From Labilibaculum antarcticum (lineage in GTDB: Bacteria; Bacteroidota; Bacteroidia; Bacteroidales; Marinifilaceae), in the NCBI RefSeq assembly GCF_002356295.1, contig NZ_AP018042.1, positions 186,001 to 250,000 on the forward strand: 64,000 bases of DNA, given 5' to 3'. Shown piece after piece: positions 1-64,000 of this stretch. The notes below the pieces were generated by a model. That model ran no database searches. It was given only the letters and a program-made list of their open reading frames with translations, and was not told the origin of the DNA. A program made the position numbers and the translations under genes. Position 1 is the stretch's first letter. Each line of letters starts with the position of its first letter.

Positions 1-3000
1 AGCATTAGGAACAAATATTCGATATCTATCCATGTACACCGTAATTGAATCTACTCCTACACAACCGTTCATATCTGTATATTTCAACAAATATTTTCCT
101 TCAGCAGTAACCGTATAGGTTGAGCTGGTAGTTCCGTCTTGCCACAAATAATTGCCAGGCAAAAAGCGGATATTTATTGAAGGTGCTAATATTTTAGATT
201 CTGTGTAGAATATTGTGGTATCCATTCCTAAATCAAAAATGGGCTTGTCGTGAACTATAAAATCAACCATTGATGAATTAACACATCCATTTTCAACTTT
301 CGCAAAATAACTTTCAGCTGAACGAATCGTTAGGTCACCCGGATTTACGACAGGAATAAGTAAATCAACATCTTTATACCAACTAACAATAACGGATGGA
401 GTAGTGCTTATTTGACTATTAAGTGTAGTTAAGTCATAATCTGCAACCTCCCCATTCCCAACAACATCCTCACACAATTCAAGACCCAAATCAATTGCTT
501 CAGGAAGTGGATTCACAATGAAATTCAAGCGTCCAGAATTTTCACATCCACCCGGATTAGTAGCTTGGGCGTAATATGAACTTTGATTAAAGATGGTTAC
601 ATCAAGAGGATTCACCACAGGAATATTTAATTGATCATCTTCAAACCATTCTACATTTGCAACAGGATCATTACTTACCTGCAAATTATAATCGGTCAGG
701 TTTATTCCTGATAATGATGACGAACCAAAATTATCTTCACAAACGACTTCATTTACTGTTGATGTTTGAGGTAATGACGAAATATCATATGATAGTTCTG
801 CGAAATTATCGCAAGTACCGTCCCAAACCCGAGCATAATAAATATCTCCATCAGAAACTAAAATATTCTGAGCATTTAAAACTGGATTTGAATAGCTTAG
901 ATCAAAATACCAGATAATTGTACTGGTTAATGATGATGAAATAGAGGACTCGTAATTATTTAAGTTTTCGCCGACTACCTGTCCCGTATTAAAAATATCT
1001 TCGCATAAAGCAACAACATGATTTTGAGCATCAGGAGATGCATTAATGATAAAATCAATGCGCCCGACATTACTCTCAGCACCAAAACTTACCCGAACAA
1101 AAAAACGATCTCCGTTAGAAACGCTTGTATTCGTTGGAGTGGGAACCGGTAAAGTCAAACCTGTATCAAAAAACCATTCTTTTAGAGTTCCTGGATCATT
1201 ATTTACAGCTGATTCTAACTGAGAAAAATCATAGGAGGAGAATGTGCCGCTTCCCGTTATGTCTTCACACAATTCAACTTGCAGATTATTCGCTTCCGGC
1301 AAATTGCGAACATTAAATATTAAAACCGCCGTATTTTGACAATTACCATTATCTACTAAGGCATAATAATCATCTCCTGTAATAACATTTACATTATTAG
1401 GAGTTGCAACTGGAATTGTTATCAAGGCATCTTCATACCATGATATAGAATTAGTTGAAATAAGGGGATTATAGGCTACTAAATTTAGACCTGAAGCCAA
1501 TCCGGTACCAAAACTATCTTCCCACACATCAATAGTTTGATCAGTTGCATTAGGTCGTGAATAAACTGTATAAGTTACTGCAGCAACATTAGTGTTAAAC
1601 GCATCACTTACAGCGGCGAAAAATCGATCCCCGTCATTAACAATTACATTTGCAGGATCAGCAATTGCATTAACAGGCAAACCACTTGGTTCTGTGGGCC
1701 AGTCAAAATACCATACAAAAGTATCCCCATTTCCTTCGTTAATTTGATTCTCCAGCAAACTTAAATCAACTAAAGCAGTTCCTGTTCCTTCTACATCTTC
1801 ACATACAACAGGAAAAGCATTTCTTGCTACTGGAGTATTTACAACCGAAAAATCGACTACAGCAACATTCGAACAAGTTCCATTCGACACGAGAGCATAG
1901 AAAACATCCCCATCGGTGACATCATGATTCGTTGGATCTGAAACCAAAGTAGTGAGACCAGAATCTAAATACCAATCAATAGAATTTGACTGTCCTCCTA
2001 AAATAACATTATTATAAAAACTTAAATCGACACCCAAAGAAATCATCGATCCTGGTGCATCTTCGAACTCTACAACACTTTGGTTATTTGCGATTGGTAA
2101 CGATTGAACTGTGTAGGTAACTATGGCTGAATTAGATTCTCCCGCACTTTGGACAAGAACGTAAAACATGAGTCCATTTGTAACACTTACATTTGCAGGA
2201 TTCGTAACAGGAATAGACAATGCTGCATCAGAAAACCAACTAACACTACTGGTTGTCCCTCCATTTATAGCACCATTGAGCAATAATAAATCAATATTAG
2301 AGGCTACTCCACTTCCAAAAACATCCTCACAAACCTCTATATCCAAATCATTCGCAATTGGAGATGAACGAACCGTGAATTGAATACTTCCGCTATTTAA
2401 ACATGATCCATTATCAATATAGGCGTAAAAAACATCTTGATCGTTTACCACAAGATTAGTTGGATTAGCAATAGGACTTGTTAGAGCTGCATCGCTAAAC
2501 CACACAATATTATTTGCTCCTGCAACCTGAACATTATAGAATGTTAGATCAACTCCAGAAGCCATGCCGGACCCAAAACTATCTTCCCAAATCTGAACTG
2601 AAACATTATTACCTTCCGGCAGATTTTCAATAGTATAAGTAACCACTGCGACACTTGTCTCGGTTCCAGTGGAAACTTTCGCATAGAAAATCTCACCATC
2701 AGAAACGATTCGATTGTTCGGATTTGTTACCGGCAGACTTAAAGCAAGATTATGAAACCATGTCACTAAAAAACCATTGTTATTTGTAATTGCCGGCTCG
2801 AGTAATGTTAAATCAATGTTAGATACAATACCTGAATTGTAATTATCTTCACAGAGAACGATATTTTGATCCAAAGCTTTTGGCAAAGAATGTACCGTAT
2901 AGGTTACTACAGCAACCTTGCTGCAAAAACCATCATTCACTTCCACCCAAAACTGCGTTCCATTGCTCACAGTTACATTAGCAGCATTAGGAACAGGAGT

Positions 3001-4518
3001 TATTAAGGCGACATCTGAATACCAGATGTAGGTTGCGCCAGCAGTACTATTCACCGCATTTTCCAATAGGGTAAGATCTACACCACTCGCTATTCCGGTT
3101 CCCTGAATATCCTCCCATACGGATTCCGACTGATCAACAACAGTAGGCAAAGTACGAATCGTTACCGCCTGAGTGATATTATAAGTTCCGCCAGAAATCA
3201 AATTAACCAGGAGGTTGACATTATAGGTATTAGCTACCGCATAAACATGATTTACAGTAAAAGGACTTGTATTGGAAGTTAAGCTCATTCCATCACCAAA
3301 ATCCCAGGTTGCACTGGAAATATTTGCCAAATCGGAACTAATGGTAAACTCTGTGTTGTCTCCAACACAATCAAACTGGTATGCAAATTCAAGAGTAAAA
3401 ATACTGGTCACAAAATTAGGTAAACCTAAGCGACACCTTCTCCCTGCTAAATTTTTTGAGTTGGCAACAAAATTAGAACCTGCACCTGCGACATCCGGAT
3501 TGTTTATCACATCCAAATCTAAACTTCCAGTCGACCCATTAGTAAAAGTTTTAGCCATGTATATCCTATTGTCCGGCGCTAACTGTAATGCACCATATAA
3601 CCATGACCCACTTCCAATAATTTGAGCTGAACTATTAATTGTAGCTTCGTTATTAGAAGTTATATTGAATTGATACAAATCACCATTCATGAATGAGCTT
3701 ACATATAAGAATTCCCCCGAAGGAGAAAATTCAATTCCATAAGGTGAAGTATAATTATTAAGCTGAATGGGGTTTGAAACAGTTCCGGAAGACGAATTAA
3801 AATCGAACAACTCGACTCTATCCTGTGTAAATATGGCTAAAGCAAGCTTGGATCCATTCGGGGAGATCTTCATATATCCAATTGCTGATTTTCTATCACT
3901 ATTATGCCTTACTCCAATAGTACTAATTACAGGAGCTGAAACACCTGTAGCGGTTAATTGATAAGCGTAAAAATCACGACTATCCCATCGATGCATAAGA
4001 ATCCAGAAATCAATTCCATTAGCATGTTTTACCGCAGTTACTTTCTCACATACTTCATTTCCGTATAGCAATGTATTCTTAACAGTTACCGCACCCAGAC
4101 CTCCATTTTGCGATAAATCGACTATGGAGTAATTTAATCCATTTCGAAGTGCATTTTGATGAGCATCGACAGTAAATATATAGTAGAGTATCGCACTTCC
4201 TGGTTGCTGTACAATTATTGATGATTGAGTTGCTGAAGCATTTCCATCCAAGCCAGTTCCGTTAACCATTACTGCATGGTTTTTATTATAAACCGTAACT
4301 CCATCTGTGTAGAACAACAAATCACCTTGTGCTGTGCAAACAGTAGAACAACCTTCTTCCGTATTTAAACTACCATTAGTTAAAGCAACTGAAGGAGTAA
4401 CATTGAAATTTAAACCTGCATTTTCTCCAAAATACCATATACCCGCTTGTCCCTGACCAAACACTACATTTGAAGCCAAAACGATATAGAAAAGAAATAT
4501 GCGAAATAGAAATCTCAT
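1..4518 (-). CDS. Giant secreted adhesin with PKD and Ig-like repeats (T9SS type B, partial)
   Basis: The frame is open from ATG 4518 to the window edge, giving 1506 residues without the C-terminus. A signal peptide (residues 1-21, ending VVFGQ) is followed by a propeller-like region with ISPNGSKLA and FSPSGEFLYV strands (about 25-370). A PKD domain with WDFGDG lies near residue 404. Eleven Ig-like units of about 88 residues follow (about 470-1430); each carries an [C/W/F]ED..G.G motif, W(Y/F).D...L..PV, a GD.FYA.V strand and usually C.N. The last visible residues, RIFVPNA, are the usual lead-in to the CHU_C/type B sorting domain of T9SS cargo, so that domain should lie just outside. The role is probably surface adhesion or gliding, by family inference. 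No partner gene is visible. Confidence 0.85.
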   Translation of the reverse strand, partial: MRFLFRIFLFYIVLASNVVFGQGQAGIWYFGENAGLNFNVTPSVALTNGSLNTEEGCSTVCTAQGDLLFYTDGVTVYNKNHAVMVNGTGLDGNASATQSSIIVQQPGSAILYYIFTVDAHQNALRNGLNYSIVDLSQNGGLGAVTVKNTLLYGNEVCEKVTAVKHANGIDFWILMHRWDSRDFYAYQLTATGVSAPVISTIGVRHNSDRKSAIGYMKISPNGSKLALAIFTQDRVELFDFNSSSGTVSNPIQLNNYTSPYGIEFSPSGEFLYVSSFMNGDLYQFNITSNNEATINSSAQIIGSGSWLYGALQLAPDNRIYMAKTFTNGSTGSLDLDVINNPDVAGAGSNFVANSKNLAGRRCRLGLPNFVTSIFTLEFAYQFDCVGDNTEFTISSDLANISSATWDFGDGMSLTSNTSPFTVNHVYAVANTYNVNLLVNLISGGTYNITQAVTIRTLPTVVDQSESVWEDIQGTGIASGVDLTLLENAVNSTAGATYIWYSDVALITPVPNAANVTVSNGTQFWVEVNDGFCSKVAVVTYTVHSLPKALDQNIVLCEDNYNSGIVSNIDLTLLEPAITNNNGFLVTWFHNLALSLPVTNPNNRIVSDGEIFYAKVSTGTETSVAVVTYTIENLPEGNNVSVQIWEDSFGSGMASGVDLTFYNVQVAGANNIVWFSDAALTSPIANPTNLVVNDQDVFYAYIDNGSCLNSGSIQFTVRSSPIANDLDIEVCEDVFGSGVASNIDLLLLNGAINGGTTSSVSWFSDAALSIPVTNPANVSVTNGLMFYVLVQSAGESNSAIVTYTVQSLPIANNQSVVEFEDAPGSMISLGVDLSFYNNVILGGQSNSIDWYLDSGLTTLVSDPTNHDVTDGDVFYALVSNGTCSNVAVVDFSVVNTPVARNAFPVVCEDVEGTGTALVDLSLLENQINEGNGDTFVWYFDWPTEPSGLPVNAIADPANVIVNDGDRFFAAVSDAFNTNVAAVTYTVYSRPNATDQTIDVWEDSFGTGLASGLNLVAYNPLISTNSISWYEDALITIPVATPNNVNVITGDDYYALVDNGNCQNTAVLIFNVRNLPEANNLQVELCEDITGSGTFSSYDFSQLESAVNNDPGTLKEWFFDTGLTLPVPTPTNTSVSNGDRFFVRVSFGAESNVGRIDFIINASPDAQNHVVALCEDIFNTGQVVGENLNNYESSISSSLTSTIIWYFDLSYSNPVLNAQNILVSDGDIYYARVWDGTCDNFAELSYDISSLPQTSTVNEVVCEDNFGSSSLSGINLTDYNLQVSNDPVANVEWFEDDQLNIPVVNPLDVTIFNQSSYYAQATNPGGCENSGRLNFIVNPLPEAIDLGLELCEDVVGNGEVADYDLTTLNSQISTTPSVIVSWYKDVDLLIPVVNPGDLTIRSAESYFAKVENGCVNSSMVDFIVHDKPIFDLGMDTTIFYTESKILAPSINIRFLPGNYLWQDGTTSSTYTVTAEGKYLLKYTDMNGCVGVDSITVYMDRYRIFVPNA

Positions 4519-4645
4519 CTTTAATATGTGTTTGGAAAAGGATCACCACCAGTGTTTAATATTGCTTAAACCCTGACTATCTCCCACTTATACACAATTT
4601 ACAAAATAAATCCAATCAATTATTCAGATGTCGTTTCTTATTAAA

Positions 4646-4691
4646 TAAAAATCAGGCAAATATTCCATGAATCATGAATAATTACCTGATT
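4646..4691 (-). terminator. Intrinsic terminator of the small HTH gene
   Basis: On the minus strand AATCAGG (4691-4685) pairs with CCTGATT (4656-4650), with further AT pairing inside, and the stem is followed by a T-rich run. It sits 35 nt after the stop of the HTH gene. Confidence 0.6.
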
Positions 4692-4726
4692 ATTAATATT
4701 AGTTAAACGGCATTTGTCAAAAAAAA

Positions 4727-4915
4727 CTAACTAAGGCCTAAGTAATCAAAGAGTTTTGACTTTACGGTTGTAGTCAAAGGTCGTTTTCCATTAAGGATAT
4801 AAGACAAATACACATCTGTTACACCAATAATCTTGGCTACTTTCTTCTTCTTGTCATCTAGAATTCTGAGTCTGTCTTTAATTCTAACAAGATCGTTCTG
4901 AACTTCCTGTTTCAT
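4727..4915 (-). CDS. Small Cro/C1-type helix-turn-helix protein
   Basis: A 62-residue protein when started at ATG 4915; an upstream TTG at 4939 would add 8 residues. The segment VAKIIGVTDVYLSYILNGKR (about residues 27-46) fits the recognition helix-turn-helix of XRE/Cro-like proteins, and almost nothing else is present, so it is a bare DNA-binding domain. A long inverted repeat (4966-5012) lies about 50 nt upstream of the start, a natural candidate operator or leader structure. It follows the receiver-like gene on the same strand by 160 nt. The target is unknown. The HTH assignment is by pattern and the autoregulation is inference. Confidence 0.65.
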   Translation of the reverse strand: MKQEVQNDLVRIKDRLRILDDKKKKVAKIIGVTDVYLSYILNGKRPLTTTVKSKLFDYLGLS

Positions 4916-4965
4916 AACTTGAGTTTTAAAATTTAACAATTGAGATTAAGGTTACTTCTTAAAGA

Positions 4966-5012
4966 TTTGAACTGGAAACAGATGGTCATCACATCTGTTT
5001 CCAAAGTTCAAA
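4966..5012. repeat. Long inverted repeat upstream of HTH gene
   Basis: TGGAAACAGATG (4973-4984) and CATCTGTTTCCA (4992-5003) are perfect complements around a 7-nt loop. The stem is extended by TTTGAACT (4966-4973) against AGTTCAAA (5005-5012) across a short bulge, giving about 19 bp. It lies between the receiver-like gene and the HTH gene. It has no good T-run on the minus strand, so an operator or RNA leader is as likely as a terminator. Confidence 0.75.
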
Positions 5013-5075
5013 TTCTTTTTTGTAAATTTTTTTATCAATTTACATGGTTGGTTGAAAAGTGAATAGAGCAAAATA

Positions 5076-5501
5076 TTAGTTAGGACTATAATCAAGACCT
5101 GAACCAATAGCTTTTTTTAATTCGAACAAACGAAGCTGCTTTTGCAACAATTCGTAGTTCGTATAGAGTGCTTTCCGATTTTCCAATTTGGAAGATTTTT
5201 CCAGGCGGTCAACCGTTATCACAACTTTGGTTTCCTTAAAATTGTCATTAATGTATTTGAGCATATCTAAATTAGCTAAAGCCTTTAGTGGAATAATTAC
5301 CAAATCAATTTTTGTTCGATTTAAAATAATTTCCATTTCAATAGGATCATCAGCAAAATAAGCTCTAGCGTCTAAGCTCTGAATGTATTCTTTCAGCTCA
5401 TCAATTAGTGATCTATTTTCTTTTACAAATAGAATATTCATAGGTTCTTCTGATGAAGGAAGAATTTTCAATAAGTTTCCTTCCAATATTAATACATCCA
5501 T
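5076..5501 (-). CDS. Receiver-like protein without phosphoacceptor Asp
   Basis: The 141-residue protein has the alternating helix/strand pattern of a CheY-like receiver starting at MNILFVKENRS (residue 21, also a possible start). The acidic pocket after strand 1 is KE instead of DD. The strand that normally reads DLVILD(hydrophobic) is DLVIIPL, with Pro where the phosphorylated Asp should be. The strand-4 position keeps VVITV. It is therefore probably a pseudo-receiver that binds a partner without phosphorylation. It lies downstream of an NtrC-type regulator and a damaged kinase on the same strand, separated by 353 nt. The function is inferred only from fold and location. Confidence 0.6.
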   Translation of the reverse strand: MDVLILEGNLLKILPSSEEPMNILFVKENRSLIDELKEYIQSLDARAYFADDPIEMEIILNRTKIDLVIIPLKALANLDMLKYINDNFKETKVVITVDRLEKSSKLENRKALYTNYELLQKQLRLFELKKAIGSGLDYSPN

Positions 5502-5854
5502 AAACTAATACCCTTTTAACAACGGTATTCTTATATCAATCCGTATACCACAATACATTAACAACTGTATATCAACCAGATTCACATATGCCTGTATTAT
5601 TTACATCAAAACAATTTATCCGTTTACGGATACTAAAGTTTAAGAAAACTAAAACAAGAGCCGTAACTACCTGACTCCCTTAGAGACACGTAATTCCTCT
5701 TCGCTTTATCCACTTTCGGATATAATAAAAAAACGGATATATTGGAAAATTTGGAAGGCGGTGGTTTTGGTACCTATAACTCATAGGTACTTTCCATGGG
5801 TATAAATGACCCATAATGGAGAAAAAAACATCTGGCTTTAACCCGATATTAAAC
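5502..5854. promoter_or_regulatory. Intergenic region with CGGATA motifs and two hairpins
   Basis: This 353-nt gap before the receiver-like gene carries repeated ATCCG/CGGAT words: ATCCGTATA (about 5539), TATCCG (5617-5622) facing CGGATA (5627-5632), and CGGATAT at 5717-5723 and 5734-5740. Near the end of the sigma-54 activator gene there is a perfect hairpin GTACCTAT (5770-5777)/ATAGGTAC (5783-5790), directly followed by a second, bulged one (5791-5824). The hairpins may end the upstream transcript and the CGGATA words may bind a regulator; both are inference. An open frame at 5680-5886 looks spurious. Confidence 0.4.
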
Positions 5855-7234
5855 TTATATTTTGTATTTCTTAATTCTCCTATCAAGAGACTGCCAGGTT
5901 ATATTTAAAAGATCCGCAGCTTTTGATTTATTATTATTTGAGCGCTCAAGAGCCTTTTTTATGCACTCCATCTCAACCAATTCGAGATCTAGATTTTCAT
6001 CGGTTGAAAAACTAATTTTTCGATTTTTTTCTTTATGATGAGTTAGTTGAAAGTGTGATAAACTTAACCTGTTTGCATCACAAATAATAACAGCTCGTTC
6101 AACCATGTTTTTTAGCTCCCTAACATTACCCGGAAACTCATAGGACAACAAACGCCTAATAACAGTACCATCAATCTCATTTATACTTTTTCCCATTACT
6201 CTATTAAAATATTTCACAAAATAATCCAATAGTAAGGGGATATCCTCTTTTCTGTTTCGCAATGGTTCCAAATGTATAATAAAAGAACTTATTCGGTGAT
6301 ACAGATCTAATCGAAAACCCTTCTCAGAATGAAGTCCTTCGATATTTTGATTTGTTGCAGCAATAATTCTCGTATCAAAAGGAATTTCAATATTAGAACC
6401 AACCTTCATTATCTTTCGGTCTTCTAAAACTCTTAAAAATTTAGTTTGAAGATTAAGTTGCATATCACCTATTTCATCAAGAAATAATGTCCCTTTATTA
6501 GCTGCTTCGAACCATCCTACTTTAGAACTAGCGGCTCCGGTAAATGCGCCTTTAGTATGTCCAAAAAATTCACTTTCGAAAAGCGATTCAGGAATAGCAC
6601 TGCAATTAACAGCATAAAAATAATTTTCTTTTCTATTACTAAGATAATGAATGGCACGAGCAACTAACTCTTTCCCTGTACCACTCTCTCCGGTAATTAG
6701 AACTGACGTATTCTCGGTCTTTGCAACTTTCCCAATAAGATTCATTAAGTTTCTCATTTGCGGACTGTCCCCGATGATTTCACAACCCATGGCTTTTTGA
6801 AACTCTTCTGAGATAATCGAAAAATTCCGTTTAACTTCAATCAAACTTTTATTTAAATGAATAAATTTTTTGGTTCGCTCGATTGCGCTTTCCACATCGC
6901 TTAAACGAAATGGCTTTGTGAAAAAATCTAAAGCTCCTAGTCGCATTGCGTGAATAACAGAATCCATCTCACTGTATCCGCTAATCATTATCACCTCAAT
7001 TTCAGGGAAATCATGCTTCACCTTCTCCAAAACATCCAAGCCACTCATCTCAGGTAAATTAACATCAATTACAGCAATATGAATATCATTTTTATCCATA
7101 ATATCAAAAGCTTCGGAAGGGCTTGCTGCTTTGTATACGCTAAAGTTGGGATCTACGAGAAATTCTTCCAATTCATCACGAACCAGCTTCTCATCATCTA
7201 AAATCAATATCCTTAAATTACTTATAGATACCAT
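5855..7234 (-). CDS. NtrC-family sigma-54-dependent response regulator
   Basis: A 459-residue protein with all three NtrC domains. The receiver (about 7-125) has DDE near residue 15, the phospho-Asp in [12 protein letters not shown], and TKPF. The AAA+ module (about 150-390) has Walker A GESGTGKE, the sigma-54 contact loop GAFTGA and Walker [10 protein letters not shown] Fis-type HTH closes the protein (about 415-459, [12 protein letters not shown]). It should activate RNA polymerase carrying RpoN when phosphorylated. ATG 7234 is 13 nt after the kinase stop, so the two form a kinase-regulator operon. The kinase partner looks broken (see next entries), which leaves its phosphate source open. 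I found no convincing -24/-12 sigma-54 promoter in the window. Confidence 0.93.
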
Positions 7235-7247
7235 AGTGAAATGAACT

Positions 7248-8780
7248 TTATTGGTGATTAGTTACTATCAAACCTGATCGTTTTTTTGAATTATCGAATT
7301 CAAATGGCAATATTAATTTCATTTCTGTAAATTCATTCTTTGCACTACTAACTGTAATTTGCCCATTCATTTTCTGTATTATTCCTTTACTTATATATAA
7401 GCCCAGACCCGAACCTATACTAGACTGTTTAGTGGTGAAAAATGGTTCGAATATATAATTAAGATTATCTGGATCTATTCCGTTGCCATTATCCTTAATG
7501 GCTATAACTACATTTTTCCCAAGCAAACCAGTAGTAATTTTAATCCATTCAACTTTTTTCTTTTCTTTTGATTTTTGATTTTTGTACTCAATAGATTCAT
7601 AGGCATTATTCAAAATACCAACAATAACTTTCTGAAGCTTATACTTGTTACCTGTTACATACAAATCATCAGAACATGCGTTAAAAGAAATTTCAACAGT
7701 TCTTCTTTTGTATTGCTTTTTTATCAAATTTATAGAATCATTAATAAGACTTTTGATATTAACTAAGCTCTTCGAATTTTCCTTTTGTGCGGAATTATAA
7801 ATTCCAATTTGCGATAAGTACTTCTTTATCCGATCAATATCACTAAACACTTGCGTACATTTTTCTCGTATATACTCTTCATCGATTTTATTCATCGATA
7901 AACGAAGAAGTATATTATCCATTATCATAGATATGCCGGTTAAAGGCTGGTTGATTTCATTGACCATCGAGCTTGCCATTTTTCCGAGAGATTCAAGTTC
8001 AGATTTTTTCAACAACAATTGACGTTGAAATTCATTGATTTTCAATTCCTTTTCAACTTTTTCTTTCAGCTTTGCTGTTTTGTCCTTAAATTCTTTCTCC
8101 TGCCGCTTAAGGCCAGTAATAATAGTATTGTATTCGGACGCATCATTTCCTACTTCACCATTTGTAACTATTTCCATCATAATGCCACGCACGCCTTTTT
8201 CATTATTCACCAATGCAGAATGGGCTACTAAAGCAATACGTTTCGACGTGTTATTTTTTGTAATAATCGATAACAATTCAAGAGCAAAACCTTGTTTTAA
8301 GGTCGATAGATTCATTATATTTTTAATCTTATTCGCATCCTCATCCTTAAAAAACTGAATGAATTCAGTTCCTTTCGAGTCTTTCAATCCTTGGAGTTCC
8401 AAGAATTCACAGGCGTAATCATTTAAATAGCTTATTTGGTTTTTCCCATTTAACTCAAAAATAGCCTTATTACCATTTGTCTCATTTTCAATCTTTAAAC
8501 TCTCCTTTAATGCAAATTCCAATTCTTTTTCCTGAGAAATATCAGATACTAAACCATACAGATTTAAAATATTTTCAATTTCATTGAACTCACAATAGAT
8601 TTCAACTTTAAAATATTTTAACGCACCATTATTATATACATAACGATGTTCAAATTCTACGTGTTGATTTTTTTCAGGAAGATTAAAAAGAATGCGTTCA
8701 ATTGGATCCCTATCTTCCTTAGGAGTTTTCAATTTAATTTCCTCGAAAATATTATCTGCATTCTTAGCAAGAATTTCATA
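7248..8780 (-). pseudogene. C-terminal half of interrupted hybrid kinase; His replaced by Asn
   Basis: This frame continues directly, in phase, from the gene at 8781-9776 after a TAG. It completes that gene's second PAS domain (EHRYVYNNGALKYF), then has another PAS-like stretch, a coiled coil and a kinase core. The ATPase part is intact: N-box LNNAYES, DNGNGI, FEPFFTTK and GSGLGL. The H-box reads MASSMVNEINQPLTG: the invariant phosphoacceptor His is Asn (codon 7959-7961, residue 258 counted from TTG 8732). No ATG or GTG start follows the TAG closely; TTG 8732 is the first option. It could be a pseudogene, a read-through product, or an ATP-binding module working in trans. Confidence 0.75.
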
Positions 8781-9776
8781 CTAATTCAAAAATTCATCAG
8801 AACCTCGAATAATCTTTGAATAAGAATCCCATTCAAAACTTCCTATTTTTGCCCTCTTTTGAATTCTCCTTAAAACACTCTCCTTCTTTATTAATGAGTC
8901 TTTTAATTGTTTCCGTTCAGAAACATCCCGGCCAACAGCCAAATAATAGGTATCATCAAATTCAACTTCTTTAAAAATTGTCCATTCCAAGGAAATGTCA
9001 TCTCCCTCGAAATTTGAAATCGGTTCTTCAAAAGTTATCGTTTTTGTTTTGCCATTCATCTTTTCAATTCCTTGAATCAACTGCTCCTTCAAGATCAAAC
9101 TTACCGAAGCTACTGAATCGCGCGAAATACCATCTAGGGTATAATCAAAGAAATCCGTAAATGATTTATTGGCAAATTCGATTCGGTGCGAACTGTCCAA
9201 TTTCAAAATAAGTTCCGATTGCCCCTCTAAAATAGAGCGATAATTTGATGCAAGATTGCGCAAGCTTCCCTCCAAAAGGTCTTTCTCATTAAGAGCAACT
9301 GTCAACTTCTTATTCTGCGATTCAATCAATTTTCGATTTGCATATAACTCTAGAAAGATATTTACCTTATTAATTAAAATCGTATGATCAAAAGGCTTCA
9401 TAATAAAATCAACACCACCGCATTTATAGCCTTTGGATTCACTTTGCTTATCAATGAATACTGCGGTAAGAAATATAATAGGAGTTGATTTATTTACAGA
9501 TCCACTTCGGATTTTTTGGGCAAGTAAAAATCCATCCATTTGTGGCATCTGGACATCGAGAATGATAAGAGCATACTCTTGCTTTTCAATGTCCTGTAAA
9601 GCTTTAATAGGTGATTGTATTAACTCTAAATCGACACTTAACTTTCCTAACAAGGATTTTAGTAATAGCAAGTTTTCGGCACGGTCGTCAACAATCAATA
9701 ATTGGGGTGTAGAATCCAATACCATAGGCTTTGAGTTAGTGTTCGCTAAATATGAAAAGAAAAAAAACATCCTCAT
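8781..9776 (-). CDS. N-terminal half of interrupted hybrid kinase (receiver-PAS)
   Basis: A 331-residue product if started at ATG 9776; ATG 9725 (residue 18) is more likely because the receiver begins right after it. The receiver (about 25-140) has VDD, phospho-Asp in LIILDVQMP and MKPF, all intact. A coiled coil and a PAS domain (about 185-300) follow. The product then stops at TAG (8781-8783) a few residues into a second PAS domain (AKIGSFEWDS...SDEFLN). The same frame stays open across the stop into the kinase half for another 1.5 kb. Reading through the stop, the original protein would be about 840 residues: receiver-PAS-PAS-PAS-kinase. A single-base change or a sequencing error could account for the stop. 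Confidence 0.75.
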   Translation of the reverse strand: MRMFFFFSYLANTNSKPMVLDSTPQLLIVDDRAENLLLLKSLLGKLSVDLELIQSPIKALQDIEKQEYALIILDVQMPQMDGFLLAQKIRSGSVNKSTPIIFLTAVFIDKQSESKGYKCGGVDFIMKPFDHTILINKVNIFLELYANRKLIESQNKKLTVALNEKDLLEGSLRNLASNYRSILEGQSELILKLDSSHRIEFANKSFTDFFDYTLDGISRDSVASVSLILKEQLIQGIEKMNGKTKTITFEEPISNFEGDDISLEWTIFKEVEFDDTYYLAVGRDVSERKQLKDSLIKKESVLRRIQKRAKIGSFEWDSYSKIIRGSDEFLN

Positions 9777-9928
9777 CGGACACTATCTATTTCATAGTAA
9801 GCTTGTTTAATCAAAATTAAAACTAATGCACTAGAAAACCAACCCCTTTATGATTAAAGGTATCTTAAACTCCTTAGGCATATATATATTAGAGACTAAC
9901 TATCCGAAAACGGCTACTAATAGTTTAA

Positions 9929-10795
9929 CTACTTAGTACTTAAAAGTGAAGTAAGACTGGCTCTTATGCTTGGAAAATAAAATAGAAAACCCATATCTAA
10001 CAAGCGTTTGGGCACAACTTTTTGACCCGAAAGCAAAACTTTTGCCCCTTCTCCAAAAATCGCTCTAAGAATAAATGCCGGAACGTGAAAAAAGGCTGGG
10101 CGATTTAGGACAGAACAAAGTGTTTTTGTATAATCTCTGTTAGTGATTAATTCCGGAGCAATCAAATTGTAGGTGCCTTCGGAGTCTGTATTTACAATTA
10201 CAAATGCATAGGCATTTACAAGATCGCTTATATGAATAAAAGGGAATGCCTGTTTTCCATTTCCTAATTTACCACCTAGTCCGAATCGGAACAACGGCAG
10301 AACTTTTGTCAATGCTCCTCCTTTTTCACTTAAAACAACTCCCAACCTGAAAATAACAGTGCGCACACCATGAATTTTCACTTCATTAGCACTCTTTTCC
10401 CAATCTACACAAAGGTCTCCTAGGAAATCAGTCGAAAAATTCGAACTAGACTCACTGTGCGTATGATCTGTATCGTAAATGCCGACAGCTGAAGTTGAAA
10501 TGAAAAGCCTTGGTTTTGTTTCCATCAAGCCAATTGCATGACTCAGATTCTGAGTTGTAAGAATTCGACTGTCGCGAAGTATTTGTTTATTTCTTGAATT
10601 CCATCTGCACACAATTGGTGCCCCCGAAAGATGAATAATTATTTCACAAGATTTTATAAAAACAGAAAGATCCTGAACATTTCCGTACAGTATATTTCTT
10701 GGAATCAATAAAATATCAGCATTCAGTTCACCTTTCAATTTTTCAATCAAATGAGATCCTATTAAACCTGTTCCTCCAGTGATTCCAATTTTCAT
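9929..10795 (-). CDS. TIGR01777-family NAD(P)-dependent epimerase
   Basis: The 288-residue protein starts with the nucleotide-binding glycine motif GITGGTGLIGSHL (residues 3-15). It shows the extended SDR layout of the TIGR01777 (YfcH/SDR39U1) family, including ISTSAVGIYD and RLGVVLSEKGGAL. The C-terminal part matches the DUF1731-like end (KVVPKRLLDMGFLF). The substrate is not known for this family. It starts 10 nt after the cdaA stop on the same strand, so it is probably the last gene of folP-cdaA-epimerase. Length and motifs are as expected. Confidence 0.88.
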   Translation of the reverse strand: MKIGITGGTGLIGSHLIEKLKGELNADILLIPRNILYGNVQDLSVFIKSCEIIIHLSGAPIVCRWNSRNKQILRDSRILTTQNLSHAIGLMETKPRLFISTSAVGIYDTDHTHSESSSNFSTDFLGDLCVDWEKSANEVKIHGVRTVIFRLGVVLSEKGGALTKVLPLFRFGLGGKLGNGKQAFPFIHISDLVNAYAFVIVNTDSEGTYNLIAPELITNRDYTKTLCSVLNRPAFFHVPAFILRAIFGEGAKVLLSGQKVVPKRLLDMGFLFYFPSIRASLTSLLSTK

Positions 10796-10805
10796 TTCTT
10801 ACAGA

Positions 10806-11597
10806 TTAAATGATAAAACTTGAAAAATCGCCCTCTAAAAATGTTCGCAACTCGCTTGGACTAATCCGCACCTTAATATTCCCTCCCATTACATATGAGA
10901 TATTTCCTGTTTCCTCAGATACAGTAATTACATGCGAATCTGTTGCCTGAGTCATTCCAATAGCCGCCCTGTGCCTTAACCCCAGACTACCCGGAATATT
11001 CGTGTCATCTGAAACGGGTAATATGCAACGGGCAGCGAGCAATCTACTATTTGCCCAAACTACAGCACCATCGTGAAGAGGTGAATTTTTAAAAAATATG
11101 GTTTCTAAGAGATTTTTAGATACTCTTGCCTTTAAAATTTGACCCGTATCCGCATAACTTTGTAAATCCATATTTTTTGCAATTACAATCAGAGCACCCG
11201 TTTTCGTTTTTGACATGTACTCACATGCGCCAACAACTGATCTGATTTCAATGTCAGGGATCCCTCTTTCATCAAGAGCAAACCAATTATGCAAGTTGAA
11301 TCTCTGGCTTACATTATATCTGGTTCCAAGCAAAAGAAGAAACCTCCTGATTTCCGGCTGAAAAACAATAATTAATGCAATTACACCTACGCCAATAAAC
11401 TGACCAAGAATACTGCTTAGTAATTGCATGTTTAATGCACGTACAAACAACCACATGAGGTAAAAAAGAGACAAGCCAACAAATATGTTGATTGCAACAG
11501 TTCCCTTAATTAGCATGTAAACCTGATATAGTAAAAAGGCGACAAGTAATATATCAAGAATATCAAATAGTCCAAGAGTAATGAATGCTGTGGTCAT
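10806..11597 (-). CDS. cdaA: Diadenylate cyclase CdaA
   Basis: A 263-residue membrane enzyme that condenses two ATP into cyclic di-AMP, a messenger for osmotic and wall homeostasis. Three hydrophobic helices (about residues 5-85) precede the DAC/DisA_N domain. The catalytic motifs PLHDGA (about 171-176) and LGLRHRAA are present, as is FQPEIRR after the membrane part, typical of CdaA. It lies 52 nt downstream of folP on the same strand. The window also holds a CPA2 antiporter and mscL, functions often linked to c-di-AMP in other bacteria, but no direct link is shown here. Confidence 0.93.
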   Translation of the reverse strand: MTTAFITLGLFDILDILLVAFLLYQVYMLIKGTVAINIFVGLSLFYLMWLFVRALNMQLLSSILGQFIGVGVIALIIVFQPEIRRFLLLLGTRYNVSQRFNLHNWFALDERGIPDIEIRSVVGACEYMSKTKTGALIVIAKNMDLQSYADTGQILKARVSKNLLETIFFKNSPLHDGAVVWANSRLLAARCILPVSDDTNIPGSLGLRHRAAIGMTQATDSHVITVSEETGNISYVMGGNIKVRISPSELRTFLEGDFSSFII

Positions 11598-11649
11598 TAT
11601 TTTCTATTAAGTTCAGTCTGTTAACAAAATTACAATTTTATTGGACATA

Positions 11650-12525
11650 TTACTGCAATGAGGATTTGATCTTCGAATACAGATTAACACAATCAACTGC
11701 TTCTTTCACATCGTGCACCCTCAAAATGTTTACCCCTTGTTCCAATGCCATCATATTTAAAGCAGTAGTCCCATTCAAACTGGAAGAAGCATCTCCGCCT
11801 AAAAATTTATAAATCATCGATTTACGAGAAAAGCCAACTAATACGGGCAAGTCCAATTGATTAAAATTCTGAAGCTTAGCTATGATTTCATAATTGTGGT
11901 CCAATGTTTTTCCAAATCCGAATCCAGGATCAATAATAATATCTTTTGCTCCAAAATCATTTAATCTTTTAATTTGGGATCGAAAAAAACTAAGCATATC
12001 ATTCATCAAATGATCGTAAATAGGGTTTTGCTGCATTGTTTGTGGGGTTCCCTTAATGTGCATCATGATGTACGGAACCTTTAGCTTGCCAATAGTATGG
12101 AACATTTTCTCATCCATAGTTCCTCCAGAAATATCATTAATAATGCAGGCACCAAATTCGGCAACAACGCTTTCAGCTACTTCTGCTCTAAAAGTATCAA
12201 TAGACAAAATAGCATTTGGAAATTCTTTACGGATACAATCAACAGCAGGCATCATTCTAAGAATCTCATTTTCAGTTGAAACTTCCGCCGCTCCCGGTCG
12301 AGTAGAATAAGCTCCCAAATCAATAATTTCCGCACCATCAGAAAGAATTTGTTCCGCTCGCTTAACGATAGCTGTTTTATCAAGATAAGAACCGCCGTCA
12401 TAAAATGAATCTGGAGTAAGATTCAAAATCCCCATAACCAAAGGCTTTTCAAAATTTATTACCTTATCCCCACACTTAATACACAGATTATCGCTGTTAA
12501 AACAATTTGTTTTATAATTTTGCAT
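11650..12525 (-). CDS. folP: Dihydropteroate synthase
   Basis: Joins 7,8-dihydropterin pyrophosphate to p-aminobenzoate in folate synthesis. The TIM-barrel signatures are clear: MGILNLTPDSFYDGG (near residue 30), the DGAEIIDLGAYSTRPGA loop, SIDTF, NDISGG, DPGFGFGKT and VGFSRKS. ATG 12525 gives 291 residues, normal for the family; a TTG at 12558 would add 11. It heads a minus-strand group with cdaA and the SDR gene. Its start region is back to back with the DUF1599 gene, with a TACTTTTG box (12563-12556, minus) lying upstream. Confidence 0.95.
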   Translation of the reverse strand: MQNYKTNCFNSDNLCIKCGDKVINFEKPLVMGILNLTPDSFYDGGSYLDKTAIVKRAEQILSDGAEIIDLGAYSTRPGAAEVSTENEILRMMPAVDCIRKEFPNAILSIDTFRAEVAESVVAEFGACIINDISGGTMDEKMFHTIGKLKVPYIMMHIKGTPQTMQQNPIYDHLMNDMLSFFRSQIKRLNDFGAKDIIIDPGFGFGKTLDHNYEIIAKLQNFNQLDLPVLVGFSRKSMIYKFLGGDASSSLNGTTALNMMALEQGVNILRVHDVKEAVDCVNLYSKIKSSLQ

Positions 12526-12626
12526 TACGAATTTCTTTTTGGACAAATACGGAAGCAAAAGTAAAATAAAATACCTTCGCTTAAGCTATTTCCTTACTTT
12601 TACGGAGAATATTTCTAAAATAAATT

Positions 12627-13169
12627 ATGAATAAAACAGACCAACAATACAATTCGATTATTAAAATCTGTACGGATATCTTCACAAAAAAAATGCACGA
12701 TTACGGAACTGCCTGGAGAATTCTTCGCCCAAGCTCCATAACCGATCAGATATACATTAAAGCACAACGAATAAGAAGTCTTGAAACCAAAGGCATCAGT
12801 AAAATTGAGGACAATATTCGGGATGAATTTATCGGAATTGTAAACTATTCCATTATGGGTATTATACAATTGGAACTTGGTCCTTCAGAAGATGAACTTC
12901 CTAATGAGAAAGCTCTTGAACTATACTTAAAATATTTTACAGAGGCTAAGGAATTAATGGAAGCCAAGAATCACGATTACGATGAAGCTTGGCGAAGTAT
13001 GCGGGTTAGTTCGTATACCGATTTAATCTTGATGAAAATTAACCGAACCAAACAAATTGAAGATCTGCAAGGAAAAACATTAATATCAGAAGGTATTGAT
13101 GCCAACTATTTCGATATGATTAATTACGCTGTTTTTGGTCTAATTAAAATTGAATTCGAGAACGCCTAA
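12627..13169 (+). CDS. DUF1599 protein with duplicated domain
   Basis: This 180-residue protein belongs to the DUF1599 family (also described as a nucleotide-modification-associated domain). It contains two copies of one unit: KMHDYGTAWRILRPSSITD (about residues 21-39) and KNHDYDEAWRSMRVSSYTD (about 114-132). Each is followed by a basic helix and then a closing segment, IVNYSIMGIIQLE or MINYAVFGLIKIE. The pattern suggests a tandem-duplicated helical domain with conserved His/Asp/Trp. The biochemical role is unknown. It is the first gene of a probable operon with the DoxX-like gene 16 nt downstream and tpiA. Confidence 0.85.
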   Translation: MNKTDQQYNSIIKICTDIFTKKMHDYGTAWRILRPSSITDQIYIKAQRIRSLETKGISKIEDNIRDEFIGIVNYSIMGIIQLELGPSEDELPNEKALELYLKYFTEAKELMEAKNHDYDEAWRSMRVSSYTDLILMKINRTKQIEDLQGKTLISEGIDANYFDMINYAVFGLIKIEFENA

Positions 13170-13185
13170 TAAGATTCATCATATT

Positions 13186-14439
13186 ATGAGAATATTACAA
13201 TTCGTAAGTCGTATTTTTGTGGGGCTGATTTTTATCTTCTCCGGATTTGTAAAAGCGGTTGATCCAATGGGTTCAACCTTCAAATTCACAGATTATTTTC
13301 TGGCCTTTGGCTTGGATGGATTAAAGGAGATTGCCTTTCCTTTGGCAATTCTTTTATCTACTCTTGAATTTACGCTGGGGATGGCTTTGATATTCAACAG
13401 CAGAAAAAACATTACTGCCTGGCTTGCGCTCCTATTCATGATTTTCTTCACCCCTCTAACCTTTATTCTGGCGCTTACCAACCCGGTGACTGACTGTGGC
13501 TGTTTTGGAGACGCCTTGATTCTTAGCAATTGGGAAACCTTTGGGAAAAACATCATCATACTTGCGTTCACATTAGTGATCTTTTTCAGGAGAAAAAAAG
13601 ATGATAATCAGCATCCTGTTTGGGAGCAGAACCTGCTAATTGGTTTCGCCCTTTGTATTTCCGTTTGGATCTCAAACTATTCGTATGGTCATTTGCCATT
13701 AATTGATTTCAGACCCTATCATATTGGTGCTAATATTAGTGATGGAATGAAAATTCCCGACGGAGCACCTGCCAGTGAATACCGAAGTATTCTAAAATAT
13801 GAAAAAGATGGCGTGGTAAAAGAGTTCGACGAAACGAATTATCCTTGGCAGGACACAACATGGAAATATGTTGATTCTGAACAAATAAAAATAAAAGAAG
13901 GATATACTCCTCCTATTCACGATTTTTCGATTTCGAATGATATTGATGGAGATATAACCAATATGGTTTTGAACAATGAAGGATACTCATTTTTGTTGAT
14001 TTCAAAAAACATTTCAGAAATTGATGATGAAACAGCAAGCAAAATAAACGACTTGGCTATTTATTCTTTGAATAACAACATTCAGTTTATTGGCTTAACA
14101 TCATCGGGAAATAGAGAAATTGAAGCATTTAAATCATCACACGAACTTCCTTTTGACTTTTACAATACAGATGAAATTCAGTTAAAAACAATTATCCGGT
14201 CAAATCCGGGATTGGTTTTTATTAGAAAGGGAACTATTCTTGACAAATGGCATTTTAGAGATTTTCCTGAAGCAAAGCAACTTCAAGGCGATCTTGCAGC
14301 CTACTCTATTACAAAACATCAAACACTAAATATCATTCTATTTATTATTAGTATTACATCAACGTTGCTATTGCTTCTTGTTCTTTTCAGTCTGATTAGA
14401 ATTCGATTTGCAGGGGCAAAAAACAGATTACGATTATGA
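13186..14439 (+). CDS. DoxX/MauE-like membrane protein with C-terminal thioredoxin-like domain
   Basis: A 417-residue inner-membrane protein from ATG 13186 (a TTG at 13150 overlaps the preceding gene). The first ~150 residues contain four hydrophobic helices and the DoxX-type motif [22 protein letters not shown] motif sits between the third and fourth helices. The C-terminal half resembles a thioredoxin-like fold (about 245-375) without a CxxC, followed by a last hydrophobic helix. It matches the Bacteroidetes BT_3928-like family. Its stop overlaps the tpiA start by 4 nt (ATGA), so the two are translationally coupled. The redox role is inference. Confidence 0.85.
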
Positions 14440-15191
14440 GAAAGAAAATTGTTGCAGGAAACTGGAAAATGAACAATACACTTGAAGAAGGTGTTGTGTT
14501 GGCGGGACAAATCAATGATTTAGTTGAAAAAACTGAGCTTAATGGAGTCGATGTTGTAATTGGCACTCCTTTTATCCACTTAACAGAAGTAAACAAAATT
14601 GTTAGTGATAAAATTGGTGTTGCTGCACAAAACTGTGCAGACGAGGTTAGCGGAGCCTACACGGGAGAAATTTCAGCTTCGATGATTAAATCAACAGGAA
14701 GCAAATATGTTATTCTTGGTCATTCGGAACGCAGAGAATACTATGGCGAAACTAGCGAGAAGTTAGTTAAAAAAGTAGCTCTAAGTCTTGCAAACGGCCT
14801 AACTCCAATTTTCTGTTTTGGTGAAGTTCTTGGAGAACGTCAATCAGAAAAACATTTTGATGTTGTTAAAACTCAGATTGCTGAAGGATTATTCAACTTA
14901 TCAGCTGAAGAATTTGGAAAAATTGTTTTGGCTTACGAACCAGTTTGGGCTATTGGAACAGGCGTAACAGCTTCCTCTGCTCAAGCACAAGAAATGCATG
15001 CATTTATCCGTAAGACTGTAGCTGCTCAATACGGTCAGGAAGTTGCAGACAATACATCTATCCTTTACGGAGGAAGCTGTAAGCCATCTAATGCGAAAGA
15101 ATTATTCGAAAATGCTGATGTAGACGGAGGTTTAATTGGTGGAGCTTCTCTTAACGCTGAAGATTTCATGGGAATTATTACCGCTTTTTAA
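14436..15191 (+). CDS. tpiA: Triosephosphate isomerase
   Basis: Interconverts dihydroxyacetone phosphate and glyceraldehyde 3-phosphate. The 251-residue length is normal. Visible motifs are the substrate Lys in NWKMN (residues 8-12), the electrophilic His in [11 protein letters not shown], the catalytic Glu in [12 protein letters not shown], loop 6 and the phosphate-binding [10 protein letters not shown]. The start ATG shares bases with the TGA of the upstream DoxX-like gene. A strong terminator follows, ending the DUF1599-DoxX-tpiA operon. Confidence 0.98.
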
Positions 15192-15211
15192 TAGCGTAAA
15201 CATATATGATT

Positions 15212-15245
15212 AAAGCCGATACAGTAGTATCGGCTTTTGTTTTTT
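15212..15245 (+). terminator. Intrinsic terminator after tpiA
   Basis: AAAGCCGATAC (15212-15222) and GTATCGGCTTT (15227-15237) form a perfect 11-bp stem with loop AGTA, followed by a T-rich run. Confidence 0.92.
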
Positions 15246-15293
15246 GATAAGGATTAAATTAACTTGTACCCTCAAAATAGTAAGACCAAAACA

Positions 15294-16136
15294 ATGGATT
15301 ATATTGAACTGAAATGCCAGATTCAACCTTTCTCGGAAGAAATTGCCGAAATAGTAATTGCCGAGCTGGGAGAATTGGATTACGAGAGTTTTACACAAAA
15401 TGAAGATGCTGTTGAAGCATACATACAGGCTCCTCTGTTCGATATGGATGCAGTGAACCAACTTAGTCTTAATCATTTACCCAATGCTCCTTTTAAATTG
15501 AGCTATTCGCACAAAACAATTGAATCTCAAGATTGGAATGCACTTTGGGAATCCAATTTTAGTCCCGTGATCATCTCCGATCAAGTGGTGATAAGAGCTT
15601 CTTTTCACACCGACACACCAAAAGTTCCTTACGATATTGTGATCGATCCAAAAATGTCATTTGGAACAGGACACCACTCTACAACTTCACTAATGGTTCA
15701 AACCATTCTTGAATTAAATTTAGAAGGAAAAACGGTCTTAGATATGGGATGTGGAACTAGCTTACTGGCAATTTTAGCATCAAAACGAAATGCTTCAAAA
15801 GTAGATGCTATCGACATTGACGAATGGCCTTATACAAACTCATTGGAAAACATCAAAAACAACAAGGCTGAAAACGTATCCATTTTTCTTGGTGATGCAG
15901 CTTTATTAGATGGGAAAAAATACGATGTTGTTTTGGCCAACATCAACCGAAATATCTTGCTTAATGATATGCATCATTACGTTGCATGTCTTCCTAAAAA
16001 TGGCAATTTGATCATGAGTGGATTCTATACTGAAGATTTAAAGTACATTAAAGAGGAAGCTGAAAAAAACAACTTGGAATACATCAGCCATAAAGTTGAT
16101 TTGAATTGGGTTGCCGTTCGCTTCACAAAAAAATAA
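15294..16136 (+). CDS. prmA: Ribosomal protein L11 methyltransferase
   Basis: SAM-dependent trimethylation of ribosomal protein L11. ATG 15294 gives 280 residues; a TTG at 15264 lies closer to the terminator and is less likely. Motifs include FGTGHHSTT before the SAM fold, motif I LDMGCGTSLLAI, the acidic DAIDID, and ANINRNIL as the PrmA active-site signature. The N-terminal ~110 residues form the L11-recognition domain. It has its own transcription unit after the tpiA terminator, 129 nt upstream of the giant exported-protein gene. Confidence 0.95.
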   Translation: MDYIELKCQIQPFSEEIAEIVIAELGELDYESFTQNEDAVEAYIQAPLFDMDAVNQLSLNHLPNAPFKLSYSHKTIESQDWNALWESNFSPVIISDQVVIRASFHTDTPKVPYDIVIDPKMSFGTGHHSTTSLMVQTILELNLEGKTVLDMGCGTSLLAILASKRNASKVDAIDIDEWPYTNSLENIKNNKAENVSIFLGDAALLDGKKYDVVLANINRNILLNDMHHYVACLPKNGNLIMSGFYTEDLKYIKEEAEKNNLEYISHKVDLNWVAVRFTKK

Positions 16137-16265
16137 AACAATTTACAATTGCCGGTTCTCGTAATTTCTGAAACAGAATACAGAACTGGCAATTTACTTT
16201 CCTGATCCAAGCAAATTTGTTAAATTGCCTTTGCAAAAAAATCTACACATGAAACTTCATTTACA

Positions 16266-19200
16266 ATGAATAAGCTTCTCTTCTCTTTTATCCTGTTTTT
16301 TGGAATCGCAATTTCAAGTAATTCAGTCTTAGCGCAAAGTATAAAGTCCTTCTCTCATGACTCGATTACATTTCAAGATGAATTTTTGAAATTTATGGAT
16401 CATCCAACCAAAAAGAAGGAAAGCAAAGAGTTTGAGGATCAATTTCCTGTTTTTTGGTTCTCTCCGGAAATGACCAGTGAAAAACGAAAGAATATATACG
16501 AAATCTGCGATATTTTCCTTTCAAGAAAAGCAAGATCATTTCCTGATTTTTACAACTATTTTAAAACGCTGATGTTGTTTCAACAGCAAAATCGGGATGA
16601 GAAAGATTACTCCAATTGGGAGAAGGGTTTGATTCATCAGATCAGTAATAAAAAGAATAGGTTAAGTGCTACTCATGACTTTCTAATTCAAACACAAAAT
16701 TTATTACAGGATACAATCATCCATGAATCATACGCAACCAAATGGAAATGTAAGAATGCAAAATTCAAATTCTTGTTCGATAAAAAATTAAGTATTCAAT
16801 TCGATCAGGCCGACCTATATTGCATCGCACAGCGCGATAGTTCATGCATTTACAATACAAGCGGAATTTATGATCCTTTCGAAAGGATTTGGACCGGAAA
16901 CAAAGGAAAGGTAACATGGAAGAGAGCTGGGAAAAGCGATTCGGAAGAATTTGCAACATTCGATTCATATACTATAGATACGCAAAAAACATCTTTCCAA
17001 ATTGACACGGTTAGTTACTATAACAAGGAACTTTTTGATGATAAAATTGAGGGCAGTCTCTCTGATAAAATGAACTCAGTGAATGATCCATCTTTGGCAA
17101 TCTATCCTCGTTTTGAATCGTTCGAGAAGGAAATAGAAATTAAAAACCTATTCGAAAACCTTAATTACAAAGGAGGTATTGCCATTCATGGAGCTAAATT
17201 TCTGGGAAAAGGAAGTCCTGAATTACCCTCGGTTATTGAATTATCCAGACATGACACATTATTCTTAAGAGCAAGATCTGAACACTTTTCATTTCATAAT
17301 AATCGTGTTGTTGGGAAAGATACCGAAATTGAAATTCTTCTTGATACTTGTCAAATCTATCACCCCGGCTTGTTATTTCAATATTTCCCAGACAAAAAAG
17401 AAGTCAATTTAATCCGCGAAGGAGAAGGAATTGCATTGAGTCCCTACTTCAACACCTATCACAATCTGATTATGGATTTTGGAATGTTGATATGGAATAT
17501 GGATGAAAACCTAATGCACTTTACAAGTATGAAAGGCGCTACAAGTCGTCAGGCACACTTCGAGTCGATGAATTATTTTAGTATCAATCGATTTATGAAG
17601 ATACAAGGGATGGATAAGGAGAACCCTTTGGTCTCCCTGCATAAATATGCCGACTACTCTTATGTTGAAACATTTACGGCAATGGAATACGCCAATTTCA
17701 TTAAAAAACCGGTTAATCAGGTACGTCAGCAAATTATTCGCTTGTCGTTTCAAGGATTTGTAATCTACAACAGAAACACCGATGAAGTGACCTTGCAGCA
17801 ACGCCTTACCGACTACATTAAATCGGGAATGGGACGACAAGATTACGATGTAATACGATTTTCAACTGAAACAGAAAATAATGAAGATGATGCGACCCTT
17901 CGTATGGGAAGTTACAATTTGGATATTAACGGTGTAAGACACATCGCTGTTAGTGATTCTCAAAATGTTGTCATCTTTCCAAAACATCAAAAAATAACAC
18001 TTAAAAAGGATCGCGATTTTCAGTTCGACGGAAGAATTATGGCCGGATTACTGGATCTGTATGGAAAGGATTTTAATTTCTCGTATGAAAATTTCAAAAT
18101 TGACCTTGACCTGATTGACTCCCTGCAAATAAACATCGTAAATGATTCGCTTTCAACCTACGGAAGAAGATACACAGCGCGCTTAGGAAGTGTATTGGAA
18201 AAAATAACGGGAAATTTATTAATTGATGACCCTAACAACAAGTCGGGATTGAAAAATTACGCAGAATATCCAATTTTTAATAGCTCGGACTCTTGTTTTG
18301 TATATTACGACAGCAAAAAAATTCAAGATGGGGCTTATAAAAAGGAAGCATTCTATTTCAAGGTTGATCCTTACACAATCAACAATATAAACAACTTTAA
18401 AAAGGAAGACATTTCATTAAAAGGAACTTTTGTTTCCGATAGCATATTCCCAACATTTAGAGAAACACTAAGTATTGCTGATGATAATTCTCTGGGATTT
18501 TATCACGTAACCCCTCAAAACGGCTTACCCGTTTATGGTAAAGGAACTTTTACGGATACCATTCACCTTTCCAATGCTGGCTTAATTGGTGATGGAACAC
18601 TAAACTACCTTACCTCTACTACAAAATCTGAGAAATTCGTATTCAGACCGGAAATAATGACAACACAAGCGGAAAGTTTCGAGCTAAAAGAGTTGGCTTC
18701 GCATATGAACAACCCGGAAGTGAATGGCGAGAAAATTTTCGCAACATGGTATCCGTACAAAGATGAACTTTACGTGAAGAGTACTGCTCTGCCTATTGAT
18801 ATGTATAAAAAGTTAGCAACACTTTCCGGAACACTCAAAATAACCCCAACAGAAATTACCGGACTTGGCGACATGGAATTGGTTAATGCTGAACTCCAAT
18901 CAGATTATTTTACCTACACCCCAAAAACCATTGTTGCAGATACAGCTGGTTTTAAGCTGAAAAATACAGATGCAGAAGGTTATGCCTTCGAAAGTAAAGA
19001 TGTAAGAGCATATATCGACTTTAACAGCAGAACGGGACAATTTACAAGCACAACTGTAGGTAGCATTAGTGAATTCCCTTCAAACAAATACATGGCTTAC
19101 ATCAATAGTTTCGACTGGGAAATGGACAAACAAGAACTTCTATTCGGAAGTGAGGATGAAAGCAACTTGGCCTCATTATGGGAACAAGGTAAAATGGAAA

Positions 19201-20738
19201 GCTTACCAAAAACAGCTTACAATGAATTTATTTCTACCAGTATGAAACAAGATTCACTGAGCTTTATGACACCTTTAGCACGATACAGTTCCATCGATCA
19301 TACTATTAAAGCAAAATATGTGATGGATTTGGCTGTTGCCGATGCTAAAATATATCCTGACAAGGGAGATGTTAACATTGAAGACGGAGGACTGATGCAA
19401 ACGCTTCGGAACTCTAAAGTACTGGCAGACACGATTAATTCGTTTCACAATATTTTTAATGCAAGCATTAATATTCACAGCAAAAATTCTTATTCCGGAT
19501 CGGGTAATTACAGCTATTTGGATGCAACAGAAGGTGAACAGGAACTGTTTTTTGATGTGATAGATGTAGATAGCCTCGGACAAACCATTGCCATGGGAAA
19601 TCTGCCCGAAGAAAAATCGTTTAGCCTTAGTCCAGATTTTGATTACAAAGGAAAAGTGAGATTGGAAGCACGCGAAAAATCTCTTTTCTTTCAGGGACAG
19701 ACCAAAATTCACAACAAATGTGAAAGCATTGGGGACAATTGGCTTGATTTCAATTCACAGATTGATCCGAAAGAGATTTATATCCCTGTTGATTTGCACG
19801 TAACAGATGACGAGAGTTTAATGCTGTACAATAGCTTTTTCTTAACGAACGATTCCATTCATATCTACTCGTCATTCCTGTCGCGCAGAATATTTTACAC
19901 CGACAATGTATTATTGGAAGCCAGAGGATTCCTGACCTACAAACCTAATTTCCAGGCCTACCAGATTGCCTCAAAAGAAAAACTGCAAGATATGGACGCA
20001 AGTGGAAGTATCCTTTCTTTTTATCAGGGCAATTGCAATATGAGAGGAGAAGGACTGGTTAATCTGGGAGCCGAATTGGGACAAATAAAACAAATTTCGG
20101 CCGGAGCTATCGAGCACGATTTATCGAGTGATATTGTAACCCTTGATTTGATTTTTGGTGTTGATTTCTTTATGAATAATCAGGCCATGAAGATTATGGA
20201 AACAGCCTTTACTCAAGCCAATTTAAAACCCACAAACATCAACAAGCAGAACTACACCAGAAAACTGGCTGAAATAATGGGACGCAAAAGAGCCGAATTA
20301 GCGGTGCTTGAAATGGATGGTAACGGCACATTTAAAACCTTGCCTAATGAACTTTTACACACCATCTATTTCAACAATCTCGATTTTATTTGGGACAAAG
20401 AATCTAAGGCATATCAATCAATTGGTGAAATTGGAATAGGAAATATCAACGATAAGCAAATCAATAAAAGTATAAAAGGGAAAATAGAACTGGACAAGAA
20501 ACGAAGTGGAAACCGATTAACCATGTATCTTGAAATTGATAAATCGACATGGTTCTTTTTCGAATATCACCATGGAGTGATGTTTGTAAGATCATCGAAC
20601 GAGGAATTCAATACCATACTGCACGAAACCAAAGAAAAAAATCGTGAATTTAAAGATCCGTTAAAGAAAAATCCGTATTCGTATATTATTTGTCCGCGCT
20701 CTCAAAAAACAAAATTTCTGAAGCAATTTAATTTATAG
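16266..20738 (+). CDS. Large exported protein of unknown function (1490 aa)
   Basis: The protein begins with a signal peptide (residues 1-24, ending SVLAQ). The rest is hydrophilic and rich in beta-strand patterns of alternating polar and hydrophobic residues. No transmembrane helix, T9SS tail, lipobox or enzyme motif is evident. Recurrent words such as KGTF.SD and the many short strand-turn units suggest a long repetitive beta structure. It ends SQKTKFLKQFNL, which is unlike a beta-barrel C-terminus. I do not recognise the family. It is the only gene of its unit and ends in a palindrome shared with the convergent ywbE-like gene. The reading frame is uninterrupted over 4.4 kb, so it is surely expressed. 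Confidence 0.85.
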   Translation: MNKLLFSFILFFGIAISSNSVLAQSIKSFSHDSITFQDEFLKFMDHPTKKKESKEFEDQFPVFWFSPEMTSEKRKNIYEICDIFLSRKARSFPDFYNYFKTLMLFQQQNRDEKDYSNWEKGLIHQISNKKNRLSATHDFLIQTQNLLQDTIIHESYATKWKCKNAKFKFLFDKKLSIQFDQADLYCIAQRDSSCIYNTSGIYDPFERIWTGNKGKVTWKRAGKSDSEEFATFDSYTIDTQKTSFQIDTVSYYNKELFDDKIEGSLSDKMNSVNDPSLAIYPRFESFEKEIEIKNLFENLNYKGGIAIHGAKFLGKGSPELPSVIELSRHDTLFLRARSEHFSFHNNRVVGKDTEIEILLDTCQIYHPGLLFQYFPDKKEVNLIREGEGIALSPYFNTYHNLIMDFGMLIWNMDENLMHFTSMKGATSRQAHFESMNYFSINRFMKIQGMDKENPLVSLHKYADYSYVETFTAMEYANFIKKPVNQVRQQIIRLSFQGFVIYNRNTDEVTLQQRLTDYIKSGMGRQDYDVIRFSTETENNEDDATLRMGSYNLDINGVRHIAVSDSQNVVIFPKHQKITLKKDRDFQFDGRIMAGLLDLYGKDFNFSYENFKIDLDLIDSLQINIVNDSLSTYGRRYTARLGSVLEKITGNLLIDDPNNKSGLKNYAEYPIFNSSDSCFVYYDSKKIQDGAYKKEAFYFKVDPYTINNINNFKKEDISLKGTFVSDSIFPTFRETLSIADDNSLGFYHVTPQNGLPVYGKGTFTDTIHLSNAGLIGDGTLNYLTSTTKSEKFVFRPEIMTTQAESFELKELASHMNNPEVNGEKIFATWYPYKDELYVKSTALPIDMYKKLATLSGTLKITPTEITGLGDMELVNAELQSDYFTYTPKTIVADTAGFKLKNTDAEGYAFESKDVRAYIDFNSRTGQFTSTTVGSISEFPSNKYMAYINSFDWEMDKQELLFGSEDESNLASLWEQGKMESLPKTAYNEFISTSMKQDSLSFMTPLARYSSIDHTIKAKYVMDLAVADAKIYPDKGDVNIEDGGLMQTLRNSKVLADTINSFHNIFNASINIHSKNSYSGSGNYSYLDATEGEQELFFDVIDVDSLGQTIAMGNLPEEKSFSLSPDFDYKGKVRLEAREKSLFFQGQTKIHNKCESIGDNWLDFNSQIDPKEIYIPVDLHVTDDESLMLYNSFFLTNDSIHIYSSFLSRRIFYTDNVLLEARGFLTYKPNFQAYQIASKEKLQDMDASGSILSFYQGNCNMRGEGLVNLGAELGQIKQISAGAIEHDLSSDIVTLDLIFGVDFFMNNQAMKIMETAFTQANLKPTNINKQNYTRKLAEIMGRKRAELAVLEMDGNGTFKTLPNELLHTIYFNNLDFIWDKESKAYQSIGEIGIGNINDKQINKSIKGKIELDKKRSGNRLTMYLEIDKSTWFFFEYHHGVMFVRSSNEEFNTILHETKEKNREFKDPLKKNPYSYIICPRSQKTKFLKQFNL

Positions 20739-20752
20739 ATTGTGGGGTTTTC

Positions 20753-20780
20753 GTAGAGGCGTAGCATGCTGCGCCTCTAC
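20753..20780. terminator. Near-perfect palindrome between convergent genes
   Basis: GTAGAGGCG (20753-20761) and CGCCTCTAC (20772-20780) flank a smaller AGCATGCT palindrome, giving a 28-nt sequence that is symmetric except for one T/G pair. It sits between the stops of two convergent genes and probably stops transcription from both sides. Words of this kind are also common as dispersed palindromes, so copies elsewhere are possible. Confidence 0.7.
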
Positions 20781-20787
20781 ACTCCCA

Positions 20788-20985
20788 TTATTCAATAATT
20801 TCCTTTACCCTACCCACCTGACCATTTTCGAGCATTACCTTAATGCCATGTGGATGCATGTGCGAATTGGTTAACAAATTTTTCACAACCCCTTCGGTCA
20901 GTTTTCCTGATCGCTGATCGGCTTTCAGCACAATTCGAACCTCAAGTCCTGGATGAATATCTGCCCTCTTTGTTCCGTCTTTCAT
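20788..20985 (-). CDS. YwbE family protein
   Basis: A 65-residue basic protein that matches the YwbE (DUF2196) family over its whole length. The opening HPGLEVRIVLKADQRSGKLT and the segment VVKNLLTNSHMHPHGIKVML are typical. The family is small, cytosolic and of unknown function; its fold looks like a short nucleic-acid-binding beta-barrel, which is inference. It stands alone, facing the giant exported-protein gene across the 20753-20780 palindrome. Confidence 0.85.
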   Translation of the reverse strand: MKDGTKRADIHPGLEVRIVLKADQRSGKLTEGVVKNLLTNSHMHPHGIKVMLENGQVGRVKEIIE

Positions 20986-21084
20986 TTCTATATTTTTAAG
21001 AATATTATTGTAAATCTCTACAGAGTAAAAGTAAAGCCTTTTTACGGATTATCAACCAAGCGGATATTTTACTGTCAGTAGGAT

Positions 21085-21440
21085 ATCGAGCATCGCACTT
21101 TTTATTGAAAAATTACTACCTCCATACTCGGACATCCCTCTTTTTACAGCAAGCTTGCCTCCCGCTGCAGGAAGCTTGCAAAAAAAACAGAGCAACTTGC
21201 CCCAAAGAGGCATGCATGCATCTGTAACAAACAAGCTTGCAATCACAATAGAGAAGCATGCCTCTTTTTACAAGTAGCTTGCTGGTTACAGAAGAAAGCT
21301 TGATGCCCATAGCAGCAAGTTGCTGTATAAAACAGGGAACAATCCTTATTCAACAGGGAAGTTTCCCTATCGGAATAGGAAAATTGCCTCTTTGGATAGG
21401 ACGTTTCCTTATGCAAACAGGAAAGAGAACAAGCAAACAA
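21085..21440. repeat. Degenerate 21-nt tandem repeat tract A
   Basis: Hexamers related to GCTTGC recur every 21 nt: starts at 21153, 21174, 21195, 21216, then (after a 2-nt slip) 21235, 21256, 21277, 21298, 21319, 21340, 21361, 21382, 21403. In the plus-strand frame each unit encodes a heptad close to [S/K][L/F][P/L][I/L]xxG, for example SLPPAAG, SFPIGIG and KLPLWIG. That frame is broken by the slip and by stops. Weak periodicity extends upstream to about 21085. It may be a decayed heptad-repeat coding sequence or a minisatellite. No CRISPR-like identical repeats or unique spacers are present. The whole gap 20986-21541 holds no convincing gene. Confidence 0.75.
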
Positions 21441-21473
21441 TGATTTTCTTAACTATGGGTTAAAATCAACACA

Positions 21474-21502
21474 TAAAAAAACCCGGACACAAGTACCCGG
21501 GA
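21474..21502 (-). terminator. Intrinsic terminator of the 21542-22021 gene
   Basis: On the minus strand CCCGG (21501-21497) pairs with CCGGG (21486-21482) and is followed by seven T residues (21481-21475), 40 nt after the stop codon. Confidence 0.85.
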
Positions 21503-21541
21503 CATTCAATTGTATGCAGTTAAAGGGATATTCTCAAAAAA

Positions 21542-22021
21542 TTATTCACTAATTACAACAGTTTTCTTTTTGCCGGGAAAACGGTTCTTTAATTCGGCAC
21601 TAGCTTCTGCAGCACCTGGCTGTCCCATACTGGCAGCATTTTTCAAAACTTTATATACCGATAACGACGCGCTGTAAGCTTCACTTCCAGCCAAAGTCAT
21701 TGTATCATCAATTTCGTTTGTAATGCGCTCCAGTGGCGTTAGTATTTGGCGTAATGCTTTAACACTTTCCAAATCTAATTTTGCTTCGGGCACATCAATA
21801 AAATTTGGCATAAAATCGGGATATATTCGAGCATATTCGAGCGATTTCTCGACAAATGCCAATGTTTTATCGCCCATTTTAGGCAACTCCTTTTTATCAC
21901 TTGCCAATAAAGAAATCAATTTTGGCTCCAAAACTGTTTTTAAGGTAACCAATGCCTGATTTACCTGACTTTGCTCTTCAGGTGTTAATATAAATGAAAT
22001 TTTATTCTCCATATTTGTCAT
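21542..22021 (-). CDS. Hypothetical helical cytosolic protein
   Basis: A 159-residue protein, possibly starting at Met4. It has no signal peptide and no membrane segment. Almost all of it is predicted helical from its heptad-like hydrophobic spacing, with a Gln/Glu-rich N-terminus (ILTPEEQSQVNQAL) and a basic tail (FPGKKKTVVISE). I do not recognise a named family. It has its own terminator, and 380 nt of AT-rich DNA separates it from the divergent neighbour, so it is a monocistronic unit. A structural or stress role is possible but not supported by any motif. Confidence 0.7.
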   Translation of the reverse strand: MTNMENKISFILTPEEQSQVNQALVTLKTVLEPKLISLLASDKKELPKMGDKTLAFVEKSLEYARIYPDFMPNFIDVPEAKLDLESVKALRQILTPLERITNEIDDTMTLAGSEAYSASLSVYKVLKNAASMGQPGAAEASAELKNRFPGKKKTVVISE

Positions 22022-22400
22022 TTAAAATGTTTGTTTATATTACCCTTAATAATTTACTTATGTAATTTATTAAAACATTTCACAGAACACAACAAAATGT
22101 GTTTATTTATATTATGTATTAATTACAAACACACATCACAACCCTATTGTTTCTACTGCAGATACTTATGAGACAAATACGAACCACCCCATAATCGATA
22201 AAAAGATAACTACGGTTAATCTGGCAGGAATTAGTTGAACATTTAAACGAAACCGCCCATACATCAACAATTAAATTATGAGGTTAAGTAAAAAAGCAAT
22301 ATATTCATGATAAATTAATTGGTATATTCTTAGTTAAATTGTACAGTATATCATCAGACAACTATTATAAGAACAGTTTTTTAACAAACAACCGAAAAGA
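22022..22400. other. AT-rich divergent intergenic region
   Basis: About 380 nt between divergently transcribed genes. I see no open frame, tRNA-like fold or strong inverted repeat. It presumably carries the promoters of both neighbours, but no clear TTTG/TAnnTTTG pair could be fixed by eye. Confidence 0.5.
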
Positions 22401-22868
22401 ATGAAGGTCTCTAATCAGCAAGTCGTTAAAGCCAGATTCTCAAACAATGGTCATATTTCATTCTCTTATACTAAACTCAGTTTTCAAAAGAATTTTTTTA
22501 GTTTTTCAGTACCTATTATTCTTATTCCCATTTTAATCATTTCAAACTCTTTAAATCTGTACAGTGCATACAGAGATGAATCAAATTATGAGATGATTTT
22601 TTTCATATCCATCCTCATAATTAGTTTTGCACTAACCATTCTTACAATATATAAATACAAGGAAGCTAAAACAATGGATGGCAAGGAGTTTACTTTCCGG
22701 GAAATAAAAACGGTTCGCATTCGGGAATCGAAAAAAAATGCGAAATTAGCTTTCGAATTTACAAATGGATTAAAGCATAAAATGTCGATTACAAAAGACG
22801 ATGCCTATTCCGATTTCTTCAAAAACATGAGTTATGCCAACGTAAAAATTTCAACAAACAAAAGTTAG
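22401..22868 (+). CDS. Hypothetical small membrane protein
   Basis: A 155-residue protein with two hydrophobic helices (about residues 33-55 and 63-85) separated by a short loop, so both ends are probably cytosolic. The C-terminal ~70 residues form a soluble domain with a strand pattern (KTVRIRESKKNAKLAFEF). This layout resembles PH-like membrane proteins, which is a weak resemblance only. It is 136 nt upstream of ppk1 on the same strand and may be co-transcribed with it. No named family is recognised. Confidence 0.65.
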   Translation: MKVSNQQVVKARFSNNGHISFSYTKLSFQKNFFSFSVPIILIPILIISNSLNLYSAYRDESNYEMIFFISILIISFALTILTIYKYKEAKTMDGKEFTFREIKTVRIRESKKNAKLAFEFTNGLKHKMSITKDDAYSDFFKNMSYANVKISTNKS

Positions 22869-23004
22869 CAAATCAAAACAAACTAATTCTTACAAGTAAG
22901 GAAAGTAAGGAAAACCTTTGCATAAGCCAACAATAGATAGCTATGGAAACAAAAAAATGCTTAATTTTATCTGTATAGATAAATATTCCAAAGTCCATCA
23001 TCAT

Positions 23005-25116
23005 ATGCCAAAATATCAGTTCCTTAACAGAGATTTAAGTTGGTTATCCTTCAATAAAAGAGTCTTACAAGAGGCTTCAAACACATCACTGCCATTATAC
23101 GAGAGAATCAAATTTTTAGCAATCTATTCTTCAAACCTCGATGAATTCTATCGGGTGCGCCTGGGGACCTACAAACGCTTTACCGAATTACCAGACGAAG
23201 ACAAGGATATTCTGCGAGAGAATCCTGATGCTATATTGAAAAACATCAACGCTGAAGTTGATCGTCAGCAAAATGAATTTGGGAACATTTTTACGCAGCA
23301 AATTATTCCTGCGTTGGAAGAGGAAAATATTGTTCTACTGCGAGATCAGGCCTTATGCGAAGAGCATCATCAGTTCGTAAAAGATTTTTTTCTTGATAAT
23401 TTGTTGCCTCATGTTCAGCCCATCCTGTTACTGAAAAAGCAGATTCAGCCTTTTCTTCAAAATAACGTGATTTATATTGCGGTTAAGTTGTTTAAAAAAA
23501 ACAAAAAAGAAGAGGAAGAAGGAGCTCCAAAGGCTCGTCGTTCCCGATACGCGATTATAAAAGTTCCAAGTCATCGTTTCCCTCGCTTTATAGAATTACC
23601 TGCGAAAGATGACAAGCATTTCATCATGTTTCTCGACGACATTATTAAATTGCGGATGAAGCTATTGTTTCCTGGCTACAAGATAGATTCCAGCTACAGC
23701 TTTAAGCTTAGCCGCGATGCCGATTTACTGATTGAAGATGAATATTCAGGCGATTTAATTAAAATGATCGCGAACAGTTTAAAAAAACGGGAAACTGGCA
23801 CTCCTTCACGCTTTTTATATGATGCAGAAATCCCAAAAGACTTTCTTAAATTTCTAAAAGATTCGTTTAATCTGTTAAACAATGACATGGTTAAAGGAGC
23901 CCGATATCATAATTTTCAGGATTTCTTCGGTTTTCCAAATCCAAAATATCCTGAACTAGAGCAAGAATTGTTTCATCCCTTAAAGGTGGATGAATTGCAT
24001 GCTAATAAATCAGTTTTTAAAACCATTCGACTAAAAGATCAAATTCTTCATTTCCCTTATCAGTCGTACGAATATGTAATTCGCTTTTTAAACGAAGCTG
24101 CCGTAGATCCTAAAGTTGAAGAAATTAAAGCGACTCAATATCGGGTTGCCGATAATTCGGCCGTTGTAAATGCATTAATTAATGCTGCATTAAACGGTAA
24201 AAAAGTGACCGTATTTGTTGAAGTTAAGGCGCGTTTCGATGAAGAAGCCAATTTGAGATCGGCAAGTGAAATGAGAAAAGCCGGAGTAAAGATTATTGAC
24301 AGTATTCCCGGACTAAAAGTTCACGCCAAACTAGCTTTGGTATTGCGTAAAGGCGATAAAAAGGATTATGCTTTTTTAAGCACCGGTAATTTTAATGAGA
24401 ACACAGCCAAAATTTATTCTGACCATGGCTTACTAACTTCCGATGAAGTAATTATTACCGAGTTGAAACAACTATTCGATTATCTTGAAAATCAAACGGA
24501 GGGATATGAATTTAGAAAACTTTTGGTGGGTAGATTTAATCTAAGAAGAAGCCTGATTGAATTAATTGATCAGGAAATTCAGAATGTGAAAAATGGGCAG
24601 AAAGGCTATATTATTCTTAAAATGAATGGCCTTCAGGAACGCGATATGATTACCAAATTATACGAAGCCAGCGAAAAAGGAGTGAAAATCGACCTTATTA
24701 TTCGTGGAATTTGTTGTCTGAAACCAAACAAAACCTACGCAAAAAACATTCGGATTATTCGTATTGTTGATCAATTCCTAGAGCATGGAAGAATCTTCTA
24801 CTTTCACAATTTAGGAGAAAAACTCCTGTACCTGTCTTCGGCCGATTGGATGAATCGAAATATACACCGACGAATTGAATGTGCCTTTCCAATTCAGGAT
24901 AAAAAAATAAAAAAAGAGATTATTGATATTTTGAACATCCAACTTCAGGATAATGTTAGTGCCCGACTTTTAGATGGAAAATTTAATAATTTACCCATTC
25001 CAATCAATGGGAAAACAAAGAAAATTCAATCACAAAAGGAAATTTTCGCCTACTTAAACAAAAAGGGAATTTTAAGCAAATCAAGAAAAACCCGATCCGC
25101 AAAAGATTCCGTATAA
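23005..25116 (+). CDS. ppk1: Polyphosphate kinase 1
   Basis: Makes inorganic polyphosphate from ATP. ATG 23005 gives 703 residues, the usual Ppk1 size, and starts with the family opening YQFLNRDLSWLSFNKRVLQEA shortened by one residue at the end; a TTG at 22918 would add 29 unlikely residues. The phospholipase-D-like catalytic region has the autophosphorylated His in PGLKVHAKLAL (about 440) and the second His in QFLEHGRIFYFHN. STGNFNE follows the first. It is followed 35 nt later by sixA, so polyphosphate synthesis and a phosphohistidine phosphatase share a transcript. Confidence 0.96.
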   Translation: MPKYQFLNRDLSWLSFNKRVLQEASNTSLPLYERIKFLAIYSSNLDEFYRVRLGTYKRFTELPDEDKDILRENPDAILKNINAEVDRQQNEFGNIFTQQIIPALEEENIVLLRDQALCEEHHQFVKDFFLDNLLPHVQPILLLKKQIQPFLQNNVIYIAVKLFKKNKKEEEEGAPKARRSRYAIIKVPSHRFPRFIELPAKDDKHFIMFLDDIIKLRMKLLFPGYKIDSSYSFKLSRDADLLIEDEYSGDLIKMIANSLKKRETGTPSRFLYDAEIPKDFLKFLKDSFNLLNNDMVKGARYHNFQDFFGFPNPKYPELEQELFHPLKVDELHANKSVFKTIRLKDQILHFPYQSYEYVIRFLNEAAVDPKVEEIKATQYRVADNSAVVNALINAALNGKKVTVFVEVKARFDEEANLRSASEMRKAGVKIIDSIPGLKVHAKLALVLRKGDKKDYAFLSTGNFNENTAKIYSDHGLLTSDEVIITELKQLFDYLENQTEGYEFRKLLVGRFNLRRSLIELIDQEIQNVKNGQKGYIILKMNGLQERDMITKLYEASEKGVKIDLIIRGICCLKPNKTYAKNIRIIRIVDQFLEHGRIFYFHNLGEKLLYLSSADWMNRNIHRRIECAFPIQDKKIKKEIIDILNIQLQDNVSARLLDGKFNNLPIPINGKTKKIQSQKEIFAYLNKKGILSKSRKTRSAKDSV

Positions 25117-25151
25117 AACTTGAAATAATTACTCCTAAAGCCACAAACCCA

Positions 25152-25658
25152 ATGAAACGACTGATTCTTGTTAGACACGCTAAAACAGAAGTTATTAGAT
25201 ACGATATTTCGGACTATCAACGTAGTTTGGTTGACAGAGGAATAAATGATTCAAAACTAATTGCAAACAAGCTATTTTTAAAGGATATAATTCCAGACTT
25301 GATTATTTCTAGTCCCGCCAACAGGGCTATTGAAACTACTTTACTGTTTGCCAATGTATTGCAATACCCAATCGATAAAATTGAGCAAAACGATGATTTG
25401 TACGATGGTTTCACCACCCATGAATTTTTAGACTTACTCAACCAATTGGGAAAACAGAATGATACCATTATGGTGGTTGGACACAATCCTAGCATTGAAT
25501 ATTTGGCCTTTAACCTTACCGAAGAGTTTTATAACGCGGTACCAACCTGTACAGTAATTGGCATCGATTTTCATGTTGATAAATGGGCTGACATTGAAGT
25601 AAGAACAGGAAAATTGGCTTTATACGAGTACCCTAAGAAGTATAAGGAGGCGAAGTAG
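25152..25658 (+). CDS. sixA: SixA-type phosphohistidine phosphatase
   Basis: A 168-residue histidine phosphatase of the phosphoglycerate-mutase superfamily. The catalytic RHAKTE motif is at residues 8-13, and the second arginine and histidine are in SSPANRAIET and VVGHNPSIE. The small size, without cap insertions, matches SixA, which removes phosphate from His-containing phosphotransfer proteins. It directly follows ppk1, and the pairing recurs in Bacteroidetes as far as I recall. The true substrate here could be any phosphohistidine protein. Confidence 0.9.
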   Translation: MKRLILVRHAKTEVIRYDISDYQRSLVDRGINDSKLIANKLFLKDIIPDLIISSPANRAIETTLLFANVLQYPIDKIEQNDDLYDGFTTHEFLDLLNQLGKQNDTIMVVGHNPSIEYLAFNLTEEFYNAVPTCTVIGIDFHVDKWADIEVRTGKLALYEYPKKYKEAK

Positions 25659-25975
25659 GTGGGGATATTTAAAAAATGATTATTACAATAACACTGTGAT
25701 TCACTTTTTCAAAATACTTACATCAATATTATTAATAGCTTCTTCAAATAAGAAATTATTTTTCAAAATTACCTTGATAATTTAATGCATCTCGATACCT
25801 TGACCAATAAGGATTTTCGACATTTATGAATGATAGTATTGTTAGTTATAATATTAAATGTAAGTAAGCTCCTGAAGGAGCTTATGGGTTAGTATTCTCT
25901 TTTGTCAAGAAAAATGAGAAATTCTATTTTGCCGGAATGTTCACAATACCATAAACAAATAGGTAAATACTTCAA
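25659..25975. other. Intergenic region with a small palindrome
   Basis: This 317-nt gap between convergent sixA and topB holds one clear hairpin, TAAGCTCC (25865-25872)/GGAGCTTA (25877-25884) with loop TGAA. It lacks a T-run directly after the stem on either side, so it is a weak terminator or a dispersed palindrome. No gene is visible in the rest. Confidence 0.5.
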
Positions 25976-28339
25976 TTACTGTTTCCCAAAAATGATCTTT
26001 CCCTGATTATCCAAAATTAATTTGCCATCAACTGATTCTTGTGATTGCGGATCTTTAAAGCCTTTAATCAGAGGCGTTTTTCCTTGAGTGGCTAACGACT
26101 TTATTTGGGCTTCGCTCAACTTTTTCTCCATAAAAACAAAAGGGACAATAAACTTACATCCGTTTCGGTAATTGGAACAACCATAGGCAGCATTCCCTTT
26201 AAGGAGTGTCCCTGTCTTACAAACCGGACAAGTCCATACGTCAGCTTCCTCGGCAATGAATTCGATACTAAAATCAGGTGCAAATGCCAGTTGACCATTT
26301 TGCTTTTTCCCTCCAATTTCGAATCCCTTAATTTTGGGAGTTATTTTTTTCAACACCAATCCCTCAACTTGCTTATCGGTTAACTTTTTCCCTTCAAATT
26401 CAAAGGGAATTCGAATTTTACATCCATTTCCCCAATTGGAGCATCCCCAAGCATTTTTGCCTTTTAAAATCTTCCCTTCTCCACATTTAGGACAAGTTAA
26501 TTCCTTCTTGGCAGCAGGCTGTGCTTTAGCCTGAGACTTTTTCTTTTCTTTTTCCTTCTCCTCATCAATCACTTCAATTTGACTGATGTTTTTCCTCGAT
26601 TTTACATCCCAAACAATTCCTACAACCATATTTTTAAGTTCGGCCATAAACTGGTTTACTTCGTAGTTACCCAACTCAATTTCCCGAAGTTTCTTTTCCC
26701 ATTGTCCGGTAAGCTCTGCCGATTTCAACAAATCATTCTGTATGGTATCAATTAACTGAATACCTGTAATTGTTGCCTCAAGTCGTTTCTTTTCCCTTTT
26801 AATGTACTTCCTTTTAAACAATGTCTCAATAATATTGGCTCGAGTCGAAGGACGACCAATTCCATTCTCCTTCATTAATTCCCGTAACTCATCATCATCG
26901 ACTTGTTTTCCTGCAGTTTCCATAGCTCGCAACAATGTTGCCTCTGAATAATGTTTGGGTGCTTGGGTCTGTTTTTCTGCCAAATCGGGAACATGTTCTC
27001 CACTCTCCCCTTTCACAAAAGAAGGAAGAAGAACACCGTCGCCAATGTTACCGTCTTTAGCATATAAAACACGCCAACCCGGATCCAAAATCTGTTTCCC
27101 TGTTGCTTTAAAATCGATGGTGGTCACCTTTCCCAATACGGTTGTGTTGCTCACTTTACAATCCGGATAGAATACCGAAATAAACCTTCGGGTTACTATG
27201 TCATAAACCTGCTTTTCGTCGTACGACAATCCCGCAGGGGCAACACCAGTAGGAATAATAGCATGGTGATCCGTCACCTTCTTATCATCAAAAACCTTCT
27301 TTGATTTTTTAATTTTAGCCTTTAAAAGAGGTTCGGTAAATTCACTAAATGATTTTAGTTTTTGAAGTATTCCGGGTATCTTTTTATACAAATCATCCGT
27401 AAGGTAAGTGGTATCAACCCTAGGATATGTAGTTAATTTCTTCTCATACAAACTTTGAATCATGCGCAGCGTATCCTCGGCCGAAAGGCCCAATTTCCGG
27501 TTACAATCCACCTGTAAAGAGGTTAAATCATATAATCTTGGCGGTTGTTCAACCCCACTCTTTTTCTCAACCGAAACAATTTCGAATGGCTCCGATTTAA
27601 TTTTATCCAGAAAATCAACTCCTTGCTCCTTTCGATCGAATCGACCATGAGTTGCAGCAAAGCTTACCTCACGATAAATAGTTTTTAGTTCCCAATAAGT
27701 TTGAGGGATAAAATTATCAATCTCCTTTTGACGATTTACAATTAAAGCCAAAGTTGGTGTTTGTACTCTTCCAATGGAAAGTACAGATTTACCATTGGCA
27801 TATTTAAGTGTATAAAGTCGTGTTGCGTTAATTCCCAAAAGCCAATCACCAATTGATCTTGAAGATCCTGCAGCATATAATTTATCAAACTCCTTGCTAT
27901 CCCGTAAATTATTAAATCCCTCGCGAATAGCCTCTTCTGTTAGAGATGATATCCAAAGTCTTTTAACCGGCACCTTGCATTTGGCTTTGTGTAGAACCCA
28001 TCGTTGAATCACTTCCCCTTCGATACCCGCATCACCACAATTAATTACCTCTGTAGCGTTGGAAATTAATTTTGCTAGCGTATCAAACTGTTTTTGAACC
28101 CCTTTATTAGGTATTACACGAATACCGAAACGCGCAGGAATGATTGGCAAGTCATTCAAGTGCCAATACTTCCAATTTAGATCGTACTCATGAGGTTCCT
28201 TTAAACCACACAAATGGCCAAAAGTCCATGAAACTTGATAACCATTTCCTTCAAAATATCCATCTCGTTTACTTTTTGCGCCTAATATTAGGGCAATTTC
28301 ACGTGCAACACTTGGTTTCTCAGCTATACAAACTATCAT
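25976..28339 (-). CDS. topB: DNA topoisomerase III (type IA)
   Basis: Relaxes and decatenates single-stranded DNA through a tyrosine link. The 787 residues start with the Toprim domain (VCIAEKPSVAREIA, acidic NCGDAGIEGE). The catalytic region contains TTYPRVDTTYL, whose Tyr is the nucleophile, and IGRVQTPTLALI. The C-terminus carries two CPxC...GCSN.R/GNGC zinc modules (about 620-655 and 705-740), each followed by an IPF/VPF strand and a short helical repeat (KKLTDKQVEGL, KKLSEAQIKSL). Family length is about 650-700, so the two-module tail is an extension often seen in Bacteroidetes TopB. Confidence 0.95.
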   Translation of the reverse strand: MIVCIAEKPSVAREIALILGAKSKRDGYFEGNGYQVSWTFGHLCGLKEPHEYDLNWKYWHLNDLPIIPARFGIRVIPNKGVQKQFDTLAKLISNATEVINCGDAGIEGEVIQRWVLHKAKCKVPVKRLWISSLTEEAIREGFNNLRDSKEFDKLYAAGSSRSIGDWLLGINATRLYTLKYANGKSVLSIGRVQTPTLALIVNRQKEIDNFIPQTYWELKTIYREVSFAATHGRFDRKEQGVDFLDKIKSEPFEIVSVEKKSGVEQPPRLYDLTSLQVDCNRKLGLSAEDTLRMIQSLYEKKLTTYPRVDTTYLTDDLYKKIPGILQKLKSFSEFTEPLLKAKIKKSKKVFDDKKVTDHHAIIPTGVAPAGLSYDEKQVYDIVTRRFISVFYPDCKVSNTTVLGKVTTIDFKATGKQILDPGWRVLYAKDGNIGDGVLLPSFVKGESGEHVPDLAEKQTQAPKHYSEATLLRAMETAGKQVDDDELRELMKENGIGRPSTRANIIETLFKRKYIKREKKRLEATITGIQLIDTIQNDLLKSAELTGQWEKKLREIELGNYEVNQFMAELKNMVVGIVWDVKSRKNISQIEVIDEEKEKEKKKSQAKAQPAAKKELTCPKCGEGKILKGKNAWGCSNWGNGCKIRIPFEFEGKKLTDKQVEGLVLKKITPKIKGFEIGGKKQNGQLAFAPDFSIEFIAEEADVWTCPVCKTGTLLKGNAAYGCSNYRNGCKFIVPFVFMEKKLSEAQIKSLATQGKTPLIKGFKDPQSQESVDGKLILDNQGKIIFGKQ

Positions 28340-28446
28340 GCGTACTATTCCTGTTTAAATGCAAAAAATTCTCGGCAATCATTCAGTTCGTAATTGAAAT
28401 ATCTATTCATGAACCGAACAATACTTTCTATAAAAATATAGTTTTA

Positions 28447-28848
28447 TTAATTTCTATCATTATTCATCCACTTTTCAACCATCATGGACAAATCAATTTT
28501 CGAAACTGGTTTTAAAAGAAAATCGTTCATTCCTGCTTCCGCAGATCTCACTTGATCATCGGAAAAAGCATTAGCCGTCATCGCAATAATTGGTCTTTTA
28601 AATCCATTTTTTCGAAGTTCCTGAGTTGCTTGATATCCATCTACAATAGGCATTTGCAAATCCATGAACACCATCAGAACAGAATCTTTATTTTGCCTGT
28701 AAAAATCCAGAGCTTCCCTGCCATTTTTCACCCATGCAGTAGGAATATTCTCCAACTCCAGTAGACGTGATATAATTTTACCATTTACAAAATCGTCTTC
28801 TACCAACAGTATTCTACCGGTACCACACTCAGGCTTTTCTTCGTCCAT
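28447..28848 (-). CDS. Single-domain response regulator
   Basis: A 133-residue stand-alone CheY-like receiver. All key residues are present: EDD near residue 17-19, phospho-Asp in MVFMDLQMP, the conserved Thr in AMTANAF and Lys in LLKPVSK. The sequence style (MDLQMPIVDGYQAT, MTANAF) is that of receivers detached from hybrid histidine kinases. No output domain is present and no kinase is adjacent, so it probably acts in a phosphorelay or by binding a partner. It lies between topB and the large outer-membrane phosphoesterase on the same strand. Confidence 0.9.
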   Translation of the reverse strand: MDEEKPECGTGRILLVEDDFVNGKIISRLLELENIPTAWVKNGREALDFYRQNKDSVLMVFMDLQMPIVDGYQATQELRKNGFKRPIIAMTANAFSDDQVRSAEAGMNDFLLKPVSKIDLSMMVEKWMNNDRN

Positions 28849-28909
28849 TATTTTGCTTTTTTTTTCAATGTAAATATGTATTGTTTTATCCGATTATCAT
28901 ATTAAATCA

Positions 28910-31900
28910 TTAAAACAAATATTTAAATTCAATCGAAACAATATTATCTTCTATTGAATGGCTAAAATTAGCAGTAATTACCATTAATTTATAAGGCGCG
29001 AACCAAAATCCGCCACCATAACCATGGTGCCACTTATTAGAGTTCTCATTTTCAAGCCATACACGCCCAAAATCATTAAAACCTAAAATTCCTACATCTC
29101 CCCTCAGAAAATAAGATTTAAAACGAGTCAAACGAAGTCTTAAATCTGTATTTTGAAAAACAATATCATCACCTGCAAATCGATCTTGACGATAGCCTCT
29201 TAAATTTGATTTTAAACCTAATTTATTAGCTTGATAAAATGAATAACCACTGCTATTATGCGCAGCACCCGCACGTATTGCCAAAATGGTTCTTTGCGGC
29301 CTGCCAAAACTAAAATACATTCTCAAATCAGTCTCTAACTTATGAAAATCCTGATCATTTTCTTCTACTCCCTTGTAGTATTTCCAGCTCGATGACCAAT
29401 AGATTCCCCTCGCAGGAGTAACTAAATTATCACGTGAATCCCATAAATAATTTGCACTAAGACCAACATATCTTCTGGTGTTAAAATCGGTTAACGGATT
29501 CAGATTATTATTTGGATTGGTAAAATCAGTAATAAACCTATTTGGTGTAGCTTTTAACTCCAATTTCTGATAAAATGAACCAATTGCTATGCTATGCTTA
29601 TCTCCTAAATATCTTCTAAATCGTGGGTGAATTACAAACTGTCCCATTCGTATCCTATTATAAGCATCATCATCAGTTTGAAGATTTCCAGTTTCATTCC
29701 CCAAACCATAAAAATACCCTTGGAAATTGGGTGTATTATAATGAATATCTGTTAAAAAGTCAGTTTTTCGAAACACCTGTTTAAACTCACCGGAATACTT
29801 TAACTCAACCGATGGATAAGCGAATGCATAATTCACAAGAACTTTATGGAGTGATCCGTATGGTTCTTTTTTAAAACCTTGAGTTTTAACAATTACTCCA
29901 GCACCTAGAATCAGACCATCGTCACTTACAAAATTAAGGTTTGCATTAGGACTTACCACATCATATTTAAATGATTTTCTGCTGTAAGTATTCACCTCAG
30001 AGCTTTTCCCAAATCTCTTACGATAAGCTCCATTTCCTTTTACTTTAGTTTTTCTTTTATCGTAAATAACCAAATTTTGCTTTTCAGTATTGTCAATATC
30101 AAACTTATCTTTTCCTTTACCCCCAACAATTCGGATCTTTATACCATTATCGTTCTTGCCATTCACCTCAAACCTATCTTTTCCATCCAATCCAAAAATC
30201 CGGACCTCCTTGGTTTCATTCTTAGTAAAGGTTCTTCGATAAAAACGGTCCTTCTGATTCCCTTTTTTACTAAGCTCATAACCAGCAATCTCTAATTGGC
30301 CATTTCCCATCCAGTTGATTTCAAAAAGTTCACTGTCATTCGTACCAACAACATCAACTTCTTTAGCCAGAAAATCATAAAATTTAATTGCCAAAGCTGG
30401 CAATTGATCTCTTCTTGCCTTTAATTTTTTTATGATCTCAAGGCCCGAAATTTCAAACACTTCCTTTGGCAAACCTTTAACCGATTCTATAATAACATCG
30501 TCGCTTAATTTTCCCTTTAGCTCCTCCGCCATTTCAATCCAATCCTCTTTTTCTTTAGACTGCACAAAATTCCGGTCGAAATAACGAGAATTAAAACCTA
30601 AACCATCAACATTTTCGACAATTGAGTCGAAGGATTGGAACTTTGGCATTGCCCATTTTCTTCTAATTAACCAGGGAATTGCCCCATCGCTAAAGAAAAA
30701 AGCCTGATCACGATCTCTTGGGATTGGCCTTGCAATAGTTTTGCCATCTTTTTTAAAGGTAGCCCACCTCCACTGATCATCATGCCGATCCCAGTCATTT
30801 AAAAAAATATCGAATAAACGGGCACGCAATACAGCCGTTTCATCAATTTGAAGGTCTGAATTTTTGAATCTCTTTTTTAGCAGCTTATCTGTTCCTAAAA
30901 CATCCTCGGAATTCCCAAAATTATCCATATCAGATACATCGTCGTTGGGACGCTCCTCGAAAAGGAACAGTTCATTCTTAAAGCCATTCTGATAGATACC
31001 AAAACGAGGATCATCGGGTACATAAACGATTTTTGGATTGGTGTGATAAACTCCGACAGCCTTTGCCATTTTAGGAATAGCTAATGCCGCATACGGATGC
31101 GATTCAGAAATTCCATCTTGAACAATATTTGCAACAAAACTACCTTCTAATCCCGATGGAATCGCTTTCGAGGTATATTTTTCAACCGATCTCAAGACAT
31201 ATTGCTTTCCATCTTTGGCTTTTAATCGTAAAGAACGGGTTTGTTGTCCTCCTCCTCTTTTCATTATTTTTAGCCCTCCTTTTTCAGTTGCAATATCAAA
31301 AACGGGAACTGTTATAGGAGTAGCCCAATCTTTTCGATAATTCTGACCTAGCATCTTCGTTTTTAATTTGCTATCAGTTTCATAAAACGTACTTGCGGCA
31401 ACCGATATGGTACTATCCGAAAAATCAATCTCTTTGTACTTACTGATCAAATCCTCTTCCGAAGGAATATCCTTAGTATAAAGCTTTTCCCGAAATGCTA
31501 AATGCGGCTCTCCCTTTCCATCTATTCCTACCGCCCAAAACTCCAACCAAACTTCATCATTTGAGTAAAAGTTTATTTTTGAGAATCCGACTTCCCGAAT
31601 GGCAACATCCATTTTCTTTTGCGACACATAATCACTCTTACTTCCTGAACCGGAAACAACAAAAAACGATCCGTCTTTTTTGGCAAACTGCAAACTGTTA
31701 TCATGGGCCGAAACGGTAATTATTCCTTCGTGTCCCCGCCCCACCTGTCGAGCCATGTAGCGCATTTGTTTGTAAAAAGGATATGCAAAATCCTGAGATG
31801 TTCCGAAAAATTTTCGATACAATTCCACTGGCCCGGGAAAGGCAAAATTTCCACCATGTTTTCCTGCGCTGTATATAGGATGATGGGTGGCAAATACAAT

Positions 31901-32524
31901 TTTCTTATTTTTATTCCTCTTTATGGCGTCATTTAATAAGATTAAAAAATCATCATTACTTTCCAGATCACACTCCGCCTCGGGTCTATCTCCCAAGTGA
32001 AGCCACCATTGGGAATCGACTATCAGTAAAACCACTTCATTCGTTAAGTCAATCTCAACAGGACCAGGACAACCACCCGAAGGAAGAAAAACATCTCCCC
32101 GGTCTAAATAATCCTCTACAAACGTTTCAATATTCATAAGAGCTTCCCATCCTTGTTGTTTCCCTTGATTCCATTCTTTATCCCCAGGAACAAAAATTAA
32201 TTCTCCCTTAAAATCTCTTATCGAATTTAACAGCTTAACCAAACCAGGATCATCTGCGTCAACATCTTCTATTTCCTCTTTCGAGTATTCCTTTGATATT
32301 GTATTTCCCAAAAAAACCAAAGTTCCTTTCTTCCCTACCTGATCCATTTGGCTTTTCAGCATTTCAATATTTGAATCAACAATTGCCGACTCGCCCACAT
32401 CACCCATAAAAAAAATAGAATGATCGAGCATTGAGGAATCGGGAGCTTCCGGAAAATTATTATTTTGAGCAAGGGCAGTGTTAACAGTAAATAACACACA
32501 TATATACAGCAATATCTTTCTCAT
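28910..32524 (-). CDS. Phosphoesterase / kinase-like / Omp85-type barrel fusion protein
   Basis: The 1204-residue exported protein (signal peptide 1-19, ending ALAQ) has three parts. Residues ~35-330 resemble a calcineurin-like phosphoesterase, with GDVGE (41-45), LGNTIS, PGDKEW, ATHHPIYS (about 215) and SAHDNS (about 273). Several metal ligands differ from the canonical GDxH, GNHD and GHxH. Residues ~400-690 contain FLNDWDRHDDQW (about 578) and IPRDRDQAFF (about 603), resembling the catalytic loop and metal motif of CotH/FAM20-like kinases. Residues ~800-1204 form a beta-barrel with surface-antigen/Omp85 features (YLWDSRDNLVTPARG, LRGYRQDRF, IEFKYLF end). The barrel and phosphoesterase parts match known Bacteroidetes proteins; the kinase-like reading is inference. 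Confidence 0.8.
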   Translation of the reverse strand: MRKILLYICVLFTVNTALAQNNNFPEAPDSSMLDHSIFFMGDVGESAIVDSNIEMLKSQMDQVGKKGTLVFLGNTISKEYSKEEIEDVDADDPGLVKLLNSIRDFKGELIFVPGDKEWNQGKQQGWEALMNIETFVEDYLDRGDVFLPSGGCPGPVEIDLTNEVVLLIVDSQWWLHLGDRPEAECDLESNDDFLILLNDAIKRNKNKKIVFATHHPIYSAGKHGGNFAFPGPVELYRKFFGTSQDFAYPFYKQMRYMARQVGRGHEGIITVSAHDNSLQFAKKDGSFFVVSGSGSKSDYVSQKKMDVAIREVGFSKINFYSNDEVWLEFWAVGIDGKGEPHLAFREKLYTKDIPSEEDLISKYKEIDFSDSTISVAASTFYETDSKLKTKMLGQNYRKDWATPITVPVFDIATEKGGLKIMKRGGGQQTRSLRLKAKDGKQYVLRSVEKYTSKAIPSGLEGSFVANIVQDGISESHPYAALAIPKMAKAVGVYHTNPKIVYVPDDPRFGIYQNGFKNELFLFEERPNDDVSDMDNFGNSEDVLGTDKLLKKRFKNSDLQIDETAVLRARLFDIFLNDWDRHDDQWRWATFKKDGKTIARPIPRDRDQAFFFSDGAIPWLIRRKWAMPKFQSFDSIVENVDGLGFNSRYFDRNFVQSKEKEDWIEMAEELKGKLSDDVIIESVKGLPKEVFEISGLEIIKKLKARRDQLPALAIKFYDFLAKEVDVVGTNDSELFEINWMGNGQLEIAGYELSKKGNQKDRFYRRTFTKNETKEVRIFGLDGKDRFEVNGKNDNGIKIRIVGGKGKDKFDIDNTEKQNLVIYDKRKTKVKGNGAYRKRFGKSSEVNTYSRKSFKYDVVSPNANLNFVSDDGLILGAGVIVKTQGFKKEPYGSLHKVLVNYAFAYPSVELKYSGEFKQVFRKTDFLTDIHYNTPNFQGYFYGLGNETGNLQTDDDAYNRIRMGQFVIHPRFRRYLGDKHSIAIGSFYQKLELKATPNRFITDFTNPNNNLNPLTDFNTRRYVGLSANYLWDSRDNLVTPARGIYWSSSWKYYKGVEENDQDFHKLETDLRMYFSFGRPQRTILAIRAGAAHNSSGYSFYQANKLGLKSNLRGYRQDRFAGDDIVFQNTDLRLRLTRFKSYFLRGDVGILGFNDFGRVWLENENSNKWHHGYGGGFWFAPYKLMVITANFSHSIEDNIVSIEFKYLF

Positions 32525-32566
32525 TATTTTGCACTATTTTTTTGACAAATCGACTTTTGGAATTTA

Positions 32567-33499
32567 CTATTGATTATAATTAAACCTACAAATAGTAGCA
32601 ACACTGCCTTTCCCTTCATTAGAGATAAACATTGTTCCATCAGGAGTAAAACAAATTCCTTCGGGCTGTCTGAACATACTTCGCCTTAATTTCACAACCG
32701 CAAGCATTTCTCCTTCCGGGCTAAGCACAATTAACAATTTACCTACCGAACCAATCACATACAAATTATTGGTAATAGGATGCATTGCCACTCCCGATGG
32801 TTGAAAGGTAACATCACCTTCTGATGGATTAATACTTTCCAATAAGGTAATCGCAAAATTTGTATATCCATTAAAATCCAAAATTTCCCGAATTCGTTCC
32901 TGATCAACTAAAAAAGCAGGGAAATCAGACAATATATTGGAATCAAGAGAATATTTATAGATTGCTCTTTTCCCTTCAAACTTTTCATCGATACCAGGAT
33001 TGCCCTTACAGGCAATAAGAAGACTATTGCTTTTTGAATCATAACCTAAACCTTCCGTATTGTTTCCAGCATTAAGTTGTGTGTTGTTTTTTACGGATAA
33101 AATATCTTCATCCCTCATGTGATCAACCGCAAAAACATTCCCATCGGAACGTAATACAAAAACCTGATCACCAACAACCTCCACCCCTTCATAATCACCG
33201 GACCTATCAAACTTATACTTTTTAGTTATTTCTTTTTTCTTTAAACTGAACTTGTAGATTGTCCCTTTCTCATCGTTAACACACAGCAAGCTATGATCAT
33301 TAAAATACGACAAACCAGAAATCTCCCTTAATTCATTTTTTAACATAAACTCTTCGTCTGCTTCGCTTATCAAATATGGAAATTTATAGGTGTCGTCTAA
33401 TTCATATATCAATTTCGAATTGGCAGACTTTTGCTGACAGGATTCAAAAAAAACAAGAAAACTTATAAGAGTAAAGGAAAAAATCAAAAATTGCCTCAT
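32567..33499 (-). CDS. SdiA-regulated-type lipoprotein (beta-propeller)
   Basis: A 310-residue protein with a lipoprotein signal peptide: hydrophobic helix then FFESC, with Cys21 as the lipidated residue. The mature part has repeated propeller words (EISGLSYFNDHSLLCVND, GDYEGVEVVGDQVFVL, EGLGYDSKSNSLLIACKG, QPEGICFTPDGTMFISNEG). These are typical of the SdiA-regulated / esterase-like phytase family, PF06977. Its role is probably envelope-bound; the enzymatic substrate is not predictable. It starts divergently from the HD-Pycsar gene and precedes the phosphoesterase fusion gene by 42 nt, so those two may share an operon. Confidence 0.88.
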   Translation of the reverse strand: MRQFLIFSFTLISFLVFFESCQQKSANSKLIYELDDTYKFPYLISEADEEFMLKNELREISGLSYFNDHSLLCVNDEKGTIYKFSLKKKEITKKYKFDRSGDYEGVEVVGDQVFVLRSDGNVFAVDHMRDEDILSVKNNTQLNAGNNTEGLGYDSKSNSLLIACKGNPGIDEKFEGKRAIYKYSLDSNILSDFPAFLVDQERIREILDFNGYTNFAITLLESINPSEGDVTFQPSGVAMHPITNNLYVIGSVGKLLIVLSPEGEMLAVVKLRRSMFRQPEGICFTPDGTMFISNEGKGSVATICRFNYNQ

Positions 33500-33683
33500 T
33501 ATAATAAGAGTAGCTTTGGGTTTTAATTTAGGAAGTTAAAATTACATAAATAAGGCTCAATTCCCAACAAAAAAGAGGGAACTACAGGATTATTCAGAAA
33601 ATTTCAAATCGATTTCCGCTTTAATGACTATATTTATTCATTACAATTTTATTTTGTCTATATCAGAAAAAAAAAGAAGAGAA

Positions 33684-34877
33684 ATGAATATCATCCATGA
33701 AGCGGAAACATTTGTTACTAACTTAATAGAAAGCACCCACCAACCTATATTCACCTATCACAACTTAAAACACACTCAAAATGTAGTTAAACAGGCAAAA
33801 AAAATAGGATTAGAAACGGGATTATCTCCCAATGAAATGGAAAACCTAATAATTGCTGCTTGGTTTCATGATACCGGTTACTATGAAAACTTTGCCAAAC
33901 ATGAAGAAATAAGTGCGACATACGCCAGAAAATTTCTTGAAGAACATAATTATCCAGAAGAAAAAATCAATCAAATAACCAATGCTATTGCTCATACAAA
34001 GATGCCTCATCTTTTGTGTGATGAAAAAATATGTAACGTGCTTTGTGATGCAGATTTGCATCACCTATCGTCTAAGAATTACATGAAAACCTCGGAAAAA
34101 CTTAGAGAAGAAAGAAGTGGCATTCTTCAACACGAAGTACCTCCAAAATTGTATTGGGAAGAAACTTTACGGTTTTTAAAAGAGCATCACTATCAGACGA
34201 CTTACGGCAAAAAAACTCTTGCTAAAAAGAAAGAAGAAAATTATCAAAAAGTAGTAGAAAAGGTAGGTACCTACCAAACTAAAGAAATTAAAAAACTAAC
34301 CGATATGGTTAGTAAATTGGAACAGCAAAACATCAAGCTAAAAACTCCACAACGTGGTATCGAAACCATGTTTAAGGTAACATCAAGAAATCAAATTAAC
34401 CTGAGCTCCATAGCTGATAAAAAAGCCAATTTAATGATTTCCGTAAATTCGATCATCATCTCAGCGATCTTCTTTATTTTCAAAAACATAATGGACGTTC
34501 CTCATTTCATTATCCCTTGCATTATCCTATTAATTGTTTGTCTATTTACAATTACCTACTCCGTATTGGCAACCAGGCCGATTGTTACATCAGGAACATT
34601 CTCGCAAGAAGATATTAAAAAGAAGAAGGTGAATTTGATGTTTTTCGGAAATTTTCATAAAATGGATCTTGCAGATTATTCAAGTGCATTAAAAGGCATG
34701 ATGTCTGATTACGATGATTTATATGATAGTTTAATAAAAGATCAATTTTTCCTAGGAAAGGTTTTAGGTCGAAAATATCGTTTCCTACGAATATCTTATA
34801 CCATATTTATGTTTGGTCTAATATTCTCGGTATTAACATTTATTCTTGCGGCAATCTATCAACCTATGATTTGGTAA
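33684..34877 (+). CDS. HD phosphohydrolase fused to Pycsar-type (DUF5706) membrane domain
   Basis: A 397-residue protein from ATG 33684; ATG 33624 would add 20 residues. The N-terminal HD domain has all metal ligands: YHNLKHT, WFHDTGY, AKHEEIS and CDADLHHL. A short coiled coil leads to the DUF5706 domain (about 230-397) with the hallmark SIADKKANLMISVN, then two closely spaced hydrophobic helices and a third at the C-terminus. DUF5706/PycTM domains are the membrane effectors of Pycsar anti-phage systems, activated by cyclic UMP or CMP. No uridylate or cytidylate cyclase gene is adjacent, so this is an orphan or a housekeeping relative. The HD part could degrade the nucleotide signal. Confidence 0.85.
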   Translation: MNIIHEAETFVTNLIESTHQPIFTYHNLKHTQNVVKQAKKIGLETGLSPNEMENLIIAAWFHDTGYYENFAKHEEISATYARKFLEEHNYPEEKINQITNAIAHTKMPHLLCDEKICNVLCDADLHHLSSKNYMKTSEKLREERSGILQHEVPPKLYWEETLRFLKEHHYQTTYGKKTLAKKKEENYQKVVEKVGTYQTKEIKKLTDMVSKLEQQNIKLKTPQRGIETMFKVTSRNQINLSSIADKKANLMISVNSIIISAIFFIFKNIMDVPHFIIPCIILLIVCLFTITYSVLATRPIVTSGTFSQEDIKKKKVNLMFFGNFHKMDLADYSSALKGMMSDYDDLYDSLIKDQFFLGKVLGRKYRFLRISYTIFMFGLIFSVLTFILAAIYQPMIW

Positions 34878-34918
34878 ATTTTTCTTTCAAAATAATCCCT
34901 CAAAAGAAATACATCGAC

Positions 34919-34926
34919 TAACTTTG
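34919..34926 (+). promoter_or_regulatory. Bacteroidota -7 box before rsmE
   Basis: TAACTTTG matches the TAnnTTTG -7 consensus and lies 33 nt before the rsmE ATG. No good TTTG -33 element is found at the usual spacing. Confidence 0.5.
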
Positions 34927-34958
34927 TGACATCATGTTTTTCTTACTGATGAAAGCTT

Positions 34959-35660
34959 ATGAACTTATTTTACACACCAGATATTCAAAATAAATTTTAT
35001 CAACTGGATGAAATTGAATCGAAACATTGCGTTAGAGTACTTCGACTAAAAGAAGAAGATATTATTCATCTGATTGATGGTAAAGGCACACTTTACAAAG
35101 CAAAAATAATTGACGCTCATCCTAAAAGGTGTACTGTTGAATGTTTTGAGACCAAAACGGAATTCGGGAAACTGAATTACAAGTTACACATTGCTCTGGC
35201 ACCCACAAAAAACATGGATAGGACAGAGTGGTTTATGGAAAAATGCACTGAAATTGGCATTCATGAATTCACTCCCCTTTTATGTCAGCACTCCGAAAGA
35301 AAAGTTGTAAAACAGGAACGTTTATTCAAAGTTATTACCTCAGCGGTTAAGCAATCGCTTAAAGCTTATCACCCTATACTTAATGAACAAACAAAATTTT
35401 CTGATTTGGTAACTGCACCCTACGATGGAGAAAAATACATTGCTCATTGCAATAAAGGTGAAAAAACGCATCTAAAAAATCTTTACAAGGCAGAGCAAAA
35501 TGCGTTAATATTAATTGGACCCGAAGGAGATTTTAGTATTGAAGAAGTAAATCTGGCTAAAGAAAATGGGTTTCAAGAAATTACTTTAGGAGAAAGCCGT
35601 TTAAGAACAGAAACTGCTGGAATTGTTGCTTGTAATATCATTAGTTTAGAAAATCAATAA
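34959..35660 (+). CDS. rsmE: 16S rRNA m3U1498 methyltransferase
   Basis: SAM-dependent methyltransferase of the SPOUT/RsmE family acting on 16S rRNA U1498. The N-terminal PUA-like domain contains SKHCVRVLRLKEED. The knotted C-terminal part has the family signatures LIGPEGDFS and LGESRLRTETAGIVA that bind SAM. The 233-residue length is normal. The DUF4159 gene follows after 7 nt, so the two are co-transcribed. Confidence 0.96.
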   Translation: MNLFYTPDIQNKFYQLDEIESKHCVRVLRLKEEDIIHLIDGKGTLYKAKIIDAHPKRCTVECFETKTEFGKLNYKLHIALAPTKNMDRTEWFMEKCTEIGIHEFTPLLCQHSERKVVKQERLFKVITSAVKQSLKAYHPILNEQTKFSDLVTAPYDGEKYIAHCNKGEKTHLKNLYKAEQNALILIGPEGDFSIEEVNLAKENGFQEITLGESRLRTETAGIVACNIISLENQ

Positions 35661-35667
35661 ATTTTTC

Positions 35668-36324
35668 ATGAGTAAAATAATTCATATCGCATTTTTTTTG
35701 CTCATTAGTTTGTGTTCATTTTCACAAAATACTACTGTTCGAATTGGTTTATTAAAATACAATGGCGGAGGCGATTGGTACGCGAATCCTGGATCTCTTC
35801 CCAATCTTATCAAATTTTGTAATCGTAATAATATTGCAAGCATCCACAAAGATGCCAATATAGTAGAAGTAGGAAGTCCTGAGTTATTCTCCTATCCCAT
35901 TGTTCACCTAACCGGACACGGTAATATCGTTTTGGATAACCAGGAAGTTGCGAATTTAAGAAAATACCTTGAAAATGGTGGCTTTCTGCATGTTGACGAC
36001 AATTATGGCTTAAATGCTTATTTCAGGAGAGAAATAAAAAAGGTATTCCCCAATGAAGAGCTGGTTGAATTGCCTTACTCCCATCCAATTTATCATCAGG
36101 TTTACGAATTCCCAACGGGACTTCCGAAAATACATGAACATGACGGGAAAGCACCTCAAGGCTTCGGCATTTTTTACAAAGGAAGATTGGTTTGTTTTTA
36201 CACATATGAAACAGACTTAGGAGATGGCTGGGAAGATCCTTCTGTTCATAACGATACAGAAATCAATCATCAAAAGGCTCTAAAAATGGGCGCAAACATC
36301 ATTTCTTACTCCTTTAGTAATTAG
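35668..36324 (+). CDS. DUF4159 exported protein
   Basis: A 218-residue protein with a signal peptide (1-20, ending CSFSQ). Its DUF4159 domain has LKYNGGGDWYANPGSLPNLI, the strand PIVHLTGHGNI, and LENGGFLHVDDNYG, resembling a degenerate glutamine-amidotransferase-like Rossmann fold. DUF4159 proteins usually accompany MoxR/von Willebrand-factor membrane complexes; here the neighbour is rsmE instead. The function is unknown. A strong family assignment but no role can be given. Confidence 0.88.
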   Translation: MSKIIHIAFFLLISLCSFSQNTTVRIGLLKYNGGGDWYANPGSLPNLIKFCNRNNIASIHKDANIVEVGSPELFSYPIVHLTGHGNIVLDNQEVANLRKYLENGGFLHVDDNYGLNAYFRREIKKVFPNEELVELPYSHPIYHQVYEFPTGLPKIHEHDGKAPQGFGIFYKGRLVCFYTYETDLGDGWEDPSVHNDTEINHQKALKMGANIISYSFSN

Positions 36325-36452
36325 AATTATTCTTAATTACCCAATTACCTAACAATAAACTAATCTTCATCCACCAACAACTTGAATCTTTCTTAACAAA
36401 ATGATACCTTATAGTGATATTACATTGTAATCAATCACTTAAGATATTAACT

Positions 36453-37655
36453 ATGGCAAAATCAAATTCAACGAAAGGAATTATTGGAATTCTAACAGGT
36501 GGTGGTGATGTCCCTGGATTAAATCCCGCTATTCGTGCTGTCACCATTAGAGCAATTCGGGAAGGTTATCAGGTAATCGGTATTCGCAAAGGGTGGAGAG
36601 GTTTAATAGATATTGTACGCGATAAAAAAGCAGACAATAGCGAAAGTTACATAACATTAAGTGAAGAATTGGTAAACAAAGTAGGAAGAACTGGCGGAAC
36701 ATTTCTTCACACTTCAAGAGTGAATCCTTCAAAAACCTCAAAAGATAGAATTCCTGCTCACCTTAAAGACAAATACGATAATGATGTAAATGATTTAACC
36801 GAAGAAGTTCTTGCTAATTTGGCTTTTCTAAACATCGATTATTTAATTCCAATTGGAGGTGACGACACTTTAAGTTATGGGGTTCGTTTATATAAGGAAG
36901 GCTTTAAGGTAATCGCCATTCCTAAAACAATGGATAACGATGTTCCTGGTACTGATTATTGCATTGGATTTAGCACCTGTATTACACGTACTATTTCCTT
37001 AACACACAGCCTAAGAACATCTGCCGGATCGCATGAAAGATTACTTGTATTGGAAGTTTTTGGTCGCTATGCAGGATTTACGGCAATTCTACCTACACTT
37101 GCTGGTGCAGCAAACAGATGTGTGATCCCAGAACACGATTTTAACATGGAACGCTTAACTGAATTAATGATACAAGATCGCTTCTCGAATCCAAGCCATT
37201 ATTCGGTAGTGCTCATTTCGGAAGGAGCCAGCATAGCCGGGGAAGAAATGATTTTTCAGGATGATATTAGAGACGATTATGGACACAAAAAACTGGGTGG
37301 AATTGGCGACAGAGTTTCAGAACACCTAAAACGATTATCGCCCCAATACAACAATTCAAAGCCAATTAATGTTATCAATCAAAAGTTAGGATACATGGTT
37401 CGCTGTGGCGATCCTGATGCTATCGATTCGATTGTTCCTATGGCATTTGGAAATCTTGCACTAGATTTAATTATTAAAGGTGTTCATGGCCGATTAATAA
37501 CACTTAGAAATGGAAGATATGATAATGCTCCAATAGATATCGTTACTAGTTCTAAAAAATTAGTTGATGTTGATCGATATTACAATGTTGATCGCTTAAG
37601 ACCAAAATACAACAGTTTCGAGATGCAACCACTATTTTTAATGACTGGATTGTAA
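36453..37655 (+). CDS. 6-phosphofructokinase, residues suggest PPi-dependent type
   Basis: Phosphorylates fructose 6-phosphate in glycolysis. ATG 36453 gives 400 residues; a GTG at 36414 would add 13. The phosphate-binding loop is TGGGDVPGLNPAIR. The donor-site motif is GGDDTL, with Asp where ATP enzymes have Gly (GGDGS), and the catalytic segment is PKTMDNDVPGTD, with Lys where E. coli PfkA has Gly. In characterised enzymes this Asp/Lys pair goes with pyrophosphate as donor, though annotation pipelines often label such proteins ATP-dependent. TDYCIGFSTC and AGSHERLLVLEVFGRYAG complete the family signatures. Confidence 0.92.
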   Translation: MAKSNSTKGIIGILTGGGDVPGLNPAIRAVTIRAIREGYQVIGIRKGWRGLIDIVRDKKADNSESYITLSEELVNKVGRTGGTFLHTSRVNPSKTSKDRIPAHLKDKYDNDVNDLTEEVLANLAFLNIDYLIPIGGDDTLSYGVRLYKEGFKVIAIPKTMDNDVPGTDYCIGFSTCITRTISLTHSLRTSAGSHERLLVLEVFGRYAGFTAILPTLAGAANRCVIPEHDFNMERLTELMIQDRFSNPSHYSVVLISEGASIAGEEMIFQDDIRDDYGHKKLGGIGDRVSEHLKRLSPQYNNSKPINVINQKLGYMVRCGDPDAIDSIVPMAFGNLALDLIIKGVHGRLITLRNGRYDNAPIDIVTSSKKLVDVDRYYNVDRLRPKYNSFEMQPLFLMTGL

Positions 37656-37681
37656 GAAGAAAAATGTTTAGTACATTGAGA

Positions 37682-37713
37682 GACCTTTCGCTATCGGAAG
37701 GTTTCTATTTTTA
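37682..37713 (+). terminator. Terminator after phosphofructokinase
   Basis: GACCTTTCG (37682-37690) can pair with CGGAAGGTT (37695-37703), with one mismatch and wobble, and is followed by a T-rich stretch, about 27 nt after the stop. Confidence 0.55.
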
Positions 37714-37777
37714 AAAGAACCTACCAACCATTTTTTGAATCATTTTATTAATTATTGATTTCACTATCTAACTTATC

Positions 37778-38422
37778 ATGCTGGAATACAACATTTTAGG
37801 CATTCAATTACTTGAATGGATTGGCTATGCCGCTTCGGTATTAGTTTTAGTTTCTTTAACAATGACTTCAATTGTAAAATTGAGGTGGTACAATTTAGCA
37901 GGAGCTATTCTTTTTTCTACTTATGGATTTCTAATTGGCTCACTACCTGTCGGAATAATGAATTTCCTTATTGTTTGCGCAAACGTGTATAACCTACAGA
38001 AAATGTACAAACGCAAAGAAGACTTTAAAATAATTGAGATAAAGGAAAATGACGAATTATTAATGCATTTTCTTGACTTTTATAAAAGGGACATTAAGAG
38101 TTTCTTTCCAGATTATAAAATGGAAAAAGGACAATTGGGAATGTTCGTACTGAGAGATATGGCAGTTGCAGGAATTTTCATCGGATCTAAAGACCAATCC
38201 GGATTACGAATTGAATTAGATTATGCTTTACCACAATATCGCGACTTTAAAGTAGGGGTTTATTTATACAATCAATTGAGTAATATTTTACACAAACACA
38301 ATATCGATTCTGTTTATTGCGATACAAAAATGAATCTAATATATATGGAAAAAATGGGATTTGAACCATCCGAGAAAGATGGCAAATCCATCATGCAAAA
38401 AACATTAAAAAAATCCTCATAA
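37778..38422 (+). CDS. YgjV-like membrane domain fused to GNAT-like domain
   Basis: The 214-residue protein has three hydrophobic helices (about 10-30, 35-52, 55-75) with the YgjV-type pattern of short loops (SLTMTSIVKLRWYNLAGA...YGF). The soluble second half (about 90-210) resembles a GNAT acetyltransferase: VLRDMAVAGIFIG, a strand-helix with RDFKVGVYLYNQL, and the closing N.IYMEKMGFEP. The substrate is unknown. It is an unusual pairing of a small membrane domain with an acetyltransferase-like tail. A strong terminator follows directly. Confidence 0.75.
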   Translation: MLEYNILGIQLLEWIGYAASVLVLVSLTMTSIVKLRWYNLAGAILFSTYGFLIGSLPVGIMNFLIVCANVYNLQKMYKRKEDFKIIEIKENDELLMHFLDFYKRDIKSFFPDYKMEKGQLGMFVLRDMAVAGIFIGSKDQSGLRIELDYALPQYRDFKVGVYLYNQLSNILHKHNIDSVYCDTKMNLIYMEKMGFEPSEKDGKSIMQKTLKKSS

Positions 38423-38428
38423 TAAGTT

Positions 38429-38466
38429 AAGCCCAAATGTTGAATGCAACATTTGGGCTTTTTTTA
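38429..38466 (+). terminator. Strong intrinsic terminator
   Basis: AAGCCCAAATGTTG (38429-38442) and CAACATTTGGGCTT (38447-38460) form a perfect 14-bp stem with loop AATG, followed by a T-run. It separates the YgjV-GNAT gene from the convergent Arc gene. Confidence 0.93.
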
Positions 38467-38649
38467 TTCTTCTAATTTAATGGCATCTTCCGAGCCATTA
38501 TCCTTTTTTCGTCCTGCCTCCTTTAAGGCTTTATTCAAAATCCATTCTATTTGCCCATTCGTACTACGAAATTCATCAACAGCCCACTTTTCCAACACTT
38601 TGTACATCTCAGGATCAAGACGCAGAACAAATGATTTCTTTTTTGCCAT
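38464..38649 (-). CDS. Arc-like ribbon-helix-helix protein
   Basis: The 61-residue protein starts MAKKKSFVLRLDPEMYKVLE, the beta-strand and first helix of Arc/MetJ-type ribbon-helix-helix DNA-binding proteins. WAVDEFRSTNGQIEWILN is the second helix. The acidic tail is not part of the fold. It lies 10 nt downstream of the SPFH gene on the same strand. In Bacteroidetes this pair often occurs together, where the Arc-like protein may bind the SPFH protein's partner or regulate the operon; this is inference from co-occurrence. Confidence 0.82.
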   Translation of the reverse strand: MAKKKSFVLRLDPEMYKVLEKWAVDEFRSTNGQIEWILNKALKEAGRKKDNGSEDAIKLEE

Positions 38650-38659
38650 AATTAATCAA

Positions 38660-39520
38660 TTATTGATACAACGTTCCGGTATTTACTACTGGAGTTACAT
38701 CTTTATCGGAACAAAGTACCACCATCAAATTACTAACCATAGTAGCTTTCTTATCCTCATCAAGATCAACAATATTCTTTTGTGCCAATTGATCCAAAGC
38801 CATATCAACCATACTTACAGCACCTTCAACAATTTTAAAACGTGCTGCAACTACTGCCGTAGCTTGCTGACGACGCAACATAGCACCTGCAATTTCAGAT
38901 GCGTACGCAAGATAGTTAATCCTTGCTTCCATGACTTCAATCCCTGCAATCGCTAATCGATCCGTCAATTCGCTTTCCAATAATTCACTTACATTATTTC
39001 CACCCGAACGTAAGGTAATCTCAGCCTGTTCATCCTCAAAATTATCATACGGATACGAACCAGCCATATGTCGAATAGCAGCCTCAGACTGAATATTTAC
39101 AAAATGTTCGAAGTTATCCACATCAAAAGTAGCTTTGTAAGTATCACGAACTCTCCAAACTAAAACAACTCCGATCATAATTGGATTTCCAATTTTGTCA
39201 TTCACCTTTATTGGATCACTATCCAAATTTCGGGCTCTCAAACTCACTTTCTTTTTTACCATAAATGGATTTACCCAAAAGAATCCATTAGTCAGTATGG
39301 TTCCCTTATATGCTCCAAACAGCACCAAAACAGAGGTTTCATTTGGGTTAACAATTGTAAAACCAGGTATACAAGCAATAATCAAAGGAATAAAAATAAC
39401 GAAAAATGGATTCCTTACCATTAGTAATCCGCCTATGCCAATTACTAACAGAGCAAGGACAATGAAAACCATTAAAAATCCTGATTTTGCAGAATAACTC
39501 TTTTCTTCTCTCATAATCAT
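38660..39520 (-). CDS. SPFH domain (stomatin/prohibitin-like) membrane protein
   Basis: A 286-residue membrane protein. Two hydrophobic helices (about 15-33 and 36-52) are followed by an SPFH domain (about 60-230) with FTIVNPNETSVLVLFGAYKG, VVLVWRVRD and a helical flank containing MLRRQQATAVVAARFKIVEGA, the usual assembly region. Such proteins build ring or cage scaffolds in lipid microdomains. Met3 is an alternative start. It forms a two-gene operon with the Arc-like gene. Confidence 0.9.
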   Translation of the reverse strand: MIMREEKSYSAKSGFLMVFIVLALLVIGIGGLLMVRNPFFVIFIPLIIACIPGFTIVNPNETSVLVLFGAYKGTILTNGFFWVNPFMVKKKVSLRARNLDSDPIKVNDKIGNPIMIGVVLVWRVRDTYKATFDVDNFEHFVNIQSEAAIRHMAGSYPYDNFEDEQAEITLRSGGNNVSELLESELTDRLAIAGIEVMEARINYLAYASEIAGAMLRRQQATAVVAARFKIVEGAVSMVDMALDQLAQKNIVDLDEDKKATMVSNLMVVLCSDKDVTPVVNTGTLYQ

Positions 39521-39582
39521 TTATTTTGATATCATTTTGATATCAATATACGTCTTTTTTTTGAATCTGAAAATTTTGGAAC

Positions 39583-39610
39583 AAAAAAAACCGGAGCATA
39601 TGCCCCGGTT
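39583..39610 (-). terminator. Intrinsic terminator of 39616-39855
   Basis: On the minus strand AACCGG (39610-39605) and CCGGTT (39594-39589) flank GCATATGC, with one mismatch, and are followed by eight T residues. Confidence 0.85.
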
Positions 39611-39615
39611 TATTT

Positions 39616-39855
39616 TTAGTTTAATAAGATTTCTGCAATATCTGGAAATTTCAGATTTACATTTTTTGTGGATTGACGAAATCCCAAAATACGATGAAGA
39701 AGATTTGTTTTTGACTCTACTTTGAATCTGTCAAGATATTCAGGCAATTCAGCAGATTCAAACACATCAGAATTTGCAAGCCGATCCATAAGCGAAATCA
39801 TTTCTTGTCCGGTATTTTTACGATCAAAATTTAAAAGAGTATAAAAATCTTTCAT
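39616..39855 (-). CDS. Small protein of unknown function downstream of ECF sigma factor
   Basis: A 79-residue protein from ATG 39855 (an upstream TTG adds two residues). It has no signal peptide or membrane helix. It looks helical and contains LNFDRKNTGQEMISLMDRLAN and LLHRILGFRQ. It follows the ECF sigma gene by 112 nt on the same strand and has its own terminator. The position would suit an anti-sigma or modulatory protein, but there is no zinc-binding or membrane anti-sigma motif. I do not recognise a family. Confidence 0.55.
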   Translation of the reverse strand: MKDFYTLLNFDRKNTGQEMISLMDRLANSDVFESAELPEYLDRFKVESKTNLLHRILGFRQSTKNVNLKFPDIAEILLN

Positions 39856-39967
39856 AGGCAAATAATTATTTCTATTTCCCTATTAACGCTTTAAATTCTA
39901 CTTTAGTATTTAAGCATGAAAAAGACTCAAAAGCGATCACTTTTCAGTCTTATAAATACATCTATTA

Positions 39968-40561
39968 TTAAAACGTCAAACTCATATTTCGATCTTCAAT
40001 TGTTTTTCGCATATTAATTAGAGCATAACGCATCCGTCCTAATGCAGTATTAATACTAACATTAGTCTGGTTCGCAATCTCTTTAAAGCTCAAACCTTTA
40101 TAATGTCTAAGAATTACGACTTCCCGTTGATCATCTGGTAGTTCGTCAACCAAATTACGGATATCAGAATGAATCTGATTTCGAATTAATTCATCTTCGT
40201 AGGTTTCCTCACAATATTTTGCTGAATTGAATATATCCAATTCATAATCATCTTTCGAAAAGGTTTTATTTTGCTTTTCTTTTCTAAAATGATCAATAAT
40301 TAAATTGTGAGCAATTCTTAGCACCCAAGCCAAAAATTTCCCATTGTCTTGATATTTCCCCAAACGGAGAGATCGGATTACCTTTATAAAGGTATCCTGA
40401 AATAAGTCCTCGGAAAGCTGATGATTTTTTACGATTAGATAAATATAGGTATATACTCTGTCCTTATGTCGGATCACAAGAGTATCAATACTATCATCGT
40501 TACCATCAATGAATTGCTTAACGAGATCATAATCAGTAGGATTAATCTTTCTCAATTTCAC
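39968..40561 (-). CDS. ECF-type sigma factor
   Basis: A 197-residue sigma-70 family factor with a GTG start (40561). Region 2 shows VYTYIYLIVKNHQLSEDLFQDTF and WVLRIAHNLIIDHFRK, the core-binding and -10 helix region. Region 4 shows LPDDQREVVILRHYKGLSFKEIA and the HTH NVSINTALGRMRYAL. Such factors steer RNA polymerase to stress or envelope genes. No anti-sigma gene with a membrane segment is adjacent; the small gene downstream is the only candidate. Confidence 0.93.
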   Translation of the reverse strand: MKLRKINPTDYDLVKQFIDGNDDSIDTLVIRHKDRVYTYIYLIVKNHQLSEDLFQDTFIKVIRSLRLGKYQDNGKFLAWVLRIAHNLIIDHFRKEKQNKTFSKDDYELDIFNSAKYCEETYEDELIRNQIHSDIRNLVDELPDDQREVVILRHYKGLSFKEIANQTNVSINTALGRMRYALINMRKTIEDRNMSLTF

Positions 40562-40669
40562 AGCTATTTAATAAAACAGTGTAAAGTTAATCTATAAGCA
40601 AGGTCTCCTTTATTATTGATGATTACTAAATATTCCTAATAGTATGCAAGAAACTAATTTTTAATGAGA

Positions 40670-40700
40670 TTTGAAAATGTTTAGAAGTTAAATATCTTTG
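40670..40700 (+). promoter_or_regulatory. Consensus Bacteroidota promoter of uvrA
   Basis: TTTG (40670-40673), a 19-nt spacer and TATCTTTG (40693-40700) match the -33/-7 consensus exactly. The uvrA start is 55 nt further on. Confidence 0.85.
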
Positions 40701-40755
40701 TAGATTCGATTTTAGTAAACTTATAAGAAACCTAATCTATGATCGGATTACAAAT

Positions 40756-43563
40756 ATGGCAGACAAGAATTCAGAAAAATACATCTATATAAAAGGGGCA
40801 AAAGTTCATAATCTAAAGAATATTGACCTTAAAATTCCTCGAAATAAGTTTATTGTTATCACTGGCCTTTCAGGATCAGGGAAATCCTCTCTGGCATTTG
40901 ATACACTTTATGCCGAGGGACAGCGAAGGTATGTTGAAAGTTTATCATCCTATGCAAGACAATTTTTAGGACGAATTGACAAACCAGAGGTTGATTTCAT
41001 TAAAGGAATACCACCTGCAATCGCAATTGAACAGAAGGTAAATACAAGAAACCCTCGTTCAACTGTTGGTACTTCGACTGAAATTTACGATTACCTAAAA
41101 CTTCTTTTCGCAAGAATTGGGAAAACCTACTCTCCCATTTCGAATGCAATTGTAAAAAGGTACACCATTACCGATGTTGTGAAATTTATTCTTAGTCAGG
41201 ATGAAGGTATTCCGGTAATGATTTTAGCAGAAATTCGCAATGGAGATCGAAATAAAAAAGAACAGTTGGAAGTTTTATCTCAACAAGGATTTTCAAGAAT
41301 AGAAAGTAAAGGTGAAATCCACAAAATTTTTGATGCAATTGAAAACCAGGATCTTCTTCAAAAAGATGAGCCCATACATATTGTGATTGACAGAATACGG
41401 GTTTCTTCTGATGAAGATACTCAAAACAGAATAGCTGATTCCCTGCAAACTGCATTTTACGAAGGAAAAGGAGAATGCCTTCTTTCTATCGATGGCAGTA
41501 CTGATTACAAATCTTACTCGAATCGTTTTGAGGCAGACGGTATCGTATTTGAAGATCCAAATGTGCACACCTTCAGCTTCAACAATCCAGTTGGTGCCTG
41601 CCCAACCTGCGAAGGTTTTGGTAAAGTAATCGGTATCGACGAAGATTTGGTTATTCCTAACAAGACTCTTAGCATATACGATGATGCTGTTGTATGCTGG
41701 AAAGGTGAGAAAATGCAGGAATGGAAAAATAAACTAATCTATTCTGCTGACAAATTCGATTTCCCAATTCATCGTTCTTATTTTGAACTAAACGAAGAGG
41801 AAAAGCTACTACTATGGAGCGGGAATAAGCACTTTAAGGGTTTGAATGATTTTTTCAAATACCTGGAAGCTAAACAATATAAGATTCAATTTCGGGTGAT
41901 GTTATCTCGTTACCGAGGAAAAACGATATGTCCTGACTGTAGAGGGACCCGCTTGAAAAAAGAAGCTGGCTACATTAAAGTAAATGACAAAAATATTCAG
42001 GATTTGGTTTTAACGCCATTGGATGAACTCAGTGTTTTTTTCCAGAATTTACAGCTGGATAAAACAGATGAAAAAATTGCCAGTAGATTACTGGTTGACA
42101 TTAAAAACCGTATTAATTTCTTATCGGATGTTGGTTTGGGTTACCTAACACTGAATCGATTGTCTAGTAGCTTATCCGGAGGAGAATCACAACGTATTAA
42201 TTTAGCAACATCACTAGGTAGTAGTCTTGTTGGCTCATTATACATTCTCGACGAACCGAGTATCGGCCTTCATTCGAGAGATACTGAATTACTTATTAAA
42301 GTTTTGAGGCAATTACGTGATTTAGGAAATACGGTTATTGTTGTTGAACACGATGAAGATATTATTTTGGCGGCAGATGAACTTATCGACATAGGCCCCT
42401 ATGCTGGCAGACTAGGCGGTGAAGTGGTATTTCATGGAGATCTTGAGCAGTTAAAAGAGTCCTCGGAAAGTTTGACTGCGCAATACATATCAGGCAGAAT
42501 GATGATTCCGGTGCCAGCCACCCGAAAAAAATGGAATAATTACATTGAAATAATTGGTGCAAGGGAGAATAATTTAAAAGGCCTAAACATTAAATTTCCA
42601 CTGAACATCATGTCTGTAATCACCGGCGTTAGTGGATCAGGAAAATCTTCGTTGATAAAGACAATCTTGTATCCTGCCTTAAAGAAACATTACGGCGGTT
42701 ATTCCGATAAAAGTGGTCATTTCGATACTATAAAAGGAGATTTGCATCTAATTCGGGATATTGAGTTTGTTGATCAGAATCCAATTGGTAAATCTTCAAG
42801 ATCGAACCCTGTAACTTACTTAAAAGCGTACGACGAAATCAGGAAACTATTTGCCGACCAAAAAGCCTCTCGATATAGCGGTTTTAAACCTTCACATTTC
42901 TCTTTTAATATTGATGGCGGCAGATGTGATGAATGTCAAGGAGAAGGAATTATTAAGGTAGAAATGCAGTTTATGGCTGATATCTACTTACAATGTGAAA
43001 GCTGTAAAGGACAAAGATTTAAAGATGATATTCTGCAAGTTCGATACAATCAAAAGAATATTCATGATATTCTGGAGATGACTGTAAATGAAGCCACAGA
43101 ATTCTTTTCCGAAGGAAAAAGCACTACCGAAAAGAAAATCGTTCAGCGAATACAACCATTAGTTGATGTTGGATTGGGCTATGTGAAACTAGGACAATCA
43201 TCCAGCACATTAAGCGGTGGCGAAAGTCAGAGGGTGAAACTAGCTTCCTTTTTAGCTAAAGAAAAAGCAGAACCTTGTCTATTTGTATTCGATGAGCCAA
43301 CTACAGGATTGCATTTTCATGATATTCATAAATTAATGGATGCATTTAATGCCCTAATATCAAGAGGACACACCTTGATTATTATTGAACACAATATGGA
43401 AATAATAAAATGTGCCGATTGGTTAATCGATTTAGGCCCTGAAGGTGGAATTAAAGGAGGTGAAATTGTTTTTGAAGGAATTCCGGAAGATGCTATTAAT
43501 TGCTCTGCATCCTATACAGGGAAATATTTAAAAGAAAAACTAACTAAAAAAGGTTCCATTTAG
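40756..43563 (+). CDS. uvrA: Excinuclease ABC subunit A
   Basis: DNA-damage recognition ATPase of nucleotide excision repair. The 935-residue protein has two ABC modules: Walker A GLSGSGKSS (near residue 33) and GVSGSGKSS (near 625), and signatures LSGGESQR twice. The zinc motifs are CPTCEGFG, CPDCRGTR and CDECQGEG...CESCKGQR. The family opening YIYIKGAKVHNLKNI is present. It is monocistronic, with a consensus promoter before it and a bidirectional terminator whose left part includes the stop codon. Confidence 0.97.
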   Translation: MADKNSEKYIYIKGAKVHNLKNIDLKIPRNKFIVITGLSGSGKSSLAFDTLYAEGQRRYVESLSSYARQFLGRIDKPEVDFIKGIPPAIAIEQKVNTRNPRSTVGTSTEIYDYLKLLFARIGKTYSPISNAIVKRYTITDVVKFILSQDEGIPVMILAEIRNGDRNKKEQLEVLSQQGFSRIESKGEIHKIFDAIENQDLLQKDEPIHIVIDRIRVSSDEDTQNRIADSLQTAFYEGKGECLLSIDGSTDYKSYSNRFEADGIVFEDPNVHTFSFNNPVGACPTCEGFGKVIGIDEDLVIPNKTLSIYDDAVVCWKGEKMQEWKNKLIYSADKFDFPIHRSYFELNEEEKLLLWSGNKHFKGLNDFFKYLEAKQYKIQFRVMLSRYRGKTICPDCRGTRLKKEAGYIKVNDKNIQDLVLTPLDELSVFFQNLQLDKTDEKIASRLLVDIKNRINFLSDVGLGYLTLNRLSSSLSGGESQRINLATSLGSSLVGSLYILDEPSIGLHSRDTELLIKVLRQLRDLGNTVIVVEHDEDIILAADELIDIGPYAGRLGGEVVFHGDLEQLKESSESLTAQYISGRMMIPVPATRKKWNNYIEIIGARENNLKGLNIKFPLNIMSVITGVSGSGKSSLIKTILYPALKKHYGGYSDKSGHFDTIKGDLHLIRDIEFVDQNPIGKSSRSNPVTYLKAYDEIRKLFADQKASRYSGFKPSHFSFNIDGGRCDECQGEGIIKVEMQFMADIYLQCESCKGQRFKDDILQVRYNQKNIHDILEMTVNEATEFFSEGKSTTEKKIVQRIQPLVDVGLGYVKLGQSSSTLSGGESQRVKLASFLAKEKAEPCLFVFDEPTTGLHFHDIHKLMDAFNALISRGHTLIIIEHNMEIIKCADWLIDLGPEGGIKGGEIVFEGIPEDAINCSASYTGKYLKEKLTKKGSI

Positions 43564-43575
43564 GAACCTTTTTTT
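43546..43575. terminator. Bidirectional terminator at uvrA stop
   Basis: AAAAAAGGTTCC (43546-43557) and GGAACCTTTTTT (43563-43574) form a hairpin with A- and T-runs on both sides, so it can end both uvrA and the convergent gene at 43574. The uvrA stop codon TAG lies at the start of the right arm. Confidence 0.9.
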
Positions 43576-44005
43576 ATAATTTCATTCCAAATAAAATAGA
43601 AACACAACCACTTTCTAATTTTAATCCTGTGGGTTCTTCTTTAATAAAATCCAATGATATAACCAGTGTTTTAGCCTCATCCAGTTCAAAATCAAAATGA
43701 TCAATATAATTACTTTCCTCATTATCAAAAATCAGATTTTGATCCGAGTCGGTAATCTTAAAATGAATTTTTGGCATGTGCTCTTCACCACCCACTACGA
43801 TCCTGTATTCTTGCCCCGTAAAAAAAGCTTTATGCAATTCTACCTCTTCTTGCTGATTTAAAAAAACACCATTGTAATTTCCATCGTGAACGTAATTTTC
43901 AAGCTTTGGTTTGCAATTTGTTTTTGCAAAATCCCGGCACTGAGAAGTCCCTACCTGAATAGAAACAACGAATACAAACAAAGTAGATAGTAAATAATAT
44001 TTCAT
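43574..44005 (-). CDS. Small exported hypothetical protein
   Basis: A 143-residue protein with a signal peptide (1-21, ending VGTSQ). The mature part has two close cysteines (QCRDFAKTNCKP), a third Cys near the end (SGCVSILF), and strand-rich sequence with many acidic residues. It looks like a small periplasmic beta-sandwich domain; I recognise no family. Its stop lies inside the terminator shared with uvrA. It starts 40 nt after the stop of the lipoprotein gene 44046-44903 on the same strand, so those two probably form one transcript. Confidence 0.7.
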   Translation of the reverse strand: MKYYLLSTLFVFVVSIQVGTSQCRDFAKTNCKPKLENYVHDGNYNGVFLNQQEEVELHKAFFTGQEYRIVVGGEEHMPKIHFKITDSDQNLIFDNEESNYIDHFDFELDEAKTLVISLDFIKEEPTGLKLESGCVSILFGMKL

Positions 44006-44045
44006 ATTTAAATACTGTATGTTTAAATCTTAAATTAATTCCGTA

Positions 44046-44903
44046 TTAATGCACTAGATATTCTCTTATATCACCCACTTTCGCAATTAGTTGTACAAAT
44101 ACTAATCCATCAACAGAATCAATAAATTCTTCATCCTCTTTCTTGTCTGTATTTTTAATACTTATCTCAAATAATTTCTCCAATTGCAATATATCGAGAT
44201 AAATGGGTTTAATAACAGGGTTTGACTGATTGTCTCGTAAAACAGCTTTAATACTCTCAAGAGACAACTTCTGATCTAAAATTTGTTTGATTAATTCATG
44301 ATGCGATTTATCCCTTGGATTAACACTTTGAGTCGCTATATACATACTTTCCACCCATCCACCAATTAGCATCAAAGTGGCTAGTGAATATCTGTCTTGC
44401 TCACGTAATTGTTCGTTTGACTCCATATAAATCTCCGAAATAATATCAACAATGAGTTCTTTATTCGTCACATTATTTTCAAGTAAGCGAACCTTATCTT
44501 GTTCAACTGTTCTTAACACACCTAATGATTCTGCAAGATTCCTAGACACATTAATATACTCCATTGAAATTTGATATTGCTCGTTCAAACTTGCATAGCT
44601 TAAATCAGCGCAATACACCCCAAGTGCAATTGCTCTAGATGGACTAGTAGAATATCCAGCTAAATTCTCGGTTTTATTCAGTAAATCTTCCCTAAAATGG
44701 ACTCCTGTTTTTTTTATCAGCAATGAAATTTCAATTGGACTAGGCAGAATAAAGAAAATTCGTTTAATCTTTTCAGAATTCTCCTTCATTAACTGATTCT
44801 CCAGCAAATCCCCCTCAGATACTTGCTCTTTATTTTTTGATGAAAACAAATTGCACGAATTGAACAGTAGTAAAATACAAAGACTCCAAATAATTTTTCT
44901 CAT
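44046..44903 (-). CDS. Hypothetical lipoprotein
   Basis: The 285-residue protein begins with a lipoprotein signal (LLLFNSC, lipidated Cys17). The mature part is all-helical with several amphipathic helices and no catalytic motif (for example YNVSR-like ISMEYINVSRNLAESL). It resembles conserved Bacteroidales lipoproteins without assigned function. It sits upstream of the small exported protein gene. Between them the two encode one lipid-anchored and one soluble envelope protein, a plausible pair, but no function can be inferred. Confidence 0.7.
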   Translation of the reverse strand: MRKIIWSLCILLLFNSCNLFSSKNKEQVSEGDLLENQLMKENSEKIKRIFFILPSPIEISLLIKKTGVHFREDLLNKTENLAGYSTSPSRAIALGVYCADLSYASLNEQYQISMEYINVSRNLAESLGVLRTVEQDKVRLLENNVTNKELIVDIISEIYMESNEQLREQDRYSLATLMLIGGWVESMYIATQSVNPRDKSHHELIKQILDQKLSLESIKAVLRDNQSNPVIKPIYLDILQLEKLFEISIKNTDKKEDEEFIDSVDGLVFVQLIAKVGDIREYLVH

Positions 44904-45286
44904 AGAATCTGGTCTGAAGATTAATATATCTCTTTCGAAGAACTTAAATTACAATTTTTCAGGAAACAACCGACGCTTTTTTCAATAATATTTCACAATA
45001 AACAATGAAAAAGCAAATAATCATTTGGACTTTAACTTGCTCGAACCGACAATAAATCCGGCGAATACCTTGAATTTATCATAGGATTCATTTAAGAATT
45101 CTATGGATAAAATAGTTACGTATAAAAAACTTTTATACCATTCCATCGCAATGCTCTTCTCAAAGAGATACTGCCTGATAATCAGAAATATACCCATAGA
45201 TAAGACAAATATTAAACCGGTGATTTTTTGAAGTAATAAAAACGAATAAAAATTGCTAATTTTGCATCGAATAAATCAACAATTTA
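44904..45286. other. Divergent intergenic region
   Basis: This 383-nt AT-rich gap lies between divergent genes. TAATTTTG (45257-45264) fits a -7 box for the HEAT-like gene at 45287, but the nearest TTTG upstream (45227-45230) is 26 nt away, longer than usual. No gene or stable fold is seen in the remainder. Confidence 0.45.
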
Positions 45287-45808
45287 ATGAGCAATATTAG
45301 TAAAAAGGATTTACACAACGCTATAATCTTAGGGCTTAACTCTACGGATGATAAAGTGGTACTCGATTCAATCAATCAATTACGAAAAGATGGAAAATCA
45401 GAAGATATTACACTTCTGTTGGATCTAATGATTTCCAATTCCGGAAGGGAGATACAATCAACGATCCACAGTTTTCTTGCCGATTTAAAAAATCAGGACA
45501 CTGATAAGATTATTATAAAAGCAATCGGGGATGATAAATACATTGCGATTAGAAAGATTCTAATTGCAATTTGTTGGGAAGCCAGCATTGATTTCTCTAA
45601 GTACATTTCAACTTTTGTCGATTTGGTAATTGAATCGGATTTTGAAATTTCATTTGAAGCTTTTACAGTTATCGAAAATCTAACAGAGAAAATATCGGAA
45701 GAAGTTAAACCGACAGAGATGGCTAAACTTAAAGATGCCATTTCAGGAGCATCTCCTGAAAAAAAGGGACTAATTCATGAAGCAATTCATATAATTGAAC
45801 AACTATAA
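45287..45808 (+). CDS. HEAT-repeat-like protein
   Basis: A 173-residue helical protein made of paired amphipathic helices in the style of HEAT repeats (DDKVVLDSINQLRKDG, REIQSTIHSFLADLKN, DKYIAIRKILIAICWEAS, FEISFEAFTVIENL). It has no signal peptide, so it is cytosolic and probably a protein-binding scaffold. The helix-pair pattern is visible but the family name is uncertain. It forms its own unit with a strong terminator shared with the convergent dihydroorotate dehydrogenase-like gene. Confidence 0.7.
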   Translation: MSNISKKDLHNAIILGLNSTDDKVVLDSINQLRKDGKSEDITLLLDLMISNSGREIQSTIHSFLADLKNQDTDKIIIKAIGDDKYIAIRKILIAICWEASIDFSKYISTFVDLVIESDFEISFEAFTVIENLTEKISEEVKPTEMAKLKDAISGASPEKKGLIHEAIHIIEQL

Positions 45809-45815
45809 GAAAAGA

Positions 45816-45846
45816 AAAAGCCGCTTTAAAAGCGGCTTTTGTTTTT
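45816..45846 (+). terminator. Intrinsic terminator after HEAT-like gene
   Basis: AAAAGCCGCT (45816-45825) and AGCGGCTTTT (45831-45840) form a 10-bp stem with loop TTAAA, followed by T-rich sequence. Confidence 0.9.
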
Positions 45847-46850
45847 TATATTAAAACGTCTTTTTCATTATTCGAAAAGTATTTCATAAACTGTGCTCTT
45901 TCATATAAGCCCGGATCCTCAATACTTCCATAATTTAAGCTGCCGCGAAATTCACCAACGGTCTTAAATTCTTTTCTTACCATCCATTTTGTAATATCTT
46001 CCAAAATAGTTGTGATTTGATCAAATCCATGCTCATATACTGTGGAACAAATCTGAACAGTTGTGGCACCTGCCAATAATTGCTTTATTGCGGCTTCTCC
46101 ATTATGAATTCCGGTAGAGGCCGAAATATCAAGACCTTTAATTTTATCTGATAACATACCTACCCAACGAAGAGATTTACGAATATCACTTGCAGAGCTC
46201 AAAACCTCAGCGCTTGTAATTTTCATTTTCTCAATATCAATATCGGGCTCATAAAATCGATTAAACAACACCAAAGCATCTGCTCCATCAGCATTTAATC
46301 GATCAGCAACAGAAAACAGATTAGTGAAATAAATCCCAATTTTCATTGATATTGGAATATTCACTTCCTTTTTAACTGCATTAAATATATTAAAATATAA
46401 TTTTTCGTATTCAATAGAACTCATGTTTCTATCGTTAGGAACGATAAACGCATTTAGCTCAATAGCATCAGCTCCGGCTTTTTCAATTTCCTTAGCAAAG
46501 GAAGTCCAATCCGATGAAGAAATACAATTAATACTTGCAATTACGGGAATCGAAACGGCTTCCTTCGCCTCCTTAATAAGAGTCAAGTAATTTGAAATAG
46601 AATTCCCTTTAATGTAAGTATTAATATAATCTTCCGCCTCAGGATAACTCCTATTTGCAGGATCTTTACCAATCAGATTTTTTGTTTCGTTGCGAATCTG
46701 TTCTTCAAATAAAGACTTTAAAACAACAGCACCAGCTCCTTTTTCTTCAATAATTTTAATTTTTCTTACCGAATTTGTAAGTCCGGAACTGCTAACAATT
46801 AAAGGATTCTTTAATTGTAATCCCATATAAGTGGTTTCAAGATTAATCAT
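45846..46850 (-). CDS. Dihydroorotate dehydrogenase-like flavoprotein
   Basis: A 334-residue TIM-barrel protein from ATG 46850; a TTG at 46880 would add 10 residues. FMN-barrel features include NPLIVSSSGLTNS, AVVLKSLFEEQI and the late phosphate-binding STGIHNGEAAIKQLLAGA. The segment that in true class 1 PyrD reads NLSCPN is ELNAFIVPND, so the catalytic Cys is missing. That matches the 'dihydroorotate dehydrogenase-like' group of Bacteroidetes, not pyrimidine synthesis. TATATTTG (46899-46892, minus) upstream fits a -7 box. The substrate is unknown. Confidence 0.85.
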   Translation of the reverse strand: MINLETTYMGLQLKNPLIVSSSGLTNSVRKIKIIEEKGAGAVVLKSLFEEQIRNETKNLIGKDPANRSYPEAEDYINTYIKGNSISNYLTLIKEAKEAVSIPVIASINCISSSDWTSFAKEIEKAGADAIELNAFIVPNDRNMSSIEYEKLYFNIFNAVKKEVNIPISMKIGIYFTNLFSVADRLNADGADALVLFNRFYEPDIDIEKMKITSAEVLSSASDIRKSLRWVGMLSDKIKGLDISASTGIHNGEAAIKQLLAGATTVQICSTVYEHGFDQITTILEDITKWMVRKEFKTVGEFRGSLNYGSIEDPGLYERAQFMKYFSNNEKDVLI

Positions 46851-46960
46851 GCTATTTTGATTTTTTTTATGTTTTTTCAATCGTTGACAAACAAATATAG
46901 TAATTTGAAAGAGATATGTACATCCAAAGTACTCACTTAACCTATTAAAATACTTAGATT

Positions 46961-47626
46961 TTAATATCTAGATCCAAATATACTACTTCCGACCCTAATC
47001 ATGGTACTTCCTTCCTTTATTGCGAGCATATAATCACCCGACATTCCCATTGAAATTTCCTTAAACTCTTCTTTATTTATAAAAAACCAGGATTTCAAAC
47101 TTTCAAAAATAAATGCAAGACTTCGAAATTCTTTTCGGATAAGGTTTTCATCATTGGAATATGTAGCCATTCCCATTACACCAACAATTCTAATTGATTG
47201 TAACGACTTAAAATCTTCCGAACCTAGAAGTGTTTTTGCTTCCTCTAAATTTAGCCCAAATTTTGTTTCTTCCGCAGCAATATGAAATTGTAACAAGCAA
47301 TTAATAACTCTATCGTTCTTCTCTGCCTGTTTATTAATCTCTATCAATAATTTAATACTATCAACTGCGTGGATAAGTTGCACAAATGGAGCAATATACT
47401 TCACCTTATTAGTCTGAAGATGACCTATAAAATGCCATTCTATATCTTTAGGAAGATCCTTGTATTTTTGTGCTAATTCCTGTGGTTTGTTCTCACCAAA
47501 AACACGGTAACCACCTTCGTAGGCTTCAATGATATCTTCCTTTGGTTTGGTTTTAGATACAGCCACTAATTGTACATTAGAAGGAATTTTTTCAAGAATT
47601 GAATTTATGTTTTGAGATATACTCAT
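46961..47626 (-). CDS. YggS/PLPBP family pyridoxal-phosphate homeostasis protein
   Basis: A 221-residue PLP-binding barrel protein. The PLP lysine lies in VAVSKTKP (about residue 25). Other family words are GGYRVFGENKPQEL, IEWHFIGHLQTNKVK, and MGMSGDYMLAI...STMIRVGSSIFG at the C-terminus. Such proteins keep free PLP in balance and carry no known enzyme activity. TAATTTTG (47663-47656, minus) lies just upstream as a possible -7 box. It is between the DHOD-like gene and the two-component pair on the same strand, with gaps of 72-110 nt. Confidence 0.93.
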   Translation of the reverse strand: MSISQNINSILEKIPSNVQLVAVSKTKPKEDIIEAYEGGYRVFGENKPQELAQKYKDLPKDIEWHFIGHLQTNKVKYIAPFVQLIHAVDSIKLLIEINKQAEKNDRVINCLLQFHIAAEETKFGLNLEEAKTLLGSEDFKSLQSIRIVGVMGMATYSNDENLIRKEFRSLAFIFESLKSWFFINKEEFKEISMGMSGDYMLAIKEGSTMIRVGSSIFGSRY

Positions 47627-47698
47627 GGCAAATTGCAGATTTTAAATTTCAGATTCAAAATTACAACTTTTATGGATTTAGATGTCTTATTTGGAGCT

Positions 47699-48397
47699 TT
47701 AATTATTTTCTGATAAAATAAAACCAACTCCATGTACATTTTCAATTTTTATATGAGTATCAAGTTTCAGATGTTTTCTTAATTTGGTGATAAAAACATC
47801 CAAACTTCGGCCCATAAAATAATCATTTTCGCCCCACACATTTACCAGAATATCTTCTCTTCGCAACACATTATTTTTATTCTGAAGCAATAGATACAAT
47901 ACATCACCTTCCTTTTGGGTAATGCGAGAAATCTCTCCATTAAAAGTAAGCGTGAGATTTGAATGATCGTAATTAAATTGGCCAATAGTGAATACTTGCT
48001 CTTTTGCTTCGGTGGCTGTATTTACCCGCTTTAATACAGCATTAATTCTGCGTACTAACTCATCCTCATCGAAAGGTTTTGTGATGTAATCATCTCCTCC
48101 CAAATCGAATCCTTTTAATTTATCTTCCTTTAAAGATTTTGCGGTTAAAAAAATAATGGGAATATTTTGATCTATTTTACGAATCTTTTTTGCCAGAGTA
48201 AAACCATCCATTTTTGGCATCATGCAATCCAGTAAGCAAATATCAAATTTCGAGTTAGAGAAAGACTCAAATCCCATCTCCCCATCTCTCGCCAGACTAA
48301 CCGAAAAACCTTCCATTTTCAGGAAATCATTCAAAATGATTCCTAGATTAGGATCATCTTCAACTAGTAATATATTTTTTGAATCAGAATTAGTCAT
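47699..48397 (-). CDS. OmpR-family response regulator
   Basis: A 232-residue regulator. The receiver (about 8-125) has EDD, phospho-Asp in ICLLDCMMPKMDG and TKPF. The winged-helix OmpR/PhoB output domain (about 140-230) ends with DVFITKLRKHLKLD and VHGVGFIL. It starts 9 nt after the stop of the sensor kinase gene upstream on the same strand, so the two are co-transcribed. The system is divergent from a Cys-rich exported protein, a possible target. Confidence 0.94.
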   Translation of the reverse strand: MTNSDSKNILLVEDDPNLGIILNDFLKMEGFSVSLARDGEMGFESFSNSKFDICLLDCMMPKMDGFTLAKKIRKIDQNIPIIFLTAKSLKEDKLKGFDLGGDDYITKPFDEDELVRRINAVLKRVNTATEAKEQVFTIGQFNYDHSNLTLTFNGEISRITQKEGDVLYLLLQNKNNVLRREDILVNVWGENDYFMGRSLDVFITKLRKHLKLDTHIKIENVHGVGFILSENN

Positions 48398-48406
48398 AAA
48401 ACAATT

Positions 48407-49675
48407 TTAGATTGATGGTAATACAACAGTAAAGGTACTGCCAAAGTTCCTTTTACTCAAAACATTTATCGATCCTTTATGAGAATCTATTATCATTTTT
48501 GAATAAGACAAGCCAATGCCGAAACCTTTTACATCATGTAAATCACCAGTTGGGGCTCTGTAATATCTATCGAAAACAAGCTTCTGTTCCTCCTTAGTCA
48601 TTCCAATCCCTTTATCGGATACTGCAATGTAAAGATGCCCGTTTGTGTTTTTCGTCTCAACTTCAATTTCAGGTTTAGCCCCGGAGTATTTTACTGCATT
48701 ATCCAACAAATTCAACAATACATTTTGAAGCAAATCTTTATCGCCATAAACCATATCATTTTTTGCATTCAACTTGTAATTTATTGTTCCTTCCCGCTCT
48801 GCTAATTGCACAGATATACAATCGGAACATTCTAGTAACAAGGAGTGCAAATGCATTTCATTCCAACTCAACTTTAATTCCCCTCTTTCCATACATGCTA
48901 ATTTCAAGAGCTGCTCAACTTGAATCTTTAATCGATTATTCTCAGAAGAAATCATATTTGAATAATGAATTATTTGATCCTTATTAGCATGAACTTTATC
49001 GCGCTTTAACATTCCACTAGCCAATGATATTGTTGCCATTGGTGTCTTAAACTCATGTGCGATATTATTGATTAAATCCGTCGTTCGACCCAAAATCTTT
49101 TTATCATTAATTAATGAAAAAACCGTAATTCCGAAAAAAACACAAAGAATAATAATGAGTATTAGTGAGCAAATAAACATGCTTCCCATACTATCCATTA
49201 AATTTTGCTCTCTTTTTTGGAAATAGACATTTAATATTGCTTTATCATGACTTAATGCTTTACGCAAGCTATAATAAAAGCATTTGCTTTTGGGTTGTTC
49301 ATCGGCGGTACTCAACACTTCAATAGTATATGGAGATTGAATCTGATAATTTTTAAACTGTTGATGAATGATGGAATCCAATCGCCCTACCTCCAGCTTT
49401 AAAAGTTCACTATCAGATGCATTGTATTTCTCTTTGTTCATAAATTTGCGCATCTTCTCGCAACTTTGCTGATCTTTTGTAAACTCATCAACCGATTCGT
49501 GCAATGCCAAACCAACCCGATGATTGAATTGCTCTTCGTTTAAACTTCTGGCTCTACTAATCCAGCTGATTTGAATTAATAGAAGAAGTAACAGAACAAT
49601 TATCGAGATGATAATAAATATCTGAATTCTATAAACCTTAATTTTCTTCAATAACGTTTTAAAGGATAAACTCAT
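48407..49675 (-). CDS. Membrane sensor histidine kinase
   Basis: The 422-residue kinase has two transmembrane helices (about 15-37 and 170-193) enclosing a ~130-residue periplasmic sensor domain with two cysteines (QSCEKMR, KSKCFYY). The dimerisation domain has the phospho-His in NIAHEFKTPMATI. The ATPase has NLLDNAVKYSG, SDKGIGM, DRYYRAP and KGFGIGLSYSK. All catalytic motifs are intact, unlike the kinase at 7248-8780. It is the first gene of the kinase-regulator pair. Its 185-nt upstream gap is shared with the Cys-rich gene. Confidence 0.94.
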   Translation of the reverse strand: MSLSFKTLLKKIKVYRIQIFIIISIIVLLLLLLIQISWISRARSLNEEQFNHRVGLALHESVDEFTKDQQSCEKMRKFMNKEKYNASDSELLKLEVGRLDSIIHQQFKNYQIQSPYTIEVLSTADEQPKSKCFYYSLRKALSHDKAILNVYFQKREQNLMDSMGSMFICSLILIIILCVFFGITVFSLINDKKILGRTTDLINNIAHEFKTPMATISLASGMLKRDKVHANKDQIIHYSNMISSENNRLKIQVEQLLKLACMERGELKLSWNEMHLHSLLLECSDCISVQLAEREGTINYKLNAKNDMVYGDKDLLQNVLLNLLDNAVKYSGAKPEIEVETKNTNGHLYIAVSDKGIGMTKEEQKLVFDRYYRAPTGDLHDVKGFGIGLSYSKMIIDSHKGSINVLSKRNFGSTFTVVLPSI

Positions 49676-49860
49676 AGACTTTTACTTTCGGAACATCTTT
49701 ATTTTGCAGTCGTTCTCACAATTCAAATTTAATTTAATTTTCAAGAAATATTTATGCTTTAACAAATCATTAACAAGAGACAAAAAGATCTTTTACGTTC
49801 TTTATAGGACAATTCAAAATAAGACTAAAAACAGATTAATTAATATTTAAATTTAAAAGC

Positions 49861-50211
49861 ATGAAAAAATTATTATTCGGACTTCTATTTGTATTTGCTA
49901 TAAATGTGGTAAGTTTTGCCAGCCAGCCGGTTATTTCAATTTTAGACAACGAGATTTCTTTGTCTCAGGATCTGGATCAGGATCAAACACAAGATCAGGA
50001 AAAAAAGGTTGAAAAGAAAAAATGTGATAAGGATTGTAAAAAAGCCTGTTGCACTAAAGAAGCCAAGGCAGAAAAAAAGTCTTGCTGTTCAAAAGAAGCT
50101 AAAGCTGAAAAATGTGATAAAGCCTCTAAAAAAGATTGTAGCACAAAGGAAGCTAAAGCAGAAAAAAAATGTGATGCAGATTGCACAAAAGCATGTTGTA
50201 AAAAATCATAA
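49861..50211 (+). CDS. Cys/Lys-rich exported protein, possible metal binder
   Basis: A 116-residue protein with a signal peptide (1-21, ending SFASQ), an acidic linker (DLDQDQTQDQE), then about 65 residues of repeats rich in Lys, Ala and Cys. The word KEAKAEK occurs three times, and KCDKDCKKACC / KCDADCTKACC opens and closes the repeat. Twelve Cys in this span suggest metal coordination or disulfides in the periplasm. No named family is certain. It is divergent from the two-component kinase gene by 185 nt, which points to regulation by that system. Its own terminator follows at 50232. Confidence 0.75.
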   Translation: MKKLLFGLLFVFAINVVSFASQPVISILDNEISLSQDLDQDQTQDQEKKVEKKKCDKDCKKACCTKEAKAEKKSCCSKEAKAEKCDKASKKDCSTKEAKAEKKCDADCTKACCKKS

Positions 50212-50231
50212 GGATAGTAAAGATATCTTAT

Positions 50232-50263
50232 AAGCCCTTCAAGTAAATTGAGGGGCTTTTTTA
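50232..50263 (+). terminator. Intrinsic terminator after Cys-rich gene
   Basis: AAGCCCTTCAA (50232-50242) and TTGAGGGGCTT (50248-50258) pair with one wobble and are followed by a T-run. Confidence 0.85.
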
Positions 50264-50328
50264 TGCAGTTTGGTACAATTTATGTTCTTGTTTAGTAGTT
50301 CATTTATTAGGGTCTAAACTTTTCCGAT

Positions 50329-50907
50329 ATGAAAAACATATTTTTTTTAATTGTAGGTATATTCTATTTTTCTGGAGTATTTTCTCAGAATGTAGAACGA
50401 TATAAGGAATATCATGACAATGGAAGAGCCCTTATTTTACAAGGCAAATATGAAAAAGCCATATCATACTTAGACACTGCTATTAACATTATGCCTTACT
50501 ATTCTACGATTTTTCAAGATAGAGGATATGCAAAAATGCAAGTTAAAAAATACGAAGATGCTATTCTAGATTTTGATCATGTTCTCAATAAAAAACCATA
50601 TCTATCCGAAGTCCGACTACAAAGAGGCATGGCACTCTATCATGTTAATCGATTAAATGATTCGGAATCAGACTTACTGGAAGTACTAAACAGCAATCCA
50701 AATAAAAGTCATGAGGCAATTATTTATCTAGATAATATTCGAAAAGAGCGAGAAATTACAGCTCAACAAGATTATTACGAGATGCTTCAATCAATTCGGT
50801 TTCAAGTCGAAAATGAACGGATATACAGAGCTCGTCATCGAGAAGAAATTATTTGGAATACAGTTGTTCCCTTAGCCTTCTGGACTACTGTTTTTTTAAG
50901 CTGGTAA
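50329..50907 (+). CDS. Exported TPR-repeat protein
   Basis: A 192-residue protein with a signal peptide (1-19, ending GVFSQ). Three TPR units follow, visible as YKEYHDNGRALILQGKYEKA, RGYAKMQVKKYEDAILDFDH and LQRGMALYHVNRLNDSESDL. A hydrophobic helix lies at the very C-terminus (about 175-192), so it may be membrane-tethered in the envelope. TPR proteins are scaffolds; no specific partner is suggested by the neighbours (a Cys-rich protein upstream, an antiporter gene convergent 14 nt away). Confidence 0.82.
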   Translation: MKNIFFLIVGIFYFSGVFSQNVERYKEYHDNGRALILQGKYEKAISYLDTAINIMPYYSTIFQDRGYAKMQVKKYEDAILDFDHVLNKKPYLSEVRLQRGMALYHVNRLNDSESDLLEVLNSNPNKSHEAIIYLDNIRKEREITAQQDYYEMLQSIRFQVENERIYRARHREEIIWNTVVPLAFWTTVFLSW

Positions 50908-50921
50908 ATCAGGATCGGTCT

Positions 50922-52913
50922 TTAGAGATTTTTTTTGTATGGAATTGATTTCCCCATAAAACGTGTTTTATTATAATTGGGTATGTCTGTATTTTCCATT
51001 TTTAAACGGACTTTTTCCAGACTTTCCACAGAACCAACCACGGTTAATACATCACCCAATCGAAGTCGAGTATATCCAGTAGAAATTAAGGTATTATTAT
51101 TCCGTTTAGTAGCCAAAATAATAACATCAGTAGGAAGTTGTATATCCCTTAAGGTAATGCCGTGTAATTCTTGATTTTGCATTTCAATATCCACAGTATC
51201 CTGATCTTTCTCCATGCCAAGTAATAATGATGTGGCAACTGGTGATCGCACCAAGTGATCCATTAAGCTTACCATTACCGTAGAAGGTTCAACAATGAGT
51301 GCTCCAAGCTCGTGGAATTTACTCACATAGCTCCTCTCATTTACCCTAACAACCACATCTCGGGTACCAAAATGTTCGTAGGCCAATTCACAAAATTTAA
51401 GATTCTCCTCATCTTTATTCAACAACACAATCGCATCCGCTTTATCGGCTTCAAGCTTCTTTAATTCAACCAGATTTAATTCTTTCACATGGGTAACATC
51501 CACACCATGATACTCTAACTTGGCCCTCTCCTCGTTTCGGGTTACTAATTTAACCAACCAGCCATGCTCCATTAATTGCCGAGCCAAAGCAAGTGATTGA
51601 CCTTCTAAACCAAAAATAATTGCTTTTTGAATTTTATTTTCATGCAATAACCCTTTTTTCTTATGACTTTCGCCTACCAATAATATTGACCACTTAAAAA
51701 GAGGCGGCCCAAATATTTGATTCAATACAATTACTGAGATTAAAATGGTGGAAAACTCTGATCCCCATTCCGGATATTTAGCAGAAACAACTGCAACTAA
51801 TCCGATAGCTACACCAGCCTGAGTAACATATGGCATCCAGGAAATACGATTAAAATGTAATGGATCGCCCCCCAGTGTGCCTCCAACAAATGCACCTATT
51901 GCCATACTTACTAAACGAATGGTAAAAAATAAAAGAGCAATCTCCCATGTATCTTTCAAAATATCTATTGAAATAGAAGCACCTGTGAGTGTAAAGAAAA
52001 TAACATAAATAAAAGGAACAACCAGTTCAATTATCTTTACGAATTCTCTGCGGAAATTACCAAAATTAACAACCACAAAACTTCCAATTATGCATACTAA
52101 TAGTGGTTCTATATATAAATCAAAACCAAAATACATCTGACTTTTTTTATGCACAAAATCTGCTAATAAATAGACGCTGTAACCAGATAGCAGGAGTAAA
52201 AAAGACTTTATCCAGGTAGATGATCTTAACGATAAAATAAAATTCATAAGCGCCCCAAGTAAAAAGCCCAGTAAAAGAGAAAGGCACAACTCTCCTATTA
52301 AAATAATCAACAACCAAATGTCAAAATGAATATCAGATAGTAAGGCATCTGCTAAAGCGAAACAAATAGTAAATAAAATGATTACCAAAACATCTTTTAC
52401 TACCGTTACACCTATAGCTGTTTGCGTAAATGGTCCTTTAGCCCTCATTTCATTTATCACCGCAATTGCAGAAACCGGTGACCTGGCAACAAATATGGTT
52501 CCTATGAGAAGTGCAACAGCAAGCTTCATGTTAAAACTCGCACCCGACAAAAAAGATATACTATCCGACAAAAGAATAACTGCAATGCCACTTAAAACAA
52601 AAGTGAAAAACAATTGTCCAAAGGTCATCCATTTTATACTTTTCATTCGTCCCTTTAACTCCTTTAAATAGAGTTCCGCACCTGCAGCGAAAGCAATAAA
52701 AGAGAGCGAAATTTCATTAAAAAAATACAGTTTAGGTATGGCTGGTTTTGGAATTAGATTTAATACAAAAGGACCGGAAAGAATACCAATAATTAAAAGA
52801 CCGGTGATAACCGGTAATTTTACCTTAGGGAAATACTTAGAAATCCGATTAGCGGCCGTTGCTACGATCAGAAATCCTGCAATAAATACAATTATTTCCA
52901 GATAATTATTCAT
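50922..52913 (-). CDS. CPA2-family cation:proton antiporter with RCK domains
   Basis: The 663-residue protein has about twelve transmembrane helices (1-400) of the Na+/H+ exchanger fold, including the discontinuous-helix region LAVALLIGTIFVARSPVSAI. The soluble tail has a Rossmann TrkA-N/RCK_N domain (KAIIFGLEGQSLALARQL, about 430-550) and a TrkA-C domain (about 570-645). This is the KefB/KefC-like architecture, moving K+ or Na+ against H+. Its RCK_C domain is the type known to bind c-di-AMP in some antiporters, and cdaA is in this window; the link is speculative. Confidence 0.92.
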   Translation of the reverse strand: MNNYLEIIVFIAGFLIVATAANRISKYFPKVKLPVITGLLIIGILSGPFVLNLIPKPAIPKLYFFNEISLSFIAFAAGAELYLKELKGRMKSIKWMTFGQLFFTFVLSGIAVILLSDSISFLSGASFNMKLAVALLIGTIFVARSPVSAIAVINEMRAKGPFTQTAIGVTVVKDVLVIILFTICFALADALLSDIHFDIWLLIILIGELCLSLLLGFLLGALMNFILSLRSSTWIKSFLLLLSGYSVYLLADFVHKKSQMYFGFDLYIEPLLVCIIGSFVVVNFGNFRREFVKIIELVVPFIYVIFFTLTGASISIDILKDTWEIALLFFTIRLVSMAIGAFVGGTLGGDPLHFNRISWMPYVTQAGVAIGLVAVVSAKYPEWGSEFSTILISVIVLNQIFGPPLFKWSILLVGESHKKKGLLHENKIQKAIIFGLEGQSLALARQLMEHGWLVKLVTRNEERAKLEYHGVDVTHVKELNLVELKKLEADKADAIVLLNKDEENLKFCELAYEHFGTRDVVVRVNERSYVSKFHELGALIVEPSTVMVSLMDHLVRSPVATSLLLGMEKDQDTVDIEMQNQELHGITLRDIQLPTDVIILATKRNNNTLISTGYTRLRLGDVLTVVGSVESLEKVRLKMENTDIPNYNKTRFMGKSIPYKKNL

Positions 52914-53323
52914 TCAATCTTGATTTAGGTTTTATAGGTCATTGCATTTTCCCAATTTTTATAATTTCAATTTTAAGATACAGAATTATATTTATCCATG
53001 CAATTGAGTAAAACGATTCGCTTCTTTATTTGTAATTATACAAGACCGCTAATTCTGATGGTTAATTTATGGTTGAGCTCAGCTAAAAATCCATCACCTA
53101 TTTAATTTTAAATTAACAATAAAAACGTTCAAATACGAACACAAACTGTACGGTAATCAACACTATTAAGAGTAAGCCAAAACAATGAAATATACATTAT
53201 AGACTGAACATCAAAGCATTACTACAATTGGCACAAATACTGATATAATTAAAGTGTAAAACTACTATGTTTTAAAACAAAGCATAATTTGAATAAAAGT
53301 TAGGAACGAAACAAGCAAACAAG
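52914..53323. other. AT-rich divergent intergenic region
   Basis: This 410-nt gap between the divergent antiporter and metallopeptidase-like genes shows no open frame of note. A TGGCAC word near 53231 was considered for a sigma-54 promoter and does not have the matching -12 element. Confidence 0.45.
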
Positions 53324-54289
53324 ATGAAAAAATACGGCTTTATATGGCTCTCTATCTTTCTTGCACTTCAGTTAGTATTCAGCTCAATGACCATAGCAGA
53401 ATCATATGATGTGAAAGAAATAGAAAGCATTTTCAAGGAAACTAAAGCATTGTGTTTTGAAGACAATGGAATGCTTTGGGGAAGAACTCTTGATGTTCCA
53501 GTTCTTTTAGTAGATAAAGAAAATGGAAAAATCTACACTAATAAGAACAGCAAAAAACTAGACCTACAGTCCTATAATGATATTTATACCGGAAATTTAC
53601 CTGATTTCGTTGATGTGATAAAAGGCCCGGCAAAAATCGGCAATCAAATTTGGGCTGTTATCCCACTTCCACTGCCAGTGGATAAAATTAAGAGACAATG
53701 TGTTATTCTTCATGAAGCTTTTCATTGTGTTCAACCTGAAATAGATTTAAAACCTAAGCCATATAATAACAACCACATGGACGAAATGGAAGCTCGATTT
53801 TGGCTGAAGCTTGAATGGAAAGCTCTTGAGTTAGCCTTACAAAGTGAAGGGGAAATTAAAAAACAAGCGATCACTGATGCAATCTGTTTTCGATATTATC
53901 GGAGAGCTTTGTATAGCAAATGCGACGGCTGTGAAAATCGATTTGAGATTCATGAAGGTATGGCAGAATATACAGCTCAAAAATTATGCAGAAACGATAA
54001 AGATCTCAAGGCATATTTGCAAAATCAGTTACAGACAATGTGGGAATCTCCCTCGTTCGTTAACTGTTTTGCTTATTTCTCAGGACCGGTTTATGCATAC
54101 CTTCTGGATGATACCAAAACAAACTGGAGATCGCACTTAGGTGCCCGAGATGATATCGCAACAATAGTTCAATCGGCCTATGATATTTCATTGCCATTCG
54201 ACCTATATATGGAGGCTGAGGAAAGGTCAGTACTGTATAGTGGAGCCCAGATCATGGGGGAAGAATTAGATCGTGAAATTGCTTTGTGA
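53324..54289 (+). CDS. Secreted HExxH protein, putative zinc metallopeptidase
   Basis: The 321-residue protein has a signal peptide (1-25, ending TIAES). The mature part contains CVILHEAFHCVQ (near residue 129), an HExxH zinc-binding motif with catalytic Glu, and HEGMAEYTA (about 210), where the Glu could be the third zinc ligand as in gluzincins. Between them lies DEMEARFWLKLEWKALE. Two paired cysteines (SKCDGC) are also present. I do not recognise a named peptidase family. The role is probably extracellular or periplasmic proteolysis. It is monocistronic. Confidence 0.7.
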   Translation: MKKYGFIWLSIFLALQLVFSSMTIAESYDVKEIESIFKETKALCFEDNGMLWGRTLDVPVLLVDKENGKIYTNKNSKKLDLQSYNDIYTGNLPDFVDVIKGPAKIGNQIWAVIPLPLPVDKIKRQCVILHEAFHCVQPEIDLKPKPYNNNHMDEMEARFWLKLEWKALELALQSEGEIKKQAITDAICFRYYRRALYSKCDGCENRFEIHEGMAEYTAQKLCRNDKDLKAYLQNQLQTMWESPSFVNCFAYFSGPVYAYLLDDTKTNWRSHLGARDDIATIVQSAYDISLPFDLYMEAEERSVLYSGAQIMGEELDREIAL

Positions 54290-54409
54290 CCGCACTTCAA
54301 TTACAGCACTAAGGAATATTTACTATTGGGCAGCTTATTTAGCTGCCCATTCTTTTCTATTTACTTTGCTTCAGACTTTCCGTATCTTTAATTACTAAAC
54401 GAAAATATC

Positions 54410-54679
54410 ATGAATATATTATTGGATCAAGGTTGGAGCGAAATTGATAGTAAATTGGTTAAAAATTATTTACTTCCTAACTTCATTGAAGCTATCAATT
54501 TTATAAATTTAGTGGCTAAAGAAGCTGAAAGCATAGATCATCATCCTGATATAATGCTCTATAACTACAAGAACGTACGCCTTACATTAACCACTCACGC
54601 CAAAAGGAAAATCACCAAAAAGGACATTGTACTTGCCAAACTCATCGATAAAGTTTATGATTCGATGAAAGTATTTTAA
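54410..54679 (+). CDS. phhB: Pterin-4a-carbinolamine dehydratase
   Basis: An 89-residue protein matching the PCD/DCoH family (4a-hydroxytetrahydrobiopterin dehydratase), which restores the pterin cofactor of aromatic amino acid hydroxylases. The active-site motif EAESIDHHPDIMLYNYKNVRL is present up to LYNYKNV, with the second conserved His in LTTHAKRK. The size is normal. Its TAA overlaps the stop of the convergent pheA gene by 4 nt. A phenylalanine hydroxylase gene is not in the window. Confidence 0.92.
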   Translation: MNILLDQGWSEIDSKLVKNYLLPNFIEAINFINLVAKEAESIDHHPDIMLYNYKNVRLTLTTHAKRKITKKDIVLAKLIDKVYDSMKVF

Positions 54680-55515
54680 GTAATCACAATTCCTTTATTG
54701 TACGTGCCCAAGATTTGCATTCCTTTGGTGTAATCTTTTATTTTCGCCAGTGCATTATTAAACTGTCGAGGACCTTCAAATTCTAAATCGACATGAAAAA
54801 AGTATTGCCAATTGATACCTGGAATTGGAAGAGATTGAATCTTTGAGAGATTGATGTTTTCCTTAGCAAAACAATCTAAAATATACGATAAGCTTCCTGG
54901 CTCATGGCTGGTACTAAAATAAAGCGATGCTTTATTGTAACCACCATTAGGTCCGACATCTTTTTGTCTTTTTAGTAGAAAAAAACGGGTTTGATTGTCC
55001 TTAATACTTTCGATTTGTTCGGCTATTATTTCCAACTGATACAATTCTGCAGGATAATCACCCGCAATAGCTCCTACACCCACCAGCTCATTATCTCTTA
55101 CATTTTTTGCACTTAAAGCAGTATCTGCCGTTTCCACCATTTTAATTTGCGGATAATTACGAAAAAAGGCACGACACTGATTAATTGCCATTGGGTGAGA
55201 ATGAACTTCTTTCAAGTCTTCTATTTTCTGACCGGGCAATGCCATCAAGTTTTGCTTAATTCTTAAAAATATTTCACCTTCGATTACAAGGCCCGAATCT
55301 TGTAATAATCCGTAATTTTGAAGTATGCTTCCAGCAATAGAATTTTCAATTGCCATAATTCCTCCATCACAGACAGATTCATCTTGGGTTAATTGAACCA
55401 GCGTAGCGAAATTTTCGGCTGGAATAAATTCAACATCTTCTCCGTAATAAGCATTCGCAGCTAAATGGTGAAAGCACCCTTCAACACCTTGGATTACAAT
55501 TTTTCGTTTGTTCAT
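54676..55515 (-). CDS. pheA: Prephenate dehydratase
   Basis: Converts prephenate to phenylpyruvate for phenylalanine synthesis. The 279-residue stand-alone enzyme has IENSIAGSI, VHSHPMAINQC and the catalytic SIKDNQTRFFLL. The C-terminal ACT domain (about 190-275, KASLYFSTSHEPGSL) is the phenylalanine feedback site. There is no fused chorismate mutase, unlike E. coli PheA. A 270-nt leader with two Phe-rich leader peptides and two terminators precedes it, so transcription attenuation by charged tRNA-Phe is expected in addition to feedback inhibition. Confidence 0.95.
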   Translation of the reverse strand: MNKRKIVIQGVEGCFHHLAANAYYGEDVEFIPAENFATLVQLTQDESVCDGGIMAIENSIAGSILQNYGLLQDSGLVIEGEIFLRIKQNLMALPGQKIEDLKEVHSHPMAINQCRAFFRNYPQIKMVETADTALSAKNVRDNELVGVGAIAGDYPAELYQLEIIAEQIESIKDNQTRFFLLKRQKDVGPNGGYNKASLYFSTSHEPGSLSYILDCFAKENINLSKIQSLPIPGINWQYFFHVDLEFEGPRQFNNALAKIKDYTKGMQILGTYNKGIVIT

Positions 55516-55538
55516 GGTTATAGTTAGATTTTACATCA

Positions 55539-55570
55539 TAAAAAAGAGTCCCAATTAATCAGGACTCTTT
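55539..55570 (-). terminator. pheA leader terminator 2
   Basis: On the minus strand AAAGAGTCC (55570-55562) pairs with GGACTCTTT (55551-55543), followed by T residues, 25 nt before the pheA ATG. Its 5' arm is also complementary to CAGGATTCT (55605-55597) at the end of leader peptide 2, over 9 bp with one G-U, which provides an antiterminator. Confidence 0.85.
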
Positions 55571-55586
55571 ATGAATATTTTAAATT

Positions 55587-55667
55587 TTATTTCATCAGAA
55601 TCCTGTTCTTCTCTCTTTTAAAAAAGAAAAAAATAAAAAACCAATTATTAAAAAATACTGTTCTCAT
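55587..55667 (-). CDS. Phe-rich leader peptide 2 of pheA
   Basis: A 26-residue frame starting ATG 55667, opening MRTVFFNNWFFIFFFFK, with eight Phe and one Trp in the first 16 residues. It lies just upstream of terminator 2 and its 3' part contains the antiterminator strand. Ribosome stalling at the FFFF run would cover the region that controls the hairpin choice. The coding reading is inferred from position and composition. Confidence 0.75.
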   Translation of the reverse strand: MRTVFFNNWFFIFFFFKREKNRILMK

Positions 55668-55673
55668 AGGGTC

Positions 55674-55700
55674 AAAAAAAAAGAGCCTTTATAGAGGCTC
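55674..55700 (-). terminator. pheA leader terminator 1
   Basis: On the minus strand GAGCCT (55700-55695) pairs with AGGCTC (55688-55683) around a 6-nt loop, followed by nine T residues (55682-55674). It comes 32 nt after the stop of leader peptide 1. AAGAGG just after that stop can pair with CCTCT in the hairpin, a weak 5-bp alternative. Confidence 0.85.
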
Positions 55701-55732
55701 ATCATCAGTTAATAGTACGTGAAAATCCTCTT

Positions 55733-55786
55733 CTAACAACAGCTGCTAAAAAAGAAAAATCGCTCGATATGCATGTTTTGGTTCAT
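55733..55786 (-). CDS. Phe-rich leader peptide 1 of pheA
   Basis: A 17-residue frame from ATG 55786, MNQNMHIERFFFFSSCC, with four consecutive Phe codons. It strongly resembles the E. coli pheST and pheA leaders in style. Its stop is followed by terminator 1. Confidence 0.8.
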   Translation of the reverse strand: MNQNMHIERFFFFSSCC

Positions 55787-55807
55787 ATGTAGTGTACTAA
55801 TTTGCTT

Positions 55808-55815
55808 CAAAGATA
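55808..55815 (-). promoter_or_regulatory. -7 box of the pheA leader
   Basis: TATCTTTG on the minus strand is a perfect Bacteroidota -7 element, 21 nt before leader peptide 1. The -33 region is weak (GTTG with a 15-nt spacer). The rest of the gap up to 56026 holds no gene. Confidence 0.65.
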
Positions 55816-56026
55816 AAAAAATATTTCATACAACCTGACAATTATCATACTCATGCATAAACTAATGCTAATTAAACAGCCCAAATTTAGTAGATGATAT
55901 CGGCATAAATATGGAGTTCTACAATTTTTAGATCGTCAGATATTTAACAGATCAATAACAATCTTCGCTGTTCTTTATCAGTCAATAGTCGTATATTTAA
56001 TACCTCAATGTCTTTATATATAAAAA

Positions 56027-56521
56027 ATGAAAATTAGATTGCAACTATTATTATTTTTAGCGCTGCTACTATCAATAAAATTGGCAGAGGCTCAAGAAAT
56101 AAAAACCTATAATTTTAATGAATTGGAACCTATTTTCCATCATCAGAATGATACCACTTACGTGATTAACTTTTGGGCCATGTGGTGTAAACCTTGCGTT
56201 GAGGAACTCCCCGAGTTTGAAGATATCCGAAAAGATTACTCGAACCAAAAAGTAAAGGTGATTCTGATAAGTCTCGATTTTGGGAAAAATGTTACAGATC
56301 GGCTAACAAAATTTTTGGAACGAAAAGACATTCATGCTAGGGTAATATTACTTGACGATCCGGATGCTGACTCATGGATCGGAAAAGTGGATAAAAACTG
56401 GGATGGGGCTCTTCCTGCAACTGTTATTTATAAAAAAGATATTCGAGAAGTTTTTACCCGCCAGATTTCATACGACGAACTGGCGAAGTCTATTGATAAT
56501 TTAAATAAAAAAATGAATTAA
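56027..56521 (+). CDS. Exported TlpA-like thioredoxin
   Basis: A 164-residue protein with a signal peptide (1-23, ending AEAQE) and a thioredoxin fold containing the active site FWAMWCKPCVEELPE (about residue 50). LPATVIYKK provides the cis-Pro loop. It is a periplasmic disulfide reductase of the TlpA/ResA kind. It precedes the second thioredoxin-fold gene by 11 nt, so the two form an operon. Confidence 0.92.
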   Translation: MKIRLQLLLFLALLLSIKLAEAQEIKTYNFNELEPIFHHQNDTTYVINFWAMWCKPCVEELPEFEDIRKDYSNQKVKVILISLDFGKNVTDRLTKFLERKDIHARVILLDDPDADSWIGKVDKNWDGALPATVIYKKDIREVFTRQISYDELAKSIDNLNKKMN

Positions 56522-56532
56522 AGTTTATAGTT

Positions 56533-57132
56533 ATGAAGAAAATATTGATTCTTGGTCTGTTTGTATTGGCCACAATTGGGGTAAATGCCCAAGCCTATAA
56601 GGTTGGTGACGAGGCAAAAGATTTTAAACTAAAAAATGTTGATGGAAAACATATTTCGCTTGCGGATTATAAAGATGCCAAAGGCTTCATTGTAATTTTC
56701 ACGTGTAATCATTGTCCATTTTCAGTGGCCTACGAAGACAGAATTATTGAAATAGACAAGAAATACAAATCAAAGGGCTACCCTGTTATAGCAATCAATC
56801 CAAATGATCCTGAATTATATGAAAGCGATTCTTTCGACAACATGATTAAACGATCAAAGGAAAAAAGCTTCACATTTCCTTATCTTATTGATGAAACGCA
56901 GGAAGTATTCAAGAGATATGGTGCAACAAAAACACCACATGTTTTTATTCTTAGCAATAATTCGGGAAAATATACGGTAGAATATATTGGCGCTATCGAT
57001 AACAATTACAAAGATGCATCAGAAGTTACAAGTCGTTACGTAGATAATGCTGTAGATGCATTACTGCAAAATAAGAAACCAGAAATTACATCAACCAAGG
57101 CAATTGGCTGCGGCATTAAAACCAAAGGATAA
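56533..57132 (+). CDS. Exported redoxin (AhpC/TSA-like)
   Basis: A 199-residue protein with a signal peptide (1-19, ending GVNAQ). The thioredoxin fold has FTCNHCPFSVAYEDR, a CxxC (CNHC) in place of the usual WCxxC. The family 'thioredoxin family protein' with CNHCP is common in Bacteroidetes. It also shows FKLKNVDGKHISLADYK and TPHVFIL. A role as a periplasmic thiol-disulfide protein or peroxidase partner is likely. A terminator follows, shared with the convergent dehydrogenase gene. Confidence 0.9.
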   Translation: MKKILILGLFVLATIGVNAQAYKVGDEAKDFKLKNVDGKHISLADYKDAKGFIVIFTCNHCPFSVAYEDRIIEIDKKYKSKGYPVIAINPNDPELYESDSFDNMIKRSKEKSFTFPYLIDETQEVFKRYGATKTPHVFILSNNSGKYTVEYIGAIDNNYKDASEVTSRYVDNAVDALLQNKKPEITSTKAIGCGIKTKG

Positions 57133-57148
57133 AGGAAGTATGAAGGAA

Positions 57149-57184
57149 AAAGATCCAAGTATCAAATGATGCTTGGATCTTTAC
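57149..57184. terminator. Terminator between convergent redoxin and MDR genes
   Basis: AAAGATCCAAG (57149-57159) and CTTGGATCTTT (57172-57182) form a perfect 11-bp stem with a 12-nt loop between the two stop codons. Confidence 0.8.
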
Positions 57185-57200
57185 CAAAATTAGATCAGGT

Positions 57201-58148
57201 TTATTCGGCAATTTTAAGAGAGAGTTTTCCAACCACCCTGCCCGATTCACTGTACTGATGGGCCTCTGCAACATCAATCAAATCATAGGATCTATCGATG
57301 TGTGTTTTCAACAGACCGGCATCAACAAAATCGGCTAACATTTCGAGATCTGCTTTACTTTCCTTTACAAAAACCGTCTTCATTTTTTTAGAACTTACCA
57401 GGTTATGAATGGAACCAAGTAAGAGAATATTGAACGAAGGCAGTGTAGTCACAAAAACACCTCCTCGTTGCAAAATATGCTTCACTTTTAAGTATTCTTG
57501 GTTTCCAACCACATCAAAAAAGATATCATACTCCTCTTGAAGCGAAACAATATTTTGTTCCATATAATCAATCACACAATCGGCTCCCAAATCTTTTACA
57601 AACTGAATATTTCGGCTACTGCAAACACCTGTAACTTTGCATCCAAAAGCTTTCGCTAACTGAACGGCAAAAGAACCAACACCTCCCGAGCAACCATTTA
57701 TCATCACATTCATTCCTTTGTGAATTTTGCCTATATTCCGAAGTGCTTGCAAAGCCGTTAATCCTGCCAAAGGCAAGGTGGCGGCCTCATCAAAATCCAT
57801 ATTTTGCGGTTTTAAAGCCAAGTGGTTTACTGAGGTCGCGACATACTCAGCATATGCGCCATTTTTAGCAATATCGATTTTCCCGAAAACCTCGTCACCA
57901 ATTCGAAAGAACTGAATATTTTTCCCAACCTCAACAATCCGGCCAGCAATATCGCCACCTAAAACACAGGGCAATTTCTTTCTCATGAATAGTTTTAAAT
58001 TTCCTTTACGGATTTTCCAATCAACCGGATTTACCGAAGAAGCATAAACCTCAACTAAAACCTGATTATCATCTATTTGCGGACGAGAAATATTAGCGAT
58101 CTCCAATACATCCGGCGTTCCATATTTTTTCATTACTACCGCTTTCAT
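57201..58148 (-). CDS. Zinc-independent medium-chain dehydrogenase/quinone reductase
   Basis: A 315-residue MDR-family oxidoreductase from ATG 58148 (a TTG at 58172 would add 8 residues). The catalytic domain starts MKAVVMKKYGTPDVLEI. The Rossmann part has INGCSGGVGSFAVQLAK (about residue 145) and VCSSRN for the cofactor phosphate. The zinc-binding Cys/His set of alcohol dehydrogenases is absent, which points to a quinone-oxidoreductase-type NADPH enzyme. It is divergent in function from the neighbour nitroreductase but in the same direction. Confidence 0.9.
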   Translation of the reverse strand: MKAVVMKKYGTPDVLEIANISRPQIDDNQVLVEVYASSVNPVDWKIRKGNLKLFMRKKLPCVLGGDIAGRIVEVGKNIQFFRIGDEVFGKIDIAKNGAYAEYVATSVNHLALKPQNMDFDEAATLPLAGLTALQALRNIGKIHKGMNVMINGCSGGVGSFAVQLAKAFGCKVTGVCSSRNIQFVKDLGADCVIDYMEQNIVSLQEEYDIFFDVVGNQEYLKVKHILQRGGVFVTTLPSFNILLLGSIHNLVSSKKMKTVFVKESKADLEMLADFVDAGLLKTHIDRSYDLIDVAEAHQYSESGRVVGKLSLKIAE

Positions 58149-58234
58149 ATCTCCGATATTTAAAAAATTCAAAACACTTATAATGAATCCCTTGTGCTTT
58201 ATTCAAGTTACAACAAGTTTCCAATATCTTCAAA

Positions 58235-58264
58235 GAAAAAAGGCCCACCCGTAAGGATAAGCCC
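58235..58264 (-). terminator. Terminator after nitroreductase
   Basis: On the minus strand GGCTTATCC pairs with GGGTGGGCC through G-U pairs around loop TTAC, followed by a T-run (58240-58235), 22 nt after the stop. Confidence 0.6.
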
Positions 58265-58286
58265 GATTATATACTCTATCTGTATT

Positions 58287-58859
58287 TTATTTCATATCAT
58301 CCCAATCCCCATCAAAAAGGATTTTACCCAATGATCTCCTCACCCTTTTATTCGATTCCATTTCCCTGATATTCTCAGGTAATTGCTTCGGATCACCCAA
58401 ATAACCAACAGCTATCATGCTTACAATATCAAAATCAGCAGGTATTTCGAACATTTCACGAGCTTTTTCAACACTAAACCCAGCCATTTGATGCATATAC
58501 AAATCCATACTCATGGCTTGAACAGACATATTTCCAATGGCTAACCCCAGGTCATGACGGGCATGATGATTATCTTTTTGATTTTGAGCGAACTTTTTTG
58601 AAACAAGCGTCATTATAATCATTGGAGCAGTTTTCACCCACATCTGATTAAATTCAACTAAACACGATAAAAGCTGATCGTATCTTTCCGGATAATCTTT
58701 TGTCGCGTATATAAACCTCCACGGTTGCTCGTTAAAACAAGAAGCGGCATATGATGCGGCCTCAAATAACTTTTCAATCTTTTCGCTTACAATTTCTTTC
58801 TCAGAAAAAGCTCTGGGACTCCATCGCTGATCTACTAAATCATGAATTTTTTCGCTCAT
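58287..58859 (-). CDS. Nitroreductase family protein
   Basis: A 190-residue FMN-dependent reductase of the nitroreductase fold. It has RWSPRAFSEKEI (family opening), ASCFNEQPWRFIY for FMN binding, and IAVGYLGDPKQLPENIR near the end. Short nitroreductases of this type reduce nitro compounds or unsaturated aldehydes with NAD(P)H. It is monocistronic with a weak terminator. The substrate is unknown. Confidence 0.92.
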   Translation of the reverse strand: MSEKIHDLVDQRWSPRAFSEKEIVSEKIEKLFEAASYAASCFNEQPWRFIYATKDYPERYDQLLSCLVEFNQMWVKTAPMIIMTLVSKKFAQNQKDNHHARHDLGLAIGNMSVQAMSMDLYMHQMAGFSVEKAREMFEIPADFDIVSMIAVGYLGDPKQLPENIREMESNKRVRRSLGKILFDGDWDDMK

Positions 58860-58999
58860 AATGGTATCGATTTATAGTGGAATAATGTTTCCCGATCAAC
58901 AAAACAAGATCAGCCAAGTTTATATTGATCATTTACCTCATGCTTTTGAAGGTAAGTATATTTTAACAAAAATTAAGGACTTGCTTGTATTTTATTGCA

Positions 59000-59007
59000 T
59001 ACCTTTG
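59000..59007 (+). promoter_or_regulatory. -7 box before membrane phosphoesterase
   Basis: TACCTTTG fits TAnnTTTG and lies 42 nt before the ATG at 59049. No -33 element at proper spacing was found. Confidence 0.5.
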
Positions 59008-59048
59008 GGCCTAATTATTAATCAATGAATCACTTATTAAAAATATAA

Positions 59049-60314
59049 ATGAAAGCAAGTGTATTTCTATTGATTCCTCTGTTACTATTTATGCTGTTGG
59101 TAGACATTTATACCTACCGCGGAGTAAAACCTCTGATTGCCAGATTTAAAAATGCTTTGGCAAGACAAACATTGACCATACTTTTCTGGGGAATCTCACT
59201 TTTTATTTTTTCGTGCTTTACCCTGTTCATGTTTGGGATTAAATATGTACAACAATCTGAAATCTACATATACGTAGGTTACCTGGTAGCTGGGTTTGCA
59301 TTGTTCTACATTCCAAAGTTTGTATTTATACTTTTCGTTCTATTAAAGGATATACTAGGGGCGATTGCTAAAACCACAAAGTGGTTTCGAGAGAGAAAGA
59401 AAAAAAGTGTACCACAATTTAATTCAACGAAAAAAATGGAGAGATCCGAATTTTTGTATCAAATGGGATTAGTTCTTGCAGCGATTCCGTTTGCATCTAT
59501 ATTATATGGAGTAACTAAAGGAAAATTTAATTTCCGGGTAATGCGTGAGAAAATCAGTTTCGATCACCTTCCCAAATCTTTTAAAGGACTGAAAATCGTT
59601 CAAATATCAGACATGCACTTAGGCAGTTTCAATAAGAATTTTGAAAAAATTGCCCTAGCTGTCGATCTTATTAATGAACAAGAACCTGATTTGATTCTAT
59701 TCACAGGTGATTTGGTAAATAACTTTGCTGAAGAAACGGATGGATGGGCTCCTATTTTGGATAAAATGAAAGCTAAAATTGGAAAATATTCAATAATGGG
59801 AAATCACGATTACGGTGATTATTCGTATTGGAAATCTCCTGAAGACAAAGCCAAAAACCTGCAGGCAATTAAAGATTTCCATAAAGAAATGGGATTTAAG
59901 TTGCTCTTAAATGAATCGGAAACCATAACAATTAACGATGAGCAAATTGCTTTGGTTGGCGTAGAGAATTGGGGTAAACCTCCTTTTCCTCAACATGGCG
60001 ATTTAAATAAAGCAATCAACGGATCAGCCAATCTACCCTTTAAAATTTTGATGAGTCACGATCCTTCACACTGGGATGCGCAAGTTTTGGATACAGATAT
60101 TGCCCTTACCTTTTCCGGCCATACACATGGCATGCAATTTGGGCTCGAACGGGCAGGTATAAAATGGAGTCCCATACAATACAAATACCCTCGCTGGGGC
60201 GGATTGTATCAGCAAAAGGATCAATATCTTTATGTGAATCGTGGATTTGGATACATCGGGTTCCCAGGTAGAATTGGGATGCCACCGGAAATTACCTTGG
60301 TGGAGTTGACCTAA
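59049..60314 (+). CDS. Membrane-anchored metallophosphoesterase
   Basis: The 421-residue protein starts with three to four transmembrane helices (about 1-105), then a basic linker, one more hydrophobic segment (about 140-160) and a calcineurin-like phosphoesterase domain. The five metal motifs are complete: SDMHLG, TGDLV, MGNHDYG, SHDPSHW and SGHTHGMQ. This fits the YkuE-like membrane phosphoesterases; some act on lipid-linked sugar or nucleotide pyrophosphates. It is monocistronic. In contrast to the phosphoesterase fusion at 28910-32524, all ligands are canonical. Confidence 0.93.
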   Translation: MKASVFLLIPLLLFMLLVDIYTYRGVKPLIARFKNALARQTLTILFWGISLFIFSCFTLFMFGIKYVQQSEIYIYVGYLVAGFALFYIPKFVFILFVLLKDILGAIAKTTKWFRERKKKSVPQFNSTKKMERSEFLYQMGLVLAAIPFASILYGVTKGKFNFRVMREKISFDHLPKSFKGLKIVQISDMHLGSFNKNFEKIALAVDLINEQEPDLILFTGDLVNNFAEETDGWAPILDKMKAKIGKYSIMGNHDYGDYSYWKSPEDKAKNLQAIKDFHKEMGFKLLLNESETITINDEQIALVGVENWGKPPFPQHGDLNKAINGSANLPFKILMSHDPSHWDAQVLDTDIALTFSGHTHGMQFGLERAGIKWSPIQYKYPRWGGLYQQKDQYLYVNRGFGYIGFPGRIGMPPEITLVELT

Positions 60315-60992
60315 TGAGACGCTGATTAACACAAACATTTTTGGTTTAACACAGATTTTAAAATTATATATAATGAGGATGCGCTTTGGCGTGTCCTTTT
60401 TTTATTCTACACTGGAATTTCCGCAAAACACGGATTAGGAGATAATTTTGGGTCTCCTTACTAATCAGGCATAAATTGTAGTCAAGCGAAAAGGGAAGTA
60501 TTTTACATTCGTTCCTTTGTTATCATTTTTTTCTCGAGCCTGAAGGGCTCAAAGATAATAGCCCGGGGTCAATGAGCACAGCGAATGCCACCCTGGGATA
60601 TTAATGTAGCAGTAAGTACCGACGCAGGTTTTAAAAAATATTTGGAAAGCAAATCGCGTTTGCGTCGGAATAGCAAAAAGCTTATCCTTAAAGCTTAAAA
60701 GGTTGAAACCCAAACGTTAGGGCAGTACCGATAATTCGTGAGTCAAAGCTTGATTTTAGGATCGTGGATTTGTCTTCCTAAATTTATTTCACGCCTCATT
60801 CCAGCCCTCCTGCTTGATAAGCAGGGAGAAGCAAACGCACAAAATAAATTGATGCTGATTAATTTTTATTTTGTACATTTAATAGCCTTAGTGATTTGAT
60901 ATATTGACAGTTCCAAACACCTATTGTCATAAACTGTCAAGTTTATTGAATCAATACCATCAATTATTAACTAGTAACTAAACAATTTTCCC
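60315..60992. repeat. REP-like palindromic intergenic DNA
   Basis: This 678-nt gap has no gene. It holds AGGAGA...TCTCCT (about 60438-60464), GAGCC (60536-60540)/GGCTC (60546-60550) around TGAAG, AGCCCGGGGT facing ACCCTGGG (60560-60598), and CCGACGCA (60619-60626)/TGCGTCGG (60661-60668). The GAGCCTGAAGGGCTC and AGCCC.GGG...CCCTGGG pattern resembles dispersed REP-like elements of Bacteroidetes. ACACAGATT/ACACGGATT words (60350-60435) suggest eroded direct repeats. It may be a mobile relic; copies elsewhere would decide. Confidence 0.5.
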
Positions 60993-61418
60993 ATGAATGA
61001 ATTCAAAAAATTTATAGCCAAAGGAAATGTACTTGAAATGGCTGTCGGTCTGATTATGGCACTTTATTTTGGTGCCATAATAAAATCATTGGTGAATGAT
61101 ATTATTATGCCCCCTGTGGGAATTATATTAGGCGGAGTTGATTTCTCTGATCTAAAAATTATTCTGCAATCGGCAGTAATAGAATCAGTTCCTGGTGCGG
61201 GTGATGCTGTTGGCGAAGTTGCAATTGCTTACGGCTTGTTTATTAATGCAATTATCACCTTCCTGATTGTTGCTTTCGCTATTTTTATGATTGTAAAGTC
61301 TTTCAATAAAATGAAAGCAAAAATGCAAAAGAAAGCAGAAGAAGCTCCTGCGGCACCTGCTGCTCCAAGTAAAGAGGAAGTATTATTAACTGAAATACGC
61401 GATTTGCTCAAAAAATAA
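60993..61418 (+). CDS. mscL: Large-conductance mechanosensitive channel
   Basis: A 141-residue homopentameric channel that opens under membrane tension to release solutes. The N-terminal amphipathic helix MNEFKKFIAKGNVLEMAVG is followed by two transmembrane helices (about 15-48 and 75-100), with NDIIMPPVG at the pore end. The cytoplasmic bundle ends EVLLTEIRDLLKK. The Ala/Pro-rich linker (EEAPAAPAAPSKE) is species-variable. It is monocistronic with its own terminator. Confidence 0.97.
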   Translation: MNEFKKFIAKGNVLEMAVGLIMALYFGAIIKSLVNDIIMPPVGIILGGVDFSDLKIILQSAVIESVPGAGDAVGEVAIAYGLFINAIITFLIVAFAIFMIVKSFNKMKAKMQKKAEEAPAAPAAPSKEEVLLTEIRDLLKK

Positions 61419-61436
61419 ATAACTGAACCAAAACAG

Positions 61437-61465
61437 AAAGGACTCGAAAGAGTCCTTTTTTTTTG
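61437..61465 (+). terminator. Intrinsic terminator after mscL
   Basis: AAAGGACTC (61437-61445) and GAGTCCTTT (61450-61458), loop GAAA, followed by a run of T. Confidence 0.93.
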
Positions 61466-61800
61466 TACCGTATCTTTCGAATCCCTTGTTCTATTATCGA
61501 ACTACTACTAACTTCAGTTCGATTTTAAAACACAAAATAAATATCTGAATTACGACAAGTAACGAATATCTAAATAAAAAGTGCATAGTAACTAGTCGCC
61601 ATATTACTGATGCCAAATAAGATGCATCATTTCTTTAAGTTGCTGTTTTACAGCAAATTAACTTTAGTCCTGACTGTAAGGCGTTCAGCTTACACCCTGC
61701 TGTTTTAACCGAAATTTAGAAATACAAGTCACTTGCCTTTAGGTTGTTGTGTTTAAAATAGGCTGCTTTAAAACATAAAGTTGTTACCACCCATAAACTG

Positions 61801-61991
61801 GTGGAGGAATGCTTCAACGCAATGGTCATGAATTGCTACGCGATGGTCGTAAATTACTACGCGATGGCGGAATACTTCTACGCAATGGTCGTAAATTGCA
61901 ACGCGATGATCATGAATTGCAACACAATGGCGGACTGCTTCAACGCGATGGACTCAAATTGCAACGCAAACAACATAAACTCTATTTCTAA
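61801..61991 (+). repeat. 21-nt tandem repeat tract B with open heptad frame
   Basis: ATGG/ATGA words recur at exactly 21-nt spacing: 61822, 61843, 61864, 61885, 61906, 61927, 61948, with one more degenerate unit. A frame from ATG 61809 to the TAA at 61989 encodes 60 residues of heptads such as LLRDGRK, LLRNGRK and LQRDGLK. The repeated Leu uses several synonymous codons (TTG, TTA, CTT, CTG), which hints at selection on this frame. A second frame (MVMNCYA type) is also open. The gap 61419-61800 holds hairpins TTGCTG (61640-61645)/CAGCAA (61651-61656) and GTAAG/CTTAC (61676-61693) but no gene. Confidence 0.7.
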
Positions 61992-62011
61992 ACTTCTATC
62001 CAAAGAAGGCA

Positions 62012-62716
62012 TCAATCTAAATAGAACTTCTCTTTTTTGAAAATCCGTTTGCCCCAATATACGAATGGGGTATCGGCTGCAGCAACAATAAATTTCAAGA
62101 AATACGTGCTTATAAATATTTCCCACATAACAGCAGTTTCAAATACTCCCCAAAAAGCAATAAGTACAAAAACAGTACTATCAATAAACTGAGAAACAAA
62201 TGTGCTTAAATTATTGCGTATCCAAATTTGGCTGTCTTTTGGAAAATGTTTGCGCCAAAAATGATAAGCCCAGATATCATGCCGTTGGGAAAGTAAATAT
62301 GCAGCAAGACTGGCAATAGCTATGCGGGGCATTAAACTAAATATTGTACTGGTTGCTTTGTGTGCAAGGCCTGCAAACTCATCTCCTTCCAGGGGTATAA
62401 AAAATAAGGACAGATTCATTAATAGGGTCATGGAAATGAGGCTGAAAAATCCTATCCAAACAGCCTTTTTTGCCTCTTCTTTCCCGTAATTTTCCGATAA
62501 AATATCAGTCACTAAAAACGACGAGGCATAAACGATATTACCTAAAGTTGCAACAAGTCCAAAAAGCTCAACGGTTTGAATAACTTGAATATTGGCAACA
62601 ATAACAGAAATTGGAATCCATATAATAAGTCCCCATTTACCAAATATGCGATATGCTAAAATAATTAACAGGAAGTTTGCCAGCAACATGACCAGCCATA
62701 AAATTTCGTTTTGCAT
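62012..62716 (-). CDS. yhhQ: Queuosine precursor transporter (YhhQ family)
   Basis: A 234-residue inner-membrane protein from ATG 62716. It has about six transmembrane helices. Family words are TLGNIVYASSFLVTDILSENYGK and LAAYLLSQRHDIWAYHFWRK, and NLSTFVSQFIDSTVFV. YhhQ proteins import queuine or preQ0/preQ1 for tRNA queuosine. A preQ1-type riboswitch lies in its leader (62771-62812), which supports the function independently. Confidence 0.92.
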   Translation of the reverse strand: MQNEILWLVMLLANFLLIILAYRIFGKWGLIIWIPISVIVANIQVIQTVELFGLVATLGNIVYASSFLVTDILSENYGKEEAKKAVWIGFFSLISMTLLMNLSLFFIPLEGDEFAGLAHKATSTIFSLMPRIAIASLAAYLLSQRHDIWAYHFWRKHFPKDSQIWIRNNLSTFVSQFIDSTVFVLIAFWGVFETAVMWEIFISTYFLKFIVAAADTPFVYWGKRIFKKEKFYLD

Positions 62717-62770
62717 TTTTTTATTTTTTTTGCTGAAGCAGGAAAGGATACTCACAAACAATTGTTGTTA

Positions 62771-62812
62771 GGCCTTATTTTTACTTCGTTGCAGGGAGAT
62801 GCCACCTGCTTT
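62771..62812 (-). promoter_or_regulatory. preQ1-I-like riboswitch
   Basis: On the minus strand GCAGG (62809-62805) pairs with CCTGC (62795-62791) to form P1 with loop TGGCATCTC. The A-rich tail AAGTAAAAATAAGG follows, whose GG can pair with the loop CC in the preQ1-I pseudoknot. This layout matches the compact class I aptamer. It lies 55 nt upstream of the yhhQ start, exactly where such a switch would act. Confidence 0.7.
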
Positions 62813-62966
62813 GTTTGTACTAAATTCAGGATGCAAATGTAAGGAAAAATTCATCGCGAATAAATTCCATGAATAATATCGCACAAACGCCCCCTGCTGG
62901 TGCGCGATTATCGCGTTTAGTTAGGCTAAATGCTAAAACTACAGTGTGTTAAGGAGATAATTATAT

Positions 62967-62996
62967 CGTTGAGACGCAGAATTTTGAGCCTCAACG
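62967..62996 (-). terminator. Hairpin after outer-membrane protein gene
   Basis: CGTTGAG (62967-62973) and CTCAACG (62990-62996) can pair. It is just downstream (minus strand) of the stop at 63003. The T-run is poor, so it is a weak terminator. A CGCGA/TCGCG palindrome is nearby at about 62906-62918. Confidence 0.4.
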
Positions 62997-63002
62997 GGAA
63001 AT

Positions 63003-64000
63003 TTAAAACGCACTCAAAGAAAAGGAAATCAGTAAATTTGCAAACATGCTCCCCGTTTGATCCTCATACCCAACCCGAATTCCCAAATCGACAGGTGCAG
63101 AAAAGCGAAGCACATGCAAATCGGTACTTAGCTCAGCACCAAAAGATGTAAATGCATCCTTATATTCATATAAATTCTGATTCATATCTGAAAATTTACC
63201 TTTTTGATATCCGTAATCGAAAAAAGCGTTCATCTTTACTCGTTTAAAATAGGCCAATGGTCCCATATTCCAATCGGGATAAAACAATGGCAAGGCGTAA
63301 TCAATTCCTGTGGAGAAAATATCCTCACCATAAATATCATACATACCACGAGGACTTTTAATCGTATTTGAGAATCGGGAATTATAGACTGAACGGTTTT
63401 GGTACCCGCCATAGAGTTTAATGCCATGATGCTTTGCGAAACCTGGGAAGTACAGGTAACTTTCGGCCGACCATGTTTCTCCCAGCTTCGAATCGCCAAA
63501 TGGTGTGTGTCTATAGTTCAATTCCAGCACCTGAGCCCATTGGTACTGCACATCGCGAGGAGCTGTTTTTACAATGTTATAGGCAAAAATCTGATACTCC
63601 ATAATTTCCTGAGTAAAATCCTTATCACCAAAATCGTACTCGCCCAATGGTAAAGGATTTGCTTGTGTAGTAGCTAAAGTTGTATATTTCATGTTTGCCA
63701 GCTTAGCCAAACTGTAGGTTACTTTTGGTATTATGCGTGTGGAATATTTCCCTCCCGAAAGATCGAATGGTAAACGGATACTATTTTCCCATCCCCATTG
63801 TTTTAAAGCGCGGTTCACCAATACTGTATCTATCTGAGAAGGAGTAATTCGATCGGCAAGCGTCCAAAACTGTGATTCTTTATTGCCAACTGTCAGTTTC
63901 GAATCGAAAATGGGAAACAGTCCCTGATAGGACATATTCACGTAAAACTGCCCGTTTTGATAGCCCTGTTCTTTTTTGTAACCAACTGTGGTCAGCAATG
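63003..64000 (-). CDS. Outer-membrane beta-barrel protein, C-terminal part (partial)
   Basis: The frame is open to the window edge, so only the last ~332 residues are seen. They are alternating beta-strands of an outer-membrane barrel (YQWAQVLELNYRH, GIKLYGGYQNR, RVKMNAFFDYGYQKG) and end VGYEDQTGSMFANLLISFSLSAF with the typical aromatic C-terminal residue. The layout resembles the barrel of Bacteroidetes proteins with an N-terminal WD40/TolB-like propeller, but the N-terminus is outside the window. A possible surface-exposed or assembly role cannot be narrowed further. Confidence 0.75.
   Translation of the reverse strand, partial: LLTTVGYKKEQGYQNGQFYVNMSYQGLFPIFDSKLTVGNKESQFWTLADRITPSQIDTVLVNRALKQWGWENSIRLPFDLSGGKYSTRIIPKVTYSLAKLANMKYTTLATTQANPLPLGEYDFGDKDFTQEIMEYQIFAYNIVKTAPRDVQYQWAQVLELNYRHTPFGDSKLGETWSAESYLYFPGFAKHHGIKLYGGYQNRSVYNSRFSNTIKSPRGMYDIYGEDIFSTGIDYALPLFYPDWNMGPLAYFKRVKMNAFFDYGYQKGKFSDMNQNLYEYKDAFTSFGAELSTDLHVLRFSAPVDLGIRVGYEDQTGSMFANLLISFSLSAF

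Follow-up and report, generated by a model that had tools for sequence, protein, structure and literature searches.

Two phenylalanine-rich leaders, each with an intrinsic terminator, lie in series upstream of pheA in Labilibaculum antarcticum and recur among sampled Bacteroidota

Leader-peptide attenuation is a classical mode of control that is best known in proteobacteria. In the 64,000-nucleotide stretch of the L. antarcticum genome that we analysed (referred to here as the window; the genome is a single contig of 5.72 Mb), the pheA gene is preceded by a pair of short open reading frames (ORFs) rich in Phe codons, each followed by a hairpin and a T-run. The arrangement raises the question of whether one leader RNA contains two complete attenuators that read the same signal in series, or one working attenuator accompanied by an element of another kind.

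Two Phe-rich leader units upstream of pheA

Direct reading of the sequence together with scripted placement gave, on the minus strand, the order -7 box, leader 1, terminator 1, leader 2, terminator 2 and pheA (Table 1). The -7 consensus of Bacteroidota is TAnnTTTG. The pair of Phe-rich ORFs with their hairpins and T-runs, and the -7 box ahead of unit 1, had been described in an initial annotation and were recovered at the same places on re-reading, with agreement from the terminator scan. A separate scan of both strands of 55300-56100 returned two terminator-like sites, corresponding to terminators 1 and 2, compared with 0.2 per shuffled region, and no third site on either strand. The stem of hairpin 2 ends 27 nt upstream of the pheA start, which lies outside it.

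For each unit we number the pairing segments 1 to 4, with 2:3 forming the antiterminator and 3:4 the terminator. The initial annotation gave an antiterminator for unit 2 only, formed between leader 2 and the 5' arm of terminator 2 with one G-U pair; that pairing could be placed as described, and unit 1 also has a short one. Unit 1 additionally has a 1:2 helix of 13 pairs, G-U counted. Elsewhere in the window, a small Lys/Cys-rich protein made of repeats is encoded at 49861-50211 (repeats at 50038-50112), and an imperfect tandem repeat array with 21-, 42- and 63-base repeats lies at 61802-61967.

Table 1. Features of the pheA leader region, in window coordinates.
Feature	Position	Strand	Basis
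-7 promoter box TATCTTTG	55808-55815	minus	direct read, scripted placement
Leader peptide 1, MNQNMHIERFFFFSSCC then stop, 17 aa, FFFF	55733-55786	minus	direct read, scripted placement
Unit 1 helix 1:2, Phe codons TTCTTTTTTAGCA (55756-55744) with segment 2 region TGTTAGAAGAGGA (55738-55726)	55726-55756	minus	minimum-energy fold without ribosome
Unit 1 antiterminator 2:3, AGAGG (55731-55727) with CCTCT (55697-55693), 5 bp	55693-55731	minus	pairing, alignment, folding
Terminator 1, stem 55700-55683, then nine T, U tract 55682-55674	55674-55700	minus	terminator scan, alignment
Leader peptide 2, MRTVFFNNWFFIFFFFKREKNRILMK then stop, 26 aa; FF, FF, FFFF	55587-55667	minus	direct read, scripted placement
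Unit 2 antiterminator 2:3, CAGGATTCT (55605-55597) with AGAGTCCTG (55568-55560), one G-U	55560-55605	minus	pairing, alignment, folding
Terminator 2, stem 55570-55543, T-rich tail to about 55539	55539-55570	minus	terminator scan
pheA, prephenate dehydratase, 279 aa	54676-55515	minus	Pfam PDT, E 9.9e-51
ORF beyond pheA, overlapping pheA end by four bases	54410-54679	convergent to pheA	ORF list

Conservation, distribution and residue content of the leaders

The initial annotation had proposed, as a check, that both ORFs, their Phe runs and their hairpins should be kept in related genomes, and all of these were present at the window's locus and in every one of the 12 relatives whose sequence extends far enough (L002-L007 and L009-L014). 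L008 was left out because its contig ends inside unit 2, and no PheA was found in one genus member (G005, 63% complete). The window's genome belongs to the same genus as Labilibaculum euxinus, whose upstream region (L031) is identical to that of another same-genus genome, G006 (L002). In a 12-locus family alignment that leaves out the near-identical L004, the Phe run of leader 1 is intact in every locus and is longer by one Phe codon in L011 and L013; the end of the leader 1 ORF differs in L011, L013 and L014. Leader 2 covers 81 alignment columns without a gap (12 of the 13 family loci), although its start has changed from ATG to ATA in L007, where a GTG start would be needed. In five relatives (L002-L006) the two units are separated by extra DNA, indicating that they can stand apart with both intact; the one piece of this DNA that was searched, the L003 insert (L003:2516-2706), is a member of a repeat family that matches the window's own genome 44 times.

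Loci for a broader comparison were drawn from three sources. Among relatives, 59 genomes (own included) were searched, 36 had a PheA match and 30 loci were taken; from named species we used the best 80 of 583 confirmed PheA matches, which biases that sample toward the nearest; and from the order, 140 of 295 genomes had a match, with 30 loci and 100 regions taken and 11 matched genomes, as counted by hand, left out. The 238 pheA loci, almost all from Bacteroidota, yielded 227 distinct upstream regions, and 222 after five with less than 300 nt of upstream sequence (L008, L029, L083, L130 and L220) were dropped. To score a unit, our detector required a short ORF (8-45 aa) in which either four consecutive residues or five within a stretch of eight are aromatic, together with a hairpin and T tract near its stop, and the controls were 865 regions upstream of other ORFs of at least 200 aa at the same loci.

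The detector found such a unit in 205 of the 222 distinct pheA upstream regions but in only 1 of the 865 controls. Seventeen pheA upstream regions had no unit, 158 had one and 47 had two, whereas two units were found in 0/865 controls, which rules out a chance second hairpin. The sample is uneven, with the window's family group contributing 13 of the 47 doubles. By source, the relatives comprised 8 singles and 20 doubles (n=28), the named species 5 with none, 63 singles and 9 doubles (n=77), and the order 12 with none, 87 singles and 18 doubles (n=117). The total of 47 is probably low, since three loci that are double by eye (L032, L034 and L035) were scored as single. TAnnTTTG occurs within 70 nt before unit 1 in 30 of the 47 tandem loci and before 113 of the 158 single units, compared with 5.5% of shuffles. 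An internal promoter of this type was ruled out, as the motif was found between the units in 0/47 tandem loci and between unit 2 and pheA also in 0/47. On a contig labelled Lentisphaerae (L097), a pheA 45% identical to the window's has, by eye, a short ORF containing Tyr and Phe and a hairpin upstream, which the detector did not score; the location of this gene could reflect either transfer or a binning error.

Doubling appears to have recurred. On a PheA tree (FastTree), doubles fall in 21 clades and the tandem state changes at least 20 times, a count to which detector errors add and in which gains are indistinguishable from losses. The two units of a pair also tend to differ from one another in the same manner. 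In 40 of the 47 tandem loci, unit 2 has the longer tail beyond its aromatic run; the two tails are equal in 3 loci, and that of unit 2 is the shorter in 4. The stop of leader 1 falls no further than the start of segment 2 in 77% of tandem loci, and that of leader 2 lies over 8 nt beyond this point in 94%, counts that are inflated by related loci. Among single units (155 of 158), the corresponding values are 27% and 68%. A hand count by clade finds the asymmetry in 18 of 21 pure tandem clades, one of which includes a member with a tie, and its absence in the remaining 3.

The residues in the leaders track operon content, being mostly Phe where pheA stands alone and Phe plus Tyr where it heads a Phe/Tyr operon. 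Sequence reaching 4.5 kb or more from the pheA start was available at 158 loci. In 144 of them a partner gene, coding for an aminotransferase, a prephenate dehydrogenase or a DAHP synthase-chorismate mutase, begins within 3 kb on the pheA strand, and the 136 of these that have a leader contain 880 Phe, 622 Tyr and 52 Trp residues, with none lacking Tyr. The 14 loci with no partner gene within 3 kb, one of which (L034) has partner genes from 3.4 kb on, include 7 with a leader, totalling 47 Phe, 7 Tyr and no Trp. In the window's family there is no partner gene in the 1.5 kb beyond pheA, and neither leader contains Tyr in 9 of 13 loci; the two Tyr of L006 stem from a known detector error, in which leader 1 was misassigned to a neighbouring ORF, the true leader 1 being found by eye. 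Leader residues provide, in effect, a readable record of the amino acids sensed by each operon. Tandem leaders with Trp inside the aromatic runs were seen at L027, L028, L033, L036, L139 and L197, as if some operons might sense all three aromatic amino acids.

The window's own genome contains a second pair. An aminotransferase-tyrA-aroF operon at 4.67 Mb (L244, 4665800-4672500), composed of an aminotransferase gene (named aspC by similarity only) and then DAHP synthase and prephenate dehydrogenase genes, is preceded by the tandem leaders MKTFGTYFYYFWYFYYPQR and MNSTGLAFRYYYFYFWYNNDRAGCLIPNFK, which are rich in Phe, Tyr and Trp. This pair is kept in 13 of 13 loci, own included (L298-L310, at least 81% identity, with weaker matches left out). 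A divergent gene beside the operon, trpE-like by eye, has a single leader with WWW, and upstream of hisG at 278217-278681 (L328) there is a single His leader, MTFTATHHHHHYTYQSVS, with HHHHH, followed by an ACGCCC...GGGCGT hairpin that was seen by eye and given no score by the script, and a T run. Among these amino acids, the only ones covered, doubling was seen in this genome for Phe and Tyr and not for His or Trp. A whole-genome (TWY)6 scan for further aromatic leaders showed no enrichment (32 and 25, versus 44 and 44 in the backward control), and 30 loci taken from its 57 matches yielded one doubtful TTG-started unit, in two overlapping loci.

Predicted alternative structures of the two units

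Pairing between segments 2 and 3 was scored over 252 units and compared with shuffled intervals and with intervals swapped between loci. Scores of at least 15 were reached by 91% of units, 9% of shuffles and 33% of swapped intervals, the high rate for swaps being due to motifs shared between loci. Folding was modelled on the window's own sequence with a ribosome covering 15 nt from its A site. If the RNA stops short of segment 4, a ribosome placed on any one of the four Phe codons of leader 1, or on any of the six codons tested in the later Phe runs of leader 2, is predicted to leave the 2:3 antiterminator, and a ribosome at the stop codon of either leader leaves no structure, abolishing the antiterminator. 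Stalls on the first FF of leader 2 are predicted to give the terminator and not the antiterminator. Once the whole unit is transcribed, the minimum-energy fold is the terminator for 4/4 stalls in unit 1 and 4/6 in unit 2, and readthrough must therefore rest on the order of folding. With no ribosome, both units show the terminator, and the Phe codons of unit 1 pair with the antiterminator arm. The calculated energies of terminator and antiterminator are balanced in both units (-8.1 versus -8.2 kcal/mol in unit 1 and -13.4 versus -13.7 kcal/mol in unit 2).

In 12 of 13 family loci, no more than 2% of shuffles equalled the 1:2 helix of unit 1, the exception being the misassigned L006; in unit 2, 1:2 pairing was no better than shuffles in 12 of 13. 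Over all units, pairing of the Phe run with the tail reached p≤0.05 in 44 of 252, with about 13 expected, a modest excess. A different placement of segment 1, in the sequence before the Phe run, was rejected: scores of at least 15 occurred in 63% of units versus 45% of swapped and 43% of shuffled intervals, and folding puts segment 1 of unit 1 on the Phe codons.

Compensatory changes in both stems, for which the initial annotation had also suggested looking, do occur, but those that keep pairing are few within the family. In terminator 2, 93.2% of cells are paired (12 loci), two pairs have changed on both sides and the covariation score was reached by 3 of 500 shuffles; the stem of terminator 1 hardly varies in the family and consequently gives no covariation evidence. 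The 2:3 antiterminator of unit 2 has 96.3% of cells paired (12 loci), with a score reached by 105 of 500 shuffles. That of unit 1 has 91.7% of cells paired, and still 87.3% when slid by two columns; one of its pairs is A-U instead of G-C in two relatives, and 28 of 500 shuffles reach its score. The 2:3 helices thus covary weakly within the family. In unit 2 of L010, G to A in segment 2, C to T in segment 3 and G to A in segment 4 keep both pairings, and L009 has an intermediate step of this change, with a G-U in 2:3.

These structures suggest how the leader could operate. When Phe is plentiful, a ribosome would cross the Phe codons and cover segment 2, segments 3 and 4 would pair, and polymerase would stop at terminator 1 or, having passed it, at terminator 2. 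When charged Phe-tRNA is short, ribosomes would stall in the Phe runs, segment 2 would pair with segment 3 before segment 4 exists, and polymerase would pass. Because polymerase must first pass terminator 1 for leader 2 to be made, expression of pheA would need two successive readthroughs, amounting to an AND of two readings of one signal in which ribosomes on leader 1, and then on leader 2, test the same charged tRNA and both must stall. Beyond stalling and readthrough themselves, we infer a steeper response, which the initial annotation had put as steeper or two-step: if the units are independent, readthrough would multiply, lowering the leak and steepening the curve, as excerpts of PMC9481103 describe for tandem riboswitches.

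Competing explanations and comparison with known systems

We favour the explanation that the pheA leader RNA contains two complete ribosome-mediated transcription attenuators in series, both sensing charged Phe-tRNA, and we assign it a probability of about 0.85. The anatomy, its conservation, the match between leader residues and operon, and the folding logic come directly from the computations above; counting against it are the 17 of 222 pheA upstream regions with no unit, the core of only 5 bp in the unit 1 antiterminator, the weak covariation of the 2:3 helices, the modest 1:2 pairing over all units, the predominance of the terminator in fully transcribed units and in stalls on the first FF of leader 2, and the changed leader 2 start codon of L007. 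On our best reading, each unit is classical and the same-signal series is what appears new.

It is unlikely, in our view, that only one unit regulates, with the other being either a copy that has decayed or become redundant, or simply a terminator that reduces readthrough. The lost ATG of leader 2 in L007, the short antiterminator of unit 1 and the single unit in most sampled loci (158/222) would fit such an account, but both units are present in 13/13 family loci, the window's included, a pair stands again before a second operon (13/13, own included), and doubling recurs across the PheA tree. The units might instead do different things, terminator 1 serving as the starvation switch and hairpin 2 mainly controlling pheA translation or RNA stability, as the closeness of terminator 2 to the pheA start in the family and the differing position of the leader stops could indicate; given that a T-rich tail follows hairpin 2, which also has its own antiterminator and Phe leader, and that the pheA start is outside its stem, we regard this division of labour as similarly improbable. 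Hardly credible at all is the notion that T-rich sequence near terminators produced the Phe runs incidentally and that the ORFs are not translated sensors. Although the region is AT-rich and TTT is the simplest codon of a T-run, only 1/865 control upstream regions fires, Tyr content tracks operon content, leader 2 is gapless in the alignment (81 columns) and, in leader 1, the Phe run varies in length by a whole codon only.

Two serial attenuators sensing Phe-tRNA, as favoured here, may be one case of something broader, to which we give even odds: that tandem attenuators read by ribosomes, both for the same signal, have arisen on repeated occasions in Bacteroidota ahead of aromatic operons. The two units would then be a set pair and not interchangeable, leader 1 ending at or before the antiterminator arm and leader 2 reading through it, and in series they would respond to uncharged Phe- or Tyr-tRNA more steeply and in a pseudo-cooperative way, the RNA acting as an AND gate whose sensor is the ribosome. 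Judging from sequence, a mode of control best known in proteobacteria probably operates upstream of 205 of the 222 sampled pheA loci, almost all from Bacteroidota. Single and double attenuators on the same gene form a natural series, making it testable what is gained from two ribosome-read switches in a row (a steeper response or a lower leak).

The pheL-pheA type attenuator represented by Rfam family RF01859 (Phe_leader) is proteobacterial. It has in common with the units described here a Phe-codon leader peptide, alternative hairpins, an intrinsic terminator and pheA downstream, and differs in that two such units stand in series here; a Phe-run leader ORF, an intrinsic terminator and an antiterminator sharing the 5' arm of the terminator were all found, the last by folding only. 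RF01859 scored 19.4 bits on unit 2 (E 0.79), below its gathering cut-off of 55, so unit 2 is not a member by the Rfam rule, and it gave no match to unit 1 at relaxed limits. No Rfam family reached its gathering cut-off anywhere in the 64-kb window; the 14 matches at relaxed limits (E 0.63 to 9.3) were read as chance, with the Phe_leader match over unit 2 a pointer at most.

According to excerpts of a 2010 survey, leader-peptide systems had, to its authors' knowledge, been shown only in proteobacteria and actinobacteria, ermC aside, and the survey adds a case in Firmicutes (PMC2965389). Closer to the present locus, the excerpted transcriptome study of Flavobacterium psychrophilum reports a structured 5' element ahead of pheA and hints of attenuation by leader peptides in amino-acid operons (PMC9723704), that is, the same phylum, the same gene and the same suggested mode of control; those excerpts do not mention a doubled unit. 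For B. thetaiotaomicron, excerpts of PMC7366714 refer in general terms to short ORFs in 5' UTRs, and a comparative paper by Lopatovskaya and colleagues, cited in the excerpted part of PMC4833913, may by its title cover part of the present finding. The initial annotation supposed that a double Phe leader had not been described in Bacteroidota. For the doubled form this holds in the literature searched, where we found no description of a doubled same-signal leader-peptide attenuator, weak evidence of absence given that most subscription papers lay outside the search; the F. psychrophilum report of a pheA leader element as such calls for a softer claim.

Tandem attenuators are known from the mgtCBR leader of Salmonella, which responds to different signals and is called a "singular example" by its authors in excerpts of PMC3641672. 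There too, two translated short ORFs lie in series in one leader RNA and control transcription into the gene. The mgtCBR ORFs, however, answer to ATP and proline, with stem-loops unlike intrinsic terminators, whereas both pheA leaders are Phe-rich, each has an intrinsic terminator, and no second signal is apparent in the sequence. Tandem TPP-type pseudo-cooperative riboswitches, as described in excerpts of PMC9481103, likewise consist of a pair of complete switches that bind a single ligand and stand one behind the other; the first can terminate, and a steeper response is expected. In those riboswitches the RNA itself binds the metabolite, whereas here the translating ribosome would be the sensor. 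As far as anatomy alone can tell, the pheA leader of L. antarcticum has the same plan, two complete same-signal switches in series under one promoter.
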